Source of the DNA: Sulfuricurvum sp. | GTDB taxonomy: Bacteria; Campylobacterota; Campylobacteria; Campylobacterales; Sulfurimonadaceae | Length of the DNA stretch: 43,801 nt | Reading direction: 5' to 3' | Assembly: GCF_023250475.1 (NCBI RefSeq) | Contig: NZ_JAHFAQ010000002.1 | Location: forward strand, 1-43,801 | Shown here: piece after piece, positions 1-43,801 of the stretch | Position numbering within the stretch: position 1 is the stretch's first letter | Layout of the letters: every line of letters starts with the position of its first letter | Notes under the pieces: generated by a model | The model's database searches: none | Seen by the model: the letters and a program-made list of their open reading frames with translations, nothing else | What the model was told of the DNA's origin: nothing | Position numbers and translations under genes: made by a program

Positions 1-1
1 A

Positions 2-253
2 GATCCCAGCGGTGATCCGCTCTCACTGATCCAATATAAAAATATAGATCTGTACCTCTCGTCTCAACCCATCAAGCAAAGCATCATCCTTATTGATGAA
101 TCACTGGTATGCAGTGCTGATGAAGCGATTGATGAAGAACTTTTCAGTTCCGGACGCTCCTCTATTCGATGCAGTGATAACCAACAGAAAATCAGAGCAA
201 TTCGCGCCTCACTTTACCCGGTGATACAGCATGCTAAACGGTACTTAGAATAA
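2..253 (+). CDS. 3' end of an unrecognised protein (5' truncated by the window)
   Basis: An open frame enters from the left edge and runs 83 codons to TAA at 251-253. It is too short to pass as a full gene with a start and is missing from the ORF track. The visible part is hydrophilic, with a stretch like IILIDESLVCSADEAIDEEL followed by a basic helix-like tail ending AKRYLE. The composition looks like real protein and the frame is clean across the whole segment. I do not recognise the family. Its stop overlaps the fliR stop tail to tail by 9 bases. Confidence 0.6.
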   Translation, partial: DPSGDPLSLIQYKNIDLYLSSQPIKQSIILIDESLVCSADEAIDEELFSSGRSSIRCSDNQQKIRAIRASLYPVIQHAKRYLE

Positions 254-1009
254 TTTTTCGAGGAAATTATAGGCATTTTGAGTTTGAGACGTAACAATCA
301 TCAATGTTGCCCCCAATGTCACCATTAGGACTATAAACGAGACGGCTATTTTAATCGGCATTCCGATAACGAGAAGGTTAAATTGCGGCATAGTTTTCAT
401 CAACATCCCGAAAATCAAGTCAGCCAACATAGATAACGCCGTAATCGGAAACGCAATCATAAATCCGACGACAAACATATTCGTCATGGCATGCATAATG
501 TATTGAAACAACGAAGGGGTCATCAGGAATCCCCCCAACGGAACGGCACTGATCGACTCAGATGCGTAAAGCAATATCCAGTGGTGCAAATCAAAAATAA
601 GCAATACCATCAGGGCCAATAATGACAAAAATTGATTGATAATCGGCATCGAAACTCCCGATTGCGGATCGATTGCCGAAGCGAGTGAGAATCCCATCAT
701 AAAGGATATCTGCCCTCCCGCAAAGGTGATAACATGATAAGCCAATTGCAATACAATCCCCACGGCAAGACCAAAGAGCATCTCTCCTAAAACCGCTACA
801 CTCAAACTAAGCGCATCGGTCGGAATATTCAAAGGAGGGACGGCACCGAAAAAGAATACGGTAAAGAAAAAAGCCATCGCCGCTTTGATCGAGATGGGGA
901 TATTCATGTGCGAAAATATGGGAACTGCCATAAAAAGAGCCGTAAAACGGGTAAAGAGCAAAATAAAAGCTACGGTTCGACCTTCACTAAAAATTTCTGC
1001 CCATTCCAT
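245..1009 (-). CDS. fliR: Flagellar biosynthetic protein FliR
   Basis: FliR is an inner-membrane component of the flagellar type III export gate, where it assembles with FliP and FliQ and works with FlhA and FlhB. The 254-aa product has the usual family length and is almost entirely hydrophobic helices. It shows family-typical segments such as the early LLFTRFTALFMAVPIFS helix and the SAIDPQSG loop near residues 110-117. The ATG lies 3 nt after the stop of the LolD-like ATPase gene, so the two are co-transcribed. The order rpsB-tsf-ABC ATPase-fliR matches my memory of Campylobacter jejuni, which places a flagellar gene downstream of translation genes. fliP and fliQ are not in the window. Confidence 0.95.
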   Translation of the reverse strand: MEWAEIFSEGRTVAFILLFTRFTALFMAVPIFSHMNIPISIKAAMAFFFTVFFFGAVPPLNIPTDALSLSVAVLGEMLFGLAVGIVLQLAYHVITFAGGQISFMMGFSLASAIDPQSGVSMPIINQFLSLLALMVLLIFDLHHWILLYASESISAVPLGGFLMTPSLFQYIMHAMTNMFVVGFMIAFPITALSMLADLIFGMLMKTMPQFNLLVIGMPIKIAVSFIVLMVTLGATLMIVTSQTQNAYNFLEKLF

Positions 1010-1012
1010 AGT

Positions 1013-1654
1013 TTATGCTCGCTTCAATGTACCGTTTTGCATACGATAAATATACGTGCATCGTGATGCCAACGATTCATCATGCGTAACGAGAACCATC
1101 CCTGCACGGTTTTCTCTCAAATAATCTTCGAAAATATCCATTACTTCCAATGCCGTAACGCGATCCAAATTTCCCGTCGGTTCATCCGCAAATATCAATC
1201 GGGGCTTTTTTGAGAGGACACGGGCAATTGAGACCCGCTGCTGCTGTCCGCCCGAGAGTTCGGTCACTTTTTGACGGATCACGTTCTCGATACCCAAACG
1301 CTTCAATAGATGTTCATCTATACTTTGACGTGCCAAAATTGAGGCAACCTCAAGATTCTCATACGCGCTAAACCCTTTAAAGAGGTAGTGGCTTTGGTAA
1401 ATTAATCCAAGATCAGAGCGTCGAAGCTGTACCAGTGCCGAATCATTCAACGTATAAATATCATTTTCAAACAATTCTACTTTTCCGGAATTTGGACGAA
1501 GCAACGAGGAGAGAATATGCAAAAGGGTTGATTTTCCGCTGCCGCTTACACCGACAATCGCCATCGACTCTCCCGCATTTAGGGTGAGCGAAATATCCTC
1601 AAATAGGGGATAGTCAAAAGCATGGGATAAAGAGGTTGCATTTAAAAGTATCAT
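1013..1654 (-). CDS. ABC transporter ATP-binding protein, LolD/MacB-type family
   Basis: A 213-aa soluble ABC ATPase. Walker A is GVSGSGKST near residues 35-43, the signature is [13 protein letters not shown], and Walker B is [13 protein letters not shown], with the switch His in LVTHDES. The ADEPTGNLD form and the length fit the LolD/MacB/FtsE group that drives lipoprotein release or other periplasmic work. No permease partner lies in the window, so the substrate cannot be assigned. The gene is followed 3 nt later by fliR and is separated from tsf by a hairpin terminator. The ATG has no Shine-Dalgarno sequence; a TATAAT sits 6 nt before it, which suggests a leaderless transcript. Confidence 0.85.
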
Positions 1655-1660
1655 AGGGGA

Positions 1661-1666
1661 ATTATA
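1661..1666 (-). promoter_or_regulatory. -10 box for the LolD-like ATPase/fliR unit, predicted leaderless
   Basis: On the minus strand TATAAT is followed by TCCCCT and then the ATG at 1654. With the usual 6-7 nt from -10 to +1, transcription would start at the A of the start codon. No AGGA-like site lies upstream of the ATG. No clear -35 is visible. Confidence 0.6.
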
Positions 1667-1701
1667 AAGGAAATTAGATTAATAAAGGGGAAAAAGAGAG
1701 G

Positions 1702-1721
1702 ATTCCCGCTTTCGCGGGAAT
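1702..1721 (-). terminator. Hairpin terminator after tsf
   Basis: ATTCCCGC and GCGGGAAT form a perfect 8-bp stem around a 4-nt loop (GAAA on the minus strand). On the minus strand it is followed by CCTCTCTTTTT, a fair T-rich tail. It separates rpsB-tsf from the ATPase-fliR unit, which has its own -10 box just downstream. Confidence 0.7.
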
Positions 1722-1747
1722 GAGGAAAATTAAACCAAAAGGTTTCT

Positions 1748-2815
1748 TTACGCCATTTGAGCAGCGACTTCTTCTGCGAAGTTGTCAACTTTTTTCTCTA
1801 AACCTTCTCCGACTTCGTACTTAACGAACTCGACGATTTCAGCAGTACCACCATGCTTTGCAGCCTCTTTGGTAACCGCTTCGGCAACCGTCATAGAATC
1901 ATCCATAACGTAGTTTTGATCCAAAAGTGCAAGCTCTTTATCCAAAGTCGTATTGTCCGCTACGAAACGAGCCAATTGACCAGGGATGATGTTTGCCCAG
2001 ATTTTTTCCGGTTTACCGTCTGCAAGTAATTTTGCTTTGATCGCTTCTTCAGCAGCAGCCATAACTTCAGGAGTTAATTGTGATGCTGAGATGTACTGAG
2101 GAACGTTTTTCAACGGTTTTTTCAAACGCGCTAACTCTTCGTTCTCTGTCTTGATCGCTTCGATACGACCGATAGTTTCCGCTTCTACGAATGCAGGATC
2201 GAAATCTTTAGAGGTCAATGTCGTCGGTTTCATCGCCGCAGCGTGCATTGCAACGTTTTTAAGCATCGGAGCAAGGGCTTCGGCTACTTTTGCGTCAGAA
2301 CAGGTTGCCGCTACGAGAACACCAACGCGGCCGTTTGAGTGAACGTAACCGTTAACACATCCGTTTGCACCTGCATTGAGAGTTGCAAAACGACGTACTA
2401 CGATTTTTTCACCGATACGCGCTACTTGAGAGGTAAAGTACTCTGTAAAAGTAGCCGTTTCGTATGCAGTTTCGTTCAACTCTTCAACACTGCTGACACC
2501 TGTAGTAAATACGTGTGCCGCTGTGTTGCCGACAAGATTGATGAAACCGTCGTTTTTCGCAACGAAATCGGTTTCAGAGTTAACTTCTACCAAAGACGCT
2601 GATGTAAAGGTATCGGAAACTTTAAGACCCAAAAGTCCCTCAGCTGCTACGCGATCCGCTTTTTTAGCGGTTTGCGCCATACCACGGTCGCGCAAAAATT
2701 CTTTTGCTTTTTCCATGTCGCCATCACACTCAGTGAGGGCTTTTTTACAATCCATCATCGGCGCATCAGTCGCCGCGCGGAGGTCTTTTACCATCGCTGC
2801 TGTAACTTCTGCCAT
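1748..2815 (-). CDS. tsf: Translation elongation factor Ts
   Basis: EF-Ts exchanges GDP for GTP on EF-Tu in the cytoplasm. The N-terminus carries the UBA-like domain and the hallmark MMDCKKAL near residues 20-27, followed by EFLRDRG. The core contains [13 protein letters not shown] near residues 76-88. At 355 aa it is longer than the roughly 280-aa E. coli protein, as I recall is usual in Campylobacterota. The start is 2 nt after the rpsB stop, so the two are tightly coupled. Confidence 0.98.
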
Positions 2816-2817
2816 GA

Positions 2818-3597
2818 TTACGCTTCCTCTGCTACTACTGCTACTTCTTCGACAGCCGCTTCAACTGCTACTTCAGATGCAACTTCTTCTTCCGCTACCG
2901 CTTCGTCGTTTCCGCCGTTGCGAAGTGCTTTACCTTCGTTGATCGCTTCAGCCATTTCTTTACAGAAAAGTTGAATTGAACGGATCGCATCGTCATTTCC
3001 AGGGATTGGAATGTCGATAACGTCCGGATCACAGTTAGTATCAAGTGGAGCAACAACTTGGATTCCGAGGTTACGCGCTTCTTGAACCGCAATGTGTTCT
3101 TTTACCGCATCGATAACGAACATCAAATCAGGCAAAGTTTTCATATGACGGATACCGCCGAGGTATGCAATCAATTTTTCTTTTTGACGATTCATCATCA
3201 ACGCTTCTTTTTTAGTCAAAAGGTTGATTTGTCCGTTTGCTTGCATCTCTTCGATGATGTCAAGTTTACGGATTGATTTTTGGATCGTCGGGAAGTTTGT
3301 CAACATTCCACCCAACCAGCGGTTGTCAACGTATGGCATTCCACATGCAACAGCCGCATCACGGATGGCTACGCGAGCTTGTTTTTTGGTCCCTACGAAA
3401 AGGACGGTTTTCCCCTCAGCCGCAGCATCAACTACTTGCTGATACGCATTGCGGAAATAACGCAATGTTTTTTGAAGATCGATGATGTAGATGTTTTTAC
3501 GAACACCGAAAATGTATTTTTTCATTTTCGGATTCCAACGACGTGTTTGGTGACCAAAGTGTACACCACATTCCAAAAGGTCTTTCATAGTTACCAT
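2818..3597 (-). CDS. rpsB: 30S ribosomal protein S2
   Basis: S2 is a late-assembling 30S subunit protein. The family signatures are present: [19 protein letters not shown] near the N-terminus, FVGTKKQA, and [13 protein letters not shown] in the centre. The product is 259 aa; about the last 30 residues are a low-complexity acidic tail of Ala, Val and Glu beyond the conserved fold. The DNA encoding the tail is an imperfect triplet-like repeat and gives leucine-rich shadow ORFs on the other strand. It is the first gene of the rpsB-tsf operon, with a leader of about 140 nt. Confidence 0.98.
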
Positions 3598-3741
3598 AAG
3601 TGGCTCCTGTGTTAATGTATTTTTTGTTCATTCGTTTACTTGGGCGAGCGCAAACAGAGCCGATGAGACATCGGATGCACGAGAACAGCACGATTCGCTT
3701 GCGATTTTTTTCTTACGTCATAAAATGAGGAGAGAAAATCG
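3598..3741 (-). promoter_or_regulatory. rpsB 5' leader, possible S2 autoregulatory region
   Basis: If transcription starts about 7 nt after the -10 at 3747-3752, the mRNA has an untranslated leader of about 140 nt. It contains a hairpin with CCGATG and CATCGG arms (3660-3674) and a 3-nt loop. Long rpsB leaders that bind S2 are known in other bacteria. Whether this one does so is inference from length and position only. The stretch next to the start codon carries the ribosome binding site CAGGAG. Confidence 0.4.
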
Positions 3742-3746
3742 GGCTG

Positions 3747-3752
3747 ATTATA
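3747..3752 (-). promoter_or_regulatory. -10 box of the rpsB-tsf operon
   Basis: TATAAT on the minus strand, inside CAGTATAATCAGC. No good TTGACA is visible upstream, as is common for housekeeping promoters in Campylobacterota. Confidence 0.55.
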
Positions 3753-3840
3753 CTGAAACGGCTCTTAAATTTAGCTGTATTTAATAATGCGTCTGCGTCA
3801 CGTTTTTATCACACAAATCGCAACCTTTTAAAATTGCTTT

Positions 3841-3846
3841 TATACA
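3841..3846 (+). promoter_or_regulatory. Probable -10 box for the porin gene
   Basis: TATACA (in TTTTATACAATTT) lies about 50 nt upstream of the porin ATG. The -35 region is weak. The rest of the 299-base divergent region 3598-3896 holds only this promoter and the rpsB promoter and leader. Confidence 0.45.
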
Positions 3847-3896
3847 ATTTTCGTTACCATCGACTACAGCAATAAACGGCATGAGAAGAAGGGGAA

Positions 3897-5429
3897 ATGA
3901 TGAGAGAACGGATTTTGATTTCAGCCATCACTGCCGTAGTACTGACAACAACGGCAGTGGCGGATGATGCACTAATGCAGAGATTTGAAAAGTTAGAGCG
4001 CGAGATGGCGGCACTCCGAGCTGAACTGAACGCTATCAAAGCCGAAAACAGCCGTTTAAGTACTCAACTCTCTGCACCTCTCACCGCAGATGCAAAACAA
4101 GAAGTTGCTTCCGCTACCAAAGTCAATGAGACCCTCGAAGAGATTCAGGATCAAATCGACGGTTTGAATAAAAAGACCAACGGGAACAATCTAAAATTCG
4201 GTGTCGACTTTCGGACCAGTCTGGATAACATTCAGTACACAATGGCCGATGGCAGCAAGAAAGAAAACGATGCCCTTTTCACCAATCGGCTGTGGCTCAA
4301 TATGAGTTACGCCGCCAATAAAAACCTCAGTTTTGTAGGACAATTGGCGTATAACAAAATTTTCGGTCAACGTGCAGTCCCAACGGCAAGCGCCGGGATG
4401 GAAGGTTTTGACTGGATCAGCGGCGAATCGGCCTATGATGATACGCTCCGCGTCCGATCCGCTTATTTTTTCTATACTAATGAAGAACTTGCGGGAGTTG
4501 ATATCCCATGGACTTTCAGTATCGGCCGCCGTCCCTCTACCGAAGGTCACCTCATCAATTTTCGTGATGATGTCAAAGCCTCCTCTCCCCTCGCCCACGC
4601 GATCAATGTCGAATTTGACGGTGCCAGTGCCAAATTCGGGATGGAAGAGTTGACCGGTCTTAGCGGATCGTATTTTAAACTGTGTGCAGGTCGGGGAATG
4701 AGTGAGGCGGAACCGAGGTTTTCTTCCACTCCTTATACCGGCGATGGCTCTACCACAACCAATAACATTGATCTGGGAGGCATTATCATTGTTCCCTATG
4801 ACGATAAACAATACAGCACCGGCTTTCAATATACCTATGCCAATAACTTAATAGACCAATCTACTCCGGGCGGCGCGATGGAGAGTGTCGGAGGACTTCA
4901 TACCGCTACTGCTTTTGCTATGGTCAACGGTATCGGGGAAGGATGGAGTGACTTTTTGGATGATACGATGGTTTTTATCAGCGGAGCAATGTCTAAAACT
5001 GACCCCTATAAAGGGACAGGGAAACAAGGTATGTTAGGCTCATTTGATAGCGAAACAGGATACAGTTACTGGATCGGAACACAATTTCCCTCTCTTATCA
5101 GTGATGAGGGTCGATGGGGGGCTGAATTTAATCACGGTTCAAACTACTGGCGCCCGATCACCTATGGTGAAGACACTTTGATCGGTTCGAAAATCGCCGC
5201 TCGCGGAGATGCGTATGAGCTCTACGTCACCGAGCCTTTAGTCGATAACATTCTGACTTTCCAGCTTCGCTATACCTATATTGACTACGATTACAGCGGA
5301 AGCAACGGCTTTTTTGGAAGTGTCACGGGAACACCCATGAGCATGGATCAAGCCATCGGTGCCGGTTACGGCGGTAGTATCGTCGATAAAGCACAGGATA
5401 TCCGCGCTTATCTACGATATAAATTCTAA
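3897..5429 (+). CDS. Outer-membrane porin, DUF3373-like
   Basis: A 510-aa exported protein. Residues 1-23 form a signal peptide ending in TAVADD. A coiled coil follows at about residues 28-65 (EKLEREMAALRAEL), and then a long aromatic-rich beta-strand region ending in RAYLRYKF, with the terminal Phe typical of outer-membrane beta-barrels. The arrangement of short coiled coil plus barrel matches the DUF3373 porin-like family, which I know mainly from Campylobacterota; substrate unknown. ATG at 3897 or 3900 both follow the ribosome binding site GAAGAAGGGG; the first is kept. It is monocistronic, divergent from rpsB and convergent with bcp. Confidence 0.8.
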   Translation: MMRERILISAITAVVLTTTAVADDALMQRFEKLEREMAALRAELNAIKAENSRLSTQLSAPLTADAKQEVASATKVNETLEEIQDQIDGLNKKTNGNNLKFGVDFRTSLDNIQYTMADGSKKENDALFTNRLWLNMSYAANKNLSFVGQLAYNKIFGQRAVPTASAGMEGFDWISGESAYDDTLRVRSAYFFYTNEELAGVDIPWTFSIGRRPSTEGHLINFRDDVKASSPLAHAINVEFDGASAKFGMEELTGLSGSYFKLCAGRGMSEAEPRFSSTPYTGDGSTTTNNIDLGGIIIVPYDDKQYSTGFQYTYANNLIDQSTPGGAMESVGGLHTATAFAMVNGIGEGWSDFLDDTMVFISGAMSKTDPYKGTGKQGMLGSFDSETGYSYWIGTQFPSLISDEGRWGAEFNHGSNYWRPITYGEDTLIGSKIAARGDAYELYVTEPLVDNILTFQLRYTYIDYDYSGSNGFFGSVTGTPMSMDQAIGAGYGGSIVDKAQDIRAYLRYKF

Positions 5430-5437
5430 TCTTTCAT

Positions 5438-5457
5438 GTTTCCGCCCCTGCGGGAAC
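5438..5457. terminator. Bidirectional hairpin between porin and bcp
   Basis: GTTTCCGC and GCGGGAAC form an 8-bp stem (one T-G wobble) around CCCT. It sits in the 27-nt gap between convergent genes and touches the bcp stop codon. The T-tract is weak on both sides. Confidence 0.5.
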
Positions 5458-5924
5458 TACCCTTGTACTTTTGCCAATTCCTCTTTTACCTTTGCTACAT
5501 GATCTTTCACTTTCACATTTGTCCATGCCGCCTTTACGATCCCTTTTGGATCGATAATATAGGTTGATCGGACGATCCCCATGTACTCTTTACCGTAATT
5601 TTTTTTCATTGCCCATACGCCGTAATTTTGCATCATTTGCGTCGTCGGATCGCTAAGAAGGGTGATTTCAAGTGATTTTTTCTCAATAAAATTGCGGTGG
5701 GATTTAGTACTGTCGGCACTTACCCCAAGAATAATCGCTCCCAGATCATCATACTCATCCATCGCCTGGCTAAATTCACACGCTTCGGTCGTGCACCCCG
5801 GAGTGGAGTCTTTGGGATAAAAATACAAAACGATCCATTTTCCGCGCAGATCGCGGGAACAGATCTCTACATCGTCTTGGTTACTCAAACAAAAATCGGG
5901 GGCAGTACTTCCTACTTCTAACAT
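5457..5924 (-). CDS. bcp: Thiol peroxidase Bcp (PrxQ-type peroxiredoxin)
   Basis: Bcp reduces hydrogen peroxide and organic hydroperoxides using thioredoxin. The 155-aa length is normal. The active site is PKDSTPGCTTEACEF, with peroxidatic Cys44 and a resolving Cys49 five residues later, as in the E. coli Bcp type. The start ATG has an AAGG site 8 nt upstream. It is probably a single-gene unit. The trxA and trxB genes in the same window would supply its reductant. Confidence 0.93.
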   Translation of the reverse strand: MLEVGSTAPDFCLSNQDDVEICSRDLRGKWIVLYFYPKDSTPGCTTEACEFSQAMDEYDDLGAIILGVSADSTKSHRNFIEKKSLEITLLSDPTTQMMQNYGVWAMKKNYGKEYMGIVRSTYIIDPKGIVKAAWTNVKVKDHVAKVKEELAKVQG

Positions 5925-5943
5925 TTTTAATACCTTTTTTATT

Positions 5944-5949
5944 ATTTTA
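5944..5949 (-). promoter_or_regulatory. Possible -10 box for bcp
   Basis: TAAAAT on the minus strand about 20 nt before the bcp ATG, in an A/T-rich stretch. The -35 is not recognisable, so this is tentative. Confidence 0.35.
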
Positions 5950-5989
5950 ACGCCATCGGAATAGATCCCGATTGGCTACGTTAACACTA

Positions 5990-6010
5990 GGTTTACTTCG
6001 GCAGTAAGCC
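5990..6010 (-). terminator. Hairpin downstream of the aldehyde dehydrogenase
   Basis: On the minus strand GGCTTAC and GTAAACC pair (7 bp, one wobble) around a 7-nt loop, starting 5 nt after the stop codon of the upstream gene. No strong U-tract follows, so termination efficiency is uncertain. Confidence 0.4.
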
Positions 6011-6015
6011 CAAAT

Positions 6016-7431
6016 TCAAAGAATGACTATTGATTTGATTTCGGTAAATTCTTCTATTGCAAAACGGGGACCTTCGCGTCCGACACCGCTGAGTTTAACA
6101 CCGCCGTAGGGTTGAATATCAAAACGGAGCGTCGGCATATCGTTGATCACTACACCACCGGCATCGAGCTGATCAATAGCCTTAGTCGCATGGGCAAGAT
6201 TGTTGGTAAAAACCGAAAACTGCAAACCGTACGGTGAATCGTTCATACGCACTATTGCATCATCAATTCCATCCACACGTACCAAACTGACGATAGGGGC
6301 AAATACCTCTTCGCAGACGATTTTCATCGACTCGGTCACATCGGCCATGACGCACGGATAAAAAATTCGTCCCTCTCGATGCGGAGCGCTCAGAGGACGT
6401 GCCCCCTCTTCGATCGCACTCTCTACCCAGCTCATAGCCCTCTGTGCCGCTTCATCATTGATCAGCGGTCCTAAAAACGTATCTTCTTCGTAGGGAGAAC
6501 CGACCACAAGCTTGGAGGTAGCCTCGGTCATTTTAGCGGCAAACGCATCATAAACGGTACTCTCAACGTAAATTCTCTGAAGCGATATACACACTTGTCC
6601 GGAATTCACAAATGCCCCTATCGCACACCGTGATGCGGCATAATCGAGATCGGCACTCGTATCGATATACGTTGCCGCATTCCCTCCCAGTTCGAGAGAT
6701 ATTTTTTTGATCCCCGCACTTCTTGTGATGATATTACCTACCCCCACCGATCCGGTAAAACTAATGATGCGAGGAATGTCGCTGCCGACCAATGCACTTC
6801 CCACTTCCGCATCCCCATAAACGACACTGAGAGCATTGGGCGTTGCATAGGGGCTTTCGATAAAAAGCTGTGCCAACTTGTATGCGCATAACGGCGCTTC
6901 GGGAGTCGGTTTAAGAACAACGGCATTTCCTGCAACCAATGCGGGTGCTAATTTGTGGGCTACAAGATTCAGCGGAAAGTTAAAAGGGGTAATCGCAACA
7001 ACGACTCCGACCGCTTCTCTGCGCCAATACGCATGCGCACTCCGCCCGCTGCCCATTGCATCGGTATTAATCGTCTCGCCGTGCAATGTACGCATCGTTT
7101 CAGCAGAGAGAGTGATCGTCTCGATGCACCGATCCACTTCAATCCGCGCATAGGTGATCGGTTTGCCCACTTCATCACACAATATTTTTGCAAATATTTC
7201 GCGTTGCTCTTTGAGCTTTGATGCGACGTCCAACAGCCATGCGCACCGCTGATACAACGGGATTTTTTTTGCAACTTTAGAAGCATTTTTAGCTATTACG
7301 AGAGCTTCACGTGCATCATCGGCACTGCACTCAGCAACGCGTGAAACGACACGTCCGTCGAACGGACTGAGACGCTCATTGTAACTTTGTGCAATCACCT
7401 GACATGATCCCATCCAAACGTGTGCGTCCAT
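6016..7431 (-). CDS. NAD(P)-dependent aldehyde dehydrogenase
   Basis: A 471-aa member of the aldehyde dehydrogenase superfamily, which oxidises aldehydes to acids. The oxyanion Asn is N151 in TPFNFP, the general base Glu is E247 in SLELGG, and the catalytic Cys is C281 in NSGQVCISLQR. The cofactor-domain motif FTGSVGVG is also present. The overall pattern is like the lactaldehyde or non-phosphorylating glyceraldehyde-3-phosphate dehydrogenase branch, but the substrate cannot be read from sequence. The first ATG is kept because GGAG lies 8 nt upstream. It is transcribed alone, divergent from the globin gene. Confidence 0.9.
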   Translation of the reverse strand: MDAHVWMGSCQVIAQSYNERLSPFDGRVVSRVAECSADDAREALVIAKNASKVAKKIPLYQRCAWLLDVASKLKEQREIFAKILCDEVGKPITYARIEVDRCIETITLSAETMRTLHGETINTDAMGSGRSAHAYWRREAVGVVVAITPFNFPLNLVAHKLAPALVAGNAVVLKPTPEAPLCAYKLAQLFIESPYATPNALSVVYGDAEVGSALVGSDIPRIISFTGSVGVGNIITRSAGIKKISLELGGNAATYIDTSADLDYAASRCAIGAFVNSGQVCISLQRIYVESTVYDAFAAKMTEATSKLVVGSPYEEDTFLGPLINDEAAQRAMSWVESAIEEGARPLSAPHREGRIFYPCVMADVTESMKIVCEEVFAPIVSLVRVDGIDDAIVRMNDSPYGLQFSVFTNNLAHATKAIDQLDAGGVVINDMPTLRFDIQPYGGVKLSGVGREGPRFAIEEFTEIKSIVIL

Positions 7432-7461
7432 AAAATCGTCTCCGTCCTAAATTATGTTTCA

Positions 7462-7467
7462 ATTATA
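7462..7467 (-). promoter_or_regulatory. -10 box for the aldehyde dehydrogenase
   Basis: TATAAT on the minus strand within TTTGTATAATTG, about 30 nt before the ATG. The -35 is weak. Confidence 0.55.
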
Positions 7468-7530
7468 CAAATCATCACCTAAAACAAGGGGGAAAGAAAA
7501 TATTTAAGCTCTTTCTTTTTAAGAACCTCT

Positions 7531-7536
7531 TAGAAT
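7531..7536 (+). promoter_or_regulatory. Probable -10 box for the globin gene
   Basis: TAGAAT lies about 29 nt upstream of the globin ATG, which is preceded by the ribosome binding site GAGGAT. Confidence 0.45.
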
Positions 7537-7564
7537 ATGTCTCAAAAATACGCAGAGGATCATT

Positions 7565-8014
7565 ATGCTTGAACTTAAAATTACCGACGGTGTTTTAGGG
7601 GTACGCCCTCCCGTCACCAAACCCCATCCCGGGTTTTTCTTCCAAGTAGGGGAAGAGCGTTTTCGCCGCCTCGTCGATGATCATTATGAGATGATCCGAA
7701 ACAGCGATATTGCATTTTTATTTCCGGTCAATGATGATGAAGATTTCGCCAATGCCAAAAAACACGCGGCGGACTTTCTCATCCAAATCTGCGGCGGACC
7801 GGACTATTTTGCTCAAACACGCGGAGAACCTCGTATGGTCGGACGCCATGCACCGTTTCGTATCGATGAACACGGACGACGCCGATGGCTGGAATTTTAC
7901 GCCGCATTGCTCCCTAAGCTCGAAGATGAGGGGATAAATCCCGAATATATCCAATCATTTTGGGACTATCTCGATGTATTTTCCATTTGGATGATCAATA
8001 CACCCTCACATTAA
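7565..8014 (+). CDS. Truncated haemoglobin, group II (YjbI/TrHb2-like)
   Basis: A small haem protein of the 2-on-2 globin fold, likely involved in O2 or NO chemistry. The 149-aa product has an N-terminal extension of about 25 residues. The group II pattern GGPDYF...RHAPFRI...RRWLEFY follows, with proximal His H95 and the group-typical Trp W108. This differs from the group III globin Ctb of Campylobacter, which lacks the RHxPF form. The gene has its own promoter and a hairpin terminator, so it seems to be an independent unit. The physiological ligand is not evident. Confidence 0.88.
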   Translation: MLELKITDGVLGVRPPVTKPHPGFFFQVGEERFRRLVDDHYEMIRNSDIAFLFPVNDDEDFANAKKHAADFLIQICGGPDYFAQTRGEPRMVGRHAPFRIDEHGRRRWLEFYAALLPKLEDEGINPEYIQSFWDYLDVFSIWMINTPSH

Positions 8015-8019
8015 ACGGC

Positions 8020-8045
8020 TTCCCGCTTGGCGGGGATCTTCTCTT
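8020..8045 (+). terminator. Hairpin terminator after the globin gene
   Basis: TTCCCGC and GCGGGGA pair (7 bp, one wobble) around TTG, followed by TCTTCTCTT. It starts 5 nt after the globin stop codon. Confidence 0.65.
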
Positions 8046-8070
8046 AATAAACCTTAAATCACATCTGCGC

Positions 8071-8076
8071 TAAAAT
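8071..8076 (+). promoter_or_regulatory. Probable -10 box of the ilvE operon
   Basis: TAAAAT within GCGCTAAAATCTCC, about 30 nt before the chosen ilvE ATG. The -35 is weak. Confidence 0.45.
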
Positions 8077-8106
8077 CTCCCAATTTTTCTTTTGGAGATC
8101 TTCCCT

Positions 8107-9027
8107 ATGAATGAAGCCAAATACATTTGGATGAACGGCAAACTGCTCCCGTGGAGTGAAGCAAAAATTCACGTCCTTTCCCACACACTGCACTACGGTA
8201 ACGGTGCTATCGAGGGAACTAAAGCGTATAAAACCCCTAAAGGGTACGCAATTTTTCGTCTGAACGACCATACAAAACGTCTGATCGAATCGGCCAAAAT
8301 GACCCTTATTACTGTTCCTTACACCGTTGAAGAACTTAACAAAGCACAAATTGAGCTTTTGAAAGCAAACGAATTTACCGGAGAAAACGTCTATCTCCGC
8401 CCGATCGTTTACCTCGGTTACGGTGTTATGGGTGTCTACCACAAAGAAGCACCGGTAGAGGTTTCCGTTGCAGCATGGGAATGGGGCGCATACCTCGGAG
8501 AAGAGGGGATGAAGCGTGGAATCCGTTTGAAAATTTCATCCTTCAGCCGTCCAAATAACAAATCGAACATGGGTAAAGCCAAAGCGGTCGGTAACTACCT
8601 CAACTCTCAAATGGCAAAATTTGAAGCGGTAGAAGCAGGATACGATGAAGCGTTGCTCCTCGATGATGAGGGATACGTTGCCGAAGCAAGCGGAGCATCG
8701 TTCTTTCTTATCAAAGAGGGTGAACTTATTACCCCTCCGAATGACAACTCACTCGTATCGATCACCCAAAAAACCGTTATCGAGATGGCGGAAAACATGG
8801 GGATCAAAGTAACCCGAAGAAAAATCACCCGTGAAGAGATTTACGTGGCCGATGAAGCATTCCTCACCGGAACGGCGGCAGAAATCACCCCGATTCGCGA
8901 AGTAGACGCACGGGTACTCGGTGCGGGCGGACGCGGGCCGTTGACGGAGAAAATTCAAGCGGCTTATTTCGACATAGTATGCGGGCGCAATCCTGATTAC
9001 GACCACTATTTAACCTATATCAATTAA
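8107..9027 (+). CDS. ilvE: Branched-chain amino acid aminotransferase
   Basis: A PLP-dependent class IV aminotransferase that makes Leu, Ile and Val from their 2-oxo acids with glutamate. The PLP lysine is K159 in AKAVGNYLNS, the same number as I recall for E. coli IlvE. The family patterns EGTKAY and FLTGTAAEITPI are present. The ORF track starts at a TTG (8092), but the ATG at 8107 has GGAG 9 nt upstream and gives the normal N-terminus MNEAKYIWMNGK (306 aa). First gene of a five-gene operon; the SPFH gene follows after 9 nt. Confidence 0.96.
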   Translation: MNEAKYIWMNGKLLPWSEAKIHVLSHTLHYGNGAIEGTKAYKTPKGYAIFRLNDHTKRLIESAKMTLITVPYTVEELNKAQIELLKANEFTGENVYLRPIVYLGYGVMGVYHKEAPVEVSVAAWEWGAYLGEEGMKRGIRLKISSFSRPNNKSNMGKAKAVGNYLNSQMAKFEAVEAGYDEALLLDDEGYVAEASGASFFLIKEGELITPPNDNSLVSITQKTVIEMAENMGIKVTRRKITREEIYVADEAFLTGTAAEITPIREVDARVLGAGGRGPLTEKIQAAYFDIVCGRNPDYDHYLTYIN

Positions 9028-9036
9028 GGATCCTGC

Positions 9037-10080
9037 ATGGCAAGTGATATGAACGACTACTTTAATAAAAAGAAAAAAGAAGAGGCAAACAAAGGGGGCG
9101 GATTTAATGCTCCCAAGCCGCCAAAATTTGATTTTAATATGAACGGCCAAAAAGCGGGAATGTTATGGATCATCGGCGGAATAGTTTTACTCCTCATTTT
9201 AGCCAAACCGTTCATTATTATCACCGAAGGGGAACGCGGTATCCTCTCAACCAACGGTAAATACGAAGAGCAAGCGTTAATGCCGGGGCTCCACTTTCTG
9301 ATCCCTTTGATCCAAAAAGTTTACATCGTTGATACCAAAGTACGAATTATCAACTATGCCGATAAAATTGACCGTGCGTCCACTGCCGGAGACGGTATTG
9401 TCCTCAAACCGGCGATTGCCGTTTTGGATAAACGGGGACTGCCTGTTTCCATCGATATTACCGTTCAATACCGTCTGAATGCACAGCTTGCGGCTAAAAC
9501 TATCTCAAATTGGGGATTCAGCTGGGAAGATAAAATTATTGACCCGGTTGCCCGCGATGTTGTCCGAAATGTAATCGGTCAATATGAAGCCGAAAACCTC
9601 CCGATTATGCGTAATGCTATCGCGACTCAAATCGAAGCCGGTATCCGCAAAACCGTAGAAGGGCAGAAAAATGCTCCTGCGCAACTTGAATCGATTCAAC
9701 TCCGCGAAATCGGTCTTCCTGAAAAAGTAAAAGACCAAATTGAGCGGGTTCAAGTCGCAAAACAAGAAGTAGAGCGTGCACAACAAGATGTCGAGCGGGC
9801 AAAACAAGAAGCATTCAAAAAAGAGACGGAAGCCCAAGGTAGTGCAAATGCTATCACTATCCAAGCACAAGCACAAGCCAAAGCCAACCACCTCATCGGG
9901 GCTTCACTCACACCGGGATTGTTAAAACTTGAACAAATTCAAGTGCAGGGTAAATTTAATGAGGCACTTAAAGAGAACAAAGACGCCAAAATTTTTCTCA
10001 CTCCGGGAGGCTCTACTCCAAACATTTGGCTCGATACCAAAAGCGGCGACAGTCAAAAAATAAGCTCAGCAGGGAAGTAA
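9037..10080 (+). CDS. SPFH/prohibitin-family membrane protein
   Basis: A 347-aa protein. The cytoplasmic N-terminus is rich in Asn, Lys and Gly, one membrane helix spans about residues 42-62 (MLWIIGGIVLLLILAKPFII), and an SPFH (band 7) domain follows. The coiled coil at about residues 235-275 is rich in Glu, Lys and Gln (EVERAQQDVERAKQEA), as in HflC and prohibitins. Such proteins form ring assemblies that control membrane proteases or lipid domains. No FtsH gene lies nearby to support an HflK/HflC role. It sits between ilvE and hisIE with gaps of 9 and 3 nt. Confidence 0.88.
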   Translation: MASDMNDYFNKKKKEEANKGGGFNAPKPPKFDFNMNGQKAGMLWIIGGIVLLLILAKPFIIITEGERGILSTNGKYEEQALMPGLHFLIPLIQKVYIVDTKVRIINYADKIDRASTAGDGIVLKPAIAVLDKRGLPVSIDITVQYRLNAQLAAKTISNWGFSWEDKIIDPVARDVVRNVIGQYEAENLPIMRNAIATQIEAGIRKTVEGQKNAPAQLESIQLREIGLPEKVKDQIERVQVAKQEVERAQQDVERAKQEAFKKETEAQGSANAITIQAQAQAKANHLIGASLTPGLLKLEQIQVQGKFNEALKENKDAKIFLTPGGSTPNIWLDTKSGDSQKISSAGK

Positions 10081-10083
10081 ACG

Positions 10084-10758
10084 ATGAATCTAGATCAAAT
10101 CGACTGGGCAAAATCAGAGCTTCTCCCCGTTATCGTCCAAGACTCCACATCTTTGGAAGTATTGATGATGGCGTATATGAATCGTGAAGCATTGGAGCTC
10201 TCCCTTTCGACGCGAATAGCCCACTACTTCTCCCGTTCCAAACAGCGTCTTTGGAAAAAAGGGGAATCGAGCGGTCATCTGCAGCAGATCGAAAAATTTC
10301 TCCTCGATTGCGATAATGACACGCTCCTCATTATCGTCCGTCAAGAAGGGGTAGCGTGCCATACCGGACGTAAATCCTGTTTCTTTACCGACATCGAAAC
10401 CGGTGAATCCATCAGCGAGCCCCAAATCGATACAACAACGACTTACGGCATTATCGATGAACTTTACCATACGATCCTCAATCGTAAAAACGCTGATCCT
10501 GAAACCTCTTGGACCGCCAAACTTTTAAGTAAAGGGGATAATGCGATCCTCAAAAAAGTAGTCGAAGAGGCAGGTGAATTCAGTTTTGCAATCAAAGACG
10601 GCAATGAAGATGAAATTATTTACGAATGTGCCGATTTAGTGTATCACGTCTTGGTCGCACTGGGACACAAAAATATCTCTCCCGATCGTATCAAACAAGA
10701 GCTTGCCCGACGATTCGGGATGAGCGGGATTGCGGAGAAAAACGCTAGGGAAAAATGA
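10084..10758 (+). CDS. hisIE: Bifunctional phosphoribosyl-AMP cyclohydrolase / phosphoribosyl-ATP pyrophosphatase
   Basis: Catalyses the second and third steps of histidine biosynthesis. The N-terminal HisI domain (to about residue 115) has the metal site motif VACHTGRKSCFF. The C-terminal HisE domain has KVVEEAGEF and DLVYHVLVAL of the MazG-like all-helical fold. At 224 aa it has the usual fused size. It starts 3 nt after the SPFH gene, and its stop overlaps the first DUF2393 gene by 4 nt (ATGA). No other his genes are present. Confidence 0.95.
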   Translation: MNLDQIDWAKSELLPVIVQDSTSLEVLMMAYMNREALELSLSTRIAHYFSRSKQRLWKKGESSGHLQQIEKFLLDCDNDTLLIIVRQEGVACHTGRKSCFFTDIETGESISEPQIDTTTTYGIIDELYHTILNRKNADPETSWTAKLLSKGDNAILKKVVEEAGEFSFAIKDGNEDEIIYECADLVYHVLVALGHKNISPDRIKQELARRFGMSGIAEKNAREK

Positions 10759-11270
10759 AAGCAAAAATAATCGAGTTCATCCATCATCTGATTATCTACG
10801 ATTACTTCCTTTTCGGAGGAATTTTTGTCCTTTTTCTCTTGTTATTGGTATTGGCAATTGCTCTGCGACATAAAATGGCTTTGGCAATTGCTTTTGTCGT
10901 TTTGGCATTTGGCGTATTGACAGCTGGACCGATTGTCGGATACCTTCAGCTGCATCACTACCTGTTTAAAAACAAAATTATTCTCCATGAAGTTAAAGCA
11001 CTCCAATTTACCGAGGCGCTTTTAATAAAAGGGGATATCAGCAACACTTCGAAACGCTCTTTTCAGGAATGTACCGTTTCTACAGGTGTCTACAAAGTCA
11101 CTCACAACCGTTATTTAGATCGTCTCTATCCCTATGTTCCGTTTAAAAAAAGTTCTCTGAAAGTGATCGAGAGTATACCTCCGGGCAAATCAAAACCCTT
11201 TAAACTTTTTGTTGAACCGTTCAGCTATACTAAAGACTTCAATATCACTATAAAGGCGGAATGCCGATGA
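10755..11270 (+). CDS. DUF2393-like membrane protein, first of a tandem pair
   Basis: A 171-aa protein with two hydrophobic segments near the N-terminus (about residues 15-40 and 45-65). An extracytoplasmic beta-rich domain follows, with motifs such as ALLIKGDISNTSKRSF and IPPGKSKPFKL. This layout matches DUF2393, a family of unknown function that I associate with Campylobacterota. The C-terminal domain resembles proteins that carry a conserved-neighbour beta-sandwich (FxLYD-like), but that is a guess. It overlaps hisIE by 4 nt and the next gene by 10 nt. Confidence 0.7.
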   Translation: MKAKIIEFIHHLIIYDYFLFGGIFVLFLLLLVLAIALRHKMALAIAFVVLAFGVLTAGPIVGYLQLHHYLFKNKIILHEVKALQFTEALLIKGDISNTSKRSFQECTVSTGVYKVTHNRYLDRLYPYVPFKKSSLKVIESIPPGKSKPFKLFVEPFSYTKDFNITIKAECR

Positions 11271-11797
11271 GCCCGTTAACGATATGGCATTATCTTTTAT
11301 TAGTCGTACTGGGACTTCTGTTTCTAATTGGAATTCTTGTCTCACTGCGGACAAATTCAAAGTTTTCTATTTTTACTACGATATCGCTTATCCTTGTTTT
11401 AATAGGCTTTTTTAGTTGGATATCCATCAATGAGAAGGTTTATGTTCTTGAAGTTTCACAACTCGATCAAGAGCGCTATTACCAATCTGAGCAGATTCTC
11501 TTAAAAGGAACCGTCCGTAACGTAGGAAACTATCCGGTCGCAAATGTTGTTGCAACCGTGAAACTGATTAATTCCCACGGCGGCGTCACCGGAAAACAAT
11601 CCATCTTTACTCAGCCATCCGCATTTGCCGAGATCTACGAAGGGGATAATCCAAATTTTAAACGCCAAACAATAGCAAAAGAGCAGGTTATTGCCGATTA
11701 TTTAAGTCCCGGAAAGTCTAAAACATTTATCATAATGATGGATTATCCCCCATACTTTCAGCATGCTACCTTTGACGTTACGGCAAAGGCCAACTAA
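11261..11797 (+). CDS. DUF2393-like membrane protein, second of a tandem pair
   Basis: A 178-aa paralogue-like neighbour of the previous gene. It has two membrane helices in the first 60 residues, then an external domain with ILLKGTVRNVGNYPVANV and LSPGKSKTFIIMMDYP. The shared LLKG(D/T)(I/V)xN and PGKSK(P/T)F patterns point to an old duplication. The two probably act together in the envelope; function unknown. It ends the ilvE operon and is convergent with the radical SAM gene, 5 nt apart. Confidence 0.7.
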   Translation: MPMSPLTIWHYLLLVVLGLLFLIGILVSLRTNSKFSIFTTISLILVLIGFFSWISINEKVYVLEVSQLDQERYYQSEQILLKGTVRNVGNYPVANVVATVKLINSHGGVTGKQSIFTQPSAFAEIYEGDNPNFKRQTIAKEQVIADYLSPGKSKTFIIMMDYPPYFQHATFDVTAKAN

Positions 11798-11802
11798 GTC
11801 GG

Positions 11803-12765
11803 TTAATATTTTAGTCCCACAGTTTCTAAGGCTTTATTGATTGATCGGATCTGTCTGTTTTTATCTTTGCACCATAGCGGTGCGACCAAACTTTCATCAT
11901 CGATTCCGGCACTGATGCGTTGGACGCTCACATGGTGAGGTTTAAGAAGAAGCGCCTCTTTCAGTACTTCCAAATAGAGCTCTTGGGTAATCGGCTCAAA
12001 TTCCCCCCTTGCGTATTCGTTTGCCAATGCAGTCCGTTTAACCACATACAGGGGATGGTATTTCACCGAATCGATTCCTAAAGCGTACGCCTCTTTTGCC
12101 GTCTCCAGCATCATTGTTTTTGTTTCTCCCGGAAGACCGAAGATCAGATGCCCGCAGACATTCAATCCATACGATTTCGCTTTGAGAATCGTCTCTTTGA
12201 CACTCGCACTGTCATGTCCGCGATTTATACGCTCTAATGTCGTATCGTAGACCGATTGTATACCAAACTCAATCCATACTTCCGTATGACGTGAAAGCAA
12301 TGCTAAATATTCTAACGTCTCATCCGTAATGCTGTCGGATCGGGTTCCGATACTGATTCCGATAACATTATTAAAACTAAGAGCTTTGGTGTACAGCGCT
12401 TTAAGAGTCTCAAACGGTGCATAGGTATTGGTAAAGCTTTGAAAATAGACCATAAACTTCTCAGCAGTGTTTTCATCGCGTAAGCGTGAAGAGAGTGCAT
12501 TAAACTGCCACTCTAATTGCTGGAGCTGTTTTTCCAAATGGGGGTTGGAGAGTGATTGGAGATTGAGGAAAAAACCTTTCAATTCGCGGGCACGATCCAA
12601 ACTTGGGCTAAATGAATCGTTTTCGCAAAAAGTACATCCCCCTTTAGCGACCGTACCGTCGATATTCGGACAGGTGAATCCGGAGATTGAAACGGGAACT
12701 TTCGAGATTTTAGCCCCGAATTTACGGCGCAGATATTGTCCGTACGTGAAAATCTGCTCCCGCAT
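11803..12765 (-). CDS. Radical SAM protein of the YhcC/TIGR01212 family
   Basis: A 320-aa radical SAM enzyme. The [4Fe-4S] cysteines are C32, C44 and C47 in the atypical spacing CX11CX2C (FTCPNIDGTVAKGGCTFC), which marks the YhcC/Elp3-like TIGR01212 group. Later family patterns include WIEFGIQSVYDTTLERINRGHD and GHLIFGLPGE. The reaction has not been assigned to my knowledge; Elp3 similarity hints at RNA or small-molecule modification. It lies 9 nt downstream of purF on the same strand. Confidence 0.88.
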   Translation of the reverse strand: MREQIFTYGQYLRRKFGAKISKVPVSISGFTCPNIDGTVAKGGCTFCENDSFSPSLDRARELKGFFLNLQSLSNPHLEKQLQQLEWQFNALSSRLRDENTAEKFMVYFQSFTNTYAPFETLKALYTKALSFNNVIGISIGTRSDSITDETLEYLALLSRHTEVWIEFGIQSVYDTTLERINRGHDSASVKETILKAKSYGLNVCGHLIFGLPGETKTMMLETAKEAYALGIDSVKYHPLYVVKRTALANEYARGEFEPITQELYLEVLKEALLLKPHHVSVQRISAGIDDESLVAPLWCKDKNRQIRSINKALETVGLKY

Positions 12766-12774
12766 AAAGCTCTC

Positions 12775-14124
12775 TTAAATAATGTATTTGCCGGTAAAGC
12801 AGGCAGTACAGTAATTCTCTTCTTTGCCGTTGACACTGCTGAGCAATGCTTCGTTACTCAGATAACCCAAAGAGTCTGCTTCGATAAAAGCACAAATCTC
12901 TTCATTGGTCATATTCGCCGCGATCAGTTTCTCTTTGTCGGGAGTATCGACTCCATAATAACACGGATCGGTCGTCGGAGGGCTGGAAATACGCATATGT
13001 ACCTCTGCCGCCCCTGCCGCTTTCAGCATTCTTACGATCTGACGGCTTGTGGTTCCCCGTACAATAGAGTCATCGACAACGATAAGGCGTTTTCCTTTGA
13101 TCAAACGCTCAATCGGAGAAAGTTTCATCTTGACTTTCAAATCGCGCATCTCTTGGGTCGGCTCAATAAACGTACGTCCGATATAGTGATTCCGCATAAT
13201 CGCCATCTCAAAAGGGATTCCGCTTTGTTGAGAATATCCGATTGCTGCGGGAACACCGCCATCAGGAACAGGAACAACCATATCAGCTTCTATCGGCTGT
13301 TCGCTCGCCAGTGCTTTTCCCATCGCTTTTCGCATTTCATAGACGTTTTGGGTATAGACGTTTGAATCCGGACGGGCAAAATAGACATATTCAAAAATAC
13401 AGTGTTTCGGTGTCGGCTCGAACACTTTAATCGATTTCGGTGCTTTGTCTTTTTCAAAAATGAGGAGTTCGCCCGGTTCAACATCACGGATATATTCTGC
13501 CCCGATCAAATCGAATGCACATGTTTCCGAGGCAACGACGTAACCATCACCGACACGTCCGAGGCTCAAAGGACGGAATCCGTGAGGGTCACGCATTGCG
13601 AACATTTTAGAACGGCTCAAAAATACGAGGGAATAGGCCCCTTCAATTTTTTTAACCGCATCGATAATACGGTCGGTCAAATGATGCTGGTCACTTTTAG
13701 CGATCAGATGGATCAGATTTTCAGTATCCATAAACGTTTGGAAAATTGCCCCTTTTTTAATCAGAGCCTCCCGCACCTCTTTGGCATTGGTCAGATTTCC
13801 GTTGTGAACAATCGACATCTCTCCCAAATCGTAGCGGGCAAAAACCGGCTGAGCATCAAGGATTGAATCATCTCCTGCCGTCGAATAGCGGGTATGACCG
13901 ATCGCCATGTGCCCTTTGAGGGTATTCAATTTTTGAGTGTCGAATACCTGCGTGACCAAACCGCGGTCTTTGATCGTGTAGAGCTTTTCTCCGTCACTGG
14001 TACTGATTCCGGCAGCTTCCTGACCCCGATGCTGAAGGGCATGAAGTGAGAAATAAGCCAATTTTGAGGCCTCAGGATGATCGAAAATACCGACTACCGC
14101 ACATTTTTCATTTAAGCTACGCAC
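12775..14124 (-). CDS. purF: Amidophosphoribosyltransferase (start moved to GTG)
   Basis: The first committed enzyme of purine synthesis; it makes phosphoribosylamine from PRPP and glutamine. The Ntn glutaminase nucleophile is the Cys in NEKCAVVGIFDH, exposed by removal of a short propeptide. The PRPP loop is LIVVDDSIVRGTTS. The ORF track begins at a TTG (14142). The GTG at 14124 is preferred: AAGGA lies 7 nt before it and the propeptide becomes MRSLNEK, close to the usual short form (449 aa). It follows dapB by 10 nt. Confidence 0.93.
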   Translation of the reverse strand: MRSLNEKCAVVGIFDHPEASKLAYFSLHALQHRGQEAAGISTSDGEKLYTIKDRGLVTQVFDTQKLNTLKGHMAIGHTRYSTAGDDSILDAQPVFARYDLGEMSIVHNGNLTNAKEVREALIKKGAIFQTFMDTENLIHLIAKSDQHHLTDRIIDAVKKIEGAYSLVFLSRSKMFAMRDPHGFRPLSLGRVGDGYVVASETCAFDLIGAEYIRDVEPGELLIFEKDKAPKSIKVFEPTPKHCIFEYVYFARPDSNVYTQNVYEMRKAMGKALASEQPIEADMVVPVPDGGVPAAIGYSQQSGIPFEMAIMRNHYIGRTFIEPTQEMRDLKVKMKLSPIERLIKGKRLIVVDDSIVRGTTSRQIVRMLKAAGAAEVHMRISSPPTTDPCYYGVDTPDKEKLIAANMTNEEICAFIEADSLGYLSNEALLSSVNGKEENYCTACFTGKYII

Positions 14125-14134
14125 TTCTTTTTCC

Positions 14135-14905
14135 TTATGCAAGTTCTAAACAGTCTTGAATACTGTACAGACCGTTTGGTTTTCCAACCAGCCATTTTGC
14201 CGCTCGAATGGCACCTTTTGAGAAGGTATTGCGGCTTGTGGCCGTGTGATGCAATTCCACAAACTCTCCGTCATTGTAAAATCCGACCGTATGGCGACCG
14301 ACGATATCTCCGCCGCGCAATGCCATTACGGCAATCTCATCTTTGGAGCGTTCGCCGATATTGCCGTTACGTCCGCTGACACGTACCGCATCAAGATCAA
14401 GATTTCGCCCTGCTGCTGCCGAATGGGCAAGAGTAAGCGCCGTACCGCTCGGTGCATCTTTTTTATGCCGATGATGCTGTTCAACGATCTCGATATCAAA
14501 TCCGTCCAGCGTTTTAGCCGCCATATGAACAAGCTGGTTTAAAAGAGCAACACCAAGTGACATATTGGTTGCATACAAAATCGGCATGGATTCGCTTGCC
14601 GTCTTCAGAAGATTCATCTGATGGGCGTCCATCCCTGTTGTGCCGATAACTAACGGCTTTGGATGGGAAATCGCTTGTTCCAACAAAAGTTGTGTCGCTT
14701 CCGGCAATGAAAAGTCGATAATGACATCGCTTCCATTCAATAACGTTGCCATATCGTTGGTGACCAAGACGGAAGGATCGATGGAAAAATTGAGTTCATT
14801 ACGGACATAGACCGCCCCTAATGAAATGTCACTTTCATGATGCAAATCTTCGATCAAAAGCTTCCCGACACGCCCGCCAGCACCAAATACACCTGCTCTA
14901 ATCAT
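14135..14905 (-). CDS. dapB: 4-hydroxy-tetrahydrodipicolinate reductase
   Basis: Catalyses the NAD(P)H-dependent reduction step of the diaminopimelate/lysine pathway, which also feeds peptidoglycan. The Rossmann motif is [10 protein letters not shown] near the N-terminus, and the signature is [15 protein letters not shown]. The track uses a TTG at 14914. The ATG at 14905 is preferred because AGGGA lies 9 nt upstream, while it is only about 2 nt from the TTG; this gives 256 aa. First gene of dapB-purF-radical SAM. Confidence 0.95.
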
Positions 14906-14940
14906 TTTGTACAATCCCTATACTGCATTATTCTGATGAC

Positions 14941-14946
14941 ATTTTA
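14941..14946 (-). promoter_or_regulatory. Probable -10 box of the dapB-purF unit
   Basis: TAAAAT on the minus strand in GACGCTAAAATGTC, about 36 nt before the chosen dapB ATG. The -35 is weak. Confidence 0.4.
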
Positions 14947-14991
14947 GCGTCATAGTGTTTAAAAAGGCGTAAACAAACAGCTAAAAGAACG

Positions 14992-15933
14992 TTAATGATG
15001 ACCATCCACATACGCAATTGCCTGTAGCGCCGCTACCGCACCGTCGCCTGCAGCGCAAACAACCTGTTTCGATGCCGATTCGCGCATATCTCCCGCTGCA
15101 AACAGCCCAGGAAGCGAAGTTTTCATACTCAAATCAACTTTAACTTCACCCCATGGAGTCATCTCACATAAAAAGGAACCGTCTTCTTGGATCAGTACTT
15201 GATTATTGACATTGTTACCGACAAATACGAATACTCCGGGAACATCAATCTGACGCAATGAACTATCTTCAGCTTTCACGCGGATTCCGTTTACACCCGT
15301 CGTGTCTCCGAAAACCTCTTCCGGTACAGCGTTTAAAACCAGCTCAATATTTTCTGCAGCTTTAACGCGTGCTATGGTATTGGGAGCAGCGCGGAAAGAA
15401 TCACGTCGATGGATCAAATAAACTTTGGTACAGATTTTCGCGAGATACAGCGCCTCTTCCAAAGCCGTATCTCCCCCTCCGATAACCGCTACCTCTTTAT
15501 TCTTATAAAAGAAACCGTCACACGTGGCACACGTACTCACACCTCGACCGAAAAAAACATCTTCGCCGATAAATCCGGCACGCTTAGGAGCTGATCCGGT
15601 ACAAACTATAACACTTTTAGCCTCATCTACTGTTCCGTCAGATTTTCGGATCGTAAAAATACCGTCTTCGCGTCGCGATATACGGGTCACTTCGGACATT
15701 TCATGCTTGAGTCCGAAACGTTGGCACTGTTCCGGCCATGGGGACATAAAATCTATCCCACTTAAATTATGAGCAGTAGCTCCGGGATAATTTTCAATCT
15801 CTGAACTCATCGTGATCTGACCGCCGGGAAGACCTTTTTCAAACATCGTGACACTGTCCAAGCCACCTCGTGTGGTATACAATCCTGCAGTAAGTCCCGC
15901 AGGTCCGCCTCCGATAATCGCACAATCCAGCAT
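14992..15933 (-). CDS. trxB: Thioredoxin-disulfide reductase
   Basis: A flavoprotein that reduces thioredoxin with NADPH. FAD-binding GGGPAG lies at residues 8-13, the redox pair is CATC (C135 and C138), and the NADPH-binding GGGDTA follows at 152-157. GLFAAGDM closes the FAD domain. The 313-aa length is normal, and GGAGG lies 6 nt before the ATG. trxA lies 177 nt upstream on the same strand, but a separate -10 box suggests independent transcription. Confidence 0.97.
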
Positions 15934-15959
15934 CCAAAGCCTCCGCTTTTATTTTGCAT

Positions 15960-15965
15960 ATAATA
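15960..15965 (-). promoter_or_regulatory. Probable -10 box for trxB
   Basis: TATTAT on the minus strand within GTGTATTATATGC, about 27 nt before the trxB ATG. Confidence 0.4.
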
Positions 15966-16076
15966 CACCTATGTAGTTGAAGTGTACCACAACAGAGTTA
16001 CGAGAAAAATCGTTTTAGAAAACTTTTAGATAATCAAAAGAAGAGGTATATAAGAGGAATTTTGGAGTATAGCCCA

Positions 16077-16091
16077 TGCCCAAAATGGGCA
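16077..16091 (-). terminator. Short hairpin downstream of trxA
   Basis: TGCCCA and TGGGCA form a 6-bp stem with a 3-nt loop about 20 nt after the trxA stop. No U-tract follows, so it may only stabilise the 3' end. Confidence 0.3.
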
Positions 16092-16110
16092 AAGACTACA
16101 ATGTAATCAT

Positions 16111-16428
16111 TTACAGTAAAGCGTTTAGTTTATCGGCGAATGCTTGTTTAGAAGCGGCACCGACCATTTGTTCAACCACTTCTCCGTTTTTGAAGAAAAG
16201 GATTGTCGGGATAGAACGGATACCGTATTTAACGGCGATATCTTGCTCTTCATCCGTATTTACTTTACAGATATTTGCTTTTCCTTCAAATTCTGCCGCC
16301 AACTCTTCAATAACCGGAGCGATCATACGGCAAGGTCCACACCATGGAGCCCAAAAATCGACCAATGAGACACCCTCTTTGGTAATTTCGTCAAAATTAG
16401 ATACTGTCAATTCTGTGTATTTAGCCAT
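16111..16428 (-). CDS. trxA: Thioredoxin
   Basis: A 105-aa cytoplasmic disulfide reductant. The active site is WCGPC at residues 29-33 within DFWAPWCGPCRMIAP. The cis-Pro segment is RSIPTILFF, and the length is standard. AAGGAAG precedes the ATG. It likely serves Bcp, ribonucleotide reductase and other partners, and is recycled by the TrxB encoded next door. Confidence 0.98.
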   Translation of the reverse strand: MAKYTELTVSNFDEITKEGVSLVDFWAPWCGPCRMIAPVIEELAAEFEGKANICKVNTDEEQDIAVKYGIRSIPTILFFKNGEVVEQMVGAASKQAFADKLNALL

Positions 16429-16462
16429 GCGACTTCCTTGCGTTCAATGTTTATATTGGGTC

Positions 16463-16468
16463 ATTATA
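16463..16468 (-). promoter_or_regulatory. -10 box for trxA
   Basis: TATAAT on the minus strand in GCGTTATAATGACC, 34 nt before the trxA ATG. Confidence 0.6.
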
Positions 16469-16531
16469 ACGCCACAATCTTTAAAATGACTTATTACATA
16501 ACTCTCACATTTTTTCTCAGGGAGAAGGTAT

Positions 16532-16864
16532 TCAGAGAGTGATATTTTCTATCAGTTCCAGAGTCTCATCATGAACAATTAAAGCATCGATGCAATAATC
16601 AAGATTGAGCTGTTTTTGCTGGAGATAGGCTTGGATAGCGCGGTTTAGTTTTTGAAGTTTTGAGCGGGTAATATTGTGTATTGCCTGCTCATAGCTCACG
16701 GCACTTTTGACTTCAACGAAATGGATCACACCATCACGCAATGCGATAATATCGATCTCTCCGAAACGGTTGTAGACATTTCGATCAATGATTCTAAATC
16801 CGCTTTGGCGGAGATACTCACACCCGCGCTCTTCGGCTATGTTGCCCCGAGCTCGCGTATGCAC
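16532..16864 (-). CDS. yraN: UPF0102 family protein YraN
   Basis: A 110-aa protein with a restriction-endonuclease-like core: GEIDIIALRDGVIHFVEVKS carries the E/D...ExK pattern of the UPF0102 family. The N-terminal GNIAEERGCEYLRQSGF helix is also typical. The cellular role of YraN is not settled; a nuclease or DNA-processing role is suspected. The start is GTG, 5 nt after the fdhA stop, with a poor Shine-Dalgarno site, so translation is probably coupled to fdhA. Confidence 0.88.
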   Translation of the reverse strand: MHTRARGNIAEERGCEYLRQSGFRIIDRNVYNRFGEIDIIALRDGVIHFVEVKSAVSYEQAIHNITRSKLQKLNRAIQAYLQQKQLNLDYCIDALIVHDETLELIENITL

Positions 16865-16869
16865 GAAGG

Positions 16870-18945
16870 TCAGTCCAAATAGTCGGGCTTGATTACCTCG
16901 ACCTTTATTGATTTAAACCGGGCGGTTTTAATCAGTTCATCACACTCATCTCCGAAGAGAAAATTGATATTGCTGGCAGCATGATGAAAGGTCGTAAAGA
17001 GAGTCCCTTTTTTGACGGTAGAGCTCACTTTGACCCGCAACGGGGCACTCTGTCCATATTGGCTTTTGAGAACGACAAAATCTTTGTACTCAAAAAACTC
17101 CTCATCTTCGACACTCACCAGCAAGGTATCTTCACTATGGCTGCGGCTGAGTTTGTCACAGGCATTCGTTTGGGCACTGTTATTATAATGAACCAAAATA
17201 CGTCCGGTTGTAAGGTAATACCCCTCATGCTTTTGCTCTTTTAGAAGCTCTGCAACCTGACCGCGAGGAACATATTGATGGTAATGAAATGAACCCAATC
17301 CGTCTTTGGTTCGGAACGTACCAATGTGCAATACCGGCAGATCTTCTTCCTGTACCGGCCACTGCAATCCGCGCAGACGGTTGGTTTCAAGTTTTTCATA
17401 ACTTGCTCCGCCGAAACGGATTGGAGCATCAATCTGAACCGCCTCCCACACATCACGGGGAGATTTAAATCCTAAATCGGTTCCGTAGCGTTTGGATATT
17501 TCCGCAATTACTTCCCAGTCATCGGGCATCATAACGTTAATCAGCGGCTGAGAGAGATGCAGACGACGCTCTGCATTGACATAAACGCCTGTTTTCTCAT
17601 ACGCACTTTTCACCCCAAAGATAATGTCGGCAAATTTGGTAATCTCGTTATCAAAAAGTTCATTCACAACAATCAGATCAAGATTACTCAGGGCTGCGTG
17701 TATTTTATTTTGGTTCGGATGGATATGGGCAATATCTTCACTGATATTATAGAGTGCTTTAATTTTGCCCTCAACCATAGCATTAATCAGATCGGGAGTC
17801 ATCATCCCAACCTCTTTGGGCGGCTGATAATCGGGAGCGTAATACGGCAACATTCCGACATCACAGGTTCCCTGCACGTTATTCTGACCCCGCAGAGGCA
17901 TCAATCCCGCACCCCGTTTACCGATATTTCCGGTCAACATCGCCAAATGGGTGATGGCCATTACGGCATACGAACCGTCTAAATGTTCCGTGATCCCAAG
18001 ACCCCAGAAAAATAGGCTTTTACGTGTAGCGTATTTACGGGCAACCGTTCGAACTTCCTCCGCCAATGATTCATACCCCGGGATTTGAAGAAGAAACTCG
18101 GGGTTGGCATACGGATCGTTGAGAATAGAATTTTTATATTCCTCATACCCTTTAGTACGGCCATCGACAAATTCACTGTTAACCAAATTCTCAGAAAGGA
18201 TAACAAACGCCATCATATTGAGAATCATCAAATTCGCTTCGTACGGTATACTCAGGTGGTTCGTAGCCGACTTGGAGAGCTGTATACGACGGACATCCAA
18301 TACGGCAAGTTCGATCTCTTTTTGCTTGATTACATCGAGCATTCGGTTAGCGACGATAGGATGTCCCTCGGTCGTGTTGGATCCCATCACCACCATGTAC
18401 TCTGTTTCGTAAATATCATCGAACGGGTTGGTCATCGCCCCCTCGCCGATTGTCGTTCGCGTCCCTTTAAGCGAAGGGGAGTGGCAGACACGGGCGCAAT
18501 TATCAACGTGCGGAGAACCTACGACATGACGGGTAAAGTGCTGGAAAAGATAAGACCCTTCGCAGCTGGTACGAGCACCGCCGATCGCCGCAAAGCTGTG
18601 CGAACCATATTCATCGGTAATTGAACGAAGTTTACGGGCAACCAGTTCATAGGCACTCTCATAGCTGATCTCATAGAAATCATGATCGACCGGTTCGAGG
18701 TAGTCCATATCCAAATCGGTAAACAATGCGGCATTTTTGGCTAAAAATGATTTTCGAACACGAGCATTTCGAAGCCGTTTAGGGTGAGTCAGAAAATCCC
18801 AGCCCTGCTTTCCTTTGATACATAACCGTCCCTGCGAAACGGTCCCCTCTTCTTTTGCAAAGATTTTTTGGATTTTATTATCCTCTACTTCAGCGGAAAT
18901 ATCGCATCCCACACCGCAATAGGTACAAACGCTGTCGATAGTCAT
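16870..18945 (-). CDS. Formate dehydrogenase catalytic subunit, FdhF-like, cysteine form
   Basis: A 691-aa molybdopterin oxidoreductase. The N-terminal [4Fe-4S] site has C7, C10, C14 and C42 (CTYCGVGC...GRLCIKG). The metal ligand is C154 followed by His in CARVCHSPS, where selenoproteins carry selenocysteine. LRGQNNVQGTCDVG and the GEGAMTNPFDD segment are typical of formate dehydrogenases rather than nitrate reductases. A C-terminal MopB-binding domain covers about residues 575-691. No iron-sulfur, cytochrome or maturation subunit is adjacent, so the electron acceptor is unclear. It lies 25 nt after the SDR gene and 5 nt before yraN. Confidence 0.87.
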   Translation of the reverse strand: MTIDSVCTYCGVGCDISAEVEDNKIQKIFAKEEGTVSQGRLCIKGKQGWDFLTHPKRLRNARVRKSFLAKNAALFTDLDMDYLEPVDHDFYEISYESAYELVARKLRSITDEYGSHSFAAIGGARTSCEGSYLFQHFTRHVVGSPHVDNCARVCHSPSLKGTRTTIGEGAMTNPFDDIYETEYMVVMGSNTTEGHPIVANRMLDVIKQKEIELAVLDVRRIQLSKSATNHLSIPYEANLMILNMMAFVILSENLVNSEFVDGRTKGYEEYKNSILNDPYANPEFLLQIPGYESLAEEVRTVARKYATRKSLFFWGLGITEHLDGSYAVMAITHLAMLTGNIGKRGAGLMPLRGQNNVQGTCDVGMLPYYAPDYQPPKEVGMMTPDLINAMVEGKIKALYNISEDIAHIHPNQNKIHAALSNLDLIVVNELFDNEITKFADIIFGVKSAYEKTGVYVNAERRLHLSQPLINVMMPDDWEVIAEISKRYGTDLGFKSPRDVWEAVQIDAPIRFGGASYEKLETNRLRGLQWPVQEEDLPVLHIGTFRTKDGLGSFHYHQYVPRGQVAELLKEQKHEGYYLTTGRILVHYNNSAQTNACDKLSRSHSEDTLLVSVEDEEFFEYKDFVVLKSQYGQSAPLRVKVSSTVKKGTLFTTFHHAASNINFLFGDECDELIKTARFKSIKVEVIKPDYLD

Positions 18946-18970
18946 CCATTATTTCCTTGGAAGAAAGGCT

Positions 18971-19723
18971 CTATTGCCCTTTTTTAAAATTAGTGAAGTT
19001 TACAATTTTGTCTCTTAAGGACTGCGGAAGCAGCAAGACAATTCGAATTATTAAGTAAAATCTAAAAGGAAAAGCGTAGCGGATTCTTTTTTGTCGAATC
19101 GCATGGGTAATCCGCATAACCCCCTCTTCTGTACTCATTAAAAACGGCATTTTGAACCGGTTTTTTTGCGTCATCTCCGAATCGATAAATCCCGGCATAA
19201 TCGTCATCACCGTTATTCCATGCGGTTTAAGCTGATAATGCAACCCCTCCGCATACGCATTGAGTGCCCGTTTGGAGCTGCTGTATGCTATCGAAGTGGG
19301 CATTGTAAAAAGTGACGCGAGCGAAGAGATACAGACGATCTCACCGAATTTTTGTTCGATCAATTTGGGGATAATGGGTTCCAATAGGGCGTGAACGCTC
19401 AAAAAATTGGTTTTAAAGAGCCGTTCAAAATCCTCAAACGGGGTAATTCCCCCACCGTGACCGACCGATACTCCCGCGTTGAGGATGATCCGATCAATCG
19501 GTTGTTCGCTCAAGTACTCTCCGATCTTTCTCATCCCCTCAAAATCATTGACATCCGCGATGATCGTTTCAACGCTAGCACCCTTCTTTTGGCATCGTGC
19601 TGCTACATCGGTCAATCGATCTTCTCTTCTGGCAATCAATACAAGCTGATTTTTATTCGATGCATAATAGAGAGCCAACGCTTCACCTAAACCGCTGCTT
19701 GCACCTGTGATTATAATCCTCAT
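18971..19723 (-). CDS. Short-chain dehydrogenase/reductase
   Basis: A 250-aa NAD(P)-dependent classical SDR. The cofactor motif is TGASSGLG at residues 6-13, the structural motif is LNAGVSVG, and the catalytic Tyr and Lys are in AYSSSKRAL with the upstream Ser in SSLAS. A hydrophobic C-terminal stretch (FYLIIRIVLLLP) suggests membrane association, as in the DltE/YqjQ-like subgroup. Substrate unknown. It heads the group SDR-fdhA-yraN and shares a 41-nt divergent region with the CvfB-like gene. Confidence 0.87.
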   Translation of the reverse strand: MRIIITGASSGLGEALALYYASNKNQLVLIARREDRLTDVAARCQKKGASVETIIADVNDFEGMRKIGEYLSEQPIDRIILNAGVSVGHGGGITPFEDFERLFKTNFLSVHALLEPIIPKLIEQKFGEIVCISSLASLFTMPTSIAYSSSKRALNAYAEGLHYQLKPHGITVMTIMPGFIDSEMTQKNRFKMPFLMSTEEGVMRITHAIRQKRIRYAFPFRFYLIIRIVLLLPQSLRDKIVNFTNFKKGQ

Positions 19724-19751
19724 CCTTTTTCTCCCGCAAGCAAATAGTCGA

Positions 19752-19761
19752 TATAATTATA
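19752..19761. promoter_or_regulatory. Palindromic double -10 box, divergent SDR and CvfB-like genes
   Basis: TATAATTATA equals its own reverse complement, so it supplies a TATAAT on each strand. Read to the right, the -10 ends 7 nt before the CvfB-like ATG, which predicts a leaderless mRNA. Read to the left, it leaves about 25 nt for the SDR leader with its GGGAG site. The whole divergent gap is only 41 nt. Confidence 0.65.
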
Positions 19762-19764
19762 CCC

Positions 19765-20604
19765 ATGAATGAAACACTAAAAATCGGGGAGATTAATATC
19801 CTCGTTATCGATCGGGATACGACACCCGGACTTTTTTTACGCGCATTGGATGAGAGCGATATTTTGCTACCGAATCAATACGTTACGGAGTCGATGCATA
19901 TCGGCGACACTCTTGATGTATTTGTCTATACCGACAGCGAATACCGTCCCGTCGCAACCACAGTAATGCCCAAAGCGATGGTCAATGAAATTGCCTTCGT
20001 TGAAGTCCTCGATACCAGTAGCATCGGTGCGTTTGTGGACTGGGGATTGCCGAAAGATCTATTCGTCCCCAGAGCACTTCAAAAACGGCCATTTGCCGTT
20101 GGAGAAAAACGGCTCGTTCGAGTCATACTCGATGAGCAAACCAACCGACTTGTGGGAACCGAAAAAATCAGCGGAGCGTTAGAAACTCCGCCGAAGAGTT
20201 TTTATCCGAACACTCCCGTTAAATTTATGATTATCGCCAAAACCCCTATGGGTTACAAAGTTATCGTCGATCATAAATATGAGGGGATGATCTATGCGAA
20301 TGAGATTTTTGAAGATGTCCGTGTCGGGCAAATCAAAAACGGCTTTGTGAAAATACTCAGAGCTGATGGTAAACTTGATTTATCCCTCCAAATGGTCGGA
20401 AAAGCGAAAGCTTCCAGTGCCGCCGATAAAATCTTCTCGATGATTAAAAGCAACGGCGGGATGTTGCCGTACAACTACAAAAGCGACCCTGATTTGATTC
20501 AAAAAACATTTGGACTCAGTAAAAAGAATTTTAAAAGTGCCTTGACACAACTCGTCGATAGTAAAAAAATAACAGTTCAGGAGAACGGAATATATGGGAT
20601 ATAG
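19765..20604 (+). CDS. S1-domain RNA-binding protein, CvfB/YitL-like
   Basis: A 279-aa protein. The N-terminus LKIGEINILVIDRDTTPGLFL matches CvfB-type proteins, which have tandem S1-like OB folds (about residues 5-65, 70-135 and 145-215). A C-terminal winged helix follows (about 225-279, with FGLSKKNFKSALTQL). CvfB proteins bind RNA and affect virulence or stress genes in Firmicutes; the role here is unknown. No Shine-Dalgarno site precedes the ATG. It overlaps the next gene by 11 nt. Confidence 0.82.
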   Translation: MNETLKIGEINILVIDRDTTPGLFLRALDESDILLPNQYVTESMHIGDTLDVFVYTDSEYRPVATTVMPKAMVNEIAFVEVLDTSSIGAFVDWGLPKDLFVPRALQKRPFAVGEKRLVRVILDEQTNRLVGTEKISGALETPPKSFYPNTPVKFMIIAKTPMGYKVIVDHKYEGMIYANEIFEDVRVGQIKNGFVKILRADGKLDLSLQMVGKAKASSAADKIFSMIKSNGGMLPYNYKSDPDLIQKTFGLSKKNFKSALTQLVDSKKITVQENGIYGI

Positions 20605-20809
20605 ACCAAAAAAGAGCCCTTTTAGTCACCTAAAAGCGCGTAATCTCGTTTACAGTGAAGACGATCATACCTATACCCTCATCAGTTTTAATCGCGATAC
20701 TATGCTCTTGGAAGTTCATATTAATGATGGTAAAGAGACGAAGATCGTCACCGATTTTCCGTTTGCCCACCTCCCTAAAAAGATCAAGCAGGAACTCAAT
20801 CCGCTATAA
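20594..20809 (+). CDS. Small conserved-looking protein, 71 aa
   Basis: The start overlaps the end of the CvfB-like gene and has AGGAG 9-10 nt upstream. The protein is basic at the N-terminus ([17 protein letters not shown]), then has alternating strands ([17 protein letters not shown]) and ends in a lysine-rich helix. I do not recognise a family. The tight coupling suggests an RNA-related role alongside the S1 protein, but that is inference. The ppnP -10 box lies across its stop codon. Confidence 0.65.
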
Positions 20810-20810
20810 T
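20805..20810 (+). promoter_or_regulatory. -10 box for ppnP
   Basis: TATAAT flanked by an exact inverted repeat, CCGC on the left and GCGG on the right. It overlaps the stop codon of the upstream 71-aa gene and lies 27 nt before the ppnP ATG. Confidence 0.55.
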
Positions 20811-20837
20811 GCGGCCATTATTTTTCAAAGGATTCGA

Positions 20838-21152
20838 ATGTCACAATTTGCAAATGTCACGGCTGATAAAAAAGCCAATATCTATTTTGACGGAAAAGTT
20901 ACCAGCCGTACCCTTCATTTCGCTGACGGTAGTATCAAAACTCTTGGAATCATGTTGCCGGGCGAATATACGTTTAATACGGGCGATGCTGAGATCATGG
21001 AAATCATGAGCGGTGAGATGGAGGTTCAACTTCCGGGTTCAGAAGCATGGATTTCTATTACAGGACCTCAGAGTTTCGATGTCCCTGCCAGCAGTGCATT
21101 TCATTTAAAAGTCAAAACGATCAGCGATTACTGCTGCAGCTTCGTAAAATAA
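20838..21152 (+). CDS. ppnP: Pyrimidine/purine nucleoside phosphorylase PpnP
   Basis: PpnP cleaves nucleosides with phosphate to give a base and ribose 1-phosphate. The 104-aa product is a small cupin: [28 protein letters not shown], then a GEMEVQLPG turn and [13 protein letters not shown]. This is the DUF1255 pattern. The ORF track extends it far upstream, but the ATG at 20838 has AAGGA 6 nt before it and gives the family length. It is convergent with the Sel1 gene. Confidence 0.92.
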
Positions 21153-21159
21153 TTTTATA

Positions 21160-21792
21160 TTAGCGTCGAATCTCGACGCTGCTTTCGTCAATCCAACCCT
21201 CTTTTGGGTAAGATTGCCACCCTTTTTTACTCACCGTTCCGCTTATTTTGTAATACTGCCCTCTCTTGCTCGTTGATGTTAGTGCACTGTTTGCTTTATA
21301 CTCAATACATTTGCCTTTTTCATCACACAGCATCGATCCCGCTTTCGTAATCAGTGTCGTAGGAGCTATATCTACAACATTCGATGTATCAGCCTCTTGA
21401 ATATTCTTTTGTTGTTGACCGCCATCAAGTTCACCGTCAATTATTTTCAATAACAACTTTCGGGCTTCACGATCTTTTTGTTTAGCCGCACGCGCTAGCC
21501 ACATCATAGCAAGCCCTTCATCCGCCGCTACACCTCGTCCTGTAGCGTACATAATCGCAATGTTGTATTGGGCATCTACATGCCCCTGATGTGCCGATTT
21601 TTCAAACCATTGTGCGGCTTGCGTCTGATTCTCGTCTATCCCTATACCGCGCTCATATATAACGCCGACTTGAAACTGAGCCTCTTTATCGCCCCTTAGG
21701 GCAGCCGTATAGGTTTCCCAGAATGATTGTTGTACTTCCGAGGAAAAGAGTGGAGAAAAAAGAAACAAGAGGAGATATAAGTATTTTTTCAT
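21160..21792 (-). CDS. Secreted Sel1-repeat protein with C-terminal SH3-like domain
   Basis: A 210-aa protein. Residues 1-17 form a signal peptide (KKYLYLLLFLFSPLFSS). Two to three Sel1-like repeats follow (AQFQVGVIYERGIGIDENQTQAAQWFEKSA and the next unit). The last 60 residues, with CDEKGKCIEY and SYPKEGWIDESSV, look like a bacterial SH3 domain. It is likely a periplasmic scaffold for protein contacts. It lies just after the infA end of the spc operon on the same strand but has its own AAGGGA ribosome binding site and probably its own promoter. Confidence 0.75.
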   Translation of the reverse strand: MKKYLYLLLFLFSPLFSSEVQQSFWETYTAALRGDKEAQFQVGVIYERGIGIDENQTQAAQWFEKSAHQGHVDAQYNIAIMYATGRGVAADEGLAMMWLARAAKQKDREARKLLLKIIDGELDGGQQQKNIQEADTSNVVDIAPTTLITKAGSMLCDEKGKCIEYKANSALTSTSKRGQYYKISGTVSKKGWQSYPKEGWIDESSVEIRR

Positions 21793-21826
21793 AAATGAAA
21801 TTCCCTTATCAAAAAATAGTTATAGG

Positions 21827-21844
21827 CTTCCCGAAAAGGGGAAG
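21827..21844 (-). terminator. Hairpin at the end of the S10-spc operon
   Basis: CTTCCC and GGGAAG form a 6-bp stem with a 6-nt loop 3 nt after the infA stop. A run of T (ATTTTTTG) comes about 10 nt further on, which is late for a classic terminator. Confidence 0.45.
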
Positions 21845-21846
21845 AT

Positions 21847-22065
21847 TTATTTATAGCGATAAGTAATTCGCCCTTTATCCAGACTGTATGGAGTAAGTTC
21901 GAGTTTTACTGTATCACCGGGGAGAATTTTAATGTAGTGCATACGCATTTTTCCTGCGATATGACACAAAATAACATGACCATTCGGCAACTCAACACGA
22001 AACGTTGCATTGGGTAGTGCCTCAATAATCTTTCCGTCTACTTCAATGACATCATCTTTTGCCAT
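21847..22065 (-). CDS. infA: Translation initiation factor IF-1
   Basis: A 72-aa single OB-fold protein that occupies the 30S A site during initiation. [22 protein letters not shown] and [17 protein letters not shown] are diagnostic. It starts 9 nt after map and is the last gene of the S10-spc run. The usual next genes (rpmJ, rpsM and so on) are not here. Confidence 0.98.
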
Positions 22066-22074
22066 ATTATTCCT

Positions 22075-22833
22075 TTACGCGATTGATAATATTTCAGCTC
22101 TACCGTTGATAATTGCAACCGTATGCTCGTAATGAGAGCCTCTCAGCCCATCCGTGCTCACTACATCCCAACCGTTTGCCAAAATTTTGGATGTTCCCTC
22201 TTTTTGGCAAATCATCGGTTCCAGACAAAAAACCATTCCGTTTTTAATCTTAGGGCCCGCTTTGGTATTGTTCCCGTCCAAATAATTTGGAATTTCAGGC
22301 TCTTCATGCGGCTTTTTACCGATGCCGTGACCGCAAAATCCTCTTAATGGGACGAATCCACGACCTTTGATAAACTGTTCAATCTCATAGGATAACTCTT
22401 TAAAGCGCATCCCGTCTTGAATAATATCAATGGCGAAGTAGAGAGCATCTTTCGCACATGCGATCAATGCCTCGTCTTCAGGAGAAATTTTACCGACACC
22501 GACAGAGATTGCCGCATCCCCGAAATAGCCCCCTTTTTTTGTACCAACATCAAATCCGATGATGTCCCCTTCTTGCAAAGGGTAATCACTCGGTATCCCG
22601 TGAATAATCACGTCGTTGAGAGAGGTACAAACGGCATTCGGAAATCCGTAAAGCCCTTTAAAAGAGGGGATGGCACCTTGAGATCGGATATACTCCTCGC
22701 CCAATGCGTCAAGCTCTTTCAAGGTAATTCCAGGTTTGGTGTGTTCTGCCAAAAGGTTCAATGTCCCTGCCACAATTTTATTGGCGGAACGAAGAAGTTC
22801 TATTTCACTGTTTTTGCGTAGCGCAATCGCCAT
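22075..22833 (-). CDS. map: Methionine aminopeptidase, type I
   Basis: Removes the N-terminal Met from nascent proteins. The metal ligands are visible: Asp in GFDVGTKKGGYFGDAA (two Asp), His in GFCGHGIG, Glu in FCLEPM and Glu in HYEHTVAI. The 252-aa length fits type Ia, with no N-terminal zinc extension. It lies 2 nt after secY; adk, often between secY and map, is absent. Confidence 0.97.
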   Translation of the reverse strand: MAIALRKNSEIELLRSANKIVAGTLNLLAEHTKPGITLKELDALGEEYIRSQGAIPSFKGLYGFPNAVCTSLNDVIIHGIPSDYPLQEGDIIGFDVGTKKGGYFGDAAISVGVGKISPEDEALIACAKDALYFAIDIIQDGMRFKELSYEIEQFIKGRGFVPLRGFCGHGIGKKPHEEPEIPNYLDGNNTKAGPKIKNGMVFCLEPMICQKEGTSKILANGWDVVSTDGLRGSHYEHTVAIINGRAEILSIA

Positions 22834-22835
22834 TG

Positions 22836-24098
22836 TTACAGGCCAACCGCGCTAAGGGTTTGATATTTAGACATATAAACCTGTGCTTCAATACGGCGCA
22901 TCGTATCCAAGGCTACTTGAACCACGATTAAAACGGCTGTCCCTCCAAAGAAGAACGGCACACCCATCGCTTTGACGATAACCCACGGCAGTGTTGCAAT
23001 CAATCCAAGATAAATTGCCCCTGTAATGGTCAAACGCCCTGCCGTATCGTTCAAAAACTCTTTGGTTGATTCTCCTGGGCGAACACCCGGAATAAACCCG
23101 CCTTGACGTTTTAGATTGTCGGCAATATCTTTGGCATTAAATACGATAGACGCGTAAAAGAATGCAAAGAATACAACAAACGTGAATTGCAAAACGTTAA
23201 AGAAATAGTGATTCGGATTCAAAACATCCGCTATTGCTTGAACCGTCGGATTGGTGCTTGATGACATTACGGTCATCGGAAACATCAAAATAGCCGAAGC
23301 AAAAATAACCGGAATTACCCCCGATAGATTTACTTTGACCGGGATATAGTTCATAACCCGTTTGTTTTGATTTTGCATCATCGTCTTTTTCGCATAGGTA
23401 ACCGGAATTCGGCGTTCACCCAGCTCAACATAGATGATGACCAAAATCGTCGCAACCACAAGGGCAATAATTCCCAGCAGGGACAAGAATCCCATCGCTC
23501 CGGTATTCACCATCGTTATTGCATGAGAAATAGCACTCGGAATCGCTGAAACGATACCGGCGAAAATAATCAAAGAGACACCGTTACCGATACCGCTTTG
23601 GGTAATCTGCTCACCGATCCACATCAACAACATCGTCCCCGCAAGCATCGAAACAACCGCCAACGTCACAAACGTACTGTGATCGACCAAAATAGCGCTT
23701 GCTCCGTCTTTACCCGTCATACTTTGCAGTCCGACACTGACTCCGACCGCTTGTACAATGGTAATCGCAATGGTTGCATAACGGATAATTTGCATGTATT
23801 TAACCATACCGTCACGCTCTTTTTTCATTTGCGCTAAGTTAGGGAAAGTGGCTGCTAATAGTTCCATAATGATGGATGCGGTGATGTAAGGCATAATACC
23901 GAGAGAGATAATGGAAAATCGTTCGACGGCTTTACCGCTAAACATATTAAACAGACCTAACGCGTCAGCTTGATGAGAGTTAAAAAATGAAGCGATGACG
24001 GCTGTGTCAACACCCGGTACCGGCACGTATGCCAGTAGACGGTAGATAAAGAGAAAACCGATCGTAATTAAGATCTTGTTTACAAGTTGTTGGTTCAT
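22836..24098 (-). CDS. secY: Preprotein translocase subunit SecY
   Basis: The channel subunit of the Sec translocon. The 420-aa product has ten hydrophobic helices, starting with the signature RLLAYVPVPGVDTAV and the plug-region segment GLFNMFSGKAVERFSI. The cytoplasmic loop GERRIPVTYAKK and the segment DNLKRQGGFIPGVRPG are typical. Its ATG shares one base with the rplO stop (TAATG), so translation is coupled. Confidence 0.98.
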   Translation of the reverse strand: MNQQLVNKILITIGFLFIYRLLAYVPVPGVDTAVIASFFNSHQADALGLFNMFSGKAVERFSIISLGIMPYITASIIMELLAATFPNLAQMKKERDGMVKYMQIIRYATIAITIVQAVGVSVGLQSMTGKDGASAILVDHSTFVTLAVVSMLAGTMLLMWIGEQITQSGIGNGVSLIIFAGIVSAIPSAISHAITMVNTGAMGFLSLLGIIALVVATILVIIYVELGERRIPVTYAKKTMMQNQNKRVMNYIPVKVNLSGVIPVIFASAILMFPMTVMSSSTNPTVQAIADVLNPNHYFFNVLQFTFVVFFAFFYASIVFNAKDIADNLKRQGGFIPGVRPGESTKEFLNDTAGRLTITGAIYLGLIATLPWVIVKAMGVPFFFGGTAVLIVVQVALDTMRRIEAQVYMSKYQTLSAVGL

Positions 24099-24496
24099 TA
24101 GTTACCAGTTGTTGTAACGTTTTCATCTTTGATTTTAGATGCTAAATCTTTAGCGCTTGCACCAACGAGTTTTACGTGAGTGACCGATTTATTCAAACGG
24201 TGAACGCTGCGGATTGTTTCCATTGTAATTTCTGAAAGTTCAGCAATTACTTTTGTTTTTTCGACATTGATAATCGTCGGTTTTACGACACGTGACGTAA
24301 ATCCGATTTTTGGCAAACGGCGAGCAAGAGGTTGTTGTCCACCCTCAAAGTTACGTTTTTCATTGTAACCTTTACGCGCTTTTTGACCTTTGTGACCTTT
24401 ACCGGCTGTTTTACCAGTTCCGCTTGCTTGGCCACGGCCAAGACGTTTTTTGCTGTGGGTTGAACCCTCAGCAGGAGTAAGGTTTTCTAATGCCAT
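24098..24496 (-). CDS. rplO: 50S ribosomal protein L15
   Basis: A 132-aa 23S rRNA-binding protein. The basic N-terminus ([20 protein letters not shown]) and the [15 protein letters not shown] segment are diagnostic. It follows rpsE by 3 nt, with no rpmD (L30) gene in between. Confidence 0.97.
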
Positions 24497-24499
24497 AAC

Positions 24500-24946
24500 T
24501 TATCCTTTGATACGTGATAGTGCATCAATTGTTGCACGTACCACAGTGTTTGGATTGTTAGAACCCAAAGACTTCGTCAAGATGTCTTGGATTCCCGCAA
24601 GCTCAAGTACCGGACGGGTAGCGCCACCGGCGATAACCCCTGTACCTTCAGATGCAGGTTTTAGCAAGATACGACTTGCGTTGTATTTAACTTCGATATC
24701 GTGAGCGATGGTAGTACCTTTGATCTTCACTTCTGTCAAGTTTTTGAACGCTTCGTCAACCGCTTTACGGATAGCATCGGGAACCTCTTTGGCTTTACCG
24801 ACTCCGTAACCTACGGTTCCTTTTTTATTTCCTACAACTACGAGAGCGGTAAAACGAAAACGTCTACCACCCTTTACAACTTTGGTTACACGACCGATGT
24901 TTACAATCGCTTCTGAAAATTCTTCTCTGTTAATTGGATTCATCAT
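24500..24946 (-). CDS. rpsE: 30S ribosomal protein S5
   Basis: A 148-aa decoding-site protein. The S5 double-stranded-RNA-binding motif [22 protein letters not shown] is present, and the C-terminal domain contains [20 protein letters not shown]. Two adjacent ATG codons (24946, 24943) could serve as start. Confidence 0.98.
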
Positions 24947-24952
24947 CGTGCC

Positions 24953-25309
24953 TTAAAACTTGATTTCATTTGCACGAAGTGCTTCGGCAAACGCTTTTAC
25001 AACACCGTGATACAAAAATCCGTTACGATCGAACGTAACTTCATTGATACCGGCATCTTTGAGGGTTTTTGCAAATACTGCCGCCGCTTTTTCAGCGTCC
25101 GCTTTATTCGCTTTAAGACCCAAAGTTTTTGAGTGTACTGCTGCTAACGTTACTGCCGCTTCATCATTAATCGCTTGCGCGCTGATGTAACGGTTTGAAC
25201 GGAAAATAGAGACACGTGGCAATGACGCGCATCCTGAAATTTTAGAGCGAATACGGCGTTTACGCTGAAGGCGTTTTGCCGATTTATTTTTAAGTGTTTT
25301 ACCTGTCAT
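24953..25309 (-). CDS. rplR: 50S ribosomal protein L18
   Basis: A 118-aa 5S rRNA-binding protein. The basic N-terminus KRLQRKRRIRSKISG, RVSIFRSNRYISAQ and the end GFLYHGVVKAFAEALR are typical. It lies 11 nt after rplF and 6 nt before rpsE. Confidence 0.97.
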   Translation of the reverse strand: MTGKTLKNKSAKRLQRKRRIRSKISGCASLPRVSIFRSNRYISAQAINDEAAVTLAAVHSKTLGLKANKADAEKAAAVFAKTLKDAGINEVTFDRNGFLYHGVVKAFAEALRANEIKF

Positions 25310-25320
25310 ATCATCGCTCC

Positions 25321-25857
25321 TTATTTCTTAGATGTCTTACCGGCTTTACGCAGGATAGTCTCATCAGAGTATTTAACACCTTTGCCTTTATACGGCTCAG
25401 GTGGACGGAATGAACGGATTACAGCTGCAATTTGTCCAATTTGTTGTTTATCGACACCTTTGATGGTGATAACGTTTTTCTCTACTGAAATATCAACGCC
25501 GGCAGGGATATCAAAATTGATATCGTGGCTGAAACCGAGTTGAAGATTCAATACGCTACCTTGTACCGCTGCACGATAACCAACACCGTTGATCTCTAAT
25601 TTTTTCTCAAAACCTGTAGTCAAACCTGTAATGATGTTTGCTGCCAGTGCACGGTATGTACCCCAGAATGCGCGATCAGCACGGTTATCAGAGTTTGTAC
25701 TAAACGTTAACGTGTTATCTTCAAGTACCACGCCACAGTTACCGAGGGTATCCAAGGTTTGTGTTGTTGCACCTTTCGAAAACGTTAATACCGTTCCATC
25801 AAGTGTCGCTTTAATTTCAGCTGGGATAGAAATAGGAAGTTTTCCAATACGTGACAT
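25321..25857 (-). CDS. rplF: 50S ribosomal protein L6
   Basis: A 178-aa duplicated-fold protein near the sarcin-ricin loop. [12 protein letters not shown] opens it, and [19 protein letters not shown] close to the C-terminus is the family signature. It follows rpsH by 9 nt. Confidence 0.98.
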
Positions 25858-25866
25858 CTTATCTCC

Positions 25867-26262
25867 TTACCAAATTGTACAAAGGACTTCACCGCCAACG
25901 CCAAGCTCGAATGCTTTATCGTTAGGAAGAACCCCTTTTGAACTGCTGACAATGATGGTACCGTAACCGTTTTTGAAACGTTTAAGTTCATCTTTACCTT
26001 TGTAAACACGACGTCCCGGTTTAGAGATACGTTTTACTTCATTGATAACCGTACGACCTTTTTCGTCGTATTTCAACACTACGTTGATGGTTTTTTTAAC
26101 GCCGTCTTCAACAACATTAAAGCTCTCGATGTAGCCTTTGTCTGCCAAAATAGCAACTACAGCTTCGACAACTTTGGAGTGAACCAATGTTGTAGAATCT
26201 AAACGACGCATAGCCGCATTACGGATACGAGTCAACGAATCCGCGATCAAATCATTAATCAT
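25867..26262 (-). CDS. rpsH: 30S ribosomal protein S8
   Basis: A 131-aa 16S rRNA-binding protein. [13 protein letters not shown] opens it and [11 protein letters not shown] closes it, both diagnostic. In E. coli S8 represses the spc operon by binding near rplE; no such site was tested here. The 42-nt gap before it, after rpsN, is the longest in the superoperon. Confidence 0.98.
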
Positions 26263-26304
26263 TTATATTTCCTTATCTTAGTCGTAAGCAGTATCGAGCC
26301 GGAA

Positions 26305-26490
26305 TTACCAGCTTGACTTTCTAACGCCTGGGATTAACCCTTCGTTTGCCATTTTACGGAAGCAAACGCGACAAATTCCAAAATCACTGATGACAGAGTG
26401 CGGACGTCCGCAGATCTGACAACGAGTATACGCGCGAACAGCAAACTTTGGAGTTCGTTGTTGCTTAGCGATCATTGACTTTTTAGCCAT
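26305..26490 (-). CDS. rpsN: 30S ribosomal protein S14, zinc-binding (type Z)
   Basis: A 61-aa short S14 with an intact zinc site, CX2C-X12-CX2C (C24, C27, C40, C43). It ends in [10 protein letters not shown], the typical tail. This C+ form needs zinc, unlike the longer C- forms of many Proteobacteria. The ATG overlaps the rplE stop by one base. Confidence 0.98.
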
Positions 26491-27035
26491 TATTCTCTCC
26501 CTTTAGCAAACGGCATACCGATCATTTCAAGAAGTTTAAATGCATCTTTATCGGCTGTAGCGCTTGTTACCACGGTGATGTTCATCCCGTGGATTTGCAT
26601 AATTGAATCGTAATCAACTTCCGGGAAAATCAACTGCTCGGTCAAACCGAAGTTGTAGTTTCCGCGACCGTCAAAACCGTTACGTGGAATACCACGGAAG
26701 TCTTTAACACGTGGAAGAGATACAGAGATCAATTTATCCATGAAATCGTACATTTGAGCACCGCGTAGTGTAACTTTAACACCAACCGGCATCCCTTCAC
26801 GTACTTTAAAACCTGCAACCGATTTACGAGCAACAACAACGGATGCACGTTGACCAGCGATGTTGCTGATTGTATCTTGGATACTTTGGATCAATTTGTT
26901 GTCTTTCATGGCAAAACCACAACCGACAGAGATGATCACTTTTTCTAGAGCTGGAACTTGCATTACGTTTGCAATTCCAAGAGCGGTTTGGAGCTCAGGT
27001 TTGAGCGCCAAGTATTTATCTTTTAGTCGTGCCAT
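26490..27035 (-). CDS. rplE: 50S ribosomal protein L5
   Basis: A 181-aa 5S rRNA-binding protein. [24 protein letters not shown] and MNITVVTSA are diagnostic. It is 2 nt after rplX and shares one base with the rpsN start. Confidence 0.98.
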
Positions 27036-27037
27036 GA

Positions 27038-27271
27038 TTACGCCTCAACTTTACGGACATTTGATGCATCAACAGGCATTTCTTTATTCAAGAATCCGCC
27101 TTGTGGATTTTGCTCGCTAGGTTTGATCGCTTTTTTAGCAACGCGAACACCCTTAACGATTACTTTGTTTTTCTTAGGCATAACTTGAAGCAATTCTGCT
27201 TTAGTCCCTTTATCGTCACCGGCGATCACTTCAACGATGTCGCCTTTTTTGAAATTAAATTTTGCCATCAT
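27038..27271 (-). CDS. rplX: 50S ribosomal protein L24
   Basis: A 77-aa assembly initiator with the KOW motif [19 protein letters not shown]. It is shorter than the roughly 100-aa E. coli form. The start overlaps the rplN stop by 4 nt (ATGA); a second ATG follows directly. Confidence 0.97.
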
Positions 27272-27636
27272 ACAACCTCTGGAGCAAGTGATACGATTTT
27301 CATGAAACCTGCGTAACGAACTTCACGGCTTACAGGTCCGAAAATACGTGTACCGATCGGCTCACGTTTTTTATCAAGGATTACGGCTGCATTTTCGTCG
27401 AAACGGATAAGTGAACCGTTTTCACGGTGAACCTCTTTTTTCGTACGTACAACAACTGCAGTAACAACTTGACCTTTTTTTACTTTACCGGTTGGAGCCG
27501 CTTTTTTAACAGAAGCGATGATAACATCACCTACTGTTGCATAACGACGTTTTGAACCGCCAAGAACCTTGATACACATGATCTCTTTAGCCCCTGTGTT
27601 ATCGGCTACTGCTAGACGAGTAAAACTTTGAATCAT
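27268..27636 (-). CDS. rplN: 50S ribosomal protein L14
   Basis: A 122-aa protein at the 50S interface. [27 protein letters not shown]-like N-terminus and [13 protein letters not shown] near the end are diagnostic. Overlaps rpsQ and rplX by 4 nt each. Confidence 0.98.
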
Positions 27637-27884
27637 GCATTCACTCCTTTAACCAGAGTTTTAAGACGGAACGATTTGCTTTTTGAAAGTGGACGACACT
27701 CGATCGCGATCACTTCATCACCAATGTTAAGTTGGTTGTTCTCATCATGAATCATGTATTTTTTGAAACGTTTTACCGTTTTGTGGTAACGTGGGTGCAT
27801 TACACGGCGCTCAACAACGATAGTTGCTGTTTTTTCGCCGGCTTTTGTAACTACGATACCTTGAATTTCACGTTTATGTGTCAT
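27633..27884 (-). CDS. rpsQ: 30S ribosomal protein S17
   Basis: An 83-aa OB-fold protein. [37 protein letters not shown] and [14 protein letters not shown] are typical. It follows rpmC by 10 nt. Confidence 0.98.
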
Positions 27885-27894
27885 AGCTCTGCCC

Positions 27895-28080
27895 TTACTT
27901 CACTGCGTTCATAGCAGTGTTAATGCGTGCAATGTCTTTTTTCGCCGTGCGAAGTTCGCTCGTGTTAGTCAATTGCATCATTTTTTGCTTAATTTTCAAA
28001 GTGAAAAGCTCAATTTTTTTCTCTTTGAGCATACCTTGAAGTTCAGCAGCTGTTTTGTCGTTCAAATCAGTATATTTCAT
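27895..28080 (-). CDS. rpmC: 50S ribosomal protein L29
   Basis: A 61-aa two-helix protein near the exit tunnel: [22 protein letters not shown] and [15 protein letters not shown] fit L29. Its start lies inside the end of rplP (14-nt overlap), so ribosomes probably re-initiate. Confidence 0.96.
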
Positions 28081-28492
28081 TGCTCATCTCCGCAGTTACA
28101 ATTTTAGTTTTGAACGGAAGTTTTTGCATCGCAAGCGCTAATGCTTCACGTGCAAGAGTCTCTTCAACACCACCCATTTCAAAAATGATACGGCCTGGTT
28201 TGATGTTCATTACCCATTGGTCAACAGAACCTTTACCTTTACCCATACGCACTTCAAGTGGTTTGGCAGTCAATGGTTTAGCCGGGAACACACGGATCCA
28301 GATTTTACCTTGACGTTTGATATGACGGTTTGCTGCAATACGAGCCGCTTCGATTTGACGAGAGTTAATACGTCCCGCTTCCGTTGCTTTGAATCCGATA
28401 GAACCGAAATCAAGTTTGTTAGCATTTGTGGCGTAACCTCGGTTACGCCCTTTCATCATTTTACGATATTTCGTACGTTTAGGCATCAACAT
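28067..28492 (-). CDS. rplP: 50S ribosomal protein L16
   Basis: A 141-aa protein by the A site of the 50[20 protein letters not shown] and [17 protein letters not shown] are diagnostic. It starts 2 nt after rpsC. Confidence 0.98.
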
Positions 28493-28494
28493 GA

Positions 28495-29205
28495 TTAGTT
28501 AGCCTTTCGTCGTGGACGACGTTGTTGATCGTCACCACGCTCTTCTTTAGATTCTTTAGCTTCTGGTTGAATTCCTTTAGTGAGAACCTCACCTTTGAAA
28601 ATCCAAACTTTGATACCGATTACACCGTAAGTGGTGTGCGCTTCAGCAAAACCGTAATCGATTTTTGCACGAAGCGTATGCAACGGTACACGACCTTCAA
28701 GGTACCACTCAGTACGAGCGATCTCAGCACCGCCAAGACGACCTGCAACTGAAACTTTAATACCTTTTGCCCCTGCACGTTGTGCATTTTGCATAACTTT
28801 TTTCATCGCACGGCGGAAAGCAACACGTTTTTCAAGTTGAGTAGCAACATTTTCTGCAACGAGTTGTGCAGATGCTTGTGCTTTTTTCTCTTCTTTGATG
28901 TTAACGGCTACCGGTTTACCAATAAGGGTTTGAAGAGATTCTTTGATTTTTTCAATGTCAGAACCTTTCTTACCGATGATGATACCAGGACGAGCCGCGA
29001 TGATCGTAACGCGAAGACGTTTCGCAGTACGCTCGATCACGATGTTACTCACACCTGCATAGTAGAGTTCTTTTTTCAAATAGGTACGGATTTTATGGTC
29101 TTCGCCCAAAGAAACCGCAGCTGTTTTAAAGTTAGGGAACCAACGAGATTCCCAGTTGCGGTTGATACCGAGACGAAGTCCGATAGGATTAACTTTATGA
29201 CCCAT
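28495..29205 (-). CDS. rpsC: 30S ribosomal protein S3
   Basis: A 236-aa mRNA-entry protein. [22 protein letters not shown] opens it, the KH domain has [13 protein letters not shown], and a basic, Gln- and Arg-rich tail of about 20 residues ends it. It follows rplV by 2 nt. Confidence 0.98.
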
Positions 29206-29207
29206 AA

Positions 29208-29525
29208 TTATTTACCCTCTACTTCTACCAAAATGTGTGCTGTCGGCTTACGGATACCAGAAGCGGTACCACGTGCACGTTGAGTGAAACGTTTAAGTAC
29301 CGGACCGTTATCAACACGGCATGATTTAATAACACAATCTTGCGCATCGATACCGCTGTTAGCTACTGCTGACGCAACCACTTTAGCGATGATTTTTGCA
29401 GCTTTATTTGGAGTAAACTCCAATGCAGCCATTGCTTGCTCTGCATTCATTCCTTGAACTTCGCGAGCGATCAAACGAGATTTAGTCGGAGATACGCGAA
29501 CGAATTTTAATAGTGCTCTTGCCAT
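29208..29525 (-). CDS. rplV: 50S ribosomal protein L22
   Basis: A 105-aa exit-tunnel protein. [19 protein letters not shown] and the hairpin-end segment [16 protein letters not shown] are diagnostic. The hairpin loop is where macrolide-resistance changes occur in other species; nothing odd is visible here. Confidence 0.97.
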
Positions 29526-29534
29526 ATCTCTTCC

Positions 29535-29816
29535 TTATTTCCCGATTTTCTTTTGTACAGAACCTTTATGGCCCTTAAACGTACGTGTTGGTGAAAATTC
29601 ACCAAGTTTGTAACCAACGTGGTTTTCCGTTACGAAAACCGGTACAAACTGACGGCCATTGTGGACGGTAAACGTTAAACCGATCATATCTGGCAAGATC
29701 ACACTACGGCGTGACCAAGTTTTGATAGGCTTGTTGCTTTTCGTCTCTTTGGCAGCAATCACTTTTTTCATTAGGTGTCCGTCAACAAACGGTCCTTTTT
29801 TTACTGATCTAGCCAT
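29535..29816 (-). CDS. rpsS: 30S ribosomal protein S19
   Basis: A 93-aa head-domain protein: [33 protein letters not shown] and [16 protein letters not shown]-like segment [14 protein letters not shown] are typical. It is 3 nt after rplB and 9 nt before rplV. Confidence 0.98.
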
Positions 29817-29819
29817 TAT

Positions 29820-30659
29820 CTACCTCTTCGGATTTGATTTACGGCGAGTAATAATAAGTCTATCACTTGCTTTCTTCTTACGTGTTTTAGCACCTTTAGT
29901 CGGTTTACCCCATGGAGTAACCGGGTGACGTCCTGAGTTTGTTTTACCTTCACCACCACCATGCGGGTGATCGATAGGATTCATAGCAGAACCACGTGTT
30001 TGAGGACGGATACCCATATGACGAGTACGACCTGCTTTACCAAGAACGATGTTAATGTACTCTTCGTTACCGACAGTACCGACAGTCGCCATACATTCAC
30101 CCAATACATAACGCATTTCACTTGATGGAAGACGAAGAGAAACATATTTCCCCTCACGACCCATGATTTGCGCAGATGTTCCGGCTGAACGGACGATTTG
30201 TCCACCTTTACCCGGTTTAAGTTCGATGTTATGAATCGTTGTCCCCACAGGGATATTCATCAATTTCATCGCGTTACCCGCTTTAATGTCCAAACCGCTC
30301 TCAGCAGCAGCAACAACATCACCGACTACCAAACCTTTTGGCTGGAGGATGTAACGTTTGTCACCGTCTACATAATTGATAAGAGCGATACGACAGTTAC
30401 GGTACGGATCGTATTCGATTGCAGCAACAGTACCCGGAACACCGAATTTGTTACGTTTGAAATCGATAATACGGTAAAGCTTTTTAGCTCCCGCTTCTTT
30501 ATGACGTGATGTGATACGGCCGTTGTTGTTACGTCCCGCAGCAGCAGGGATTTTAATCAACAAAGAACGAACAGACGCTTTTGCCGTGATATCCGAGTTG
30601 TCAACGTTTGTATAAAAACGTCGGCTCGGGGTTGTTGGTTTATACGTTTTGATCGCCAT
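29820..30659 (-). CDS. rplB: 50S ribosomal protein L2
   Basis: A 279-aa protein needed for peptidyl transferase assembly. [33 protein letters not shown] and [20 protein letters not shown] include the conserved histidine-rich loop. It starts 1 nt after rplW. Confidence 0.98.
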
Positions 30660-30660
30660 A

Positions 30661-30942
30661 TTACACCGCCAAACTATCGATTTGTGCGCCTTCTGGCAAT
30701 TTCACATAAAACTTTTTAAAGTCATTTTGTTTGCCAGCAAGACCACGGAAACGTTTAACTTTTCCGCTTTGGTTTAGTGAGTTTACGCGAGCCGGAACGA
30801 TTCCGAAATACTCTCTAAACACCTCTTTAAGAGCGTTCTTTGTCATACGTGGAGACGTTTGAACAACGATTACACCCTCTTCTTGAAGACCAAGGGTCTT
30901 CTCTGTATACAGGATTGATTTGATATCAGTAATATCTGCCAT
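30661..30942 (-). CDS. rplW: 50S ribosomal protein L23
   Basis: A 93-aa exit-port protein that docks SRP and trigger factor. [17 protein letters not shown] and [26 protein letters not shown] fit the family. It starts 1 nt after the rplD stop. Confidence 0.96.
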
Positions 30943-30943
30943 C

Positions 30944-31555
30944 TTAGCTCTCTTTAGTCAGATTTTCCCATACCGCTTTTTCGATAACCACCGAACGGTA
31001 TGTCGCAGCCAAAAAGGCGTTGAGTTCATTCTCTTCTACCACGTAGGTAGAAGCAATGTTACGGAATGCAAGATAGGTATTCTCATCGAGAATCTTTTTC
31101 ACCAACAACGCATCACGAACATTCAATGCATTGAACAACGCCAATGCGTCTTTTGTTTTACCAGTTGGAACTTCAATCGAATCAACGATGAACAATTTTC
31201 CAGCTGTTGCCAAAGCATCCAACGCACATTTAAGCGCTAGTTTCTTTTGCTTTTTATTGATCTTTTGATCGTAGTTACGACCTGTGTTTGGTCCATGTGC
31301 AACAGCACCGCCAACAAAGATCGGTGAACGACGTGAACCGGCACGTGCGCCACCTTTACCTTTTTGAGCCCATGGTTTTTTCCCACCACCGCGCATCTCA
31401 GAACGAGTTTTTGCAGATGCCGTATTAGAACGGATACTCGCTTGGTACGATTTAACGTACAAATAGAGGTTATGGGTATTGATACCGCTGAAGCTCTCAG
31501 GCAATGCCAATTCAGAGGCTTTTTCGAATTTTTCGTTCAGTACAATCGCGCTCAT
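30944..31555 (-). CDS. rplD: 50S ribosomal protein L4
   Basis: A 203-aa tunnel protein. [24 protein letters not shown] and [16 protein letters not shown] are diagnostic. In E. coli L4 is the autogenous repressor of the S10 operon; whether the short leader here permits that is unknown. It overlaps rplC by 4 nt. Confidence 0.98.
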
Positions 31556-32130
31556 TGTTTCACTACCTTTACTCGACCTAATGCACCGTTTGCACCTGGG
31601 ACAGCGCCCACTACAACTAATACACCGTTTTCTGCGTCGTATGACATTACTTCATTTTTTACAGTAACTAATTCGTTACCGTATTGACCTGACATTTTAC
31701 GTCCTTTTTGGACTTTACCAGGCCATTCGCGGTTACCGATAGATCCACCTGTACGGTGAAAACGGTGACCGTGTGCGCCAGGTCCGCCGGCAAAATTCCA
31801 ACGTTTCATAACGCCGGTAAAACCGCGACCTTTAGTTTTGAATGCACTTTTAACTTTTTTAGCATCCGCTAAAGGTGTCATATCCAAATCACCGGCTTCA
31901 GTGTTAGCAACTTCCAACGTAGCGAATTTATTGAATTCAGCAGAAAGATTATATTTCTTTTGCTGACCCTCAATCGGCTTATTGTGTGCTTTTCCTTGGC
32001 TATATGCTACGAGAGCTGTGCCATCTACTACTTCGCAAACTTTCACTTCTTTTACTTTTAAAAGAGTTACCGCTTTACTTGGTACGCCAATTGTTCGGCT
32101 CATGCCGATCTTTTCTACAATGTATTCCAC
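31552..32130 (-). CDS. rplC: 50S ribosomal protein L3
   Basis: A 192-aa protein near the peptidyl transferase centre. [11 protein letters not shown] opens it; [18 protein letters not shown] and [15 protein letters not shown] are diagnostic, including the Gln that PrmB methylates in E. coli. The start codon is GTG, with AAGGAG upstream. Confidence 0.97.
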
Positions 32131-32140
32131 ACCCTACTCC

Positions 32141-32452
32141 TTACTTGTCCATAGAGCGAACTTCTACGTCCACTTCCGGAGCCAAGTCAAGCTTCATCAA
32201 CGAATCAACTGTATCTGGCGTAGCCGACACGATGTCGATCAAACGTGCGTGCATACGAATCTCAAATTGCTCGCGTGAGTCTTTATTGACGTGCGGAGAT
32301 TTAAGAACCGTATATTTACGAATCTTGGTTGGCAAAGGGATTGGGCCGCGGATTTCCGCACCCGTTCGCTTTACAGCTTCAACGATAGAGGCAACTGAAC
32401 GATCAAGTACACGATGATCGTACGCTCTAAGTTTTAAACGAATTTTTTCCAT
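32141..32452 (-). CDS. rpsJ: 30S ribosomal protein S10
   Basis: A 103-aa protein and first gene of the superoperon. [22 protein letters not shown] and [29 protein letters not shown] are diagnostic. The canonical promoter lies about 60 nt upstream. Confidence 0.98.
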
Positions 32453-32478
32453 AATGTTTTCCTTAGATAAAAGAACTC

Positions 32479-32495
32479 GTCAGATCTTGTCTGAC
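32479..32495 (-). promoter_or_regulatory. Hairpin in the S10 operon leader
   Basis: GTCAGA and TCTGAC form a 6-bp stem with a 5-nt loop, inside the roughly 52-nt leader between the promoter and rpsJ. It is much shorter than the E. coli S10 leader that L4 binds. Any control role is inference. Confidence 0.4.
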
Positions 32496-32511
32496 TATAT
32501 AAGGCAGCGAA

Positions 32512-32540
32512 ATTATATCGACATACCCCCTCAGGGTCAA
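32512..32540 (-). promoter_or_regulatory. Canonical sigma-70 promoter of the S10-spc superoperon
   Basis: On the minus strand TTGACC, a 17-nt spacer and TATAAT. This is the only promoter in the window that I found with both hexamers close to consensus and ideal spacing, fitting a very highly expressed operon of 23 genes. Confidence 0.85.
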
Positions 32541-32613
32541 GGATTTTAGGGGTAAAAATTGCATCACTAGTTAAATTTACTTCCTTTTAATAAGGATGCA
32601 CTATTTTTTAGGG

Positions 32614-32619
32614 TATGAT
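32614..32619 (+). promoter_or_regulatory. Possible -10 box of the DUF4143-type ATPase gene, predicted leaderless
   Basis: TATGAT ends 7 nt before the ATG at 32627, so +1 would fall at that start codon. The track start at 32615 lies inside this box. No clear Shine-Dalgarno site is seen for either ATG. Confidence 0.4.
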
Positions 32620-32626
32620 TTTAGGT

Positions 32627-33691
32627 ATGAATACTTTATTAGATGAGTACTATCGATACGATTTGCACAATCCCGGGTTTATTGAGCGCAAGCACTCAAT
32701 TGACGAAAAAACCACCCTGATTTACGGAATAGCACAATCAGGGAAAACTTCGCTGATAAAAAGCTATCTCCTGAGCCATAAGAAATCAACCTACCTCTAT
32801 CTCGATTGCCGTGACAGCCGTATCGATATCAATGAACTCAATAAAATGCTCCCTGAATTTTGCAAGGAGCATAAAATTTCAATTCTCGCACTTGATAACT
32901 ACAACGAGGATATTCAACTCTTTGATCTCGATCAGCTCCTTCTCACAAGCGAAACCGAATTGGAACTCCCATACCACATGATGCACCTCGAACTTCTCGA
33001 CTATGAAGAGTTTTTAGCCTTTGAAAGTAAATTTGACGGAACCGCCTTAAACCACTTTTTTCAACTCGGCGGATTTCCGGCAATGCACCGTATTGCGAGT
33101 GAGGATCGTGTTTTATATCTGCAAGGTATCTTGAATCGTGCATTGGAGCCGATTGAATTTTCTATACTCGCACAAGCTTCCAAAATGGTAACCCAAAAAG
33201 TTTCCGCATTTAACCTCTACGAGCGGCTCAAGGGAGAACGCAAAATTTCCAAAGACAAACTCTACCTTCATCTTCAATCGATGCTTGATCGGGGTTATCT
33301 CAAGCAGCTGGGCAAGTTCAATCATCCCAGTGCCGTCAAAAAACTCTATCTTTGCGATATTGCTATCAAACATGCACTCGTAATTCAAAAGCATTTCGGG
33401 CGGATTTTTGAAAATCTTATTTTTTCCGAATTGGATAAACATCATGTCGAATGTTATTATGATGAGGGGATTGACTTTTATCTTCCCCAGCGGGGTCAAA
33501 TCATAATGGCATCGCCGTTTGCGAATGAACATGCCCTTTTTAAAAAAGTAGAAGCCTTGGAGGGATTTATTGTCTCTAATCGTGTACGTGAAGTTATCGC
33601 CGTCACTATGAATATAGAAAGTACCCTCTCTCATCCAATCTCACGGATTGAGATGATCCCGTTTGAGAGATGGGCATTATCAGATGAATAG
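32627..33691 (+). CDS. AAA_14/DUF4143-type ATPase
   Basis: A P-loop ATPase of about 354 aa. Walker A is GIAQSGKTSL and a Walker B-like strand ends in ISILALDNYN. The C-terminal part has FGRIFENLIFSELDKH and GIDFYLPQRGQ, the pattern of the DUF4143 domain. That domain usually has a PD-(D/E)XK-like ExK; here the matching stretch is IIMASPF, so the nuclease core looks degenerate. The start at 32627 is preferred to the track start 32615 because of the -10 position. Function unknown. rnhB follows after 8 nt. Confidence 0.72.
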   Translation: MNTLLDEYYRYDLHNPGFIERKHSIDEKTTLIYGIAQSGKTSLIKSYLLSHKKSTYLYLDCRDSRIDINELNKMLPEFCKEHKISILALDNYNEDIQLFDLDQLLLTSETELELPYHMMHLELLDYEEFLAFESKFDGTALNHFFQLGGFPAMHRIASEDRVLYLQGILNRALEPIEFSILAQASKMVTQKVSAFNLYERLKGERKISKDKLYLHLQSMLDRGYLKQLGKFNHPSAVKKLYLCDIAIKHALVIQKHFGRIFENLIFSELDKHHVECYYDEGIDFYLPQRGQIIMASPFANEHALFKKVEALEGFIVSNRVREVIAVTMNIESTLSHPISRIEMIPFERWALSDE

Positions 33692-33699
33692 GAGAATAT

Positions 33700-34248
33700 A
33701 TGAAACTATGCGGAATCGATGAAGCGGGACGCGGCCCTTTGGCCGGACCTCTCACCATTGCAGGGGTTATTTTACACGTGCCGATTGACGGATTGAACGA
33801 TTCTAAAAAACTTACCGAGAAAAAACGCGAAGCACTCTTTGAAGTCATCACTCAAAACTCTGCTTATCATATTTGCCGTTTCAGTGCAGATCAGATTGAC
33901 GAACTCGGGCTATCGGTCTGTTTGGCAACAGGGTTGCGCGAGATCATGAGTGCATTGGGGGAAGCGGACTATCTTTATGACGGAAACTCAAAATTCGGGG
34001 TAAGTGGAATTCGAACAATGGTCAAAGCCGATGCCATAATCCCAGAAGTTAGTGCTGCCTCGATTTTGGCAAAAGTGACGAGAGATCGTGAAATGATTGA
34101 ACTCGCCTCGCTCTATCCGCAGTATGGGTTTGAAGGGCACAAAGGGTATGGGAGTGCAGCCCATATCGAAGCGATCCGCCAATACGGACATTGCGAAATC
34201 CATCGTAAAACTTTTAAACTTAAATCGCTTCAACCAAGTTTGTTTTAG
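33700..34248 (+). CDS. rnhB: Ribonuclease HII
   Basis: Cuts the RNA strand of RNA-DNA hybrids and single ribonucleotides in DNA. CGIDEAGRGPLAGPL carries catalytic Asp7 and Glu8, and LNDSKKLTEKKRE and VSAASILAKVTRDREM are diagnostic. At 182 aa it is near the normal length. It is probably co-transcribed with the preceding ATPase (8-nt gap, GGAG before the ATG). Confidence 0.96.
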   Translation: MKLCGIDEAGRGPLAGPLTIAGVILHVPIDGLNDSKKLTEKKREALFEVITQNSAYHICRFSADQIDELGLSVCLATGLREIMSALGEADYLYDGNSKFGVSGIRTMVKADAIIPEVSAASILAKVTRDREMIELASLYPQYGFEGHKGYGSAAHIEAIRQYGHCEIHRKTFKLKSLQPSLF

Positions 34249-34259
34249 AACCTCATCGC

Positions 34260-34265
34260 TATAAT
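34260..34265 (+). promoter_or_regulatory. -10 box for the 76-aa protein
   Basis: TATAAT in TCGCTATAATGACT, 20 nt before the ATG, just after the rnhB stop. Confidence 0.5.
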
Positions 34266-34285
34266 GACTTTTAAAAAGAGACTTT

Positions 34286-34516
34286 ATGATTTCACTTACC
34301 CATATTGAGACAGCCTTAGCCGCTATTGATGCTGAAGTCAAAGCTTTATTGTATGACCAATCCTTATCTTTGAGCGAAAAAGATGAGAAGATGCTCCCCC
34401 TCTTACGTGAAAGCAAAGTACTAAAACAGGCGCATGAAGATCTATGTTATTTACGGGATAATCCGCCAAGCGCTCCAAACGGATGCAAAGCGGGAAATTA
34501 TAGAAAAGAAGATTAG
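34286..34516 (+). CDS. Small uncharacterised protein, 76 aa
   Basis: An acidic and helical protein (ALAAIDAEVKALLYDQSLSLSEKDEKMLPLLRES) with a short polar tail containing one Cys. No membrane segment or signal peptide. It has its own -10 box and a weak AAGAG site. I do not recognise it. It is convergent with the OmpA-family gene. Confidence 0.6.
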   Translation: MISLTHIETALAAIDAEVKALLYDQSLSLSEKDEKMLPLLRESKVLKQAHEDLCYLRDNPPSAPNGCKAGNYRKED

Positions 34517-34523
34517 TTGCTCC

Positions 34524-34537
34524 CCCTCTGAAGAGGG
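34524..34537. terminator. Weak hairpin between convergent genes
   Basis: CCCTC and GAGGG pair around TGAA in the 27-nt gap between the 76-aa gene and the OmpA-family gene. No clear T-tract. Confidence 0.35.
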
Positions 34538-34543
34538 ATTGGC

Positions 34544-35644
34544 TTATTTACAAAGCTCTACTTCAATGCGACGGTTTTCTGCACGTCCCGCTTTTGTTTT
34601 GTTCGATGCGATCGGCATTTTTTCACCCATTCCCTCTGAAGTCAAACGAGAAGAATCAACACCTTGTTCAACGAGCATCGATTTAACTTTTCCCGCCCGT
34701 TTTTCAGAAAGTTTTTGATTATATACGTCTGATGCGGTACTGTCCGTATGACCGACAATATTTGCTTTATACGCAGAACTTTCTTTCAAGAAATCTGCAA
34801 ATGCGGCTACTTTTGCCGTCCCCTCAGCATCCACTTTATCCGAGTTCGTTGCAAAATTCAAATGAAGTGTCGCTTTTAACGGACACCCCTCAACGTCTAC
34901 TTTAAACCCTTTTGGTGTACCCGGACATTTATCCAGAGAATCGATTACACCATCTCCGTCACTGTCGATCGGAGCAACTTTGGAAACCGAAGCAGGGACT
35001 ACAACCGGTTTTGGTTCAGGCTTTGGCTCAGGAGCAACTGTTTCAGCGACAGCCGGAACGGCAACAATCGGCGCAGCTTTTTCATCAAAGCTGAATGTCA
35101 ACCCCGCAAGGGCCGCTACGTTATGAACTTCCCCATTACTTCCCTCAGCAGAACCGTTACGATTCATTTTGTACAGATACAGACCCTCAAGTTTAAGGGC
35201 AATCCGTTTCGTTATGTCTGCTTTTAATCCAAGCCCTGCATCCAAAAGCAATCCGTCAAAATCATTCGGATGGGTATTCGTATACCATTCATATCCAACA
35301 CCTGCTTTTGCAAACGGTGTAACGGCTGTATCGGTCGGTATTTCATAGACGCCGTTGAGCATTGTAGTCAAAATACCGGTTTTACCGCTTTCTCCAGCCA
35401 CTTTATCACGACCGTAGAGGACTGAAAACTCCGGTTTAATGAGATCACTAACATTGTTCATCTGCATCTCAAGACCATAAACGGCATGATTTTCTACACC
35501 GCCCATAGCACCGAGATTTGTTTGTGTCGTCTCGTTGGCCGTACTGTTCCACAGATAACCCGCGACCGGAGTCACTTCATAATTGAAGTCACTTGCACCG
35601 AGCAGTGCTGCCGCGAACACGCCGGAAAATAGTAATTTTTTCAT
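34544..35644 (-). CDS. OmpA-family outer-membrane protein
   Basis: A 366-aa protein. It has a signal peptide at about residues 1-17 (KKLLFSGVFAAALLGA). An eight-stranded-type barrel follows to about 190, then a Pro-, Val- and Lys-rich hinge (PEPKPEPKPVVVP). Next comes a calcium-binding thrombospondin type-3-like stretch (DSDGDGVIDSLDKCPG), and last a C-terminal peptidoglycan-binding OmpA domain with NIVGHTDSTAS and NRRIEVEL. It ties the outer membrane to the cell wall. AAAGGAG precedes the ATG, and the gene is a single unit with tandem -10 boxes. Confidence 0.93.
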   Translation of the reverse strand: MKKLLFSGVFAAALLGASDFNYEVTPVAGYLWNSTANETTQTNLGAMGGVENHAVYGLEMQMNNVSDLIKPEFSVLYGRDKVAGESGKTGILTTMLNGVYEIPTDTAVTPFAKAGVGYEWYTNTHPNDFDGLLLDAGLGLKADITKRIALKLEGLYLYKMNRNGSAEGSNGEVHNVAALAGLTFSFDEKAAPIVAVPAVAETVAPEPKPEPKPVVVPASVSKVAPIDSDGDGVIDSLDKCPGTPKGFKVDVEGCPLKATLHLNFATNSDKVDAEGTAKVAAFADFLKESSAYKANIVGHTDSTASDVYNQKLSEKRAGKVKSMLVEQGVDSSRLTSEGMGEKMPIASNKTKAGRAENRRIEVELCK

Positions 35645-35669
35645 TTGATAAATCTCCTTTAGACCATGT

Positions 35670-35684
35670 AGTATAAAAAGTATA
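35670..35684 (-). promoter_or_regulatory. Tandem TATACT -10 boxes for the OmpA-family gene
   Basis: On the minus strand two TATACT hexamers lie 3 nt apart (35679-35684 and 35670-35675), 26-40 nt upstream of the ATG. One or both may be used. Confidence 0.5.
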
Positions 35685-35719
35685 ACTTAAAAATTTACGC
35701 TAAATATTTCTAAAAGTAT

Positions 35720-36052
35720 TTAATTGTTTTTTTTAATGGTTTCAAATTCGGTCTGCATCGTATTAAGCATTGCAAAGACTTCTTGATTGAGCTGTGCTTC
35801 GGCCGCATCTATCCGTTCAAGATGGTTACGCTTTAGATGTTCGAGTTTCTGCAGTGTTGTTTGGAAAAGTTGTTCATCATCGGTGAGCAGAACGATCTCC
35901 TCCTTGGGAGCCCATTTACGTTTAACACTGTCATTATGGCGAAATTCAAAAATAATATTCTGAGAGTTCTCAGAACTAATATATCGCGGTACAGTGTACG
36001 CGAGATAATGTTTTTTTGGATCGCCATGGTGTCGTTGAATAACATAGTACAT
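35720..36052 (-). CDS. Uncharacterised coiled-coil protein, 110 aa
   Basis: The N-terminal half is beta-like and basic (MYYVIQRHHGDPKKHYLAYTV), and the second half is a helix with heptads (LFQTTLQKLEHLKRNHLERIDAAEAQL). No signal peptide. I do not recognise the family. The ATG has no ribosome binding site; TATAAT lies 6 nt before it, so the transcript should be leaderless. It is divergent from fqrB. Confidence 0.65.
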   Translation of the reverse strand: MYYVIQRHHGDPKKHYLAYTVPRYISSENSQNIIFEFRHNDSVKRKWAPKEEIVLLTDDEQLFQTTLQKLEHLKRNHLERIDAAEAQLNQEVFAMLNTMQTEFETIKKNN

Positions 36053-36058
36053 TTGAAA

Positions 36059-36064
36059 ATTATA
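36059..36064 (-). promoter_or_regulatory. -10 box for the 110-aa protein, predicted leaderless
   Basis: On the minus strand TATAAT, then TTTCAA, then ATG. The +1 would be the A of the start codon. The same bases read rightwards give TATAAC, a possible -10 for fqrB. Confidence 0.6.
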
Positions 36065-36124
36065 ACATAAATTGAATTTTATCGCTCTTTGTGATAAAGT
36101 ATTGGATGATTAAAAGGGACATAC

Positions 36125-37072
36125 ATGGAACATTTATACGAATTAGCCATTATAGGGGCAGGTCCTGCGGGGATAGCGACGGCGATCGAAAGTTATGCCG
36201 TAGGGATGCGTGACATTATCTTACTTGAAAAAGATGAAAACCATAATGCAACCATTCGGAAGTTTTACAAAGATAATAAACGGGTTGATAAGGATTGGAA
36301 AGGTCAAAAAGTTGAACTTGACGGTACCATCTATTTTATGGATGGCACCAAAGAATCTACTCTCGATTTTTTCGATCAACTGCTCGATCATGAATCCCTA
36401 GAACTGAGAACCCACACTGAAGTACAAAAAATTGTAAAAATAGACGAGGGATTTGAAGTCTTTATTGCCGGGGGAAGTATCCGTGCCAAATACGTAGTCG
36501 TAACGATCGGACGAATGGGAAAACCCAATAAGCCTGACTACAAAATTCCACCCTCAATTAAAAATCAAATCCATTTTACCCTTGACGGATGCGGAGTAGG
36601 TGAAAAAATTATGGTCGTCGGGGGCGGTGACTCGGCAATTGAGTATGCAGTGGAACTATGTACCAAAAATGAGGTGAGCATCTGCTATCGTCGCGGGACA
36701 TTCCGCCGAGCCAATCCTACCAATCAATCGGATATCGATAAAGCCGTTTCAAGCGGATCGGTCAGAGCTCTTCTAAATACCGAAATTGTTGAGTTAGAGA
36801 GCGAAAGCGGAAAAGTTAAAGTGTTGTTTGCGGATGAATCAACCGAACTGTTTGATCGTCTCGTTTATGCTATCGGCGGTACAACACCGAGCGGATTTTT
36901 ACAAAGCAGCGGTATCCGTGAAGAAGACGGCAAACCGGTACATGATGAAAAATATCAAACCAATGTTCCAGGACTTTTCGTTGCGGGAGATATCACCCAA
37001 GAATCGGGCGGTTCAATTGCGCTTGGTCTGAACCATGGCTTTGCGATTGCGCATTACATCAAATCGCTGTAA
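36125..37072 (+). CDS. fqrB: Flavodoxin-quinone reductase FqrB-like flavoprotein
   Basis: A 315-aa two-dinucleotide-fold flavoprotein of the thioredoxin-reductase-like group but without the CxxC redox pair. FAD-binding GAGPAG is at residues 11-16, NAD(P)-binding GGGDSA near 175-180, and GLFVAGDI near the end. The order of motifs, including KFYKDNKRVDKDWKGQ and VVTIGRMGKPNKPDYKIP, closely resembles H. pylori FqrB (HP1164) as I remember it. That enzyme passes electrons between flavodoxin, quinones and NADPH, linked to pyruvate oxidoreductase. AAAGGGA precedes the ATG. It is convergent with the AMMECR1-like gene. Confidence 0.82.
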   Translation: MEHLYELAIIGAGPAGIATAIESYAVGMRDIILLEKDENHNATIRKFYKDNKRVDKDWKGQKVELDGTIYFMDGTKESTLDFFDQLLDHESLELRTHTEVQKIVKIDEGFEVFIAGGSIRAKYVVVTIGRMGKPNKPDYKIPPSIKNQIHFTLDGCGVGEKIMVVGGGDSAIEYAVELCTKNEVSICYRRGTFRRANPTNQSDIDKAVSSGSVRALLNTEIVELESESGKVKVLFADESTELFDRLVYAIGGTTPSGFLQSSGIREEDGKPVHDEKYQTNVPGLFVAGDITQESGGSIALGLNHGFAIAHYIKSL

Positions 37073-37073
37073 A

Positions 37074-37427
37074 TTACTCTTTCAGTATCGGCTCGCTCTG
37101 GTGGCTTAATTCCCCTTCCAAGCTATAAACGGTGAGGTGTATCGTTGCATGGAGATATTCGGAAGTGACAAGAGGATCAAAGTTTTCATCTTGAAAAGCT
37201 GCCGCTTTAGCATTATAGATAATGTCTTCAAGCAGTGAGCGTTCCGCTCTTTTGCTTTTTGAGATTCCTCTCACTTTATTTCCCAGATAAAGGGTTATTT
37301 GTGTCGCTATCGGCTCAGAGAGCAGTGGGTATTGTTCGATGAGCTCGATTCGATTGATAGAATTTTGCCCTTGTAATACCTCTTCAATAGAAGCTCGTGC
37401 AATGGTTAATAATACGGATTGCGACAT
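37074..37427 (-). CDS. Divergent AMMECR1-domain protein
   Basis: A 117-aa protein. The opening LLTIARASIEEVLQG, the middle LLEDIIYNAKAAAFQDENFDPL and the end YLHATIHLTVYS follow the AMMECR1 pattern. AMMECR1 belongs to the AmmeMemoRadiSam gene set (AMMECR1, MEMO and a radical SAM protein), of unknown function. The usual core RGCIG is replaced by RGISK, and the protein is shorter than the normal 180 or so residues. It has its own TATAAT and AGGGG site, 41 nt after bioB. Confidence 0.65.
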   Translation of the reverse strand: MSQSVLLTIARASIEEVLQGQNSINRIELIEQYPLLSEPIATQITLYLGNKVRGISKSKRAERSLLEDIIYNAKAAAFQDENFDPLVTSEYLHATIHLTVYSLEGELSHQSEPILKE

Positions 37428-37460
37428 ATATTAACCCCTTTTAACTATCTTGCTGGTGTT

Positions 37461-37466
37461 ATTATA
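37461..37466 (-). promoter_or_regulatory. -10 box for the AMMECR1-like gene
   Basis: TATAAT on the minus strand in AGTTATAATAAC, starting 2 nt after the bioB stop and 34 nt before the ATG. Confidence 0.55.
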
Positions 37467-37468
37467 AC

Positions 37469-38317
37469 TTACTTATCCTCAGGTGTCGTAGCAATTTCAA
37501 ATCCAAGCTCTTGAAGCATCTTTAAATCGACGTCTGCTTCCCGTCCGGCGGTCGTAAGATAATTTCCAATGACGATACTGTTTGCTCCTGCTTCAAAGAT
37601 CTCACTCTGACGCTCTTTAAATGTAATTTCACGACCTCCGGCAATCATAATGCGATCCGCCTTATCGAGTACTTTACGGGAAAGTCTTATGAGTTCCAAT
37701 GCTTCATCAACACTCAGAGGATTAGGATTTAACGGCAATGCCGGATTATGGTGGTAAAAGTTAAGCGGTACGGAGATAGGATTTAGCTCTTTAAGAGAAT
37801 TCAGCATACTGAGGCGATCTTCAGGTGTTTCACCCATACCGAAGATTCCTCCGCTGATTAACTTGAGGCCGGAAGCGTTCACATTTTCACAAGTCTCGTA
37901 GCGTTCATCCCAAGGGTGAGTTGTACACACTTGCGGATAAAAATCCCGGCTCGTTTCGAGATTATGATTATAGGCGCTCACACCGGAGCGTTTAAGTTCC
38001 TTTAATTGTTCAAGCGACGCAGTGCCGTTACAGGCAATCAGACGAAGACGCGGAACTTCCCGTTTGAGAGTAGAGGCGACATTGCAAACAAAATCGAGAG
38101 TTTTATCATCAAGCCCTTTTTGAGCCGTGACAAGGCAAAAGCCCAATGCACCCAAACCCTCAAGACGGCGGGCTTCTTCCAGTATTTGCTCTATCGGTTT
38201 TTGTTTATACCGCTCGATATCCGCTTTGTATTTGACACTTTGGCTGCAGAACTTACAATCTTCATTGCAGGTTCCGCTGTTGATATTACAGATAGAGCAA
38301 AGAAAAATCTTTTTCAT
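37469..38317 (-). CDS. bioB: Biotin synthase with one auxiliary-cluster ligand changed
   Basis: A radical SAM enzyme that inserts sulfur into dethiobiotin. The radical [4Fe-4S] site is CNEDCKFC (C17, C21, C24). For the sulfur-donating [2Fe-2S] cluster, C61 (LGFCLV), C96 (LIACNG) and R229 (AGGRE) match E. coli C97, C128 and R260. The position of E. coli C188 is I154 (LKLISGGIFG; codon ATC). The short 282-aa form without the long N-terminus is usual for Campylobacterota, but H. pylori and C. jejuni BioB keep this Cys as I recall. Other Cys (C131, C143) lie nearby and could compensate. It lies 3 nt after the phosphoesterase gene in the topA operon. No other bio genes are present. Confidence 0.88.
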   Translation of the reverse strand: MKKIFLCSICNINSGTCNEDCKFCSQSVKYKADIERYKQKPIEQILEEARRLEGLGALGFCLVTAQKGLDDKTLDFVCNVASTLKREVPRLRLIACNGTASLEQLKELKRSGVSAYNHNLETSRDFYPQVCTTHPWDERYETCENVNASGLKLISGGIFGMGETPEDRLSMLNSLKELNPISVPLNFYHHNPALPLNPNPLSVDEALELIRLSRKVLDKADRIMIAGGREITFKERQSEIFEAGANSIVIGNYLTTAGREADVDLKMLQELGFEIATTPEDK

Positions 38318-38320
38318 AAA

Positions 38321-38836
38321 TTAGGGTCTTTCAAAAGTATAGTGGCGTTCTTCAAAGTGTTCACTCCCCACTGGACGTGAATAATGAGTTACTTTCAGTT
38401 CGGTGTCCGTTGTTTCCAGCATAGCACAGCTTGAAAAAGGTTTGTCTCTCGCACAGGCTTCACCCGGATTGAGAAAAAGGGTACGGTTTTTAAAATCACA
38501 TTCAAATACGTGAGTGTGTCCGAAAATAATCACTTCCGCATCGGCATTCATATAAAAAGGGAGGTGCATCAGTTTGAAATTGATACCGCCGAGTTTGAAA
38601 TAATGGGGTTCCTGAACAAGAGTATAGCGCTCATGATAGTCGATCAGATTGGCATCGTTGTTTCCATACACGGCAACATAACGCAATCCACTCTTTTTGA
38701 GTTGCTCGAGAATCTCAGGTTTGACTATATCTCCTGCATGAATCAAAAACTCCGCCCCCTGTGCGACAAGGTGATCAATTACCTTTTGCGAGCGCCCTTT
38801 TTTCGAATGGGTGTCGGAAAGCAATCCGATTTTCAT
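38321..38836 (-). CDS. Metallophosphoesterase, YfcE/MJ0936 family
   Basis: A 171-aa calcineurin-like phosphodiesterase. The metal-site motifs are LLSDTHS (D8, H10), HAGDI, YGNND, LMHLP and FGHTHVF, in family order. The substrate of YfcE-type enzymes in vivo is not known. Its ATG overlaps the topA stop by 4 nt, and bioB follows after 3 nt, so the three are one transcript. Confidence 0.9.
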   Translation of the reverse strand: MKIGLLSDTHSKKGRSQKVIDHLVAQGAEFLIHAGDIVKPEILEQLKKSGLRYVAVYGNNDANLIDYHERYTLVQEPHYFKLGGINFKLMHLPFYMNADAEVIIFGHTHVFECDFKNRTLFLNPGEACARDKPFSSCAMLETTDTELKVTHYSRPVGSEHFEERHYTFERP

Positions 38837-41055
38837 TCACCACTTTCCTCGCGCGGTGTACGGTCTTTACATTTGACACACTCATACACTTCTTTGTTGC
38901 GGTATGTTCGCGGTGCTAATGCGCCCCCGCACCCTTCAATTTCACACTTCTTATCCGAAGGCTCAAATTTAGAGATGAATCTACATTTCGGGTAATGTTC
39001 ACATCCCCAAAACGCCCCGCGTCGTGATTGACGCCACAGTAGTTTTCCGCCGCATTCAGGACACGGCACTTCTGAGTATTTTGTTTCTTGATTGAGTGTT
39101 TTGGTATTTTTACATTTCGGGTAGCCGCTGCATGCCAAAAATTTCCCGTTACGGCCGTTTTTGACTACCATGGCGCTACCGCATTTATCACATATCTCTT
39201 CGCTCACTTCATCAGGGGAAGCAGGGTTCTCTTTTTGATTCTCTTCAGTCTGTTCGGTGTATTTACACTTAGGAAAACCGCTGCACGCGATGAACTCACC
39301 GAAACGTCCCGAGCGAAGCAACAACTCGCTTCCGCATTGCGGACAGTTTCGTCCGAGAGGTTTTGCCATTTTGAGACTGACAATATTACTTTTGCCCGCA
39401 TCAATTTTTTCGATAAACGGATAATAGAAATCAAGCAAAATTTTATGCCACGATTTTCCGCTCTCACTAATCTCATCAAGTGTCTCTTCCATTGTGGCGG
39501 TGAATGAAGCATCAACGATCTCTTCAAAATGGGTTTCCAGCATCTCAGTGACGGTAAATGCTATCTCCGTTGGGAGGATAGCACGCTTTTCAATCTCAAT
39601 GTAATTGCGCGCTTGGAGGGTACTGATCGTCGGTGCGTAGGTCGATGGACGACCGATCCCCTCGGATTCGAGTTTTTTGATAAGACTTGCTTCGGAATAT
39701 CGTGCCGGAGGCTCGGTAAAGTGCTGCTCAGGAACAATGGTTTGAATTTCAATCGCATCGCCGGTCGTGAGTGATGGCAGGAGCTTGTCTTTGTCATCAC
39801 TCCCCGTAACTCGGTAAAATCCGTCAAATAAGAGTTTGCGCCCGGTCGCACGAAACTGTGCGTTGGAAGATTCAAAAGTGATACTTTGCTGTTCAAAGCG
39901 GGCATCATTCATTTGGCATGCTAAAAAGCGGTTATAGATCAAACGATAAAGTTTAATCTCATCGGGCTTGAGAAAAGTCGCTGCCACTTCAGGGGTGAAC
40001 GCAAGCATTGTCGGACGAATCGCTTCATGCGCCTCTTGCGCCCCTTTGGATTTTTTTGTATAGACTTTAGCATTTTCAGGAAGATACGCTTTTCCGTAAC
40101 GACTCAAGATCGCTTCACGTGCTGCTTCAACCGCTTCTGTTGCAAGGTTCAGGGAATCGGTACGCATATAGGTAATAACCCCGCTGGTTCCCTCTGGAGT
40201 TTTAACCCCCTCATACAGCGCCTGGGCAACCATCATCGTCTTTTTCGGAGAAAACCCGAGCTGCGAGCTGGCAGTTTGCTGTAAGGTCGAAGTCATAAAC
40301 GGCGGCGGCGTAGAAGATTTTCGCTCTTTGGTTTCAATCTCACCGACTTTAAAATGTTCACCTTTTAAAGTATCCACAATCCGTTTAGCTTCATCTCCGG
40401 TTTTAATGGTGAGTTTGTCGATTTTCTCATTCTCAAAACTGACAAGGGTGGCTTCGATATCTTTTTTGAAAAGAGTATCGATTGTCCAGTATTCTTCAGG
40501 AATAAACGCACGGATCTCACGTTCCCGGTCGATAACGATTTTAAGGGTTGAGGATTGAACCCGTCCGGCAGATAACCCTTTTTGGATTTTAGAGGCCAAA
40601 AGAGGAGAGAGTTTATACCCTACGATACGGTCCAGCAAACGGCGAGCCTGCTGTGCATTGACCCGATCCATATCGATAGTTCGAGGTGTTTCGAGAGCAT
40701 GAATAATCGCATTTTTGGTAATCTCATGAAACACGATACGCGGCAGTGATTCAGGATCTTTATCAATCGCATGAGCGATGTGCCAACCGATCGCTTCTCC
40801 CTCACGGTCTTCGTCGGTCGCTATATAGATGGTATCGCTTTTTTTTGCCAACTCTTGAATCTGTTTGACGGTAGCAGTACTGTCTTCACTGATACGATAC
40901 TCGGCAATGATTTTCTCATCATCAATTTTGATACCGAAGCGGTTTTTAGGGAGATCGCGGATATGCCCTTTAGAGGCAATGACCTCATAGTCTTTAGAGA
41001 GAAAGTTTTTGATGGTCTTGGCTTTGGCCGGAGACTCGACAATGATGAGTTTCAA
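38833..41055 (-). CDS. topA: DNA topoisomerase I
   Basis: Relaxes negative supercoils. TOPRIM motifs lie at VESPAKAK (E7) and TDEDREGEAIGWH (D81, D83), and the active-site Tyr is Y296 in ITYMRTDSL. Four C-terminal zinc ribbons follow from about residue 575: CPQCG...CSGFPKCKY, CDKCG...CSGYPKCKN, CPECG...CEHYPKCRF and a last CEIEGCGG...CVKC. The start codon is TTG, with AGGA 8 nt upstream; no Met codon fits nearby. The TTG overlaps the stop of a 33-codon ORF in the leader. First gene of topA-phosphoesterase-bioB. Confidence 0.97.
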   Translation of the reverse strand: MKLIIVESPAKAKTIKNFLSKDYEVIASKGHIRDLPKNRFGIKIDDEKIIAEYRISEDSTATVKQIQELAKKSDTIYIATDEDREGEAIGWHIAHAIDKDPESLPRIVFHEITKNAIIHALETPRTIDMDRVNAQQARRLLDRIVGYKLSPLLASKIQKGLSAGRVQSSTLKIVIDREREIRAFIPEEYWTIDTLFKKDIEATLVSFENEKIDKLTIKTGDEAKRIVDTLKGEHFKVGEIETKERKSSTPPPFMTSTLQQTASSQLGFSPKKTMMVAQALYEGVKTPEGTSGVITYMRTDSLNLATEAVEAAREAILSRYGKAYLPENAKVYTKKSKGAQEAHEAIRPTMLAFTPEVAATFLKPDEIKLYRLIYNRFLACQMNDARFEQQSITFESSNAQFRATGRKLLFDGFYRVTGSDDKDKLLPSLTTGDAIEIQTIVPEQHFTEPPARYSEASLIKKLESEGIGRPSTYAPTISTLQARNYIEIEKRAILPTEIAFTVTEMLETHFEEIVDASFTATMEETLDEISESGKSWHKILLDFYYPFIEKIDAGKSNIVSLKMAKPLGRNCPQCGSELLLRSGRFGEFIACSGFPKCKYTEQTEENQKENPASPDEVSEEICDKCGSAMVVKNGRNGKFLACSGYPKCKNTKTLNQETKYSEVPCPECGGKLLWRQSRRGAFWGCEHYPKCRFISKFEPSDKKCEIEGCGGALAPRTYRNKEVYECVKCKDRTPREESGE

Positions 41056-41153
41056 AAAGGAAATCCTAAACGTTTATTTTCTGCCTCGCAAGAGGCAAGC
41101 TTTAGCAGCCCGAGCAGCAAGCGGAACCAATAGTCCTTTGCCCGCTTTGGCAT
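41052..41153 (-). CDS. 33-codon leader ORF overlapping the topA start
   Basis: Reads MPKRAKDYWFRLLLGLL and on to a Gly-Phe-Pro-Phe end. The TGA stop shares two bases with the topA TTG (TTGA), an arrangement typical of translational coupling. It is below the ORF-track cut-off. A -10-like TATAGT directly abuts its ATG, so whether that ATG is in the mRNA depends on the true start site. Coding status is unproven; the same DNA also codes other long frames and may be a structured element rather than a gene. Confidence 0.35.
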   Translation of the reverse strand: MPKRAKDYWFRLLLGLLKLASCEAENKRLGFPF

Positions 41154-41159
41154 ACTATA
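41056..41159 (-). promoter_or_regulatory. topA promoter and GC-rich structured leader
   Basis: On the minus strand the AT-rich AATATATTAATTATAGT gives possible -10 boxes (TATAGT at 41154-41159 or TATATT at 41163-41168). A GC-rich leader of about 90 nt follows. It contains the hairpin TGCCTC-TTGC-GAGGCA (41082-41097), then A-rich sequence and the topA ribosome binding site. Its base composition differs sharply from the flanks. Confidence 0.5.
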
Positions 41160-41226
41160 ATTAATATATTGGCGAAAGTGTAACAAAAAAAGGTCAAAAT
41201 AAAGCTATATTTTTCAAGTAATGCGA

Positions 41227-41772
41227 CTAACCTCTCCATGCCCGCTCTTTCCATGTATCCACATGGACAAAACTTGGATATATACCGATTCCGGCTCCGC
41301 CGCACATACGAAGTAACCTTGCTAAATAATCGGCAGGGATACCCTCTATTTTTATGTCAGCCGCTTTGCCGTACAAATGCATCGAATTAAAAGCAGCCCC
41401 TTCGATATTGTTATTGGTATGTTGAGTACGATAGCCTGACGTAAGGATAATGGGGCGGTTAATTTGATTACTGGATAACCATTGCTGAGCTTTGGCTAAA
41501 ACCACAAACAAATTTGGATCCATTTGTACGGCTACTCCGGCACGGACATCTGCAAAAACGCGGCATAAATCGTTATAGCCGTTTTCTTCTACTTTGCCAT
41601 CGCGGAGAAACGGAATTTTATAGGATGTACCGTTGCGAATGACATTAAGAATTTTATCTTCTCCTTTATAACCGGCATAAAGGGATGTTGATGCTGCTAA
41701 TGCAATGGCACTTTTTATAAATGTTCTCCGCGCAGGATTCAACAGAGAAGATTCTATGATTTTAGTTTGCAT
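41227..41772 (-). CDS. Tat-exported DUF882 (MepK/YcbK-like) peptidase
   Basis: A 181-aa protein of the M15-like family to which E. coli MepK belongs; that enzyme cuts 3-3 cross-links in peptidoglycan. The twin-arginine signal is ARRTFIKSAIALAAS. The zinc-site motifs are SGYRTQHTNN, HLYGKAADIKIEG and FVHVDTW. The track starts at a TTG (41778); the ATG at 41772 is preferred. It has a TATAAT 28 nt upstream but only a weak ribosome binding site. It precedes topA on the same strand after a 171-nt gap. Confidence 0.87.
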   Translation of the reverse strand: MQTKIIESSLLNPARRTFIKSAIALAASTSLYAGYKGEDKILNVIRNGTSYKIPFLRDGKVEENGYNDLCRVFADVRAGVAVQMDPNLFVVLAKAQQWLSSNQINRPIILTSGYRTQHTNNNIEGAAFNSMHLYGKAADIKIEGIPADYLARLLRMCGGAGIGIYPSFVHVDTWKERAWRG

Positions 41773-41799
41773 AAACAAAATATTTTCTCAACTTTTATT

Positions 41800-41805
41800 A
41801 TTATA
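41800..41805 (-). promoter_or_regulatory. -10 box for the DUF882 gene
   Basis: TATAAT on the minus strand in GTGTATATAATAATAA, about 28 nt before the ATG at 41772. Confidence 0.5.
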
Positions 41806-41884
41806 TACACTGATAAGATAAGCAATTTACAGTCCATCTTCTCACGAATTTGTAAACATATACCAAAAACAAACTTTACAAAAT

Positions 41885-41899
41885 TGGCACACTTCTTGC
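41885..41899 (+). promoter_or_regulatory. Sigma-54 (RpoN) promoter of the secretin cluster
   Basis: TGGCAC, 5 nt, TTGC followed by T. The GG and GC dinucleotides are exactly 10 nt apart, as the -24/-12 rule needs. Predicted +1 is near 41911, giving a leader of about 25 nt before the ATG at 41936. No sigma-70 -10 box competes in this interval. Confidence 0.8.
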
Positions 41900-41935
41900 T
41901 TTTTATCGTCAAATAATCCCTAAGAAAGTGGCGAT

Positions 41936-42328
41936 ATGAACTATTTTTGGTCATTTCTTTTTCTTGCACTATCGCTAAATGCGGCCTATAACCCGTTTTT
42001 TCGTGAGCCTGTAAAGCCGAAGAAAGCTCCGGCAGCAACGTCAGATGTACGTCCCATGCCTCTGCCGCCATTATTAGCTCCACCTTCATTACCCGCCATA
42101 AAGCCGGTTTTTGATCTTTCGCAATTAACCTATAACTGTTTTTTAGAAACAGATAAAGGGAAATTCATCCTCCTTAAAATAGGGACAAACACCGTTGTTC
42201 TGAAAGAGGGTGATCCCTTTTATGCGAATAACGCCAAATATTTTGTACGAAATATCACCAGCAACTACATTACCGTAGATGATGCAGGACGAATACAAAC
42301 CATCTATTTCACGACAGGAGCAAAATAA
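41936..42328 (+). CDS. CtsR-like small exported protein of the secretin cluster
   Basis: A 130-aa protein with a short signal peptide (MNYFWSFLFLALSLNAA) and then a proline-rich linker (PMPLPPLLAPPSLP). A small beta-rich domain follows at about residues 65-130 (ILLKIGTNTVVLKEGDPF). Position just before the secretin matches CtsR (Cj1475c) in C. jejuni, needed for DNA uptake. It also resembles PilP/GspC-like partners that dock secretins. The assignment rests on order and layout, not on clear sequence identity. Its stop shares one base with the secretin ATG (TAATG). Confidence 0.6.
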   Translation: MNYFWSFLFLALSLNAAYNPFFREPVKPKKAPAATSDVRPMPLPPLLAPPSLPAIKPVFDLSQLTYNCFLETDKGKFILLKIGTNTVVLKEGDPFYANNAKYFVRNITSNYITVDDAGRIQTIYFTTGAK

Positions 42329-43773
42329 TGCGTTCGATTATACTTGCTGCCGTACTTTTGGGGTTAACCGGTTGCAGTGTCGCCACTAAACAAGAGACTC
42401 TGACTCCTGAAATGCATCTCAAAGAGTTGGACAACAACGTCACGCAGATTCAACGCTCTAATCCAGCGATGCAAATTGTTGAAGTCAATGCTGATAATTT
42501 CCATATTGAGCCTCAAATCATTCCCGATAAAGAGATAATTAAACGGGCTAAAATTATGGGGGCGGAGTTAAGTGATGTTATTGCTTTGCTGACCGAAGCT
42601 ACCAATGAAAACGTTGTATTCCAGCTTCAGGCTGAATCGGTCAACTCCAATAAATATAATACCGCGCTAACATCTACCGGAAGCAATAATAATGAATACA
42701 CCGGCAAGAACGATTATCTGCTTTCAGAAACCAATATTAATCTTTCCGCATCCAATATCCCTTTTGGAAAAATGCTTCAAAAAACTGTTGGGGATAAGCT
42801 CAGTATTCTCTATAGTGATGACACCTTTTATTTAGGAAATATGCGAACCGTAACGCTGAAAATTCCGTCGGTTAACGGTCTTCCCGAAATACTCAAATCA
42901 AGTATTGCGTCTATGGGTGCCAGTAATGTCTCTACAGATGCCATTACCTCTTCGGTTAGTTTCTCGGCACGGGAAAAAGAGTACGGCGATATTATGAGAT
43001 ATCTTGAGATACTCCGAAACAACCTCTATGTCATCGAGTATGAAATCTCCATCTACGATGTTGAGCTCAAAGATAATTATGCTCTCGGAATTGACTGGAG
43101 TCTTGTCCCGACCCTTGCCAAAGATGGGCTCAGTTTTGTCGCTTCCGCAGCAGGAGGATTAGGTTCAGCCGGTGCATCAGCCGTCCCGCTTACGTTCGGA
43201 ATGATCATGAAAAATGATACATATAACGGAAAAGCTCTTGTCAATGCCTTAGAGAATTTCGGAAAAGTAGAAAGTGTTCAGCGACCGAAACTTTTGGGAT
43301 TGGCTGGTACCAACGTCAAACTTACCGACGGTATTGAAGCCCCTTACATCAGCGGGATACAAAATACTTCGGTCGGCAACGGAACATCTCAAGTCTCCAC
43401 CACCAGTGCAACGGCACTCAGCGGCTTAGAGATCAATCTTAAGTCAAATATGCTTGATGGTACCGTTATCACAGACATCGGCCTCAAAATCAACGATATC
43501 GTAGGTTATACCTCATTTGAAGTCAACGGCAATAAATTCTCTCAACCGCAAACGGTCACCAAAGCGATCACCAATACCATGCGCGTTCAACCGGGTGTTC
43601 CGATCGTTATCTCAGGACTTTTCCGCAATAAAAGCGATAAAGGATGGAGCGGGCTTCCGGGTCTTGGAGACAGCGCAGCAGGTGTTGTAGGAGGAGCGCG
43701 TCACGCGTCCGGCACAAAAAGCGAGATGGTAATTGTCGTTACCCCTCGCGTAATCAAGTATGTGATGAAATAA
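42328..43773 (+). CDS. Outer-membrane secretin lipoprotein, MshL/CtsD-like
   Basis: A 481-aa secretin of the type IV pilus/type II secretion superfamily. The lipobox is LTGC (C16). An N-terminal domain includes MGAELSDVIALLTEATNENVVF (STN/N0-like), and the secretin core shows VQRPKLLGLAGTNVKLTDG. The hallmark near the C-terminus is VPIVISGLFRNKSDKGWSGLPGLGD. MshL and C. jejuni CtsD are the nearest families that I recognise. It would form the outer-membrane pore of a pilus-like competence or secretion machine. Confidence 0.9.
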   Translation: MRSIILAAVLLGLTGCSVATKQETLTPEMHLKELDNNVTQIQRSNPAMQIVEVNADNFHIEPQIIPDKEIIKRAKIMGAELSDVIALLTEATNENVVFQLQAESVNSNKYNTALTSTGSNNNEYTGKNDYLLSETNINLSASNIPFGKMLQKTVGDKLSILYSDDTFYLGNMRTVTLKIPSVNGLPEILKSSIASMGASNVSTDAITSSVSFSAREKEYGDIMRYLEILRNNLYVIEYEISIYDVELKDNYALGIDWSLVPTLAKDGLSFVASAAGGLGSAGASAVPLTFGMIMKNDTYNGKALVNALENFGKVESVQRPKLLGLAGTNVKLTDGIEAPYISGIQNTSVGNGTSQVSTTSATALSGLEINLKSNMLDGTVITDIGLKINDIVGYTSFEVNGNKFSQPQTVTKAITNTMRVQPGVPIVISGLFRNKSDKGWSGLPGLGDSAAGVVGGARHASGTKSEMVIVVTPRVIKYVMK

Positions 43774-43775
43774 CC

Positions 43776-43801
43776 ATGGCAATTTTTACGGCAGGATCTC
43801 T
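43776..43801 (+). CDS. Start of the next gene in the secretin cluster (truncated by the window)
   Basis: An ATG 2 nt after the secretin stop opens a frame reading MAIFTAGS to the window end. In C. jejuni the gene after ctsD is ctsP, an ATP-binding protein, so an ATPase is expected, but the eight residues seen cannot show it. Confidence 0.4.

Follow-up and report, generated by a model that had tools for sequence, protein, structure and literature searches.

A conserved sigma-54 promoter of flagellar type heads a putative accessory type IV filament cluster in Sulfuricurvum and Sulfurimonas

Introduction

To our knowledge, sigma-54 (RpoN) is linked in Campylobacterota almost only to flagellar middle genes. 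In the FlgS/FlgR–sigma-54 class II regulon of Campylobacter and Helicobacter, the targets are genes for the rod, the hook, and minor flagellins. FlgSR senses assembly of the MS ring, rotor, and export gate (PMC7064773), FlgR of Helicobacter has no DNA-binding domain (PMC3162934), and RpoN is conserved together with FlgRS in F3-class Campylobacterota (PMC9321776). Elsewhere, pili under the control of sigma-54 have been described (PMC3162934, PMC12316311). In the PilS/PilR–sigma-54–pilA system of Pseudomonas and Geobacter, it is type IV pilus genes that are driven from such promoters. The canonical type IV pilus of Campylobacterota is built from pilMNOPQ with PilB, PilT, and PilU (PMC11870540). 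In the literature that we searched, we did not find the combination of FlgR, sigma-54, and a pilus in Campylobacterota, nor did we find an earlier report of the promoter described here in the literature on pili, secretion, and RpoN regulons of Sulfuricurvum and Sulfurimonas, a search with most subscription journals outside its scope.

Here, we analyzed a window of 43,801 bases, which is the complete contig C26 of a draft Sulfuricurvum genome (G000; 2.17 Mb in 185 contigs). The locus shares with the class II regulon the promoter motif, the distance of the promoter to the start codon, and an FlgR without DNA-binding domain, and we also count the FlgP-like–FlgQ–FlgR gene order in this genome as a likeness; however, instead of rod, hook, and minor-flagellin genes, the predicted target is an entire cluster for a type IV filament. 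As with PilS/PilR, sigma-54 would drive type IV pilus genes, and in two related loci (L088 and L089) sigma-54 sites even lie before pilin genes; in contrast to that system, the promoter here heads secretin and assembly genes, FlgR of the flagellar cascade is the candidate activator, and no PilR-type activator (PilS-linked, with HTH) was found in the genome, only a NifA-like and an FlgR-like one. The cluster belongs to the same superfamily as the canonical type IV pilus of Campylobacterota, with PilM and PilN parts that are apparently fused, but its order is P-Q-MN-O, and it has its own GspE and GspF, with separate PilB, PilT, and PilU elsewhere in the genome. Among protein families, the cluster secretin matches MshL of the MSHA pilus best, yet the score stays far below the family cut-off. 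Finally, the layout is broadly similar to that of the Campylobacter Cts system, from which the cluster differs in a non-orthologous secretin, P264, and GspE and in its sigma-54 promoter, which Cts lacks.

Results

TGGCACACTTCTTGC at window positions 41885-41899 on the plus strand (TGGCAC-ACTTC-TTGC, then TT) is a full -24/-12 sigma-54 element that matches the consensus at 10 of 10 positions, with TGGCAC at -24 and TTGC at -12. Its GG (41886-87) and GC (41898-99) are spaced by 10 nt, giving GG-N10-GC. A divergent gene for an M15-type peptidase on the minus strand and a plus-strand gene for a protein of 130 aa (R130) flank the 157-nt gap in which the element is located, and 36 nt separate the element from the R130 ATG at 41936. 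Standard sigma-54 promoter geometry predicts a transcription start ~12 nt past the GC, at 41911 (+), which would give a leader of ~25 nt. The divergent gene (41227-41778, minus) encodes a MepK-like peptidase with a weak Tat signal match, and a gene of this type adjoins the cluster in the majority of Sulfuricurvum loci, whereas Sulfurimonas does not keep it there.

The exact 15-mer occurs twice in the 2.17 Mb genome, the window site included; the second copy, on contig C11, is antisense within a glycosyltransferase gene. Because there are two exact copies per genome, a lone match proves little: it could be due to chance, and the genome-wide count does not separate it from chance. With the extended motif TGGNAYN5TTGCTT, 0.05 matches are expected in the window, and the one found is the site at 41885. 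The decisive evidence for a promoter is conservation across loci. Orthologues of the cluster secretin were identified in 21 of 151 genomes of the family, in 26 named loci, and in one genome of another family (G418). All 30 loci with upstream DNA (25 named loci, the window, G062, G139, G141, and G418) keep the site; they come from Sulfuricurvum, Sulfurimonas, related genera, and the genome of the other family. Among the 25 named loci, of which L100 and L101 share near-identical upstream regions and are therefore not fully independent, the invariant positions are TGG and the A in the -24 box, TGC, and the T that follows TGC; the other -24 box positions are C/T/A and C/T. The eight core positions carry 1.97 bits of information on average, versus 0.32 bits over 55 nt upstream, and for each locus an equally good site would arise by chance at this place with a probability of about 5e-4 or less. 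The distance between site and start codon is 29-45 nt, except in L105 (12 nt, to the start codon as chosen) and G418 (49 nt). The flanks of the site have diverged between loci, and the cluster was found in several unrelated neighborhoods, e.g. next to TopA/BioB versus Ppx. Because the neighborhoods differ while the site stays, the promoter belongs to, and travels with, the cluster and not the place. These comparisons confirm that the sigma-54 promoter at 41885-41899, which a sequence-only reading of the window had pointed out, is real and evolutionarily conserved; its use would depend on RpoN.

As that reading had also proposed, we searched the genome for further sigma-54 sites and for enhancer-binding proteins. 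TGGNAYN5TTGCWT had 21 matches compared to 2 for the reversed pattern, i.e. a tenfold enrichment, and many of these matches lie before flagellar genes. The genes directly 3' of sites include flgB, flgE, flgI, an flgL-like gene, fliK, and a pseB-like gene; an flgF/G-like gene also carries a site, and a further one heads the LPP20-family (FlgP-like) gene of an FlgP-like–FlgQ–FlgR operon that ends in flgR. Most start codons are 22-44 nt from their site: the distance is 22-43 nt for flgB, flgE, the flgF/G-like gene, flgI, the flgL-like gene, and the FlgP-like operon, ~30 nt for flgH (named from its sequence), and 60 nt for fliK, and the 36 nt of the filament cluster fall within the range of most sites. 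Because the cluster promoter agrees with this genome's flagellar sites both in sequence and in start-codon distance, we classify it on this basis as a promoter of flagellar type. Strong sites 30-44 nt before genes without known function mark candidate new flagellar or surface genes: G000:C25:12454 (before a 409-aa gene), G000:C35:33635 (67 aa), G000:C102:35611 (149 aa), G000:C147:1594 (143 aa), and G000:C182:2278 (262 aa).

Downstream of the promoter, R130 (41936-42328, +) is the first cluster gene; its product, the conserved family A3, has an N-terminal signal-like stretch and an AYNPFF motif. R130 had no match above noise in Pfam, NCBIfam, or solved structures, and nothing was found in PHROGs. 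Since it occupies the position of PilP/GspC in the layout, we infer a PilP-like role. The next gene (42328-43773, +) encodes a secretin with a lipobox-like N-terminus (PF00263, 58.9 bits, over the cut-off) that is MshL-like, with MshL as its best NCBIfam match at 91 bits, below the family cut-off of 250; its best match among solved structures is BfpB. P264 (family A2; MAIFTAGSL...) begins at 43776 (+) and is cut by the contig end at 43801, and the full gene is present in L072 and other loci. The profiles of P264 and R130 gave no clear match among solved structures. In a low-confidence structural model, P264 combines a small domain with a membrane helix, a coiled coil, and an alpha-beta domain; the weak resemblance of this model to PilM, PilO2, and PulM, together with the gene layout, would make P264 PilM-PilN-like; layout and low-confidence models likewise underlie the proposed PilP and PilO roles.

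In relatives, the gene order is R130, secretin, P264, X156, one to four pilin-like genes, another pilin-like gene, GspE, GspF, and a further pilin-like gene. In this genome, the second half of the cluster is on G000:C27 (L198), with two pilin-like genes, GspE, GspF, and one more pilin-like gene. Secretin (PF00263), GspE (PF00437), GspF (PF00482), and the prepilin signals (PF07963) are all supported by Pfam, including in the genome's own copies on C26 and C27. The pilin-like proteins have two invariant cysteines close to the C-terminus, and two C-terminal cysteines occur in many type IV pilins. The pilin model had no match among solved structures and, therefore, its fold does not decide between pilus and pseudopilus. 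By its gene content (PilP-like, secretin, PilMN-like, pilins, GspE, and GspF), the cluster is best described as an accessory type IV filament machine, whose product would be a surface filament. Because the genome has its own separate PilB-, PilT-, and PilU-like genes elsewhere, the cluster represents an additional machine. It may function as a pilus, in pseudopilus secretion, or in DNA uptake, alternatives between which sequence alone cannot tell. In two Sulfuricurvum genomes, extra sigma-54 sites lie inside the cluster in the gaps before duplicated pilin-like genes (TGGCACAAAAATTGCTTA at L088:11403-11417, TGGTACAAAAATTGCTTA at L088:12152-12166, and TGGTACAAAGATTGCTTA at L089:11477-11491).

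The search for enhancer-binding proteins returned two sigma-54 activators in the genome, one NifA-like (GAF-AAA-HTH_8) and one FlgR-like, all other matches being weak AAA matches. The FlgR-like protein (386 aa; REC-AAA-lid, no HTH) is encoded behind the FlgP-like gene. Some FlgR proteins of Sulfurimonas retain an HTH-like tail, while those of G133 and G104 end without HTH. In both activators of this genome, the GAFTGA loop carries a D (GAFTDA, GSFTDA), which has been reported for FlgR of Epsilonproteobacteria (PMC3162934); the NifA-like activator (L039:8558-10300, minus) has GAFTDA, as do all NifA-like proteins of relatives examined. An activator of the FlgR type is present in 21/21 cluster-bearing genomes checked and is the only type common to all of them. 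In six genomes that keep the promoter, it is the sole activator: G133 (100% complete), G069 (99%), G048 (95%), G104 (90%), G026 (83%), and G132 (57%). RpoN is present in this genome in two copies (G000:C102:44993-45445 and G000:C17:14765-15223). In G062 and G093, about 6 kb separate the second rpoN from the NifA-like gene, which suggests a nif-dedicated sigma-54. Because 132 of 151 family genomes have RpoN, its co-occurrence with the cluster is by itself weak evidence. rpoN was not seen in the cluster-bearing assemblies G132 and G026, probably due to their incompleteness.

Three other explanations of the site or the cluster were weighed. A chance match, with the cluster transcribed from a sigma-70 promoter, would account for the perfect 15-mer being found twice in the genome with one copy inside a gene; it is nevertheless hardly credible and was rejected, given that the site is kept in 30/30 loci amid diverged flanks, that the extended motif is tenfold enriched, and that only one weak sigma-70-like match lies nearby, no more than in shuffled sequences. 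Alternatively, the NifA-like activator could fire the sigma-54 promoter, which would couple the filament cluster to nitrogen limitation. The genome encodes such an activator with an HTH together with a second RpoN, and the two are neighbors in relatives; however, G133, G069, G048, and G104 keep both cluster and site although they lack a second activator, the site resembles flagellar sites, and TGT-N10-ACA, the NifA enhancer, is absent between the divergent gene and the site, the nearest copy being ~630 bp upstream inside the divergent gene. We therefore regard control by NifA as unlikely, though less so than the other two alternatives.

The sequence-only reading had taken the genes for a competence/secretion cluster with a CtsR-like protein. 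That they form a Cts system of Campylobacter type for natural transformation, controlled by RpoN, is very doubtful. The layouts are alike, with a small exported protein, a secretin, small membrane-associated proteins, GspE, and GspF, and the GspE proteins are similar in length (520 versus 519 aa). The order in C. jejuni, as we take it to be, is pyruvate oxidoreductase, ctsR, ctsD, ctsE, ctsF, and then flgK on the opposite strand. Using gene order and gene sizes (the latter from PMC8308473), we identified Campylobacter-type cts loci, in which ctsR is directly 3' of the oxidoreductase gene; in three genomes, no GG-N10-GC was present within 300 nt upstream of ctsR. Identity is only 21-22% for the secretin (CtsD) and 32-37% for GspE (CtsE), and in a tree of 47 GspE-type proteins with long branches and unsure exact placement, cluster GspE and CtsE formed separate clades, each with support of 100/100. 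Among 349 genomes of the order, the P264 profile had no member outside cluster genomes (E<=1e-4), and it did not connect P264 to CtsP or CtsX. Moreover, there are no pilin genes beside the cts genes, compared to three or more in the filament cluster. Because secretin, GspE, and P264 are not orthologous and ctsR has no sigma-54 site before it, we rejected membership in Cts. In L203, a Campylobacter-type genome, TGGCACTGTAGGTGC was found at position 3296 (cluster strand) within the gene for pyruvate oxidoreductase, probably by chance.

Discussion

We propose that an accessory type IV filament cluster in Sulfuricurvum and Sulfurimonas has its main promoter in the site at 41885 and that RNA polymerase with RpoN would read this promoter. 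Its activator is likely FlgR, which is a receiver-AAA+ protein and lacks a DNA-binding domain, in agreement with the FlgS/FlgR-type link suggested from the window alone: FlgR is encoded in 21/21 cluster genomes, it is the sole activator in G133, and the site is flagellar-like. Because FlgR has no DNA-binding domain, no enhancer would be needed at the promoter. FlgS would phosphorylate FlgR upon completion of the MS ring, rotor, and export gate of the flagellum; since FlgSR fires at this step (PMC7064773), a single checkpoint would turn on the filament cluster along with the rod and hook genes. We consider this whole reading, from the RpoN promoter of the cluster through FlgR as its activator to the flagellar checkpoint, to be likely. 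Because FlgR is the only candidate activator found in every cluster genome, pilus and flagellum are probably made together. The stronger proposition, that the filament machine is wired into the flagellar checkpoint such that FlgS senses the MS ring-rotor-export gate and an enhancer-free FlgR turns on rod and hook genes plus the cluster, with both machines built in step and perhaps cooperating, stands in our estimate at even chances.

If true, one checkpoint would be reused to co-build two machines with no new DNA-binding specificity. It has been proposed that the flagellar motor of Campylobacterota took over parts of the type IV pilus (PMC11870540); a flagellum-coupled filament cluster would be a plausible setting for such borrowing. 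In several Sulfuricurvum, two or three flagellin genes are located directly 3' of the filament cluster (L072, minus; L073:15282-19550; L074, minus), and in L072 and L073 the first flagellin gene has a sigma-28-like site and the second a sigma-54-like site.
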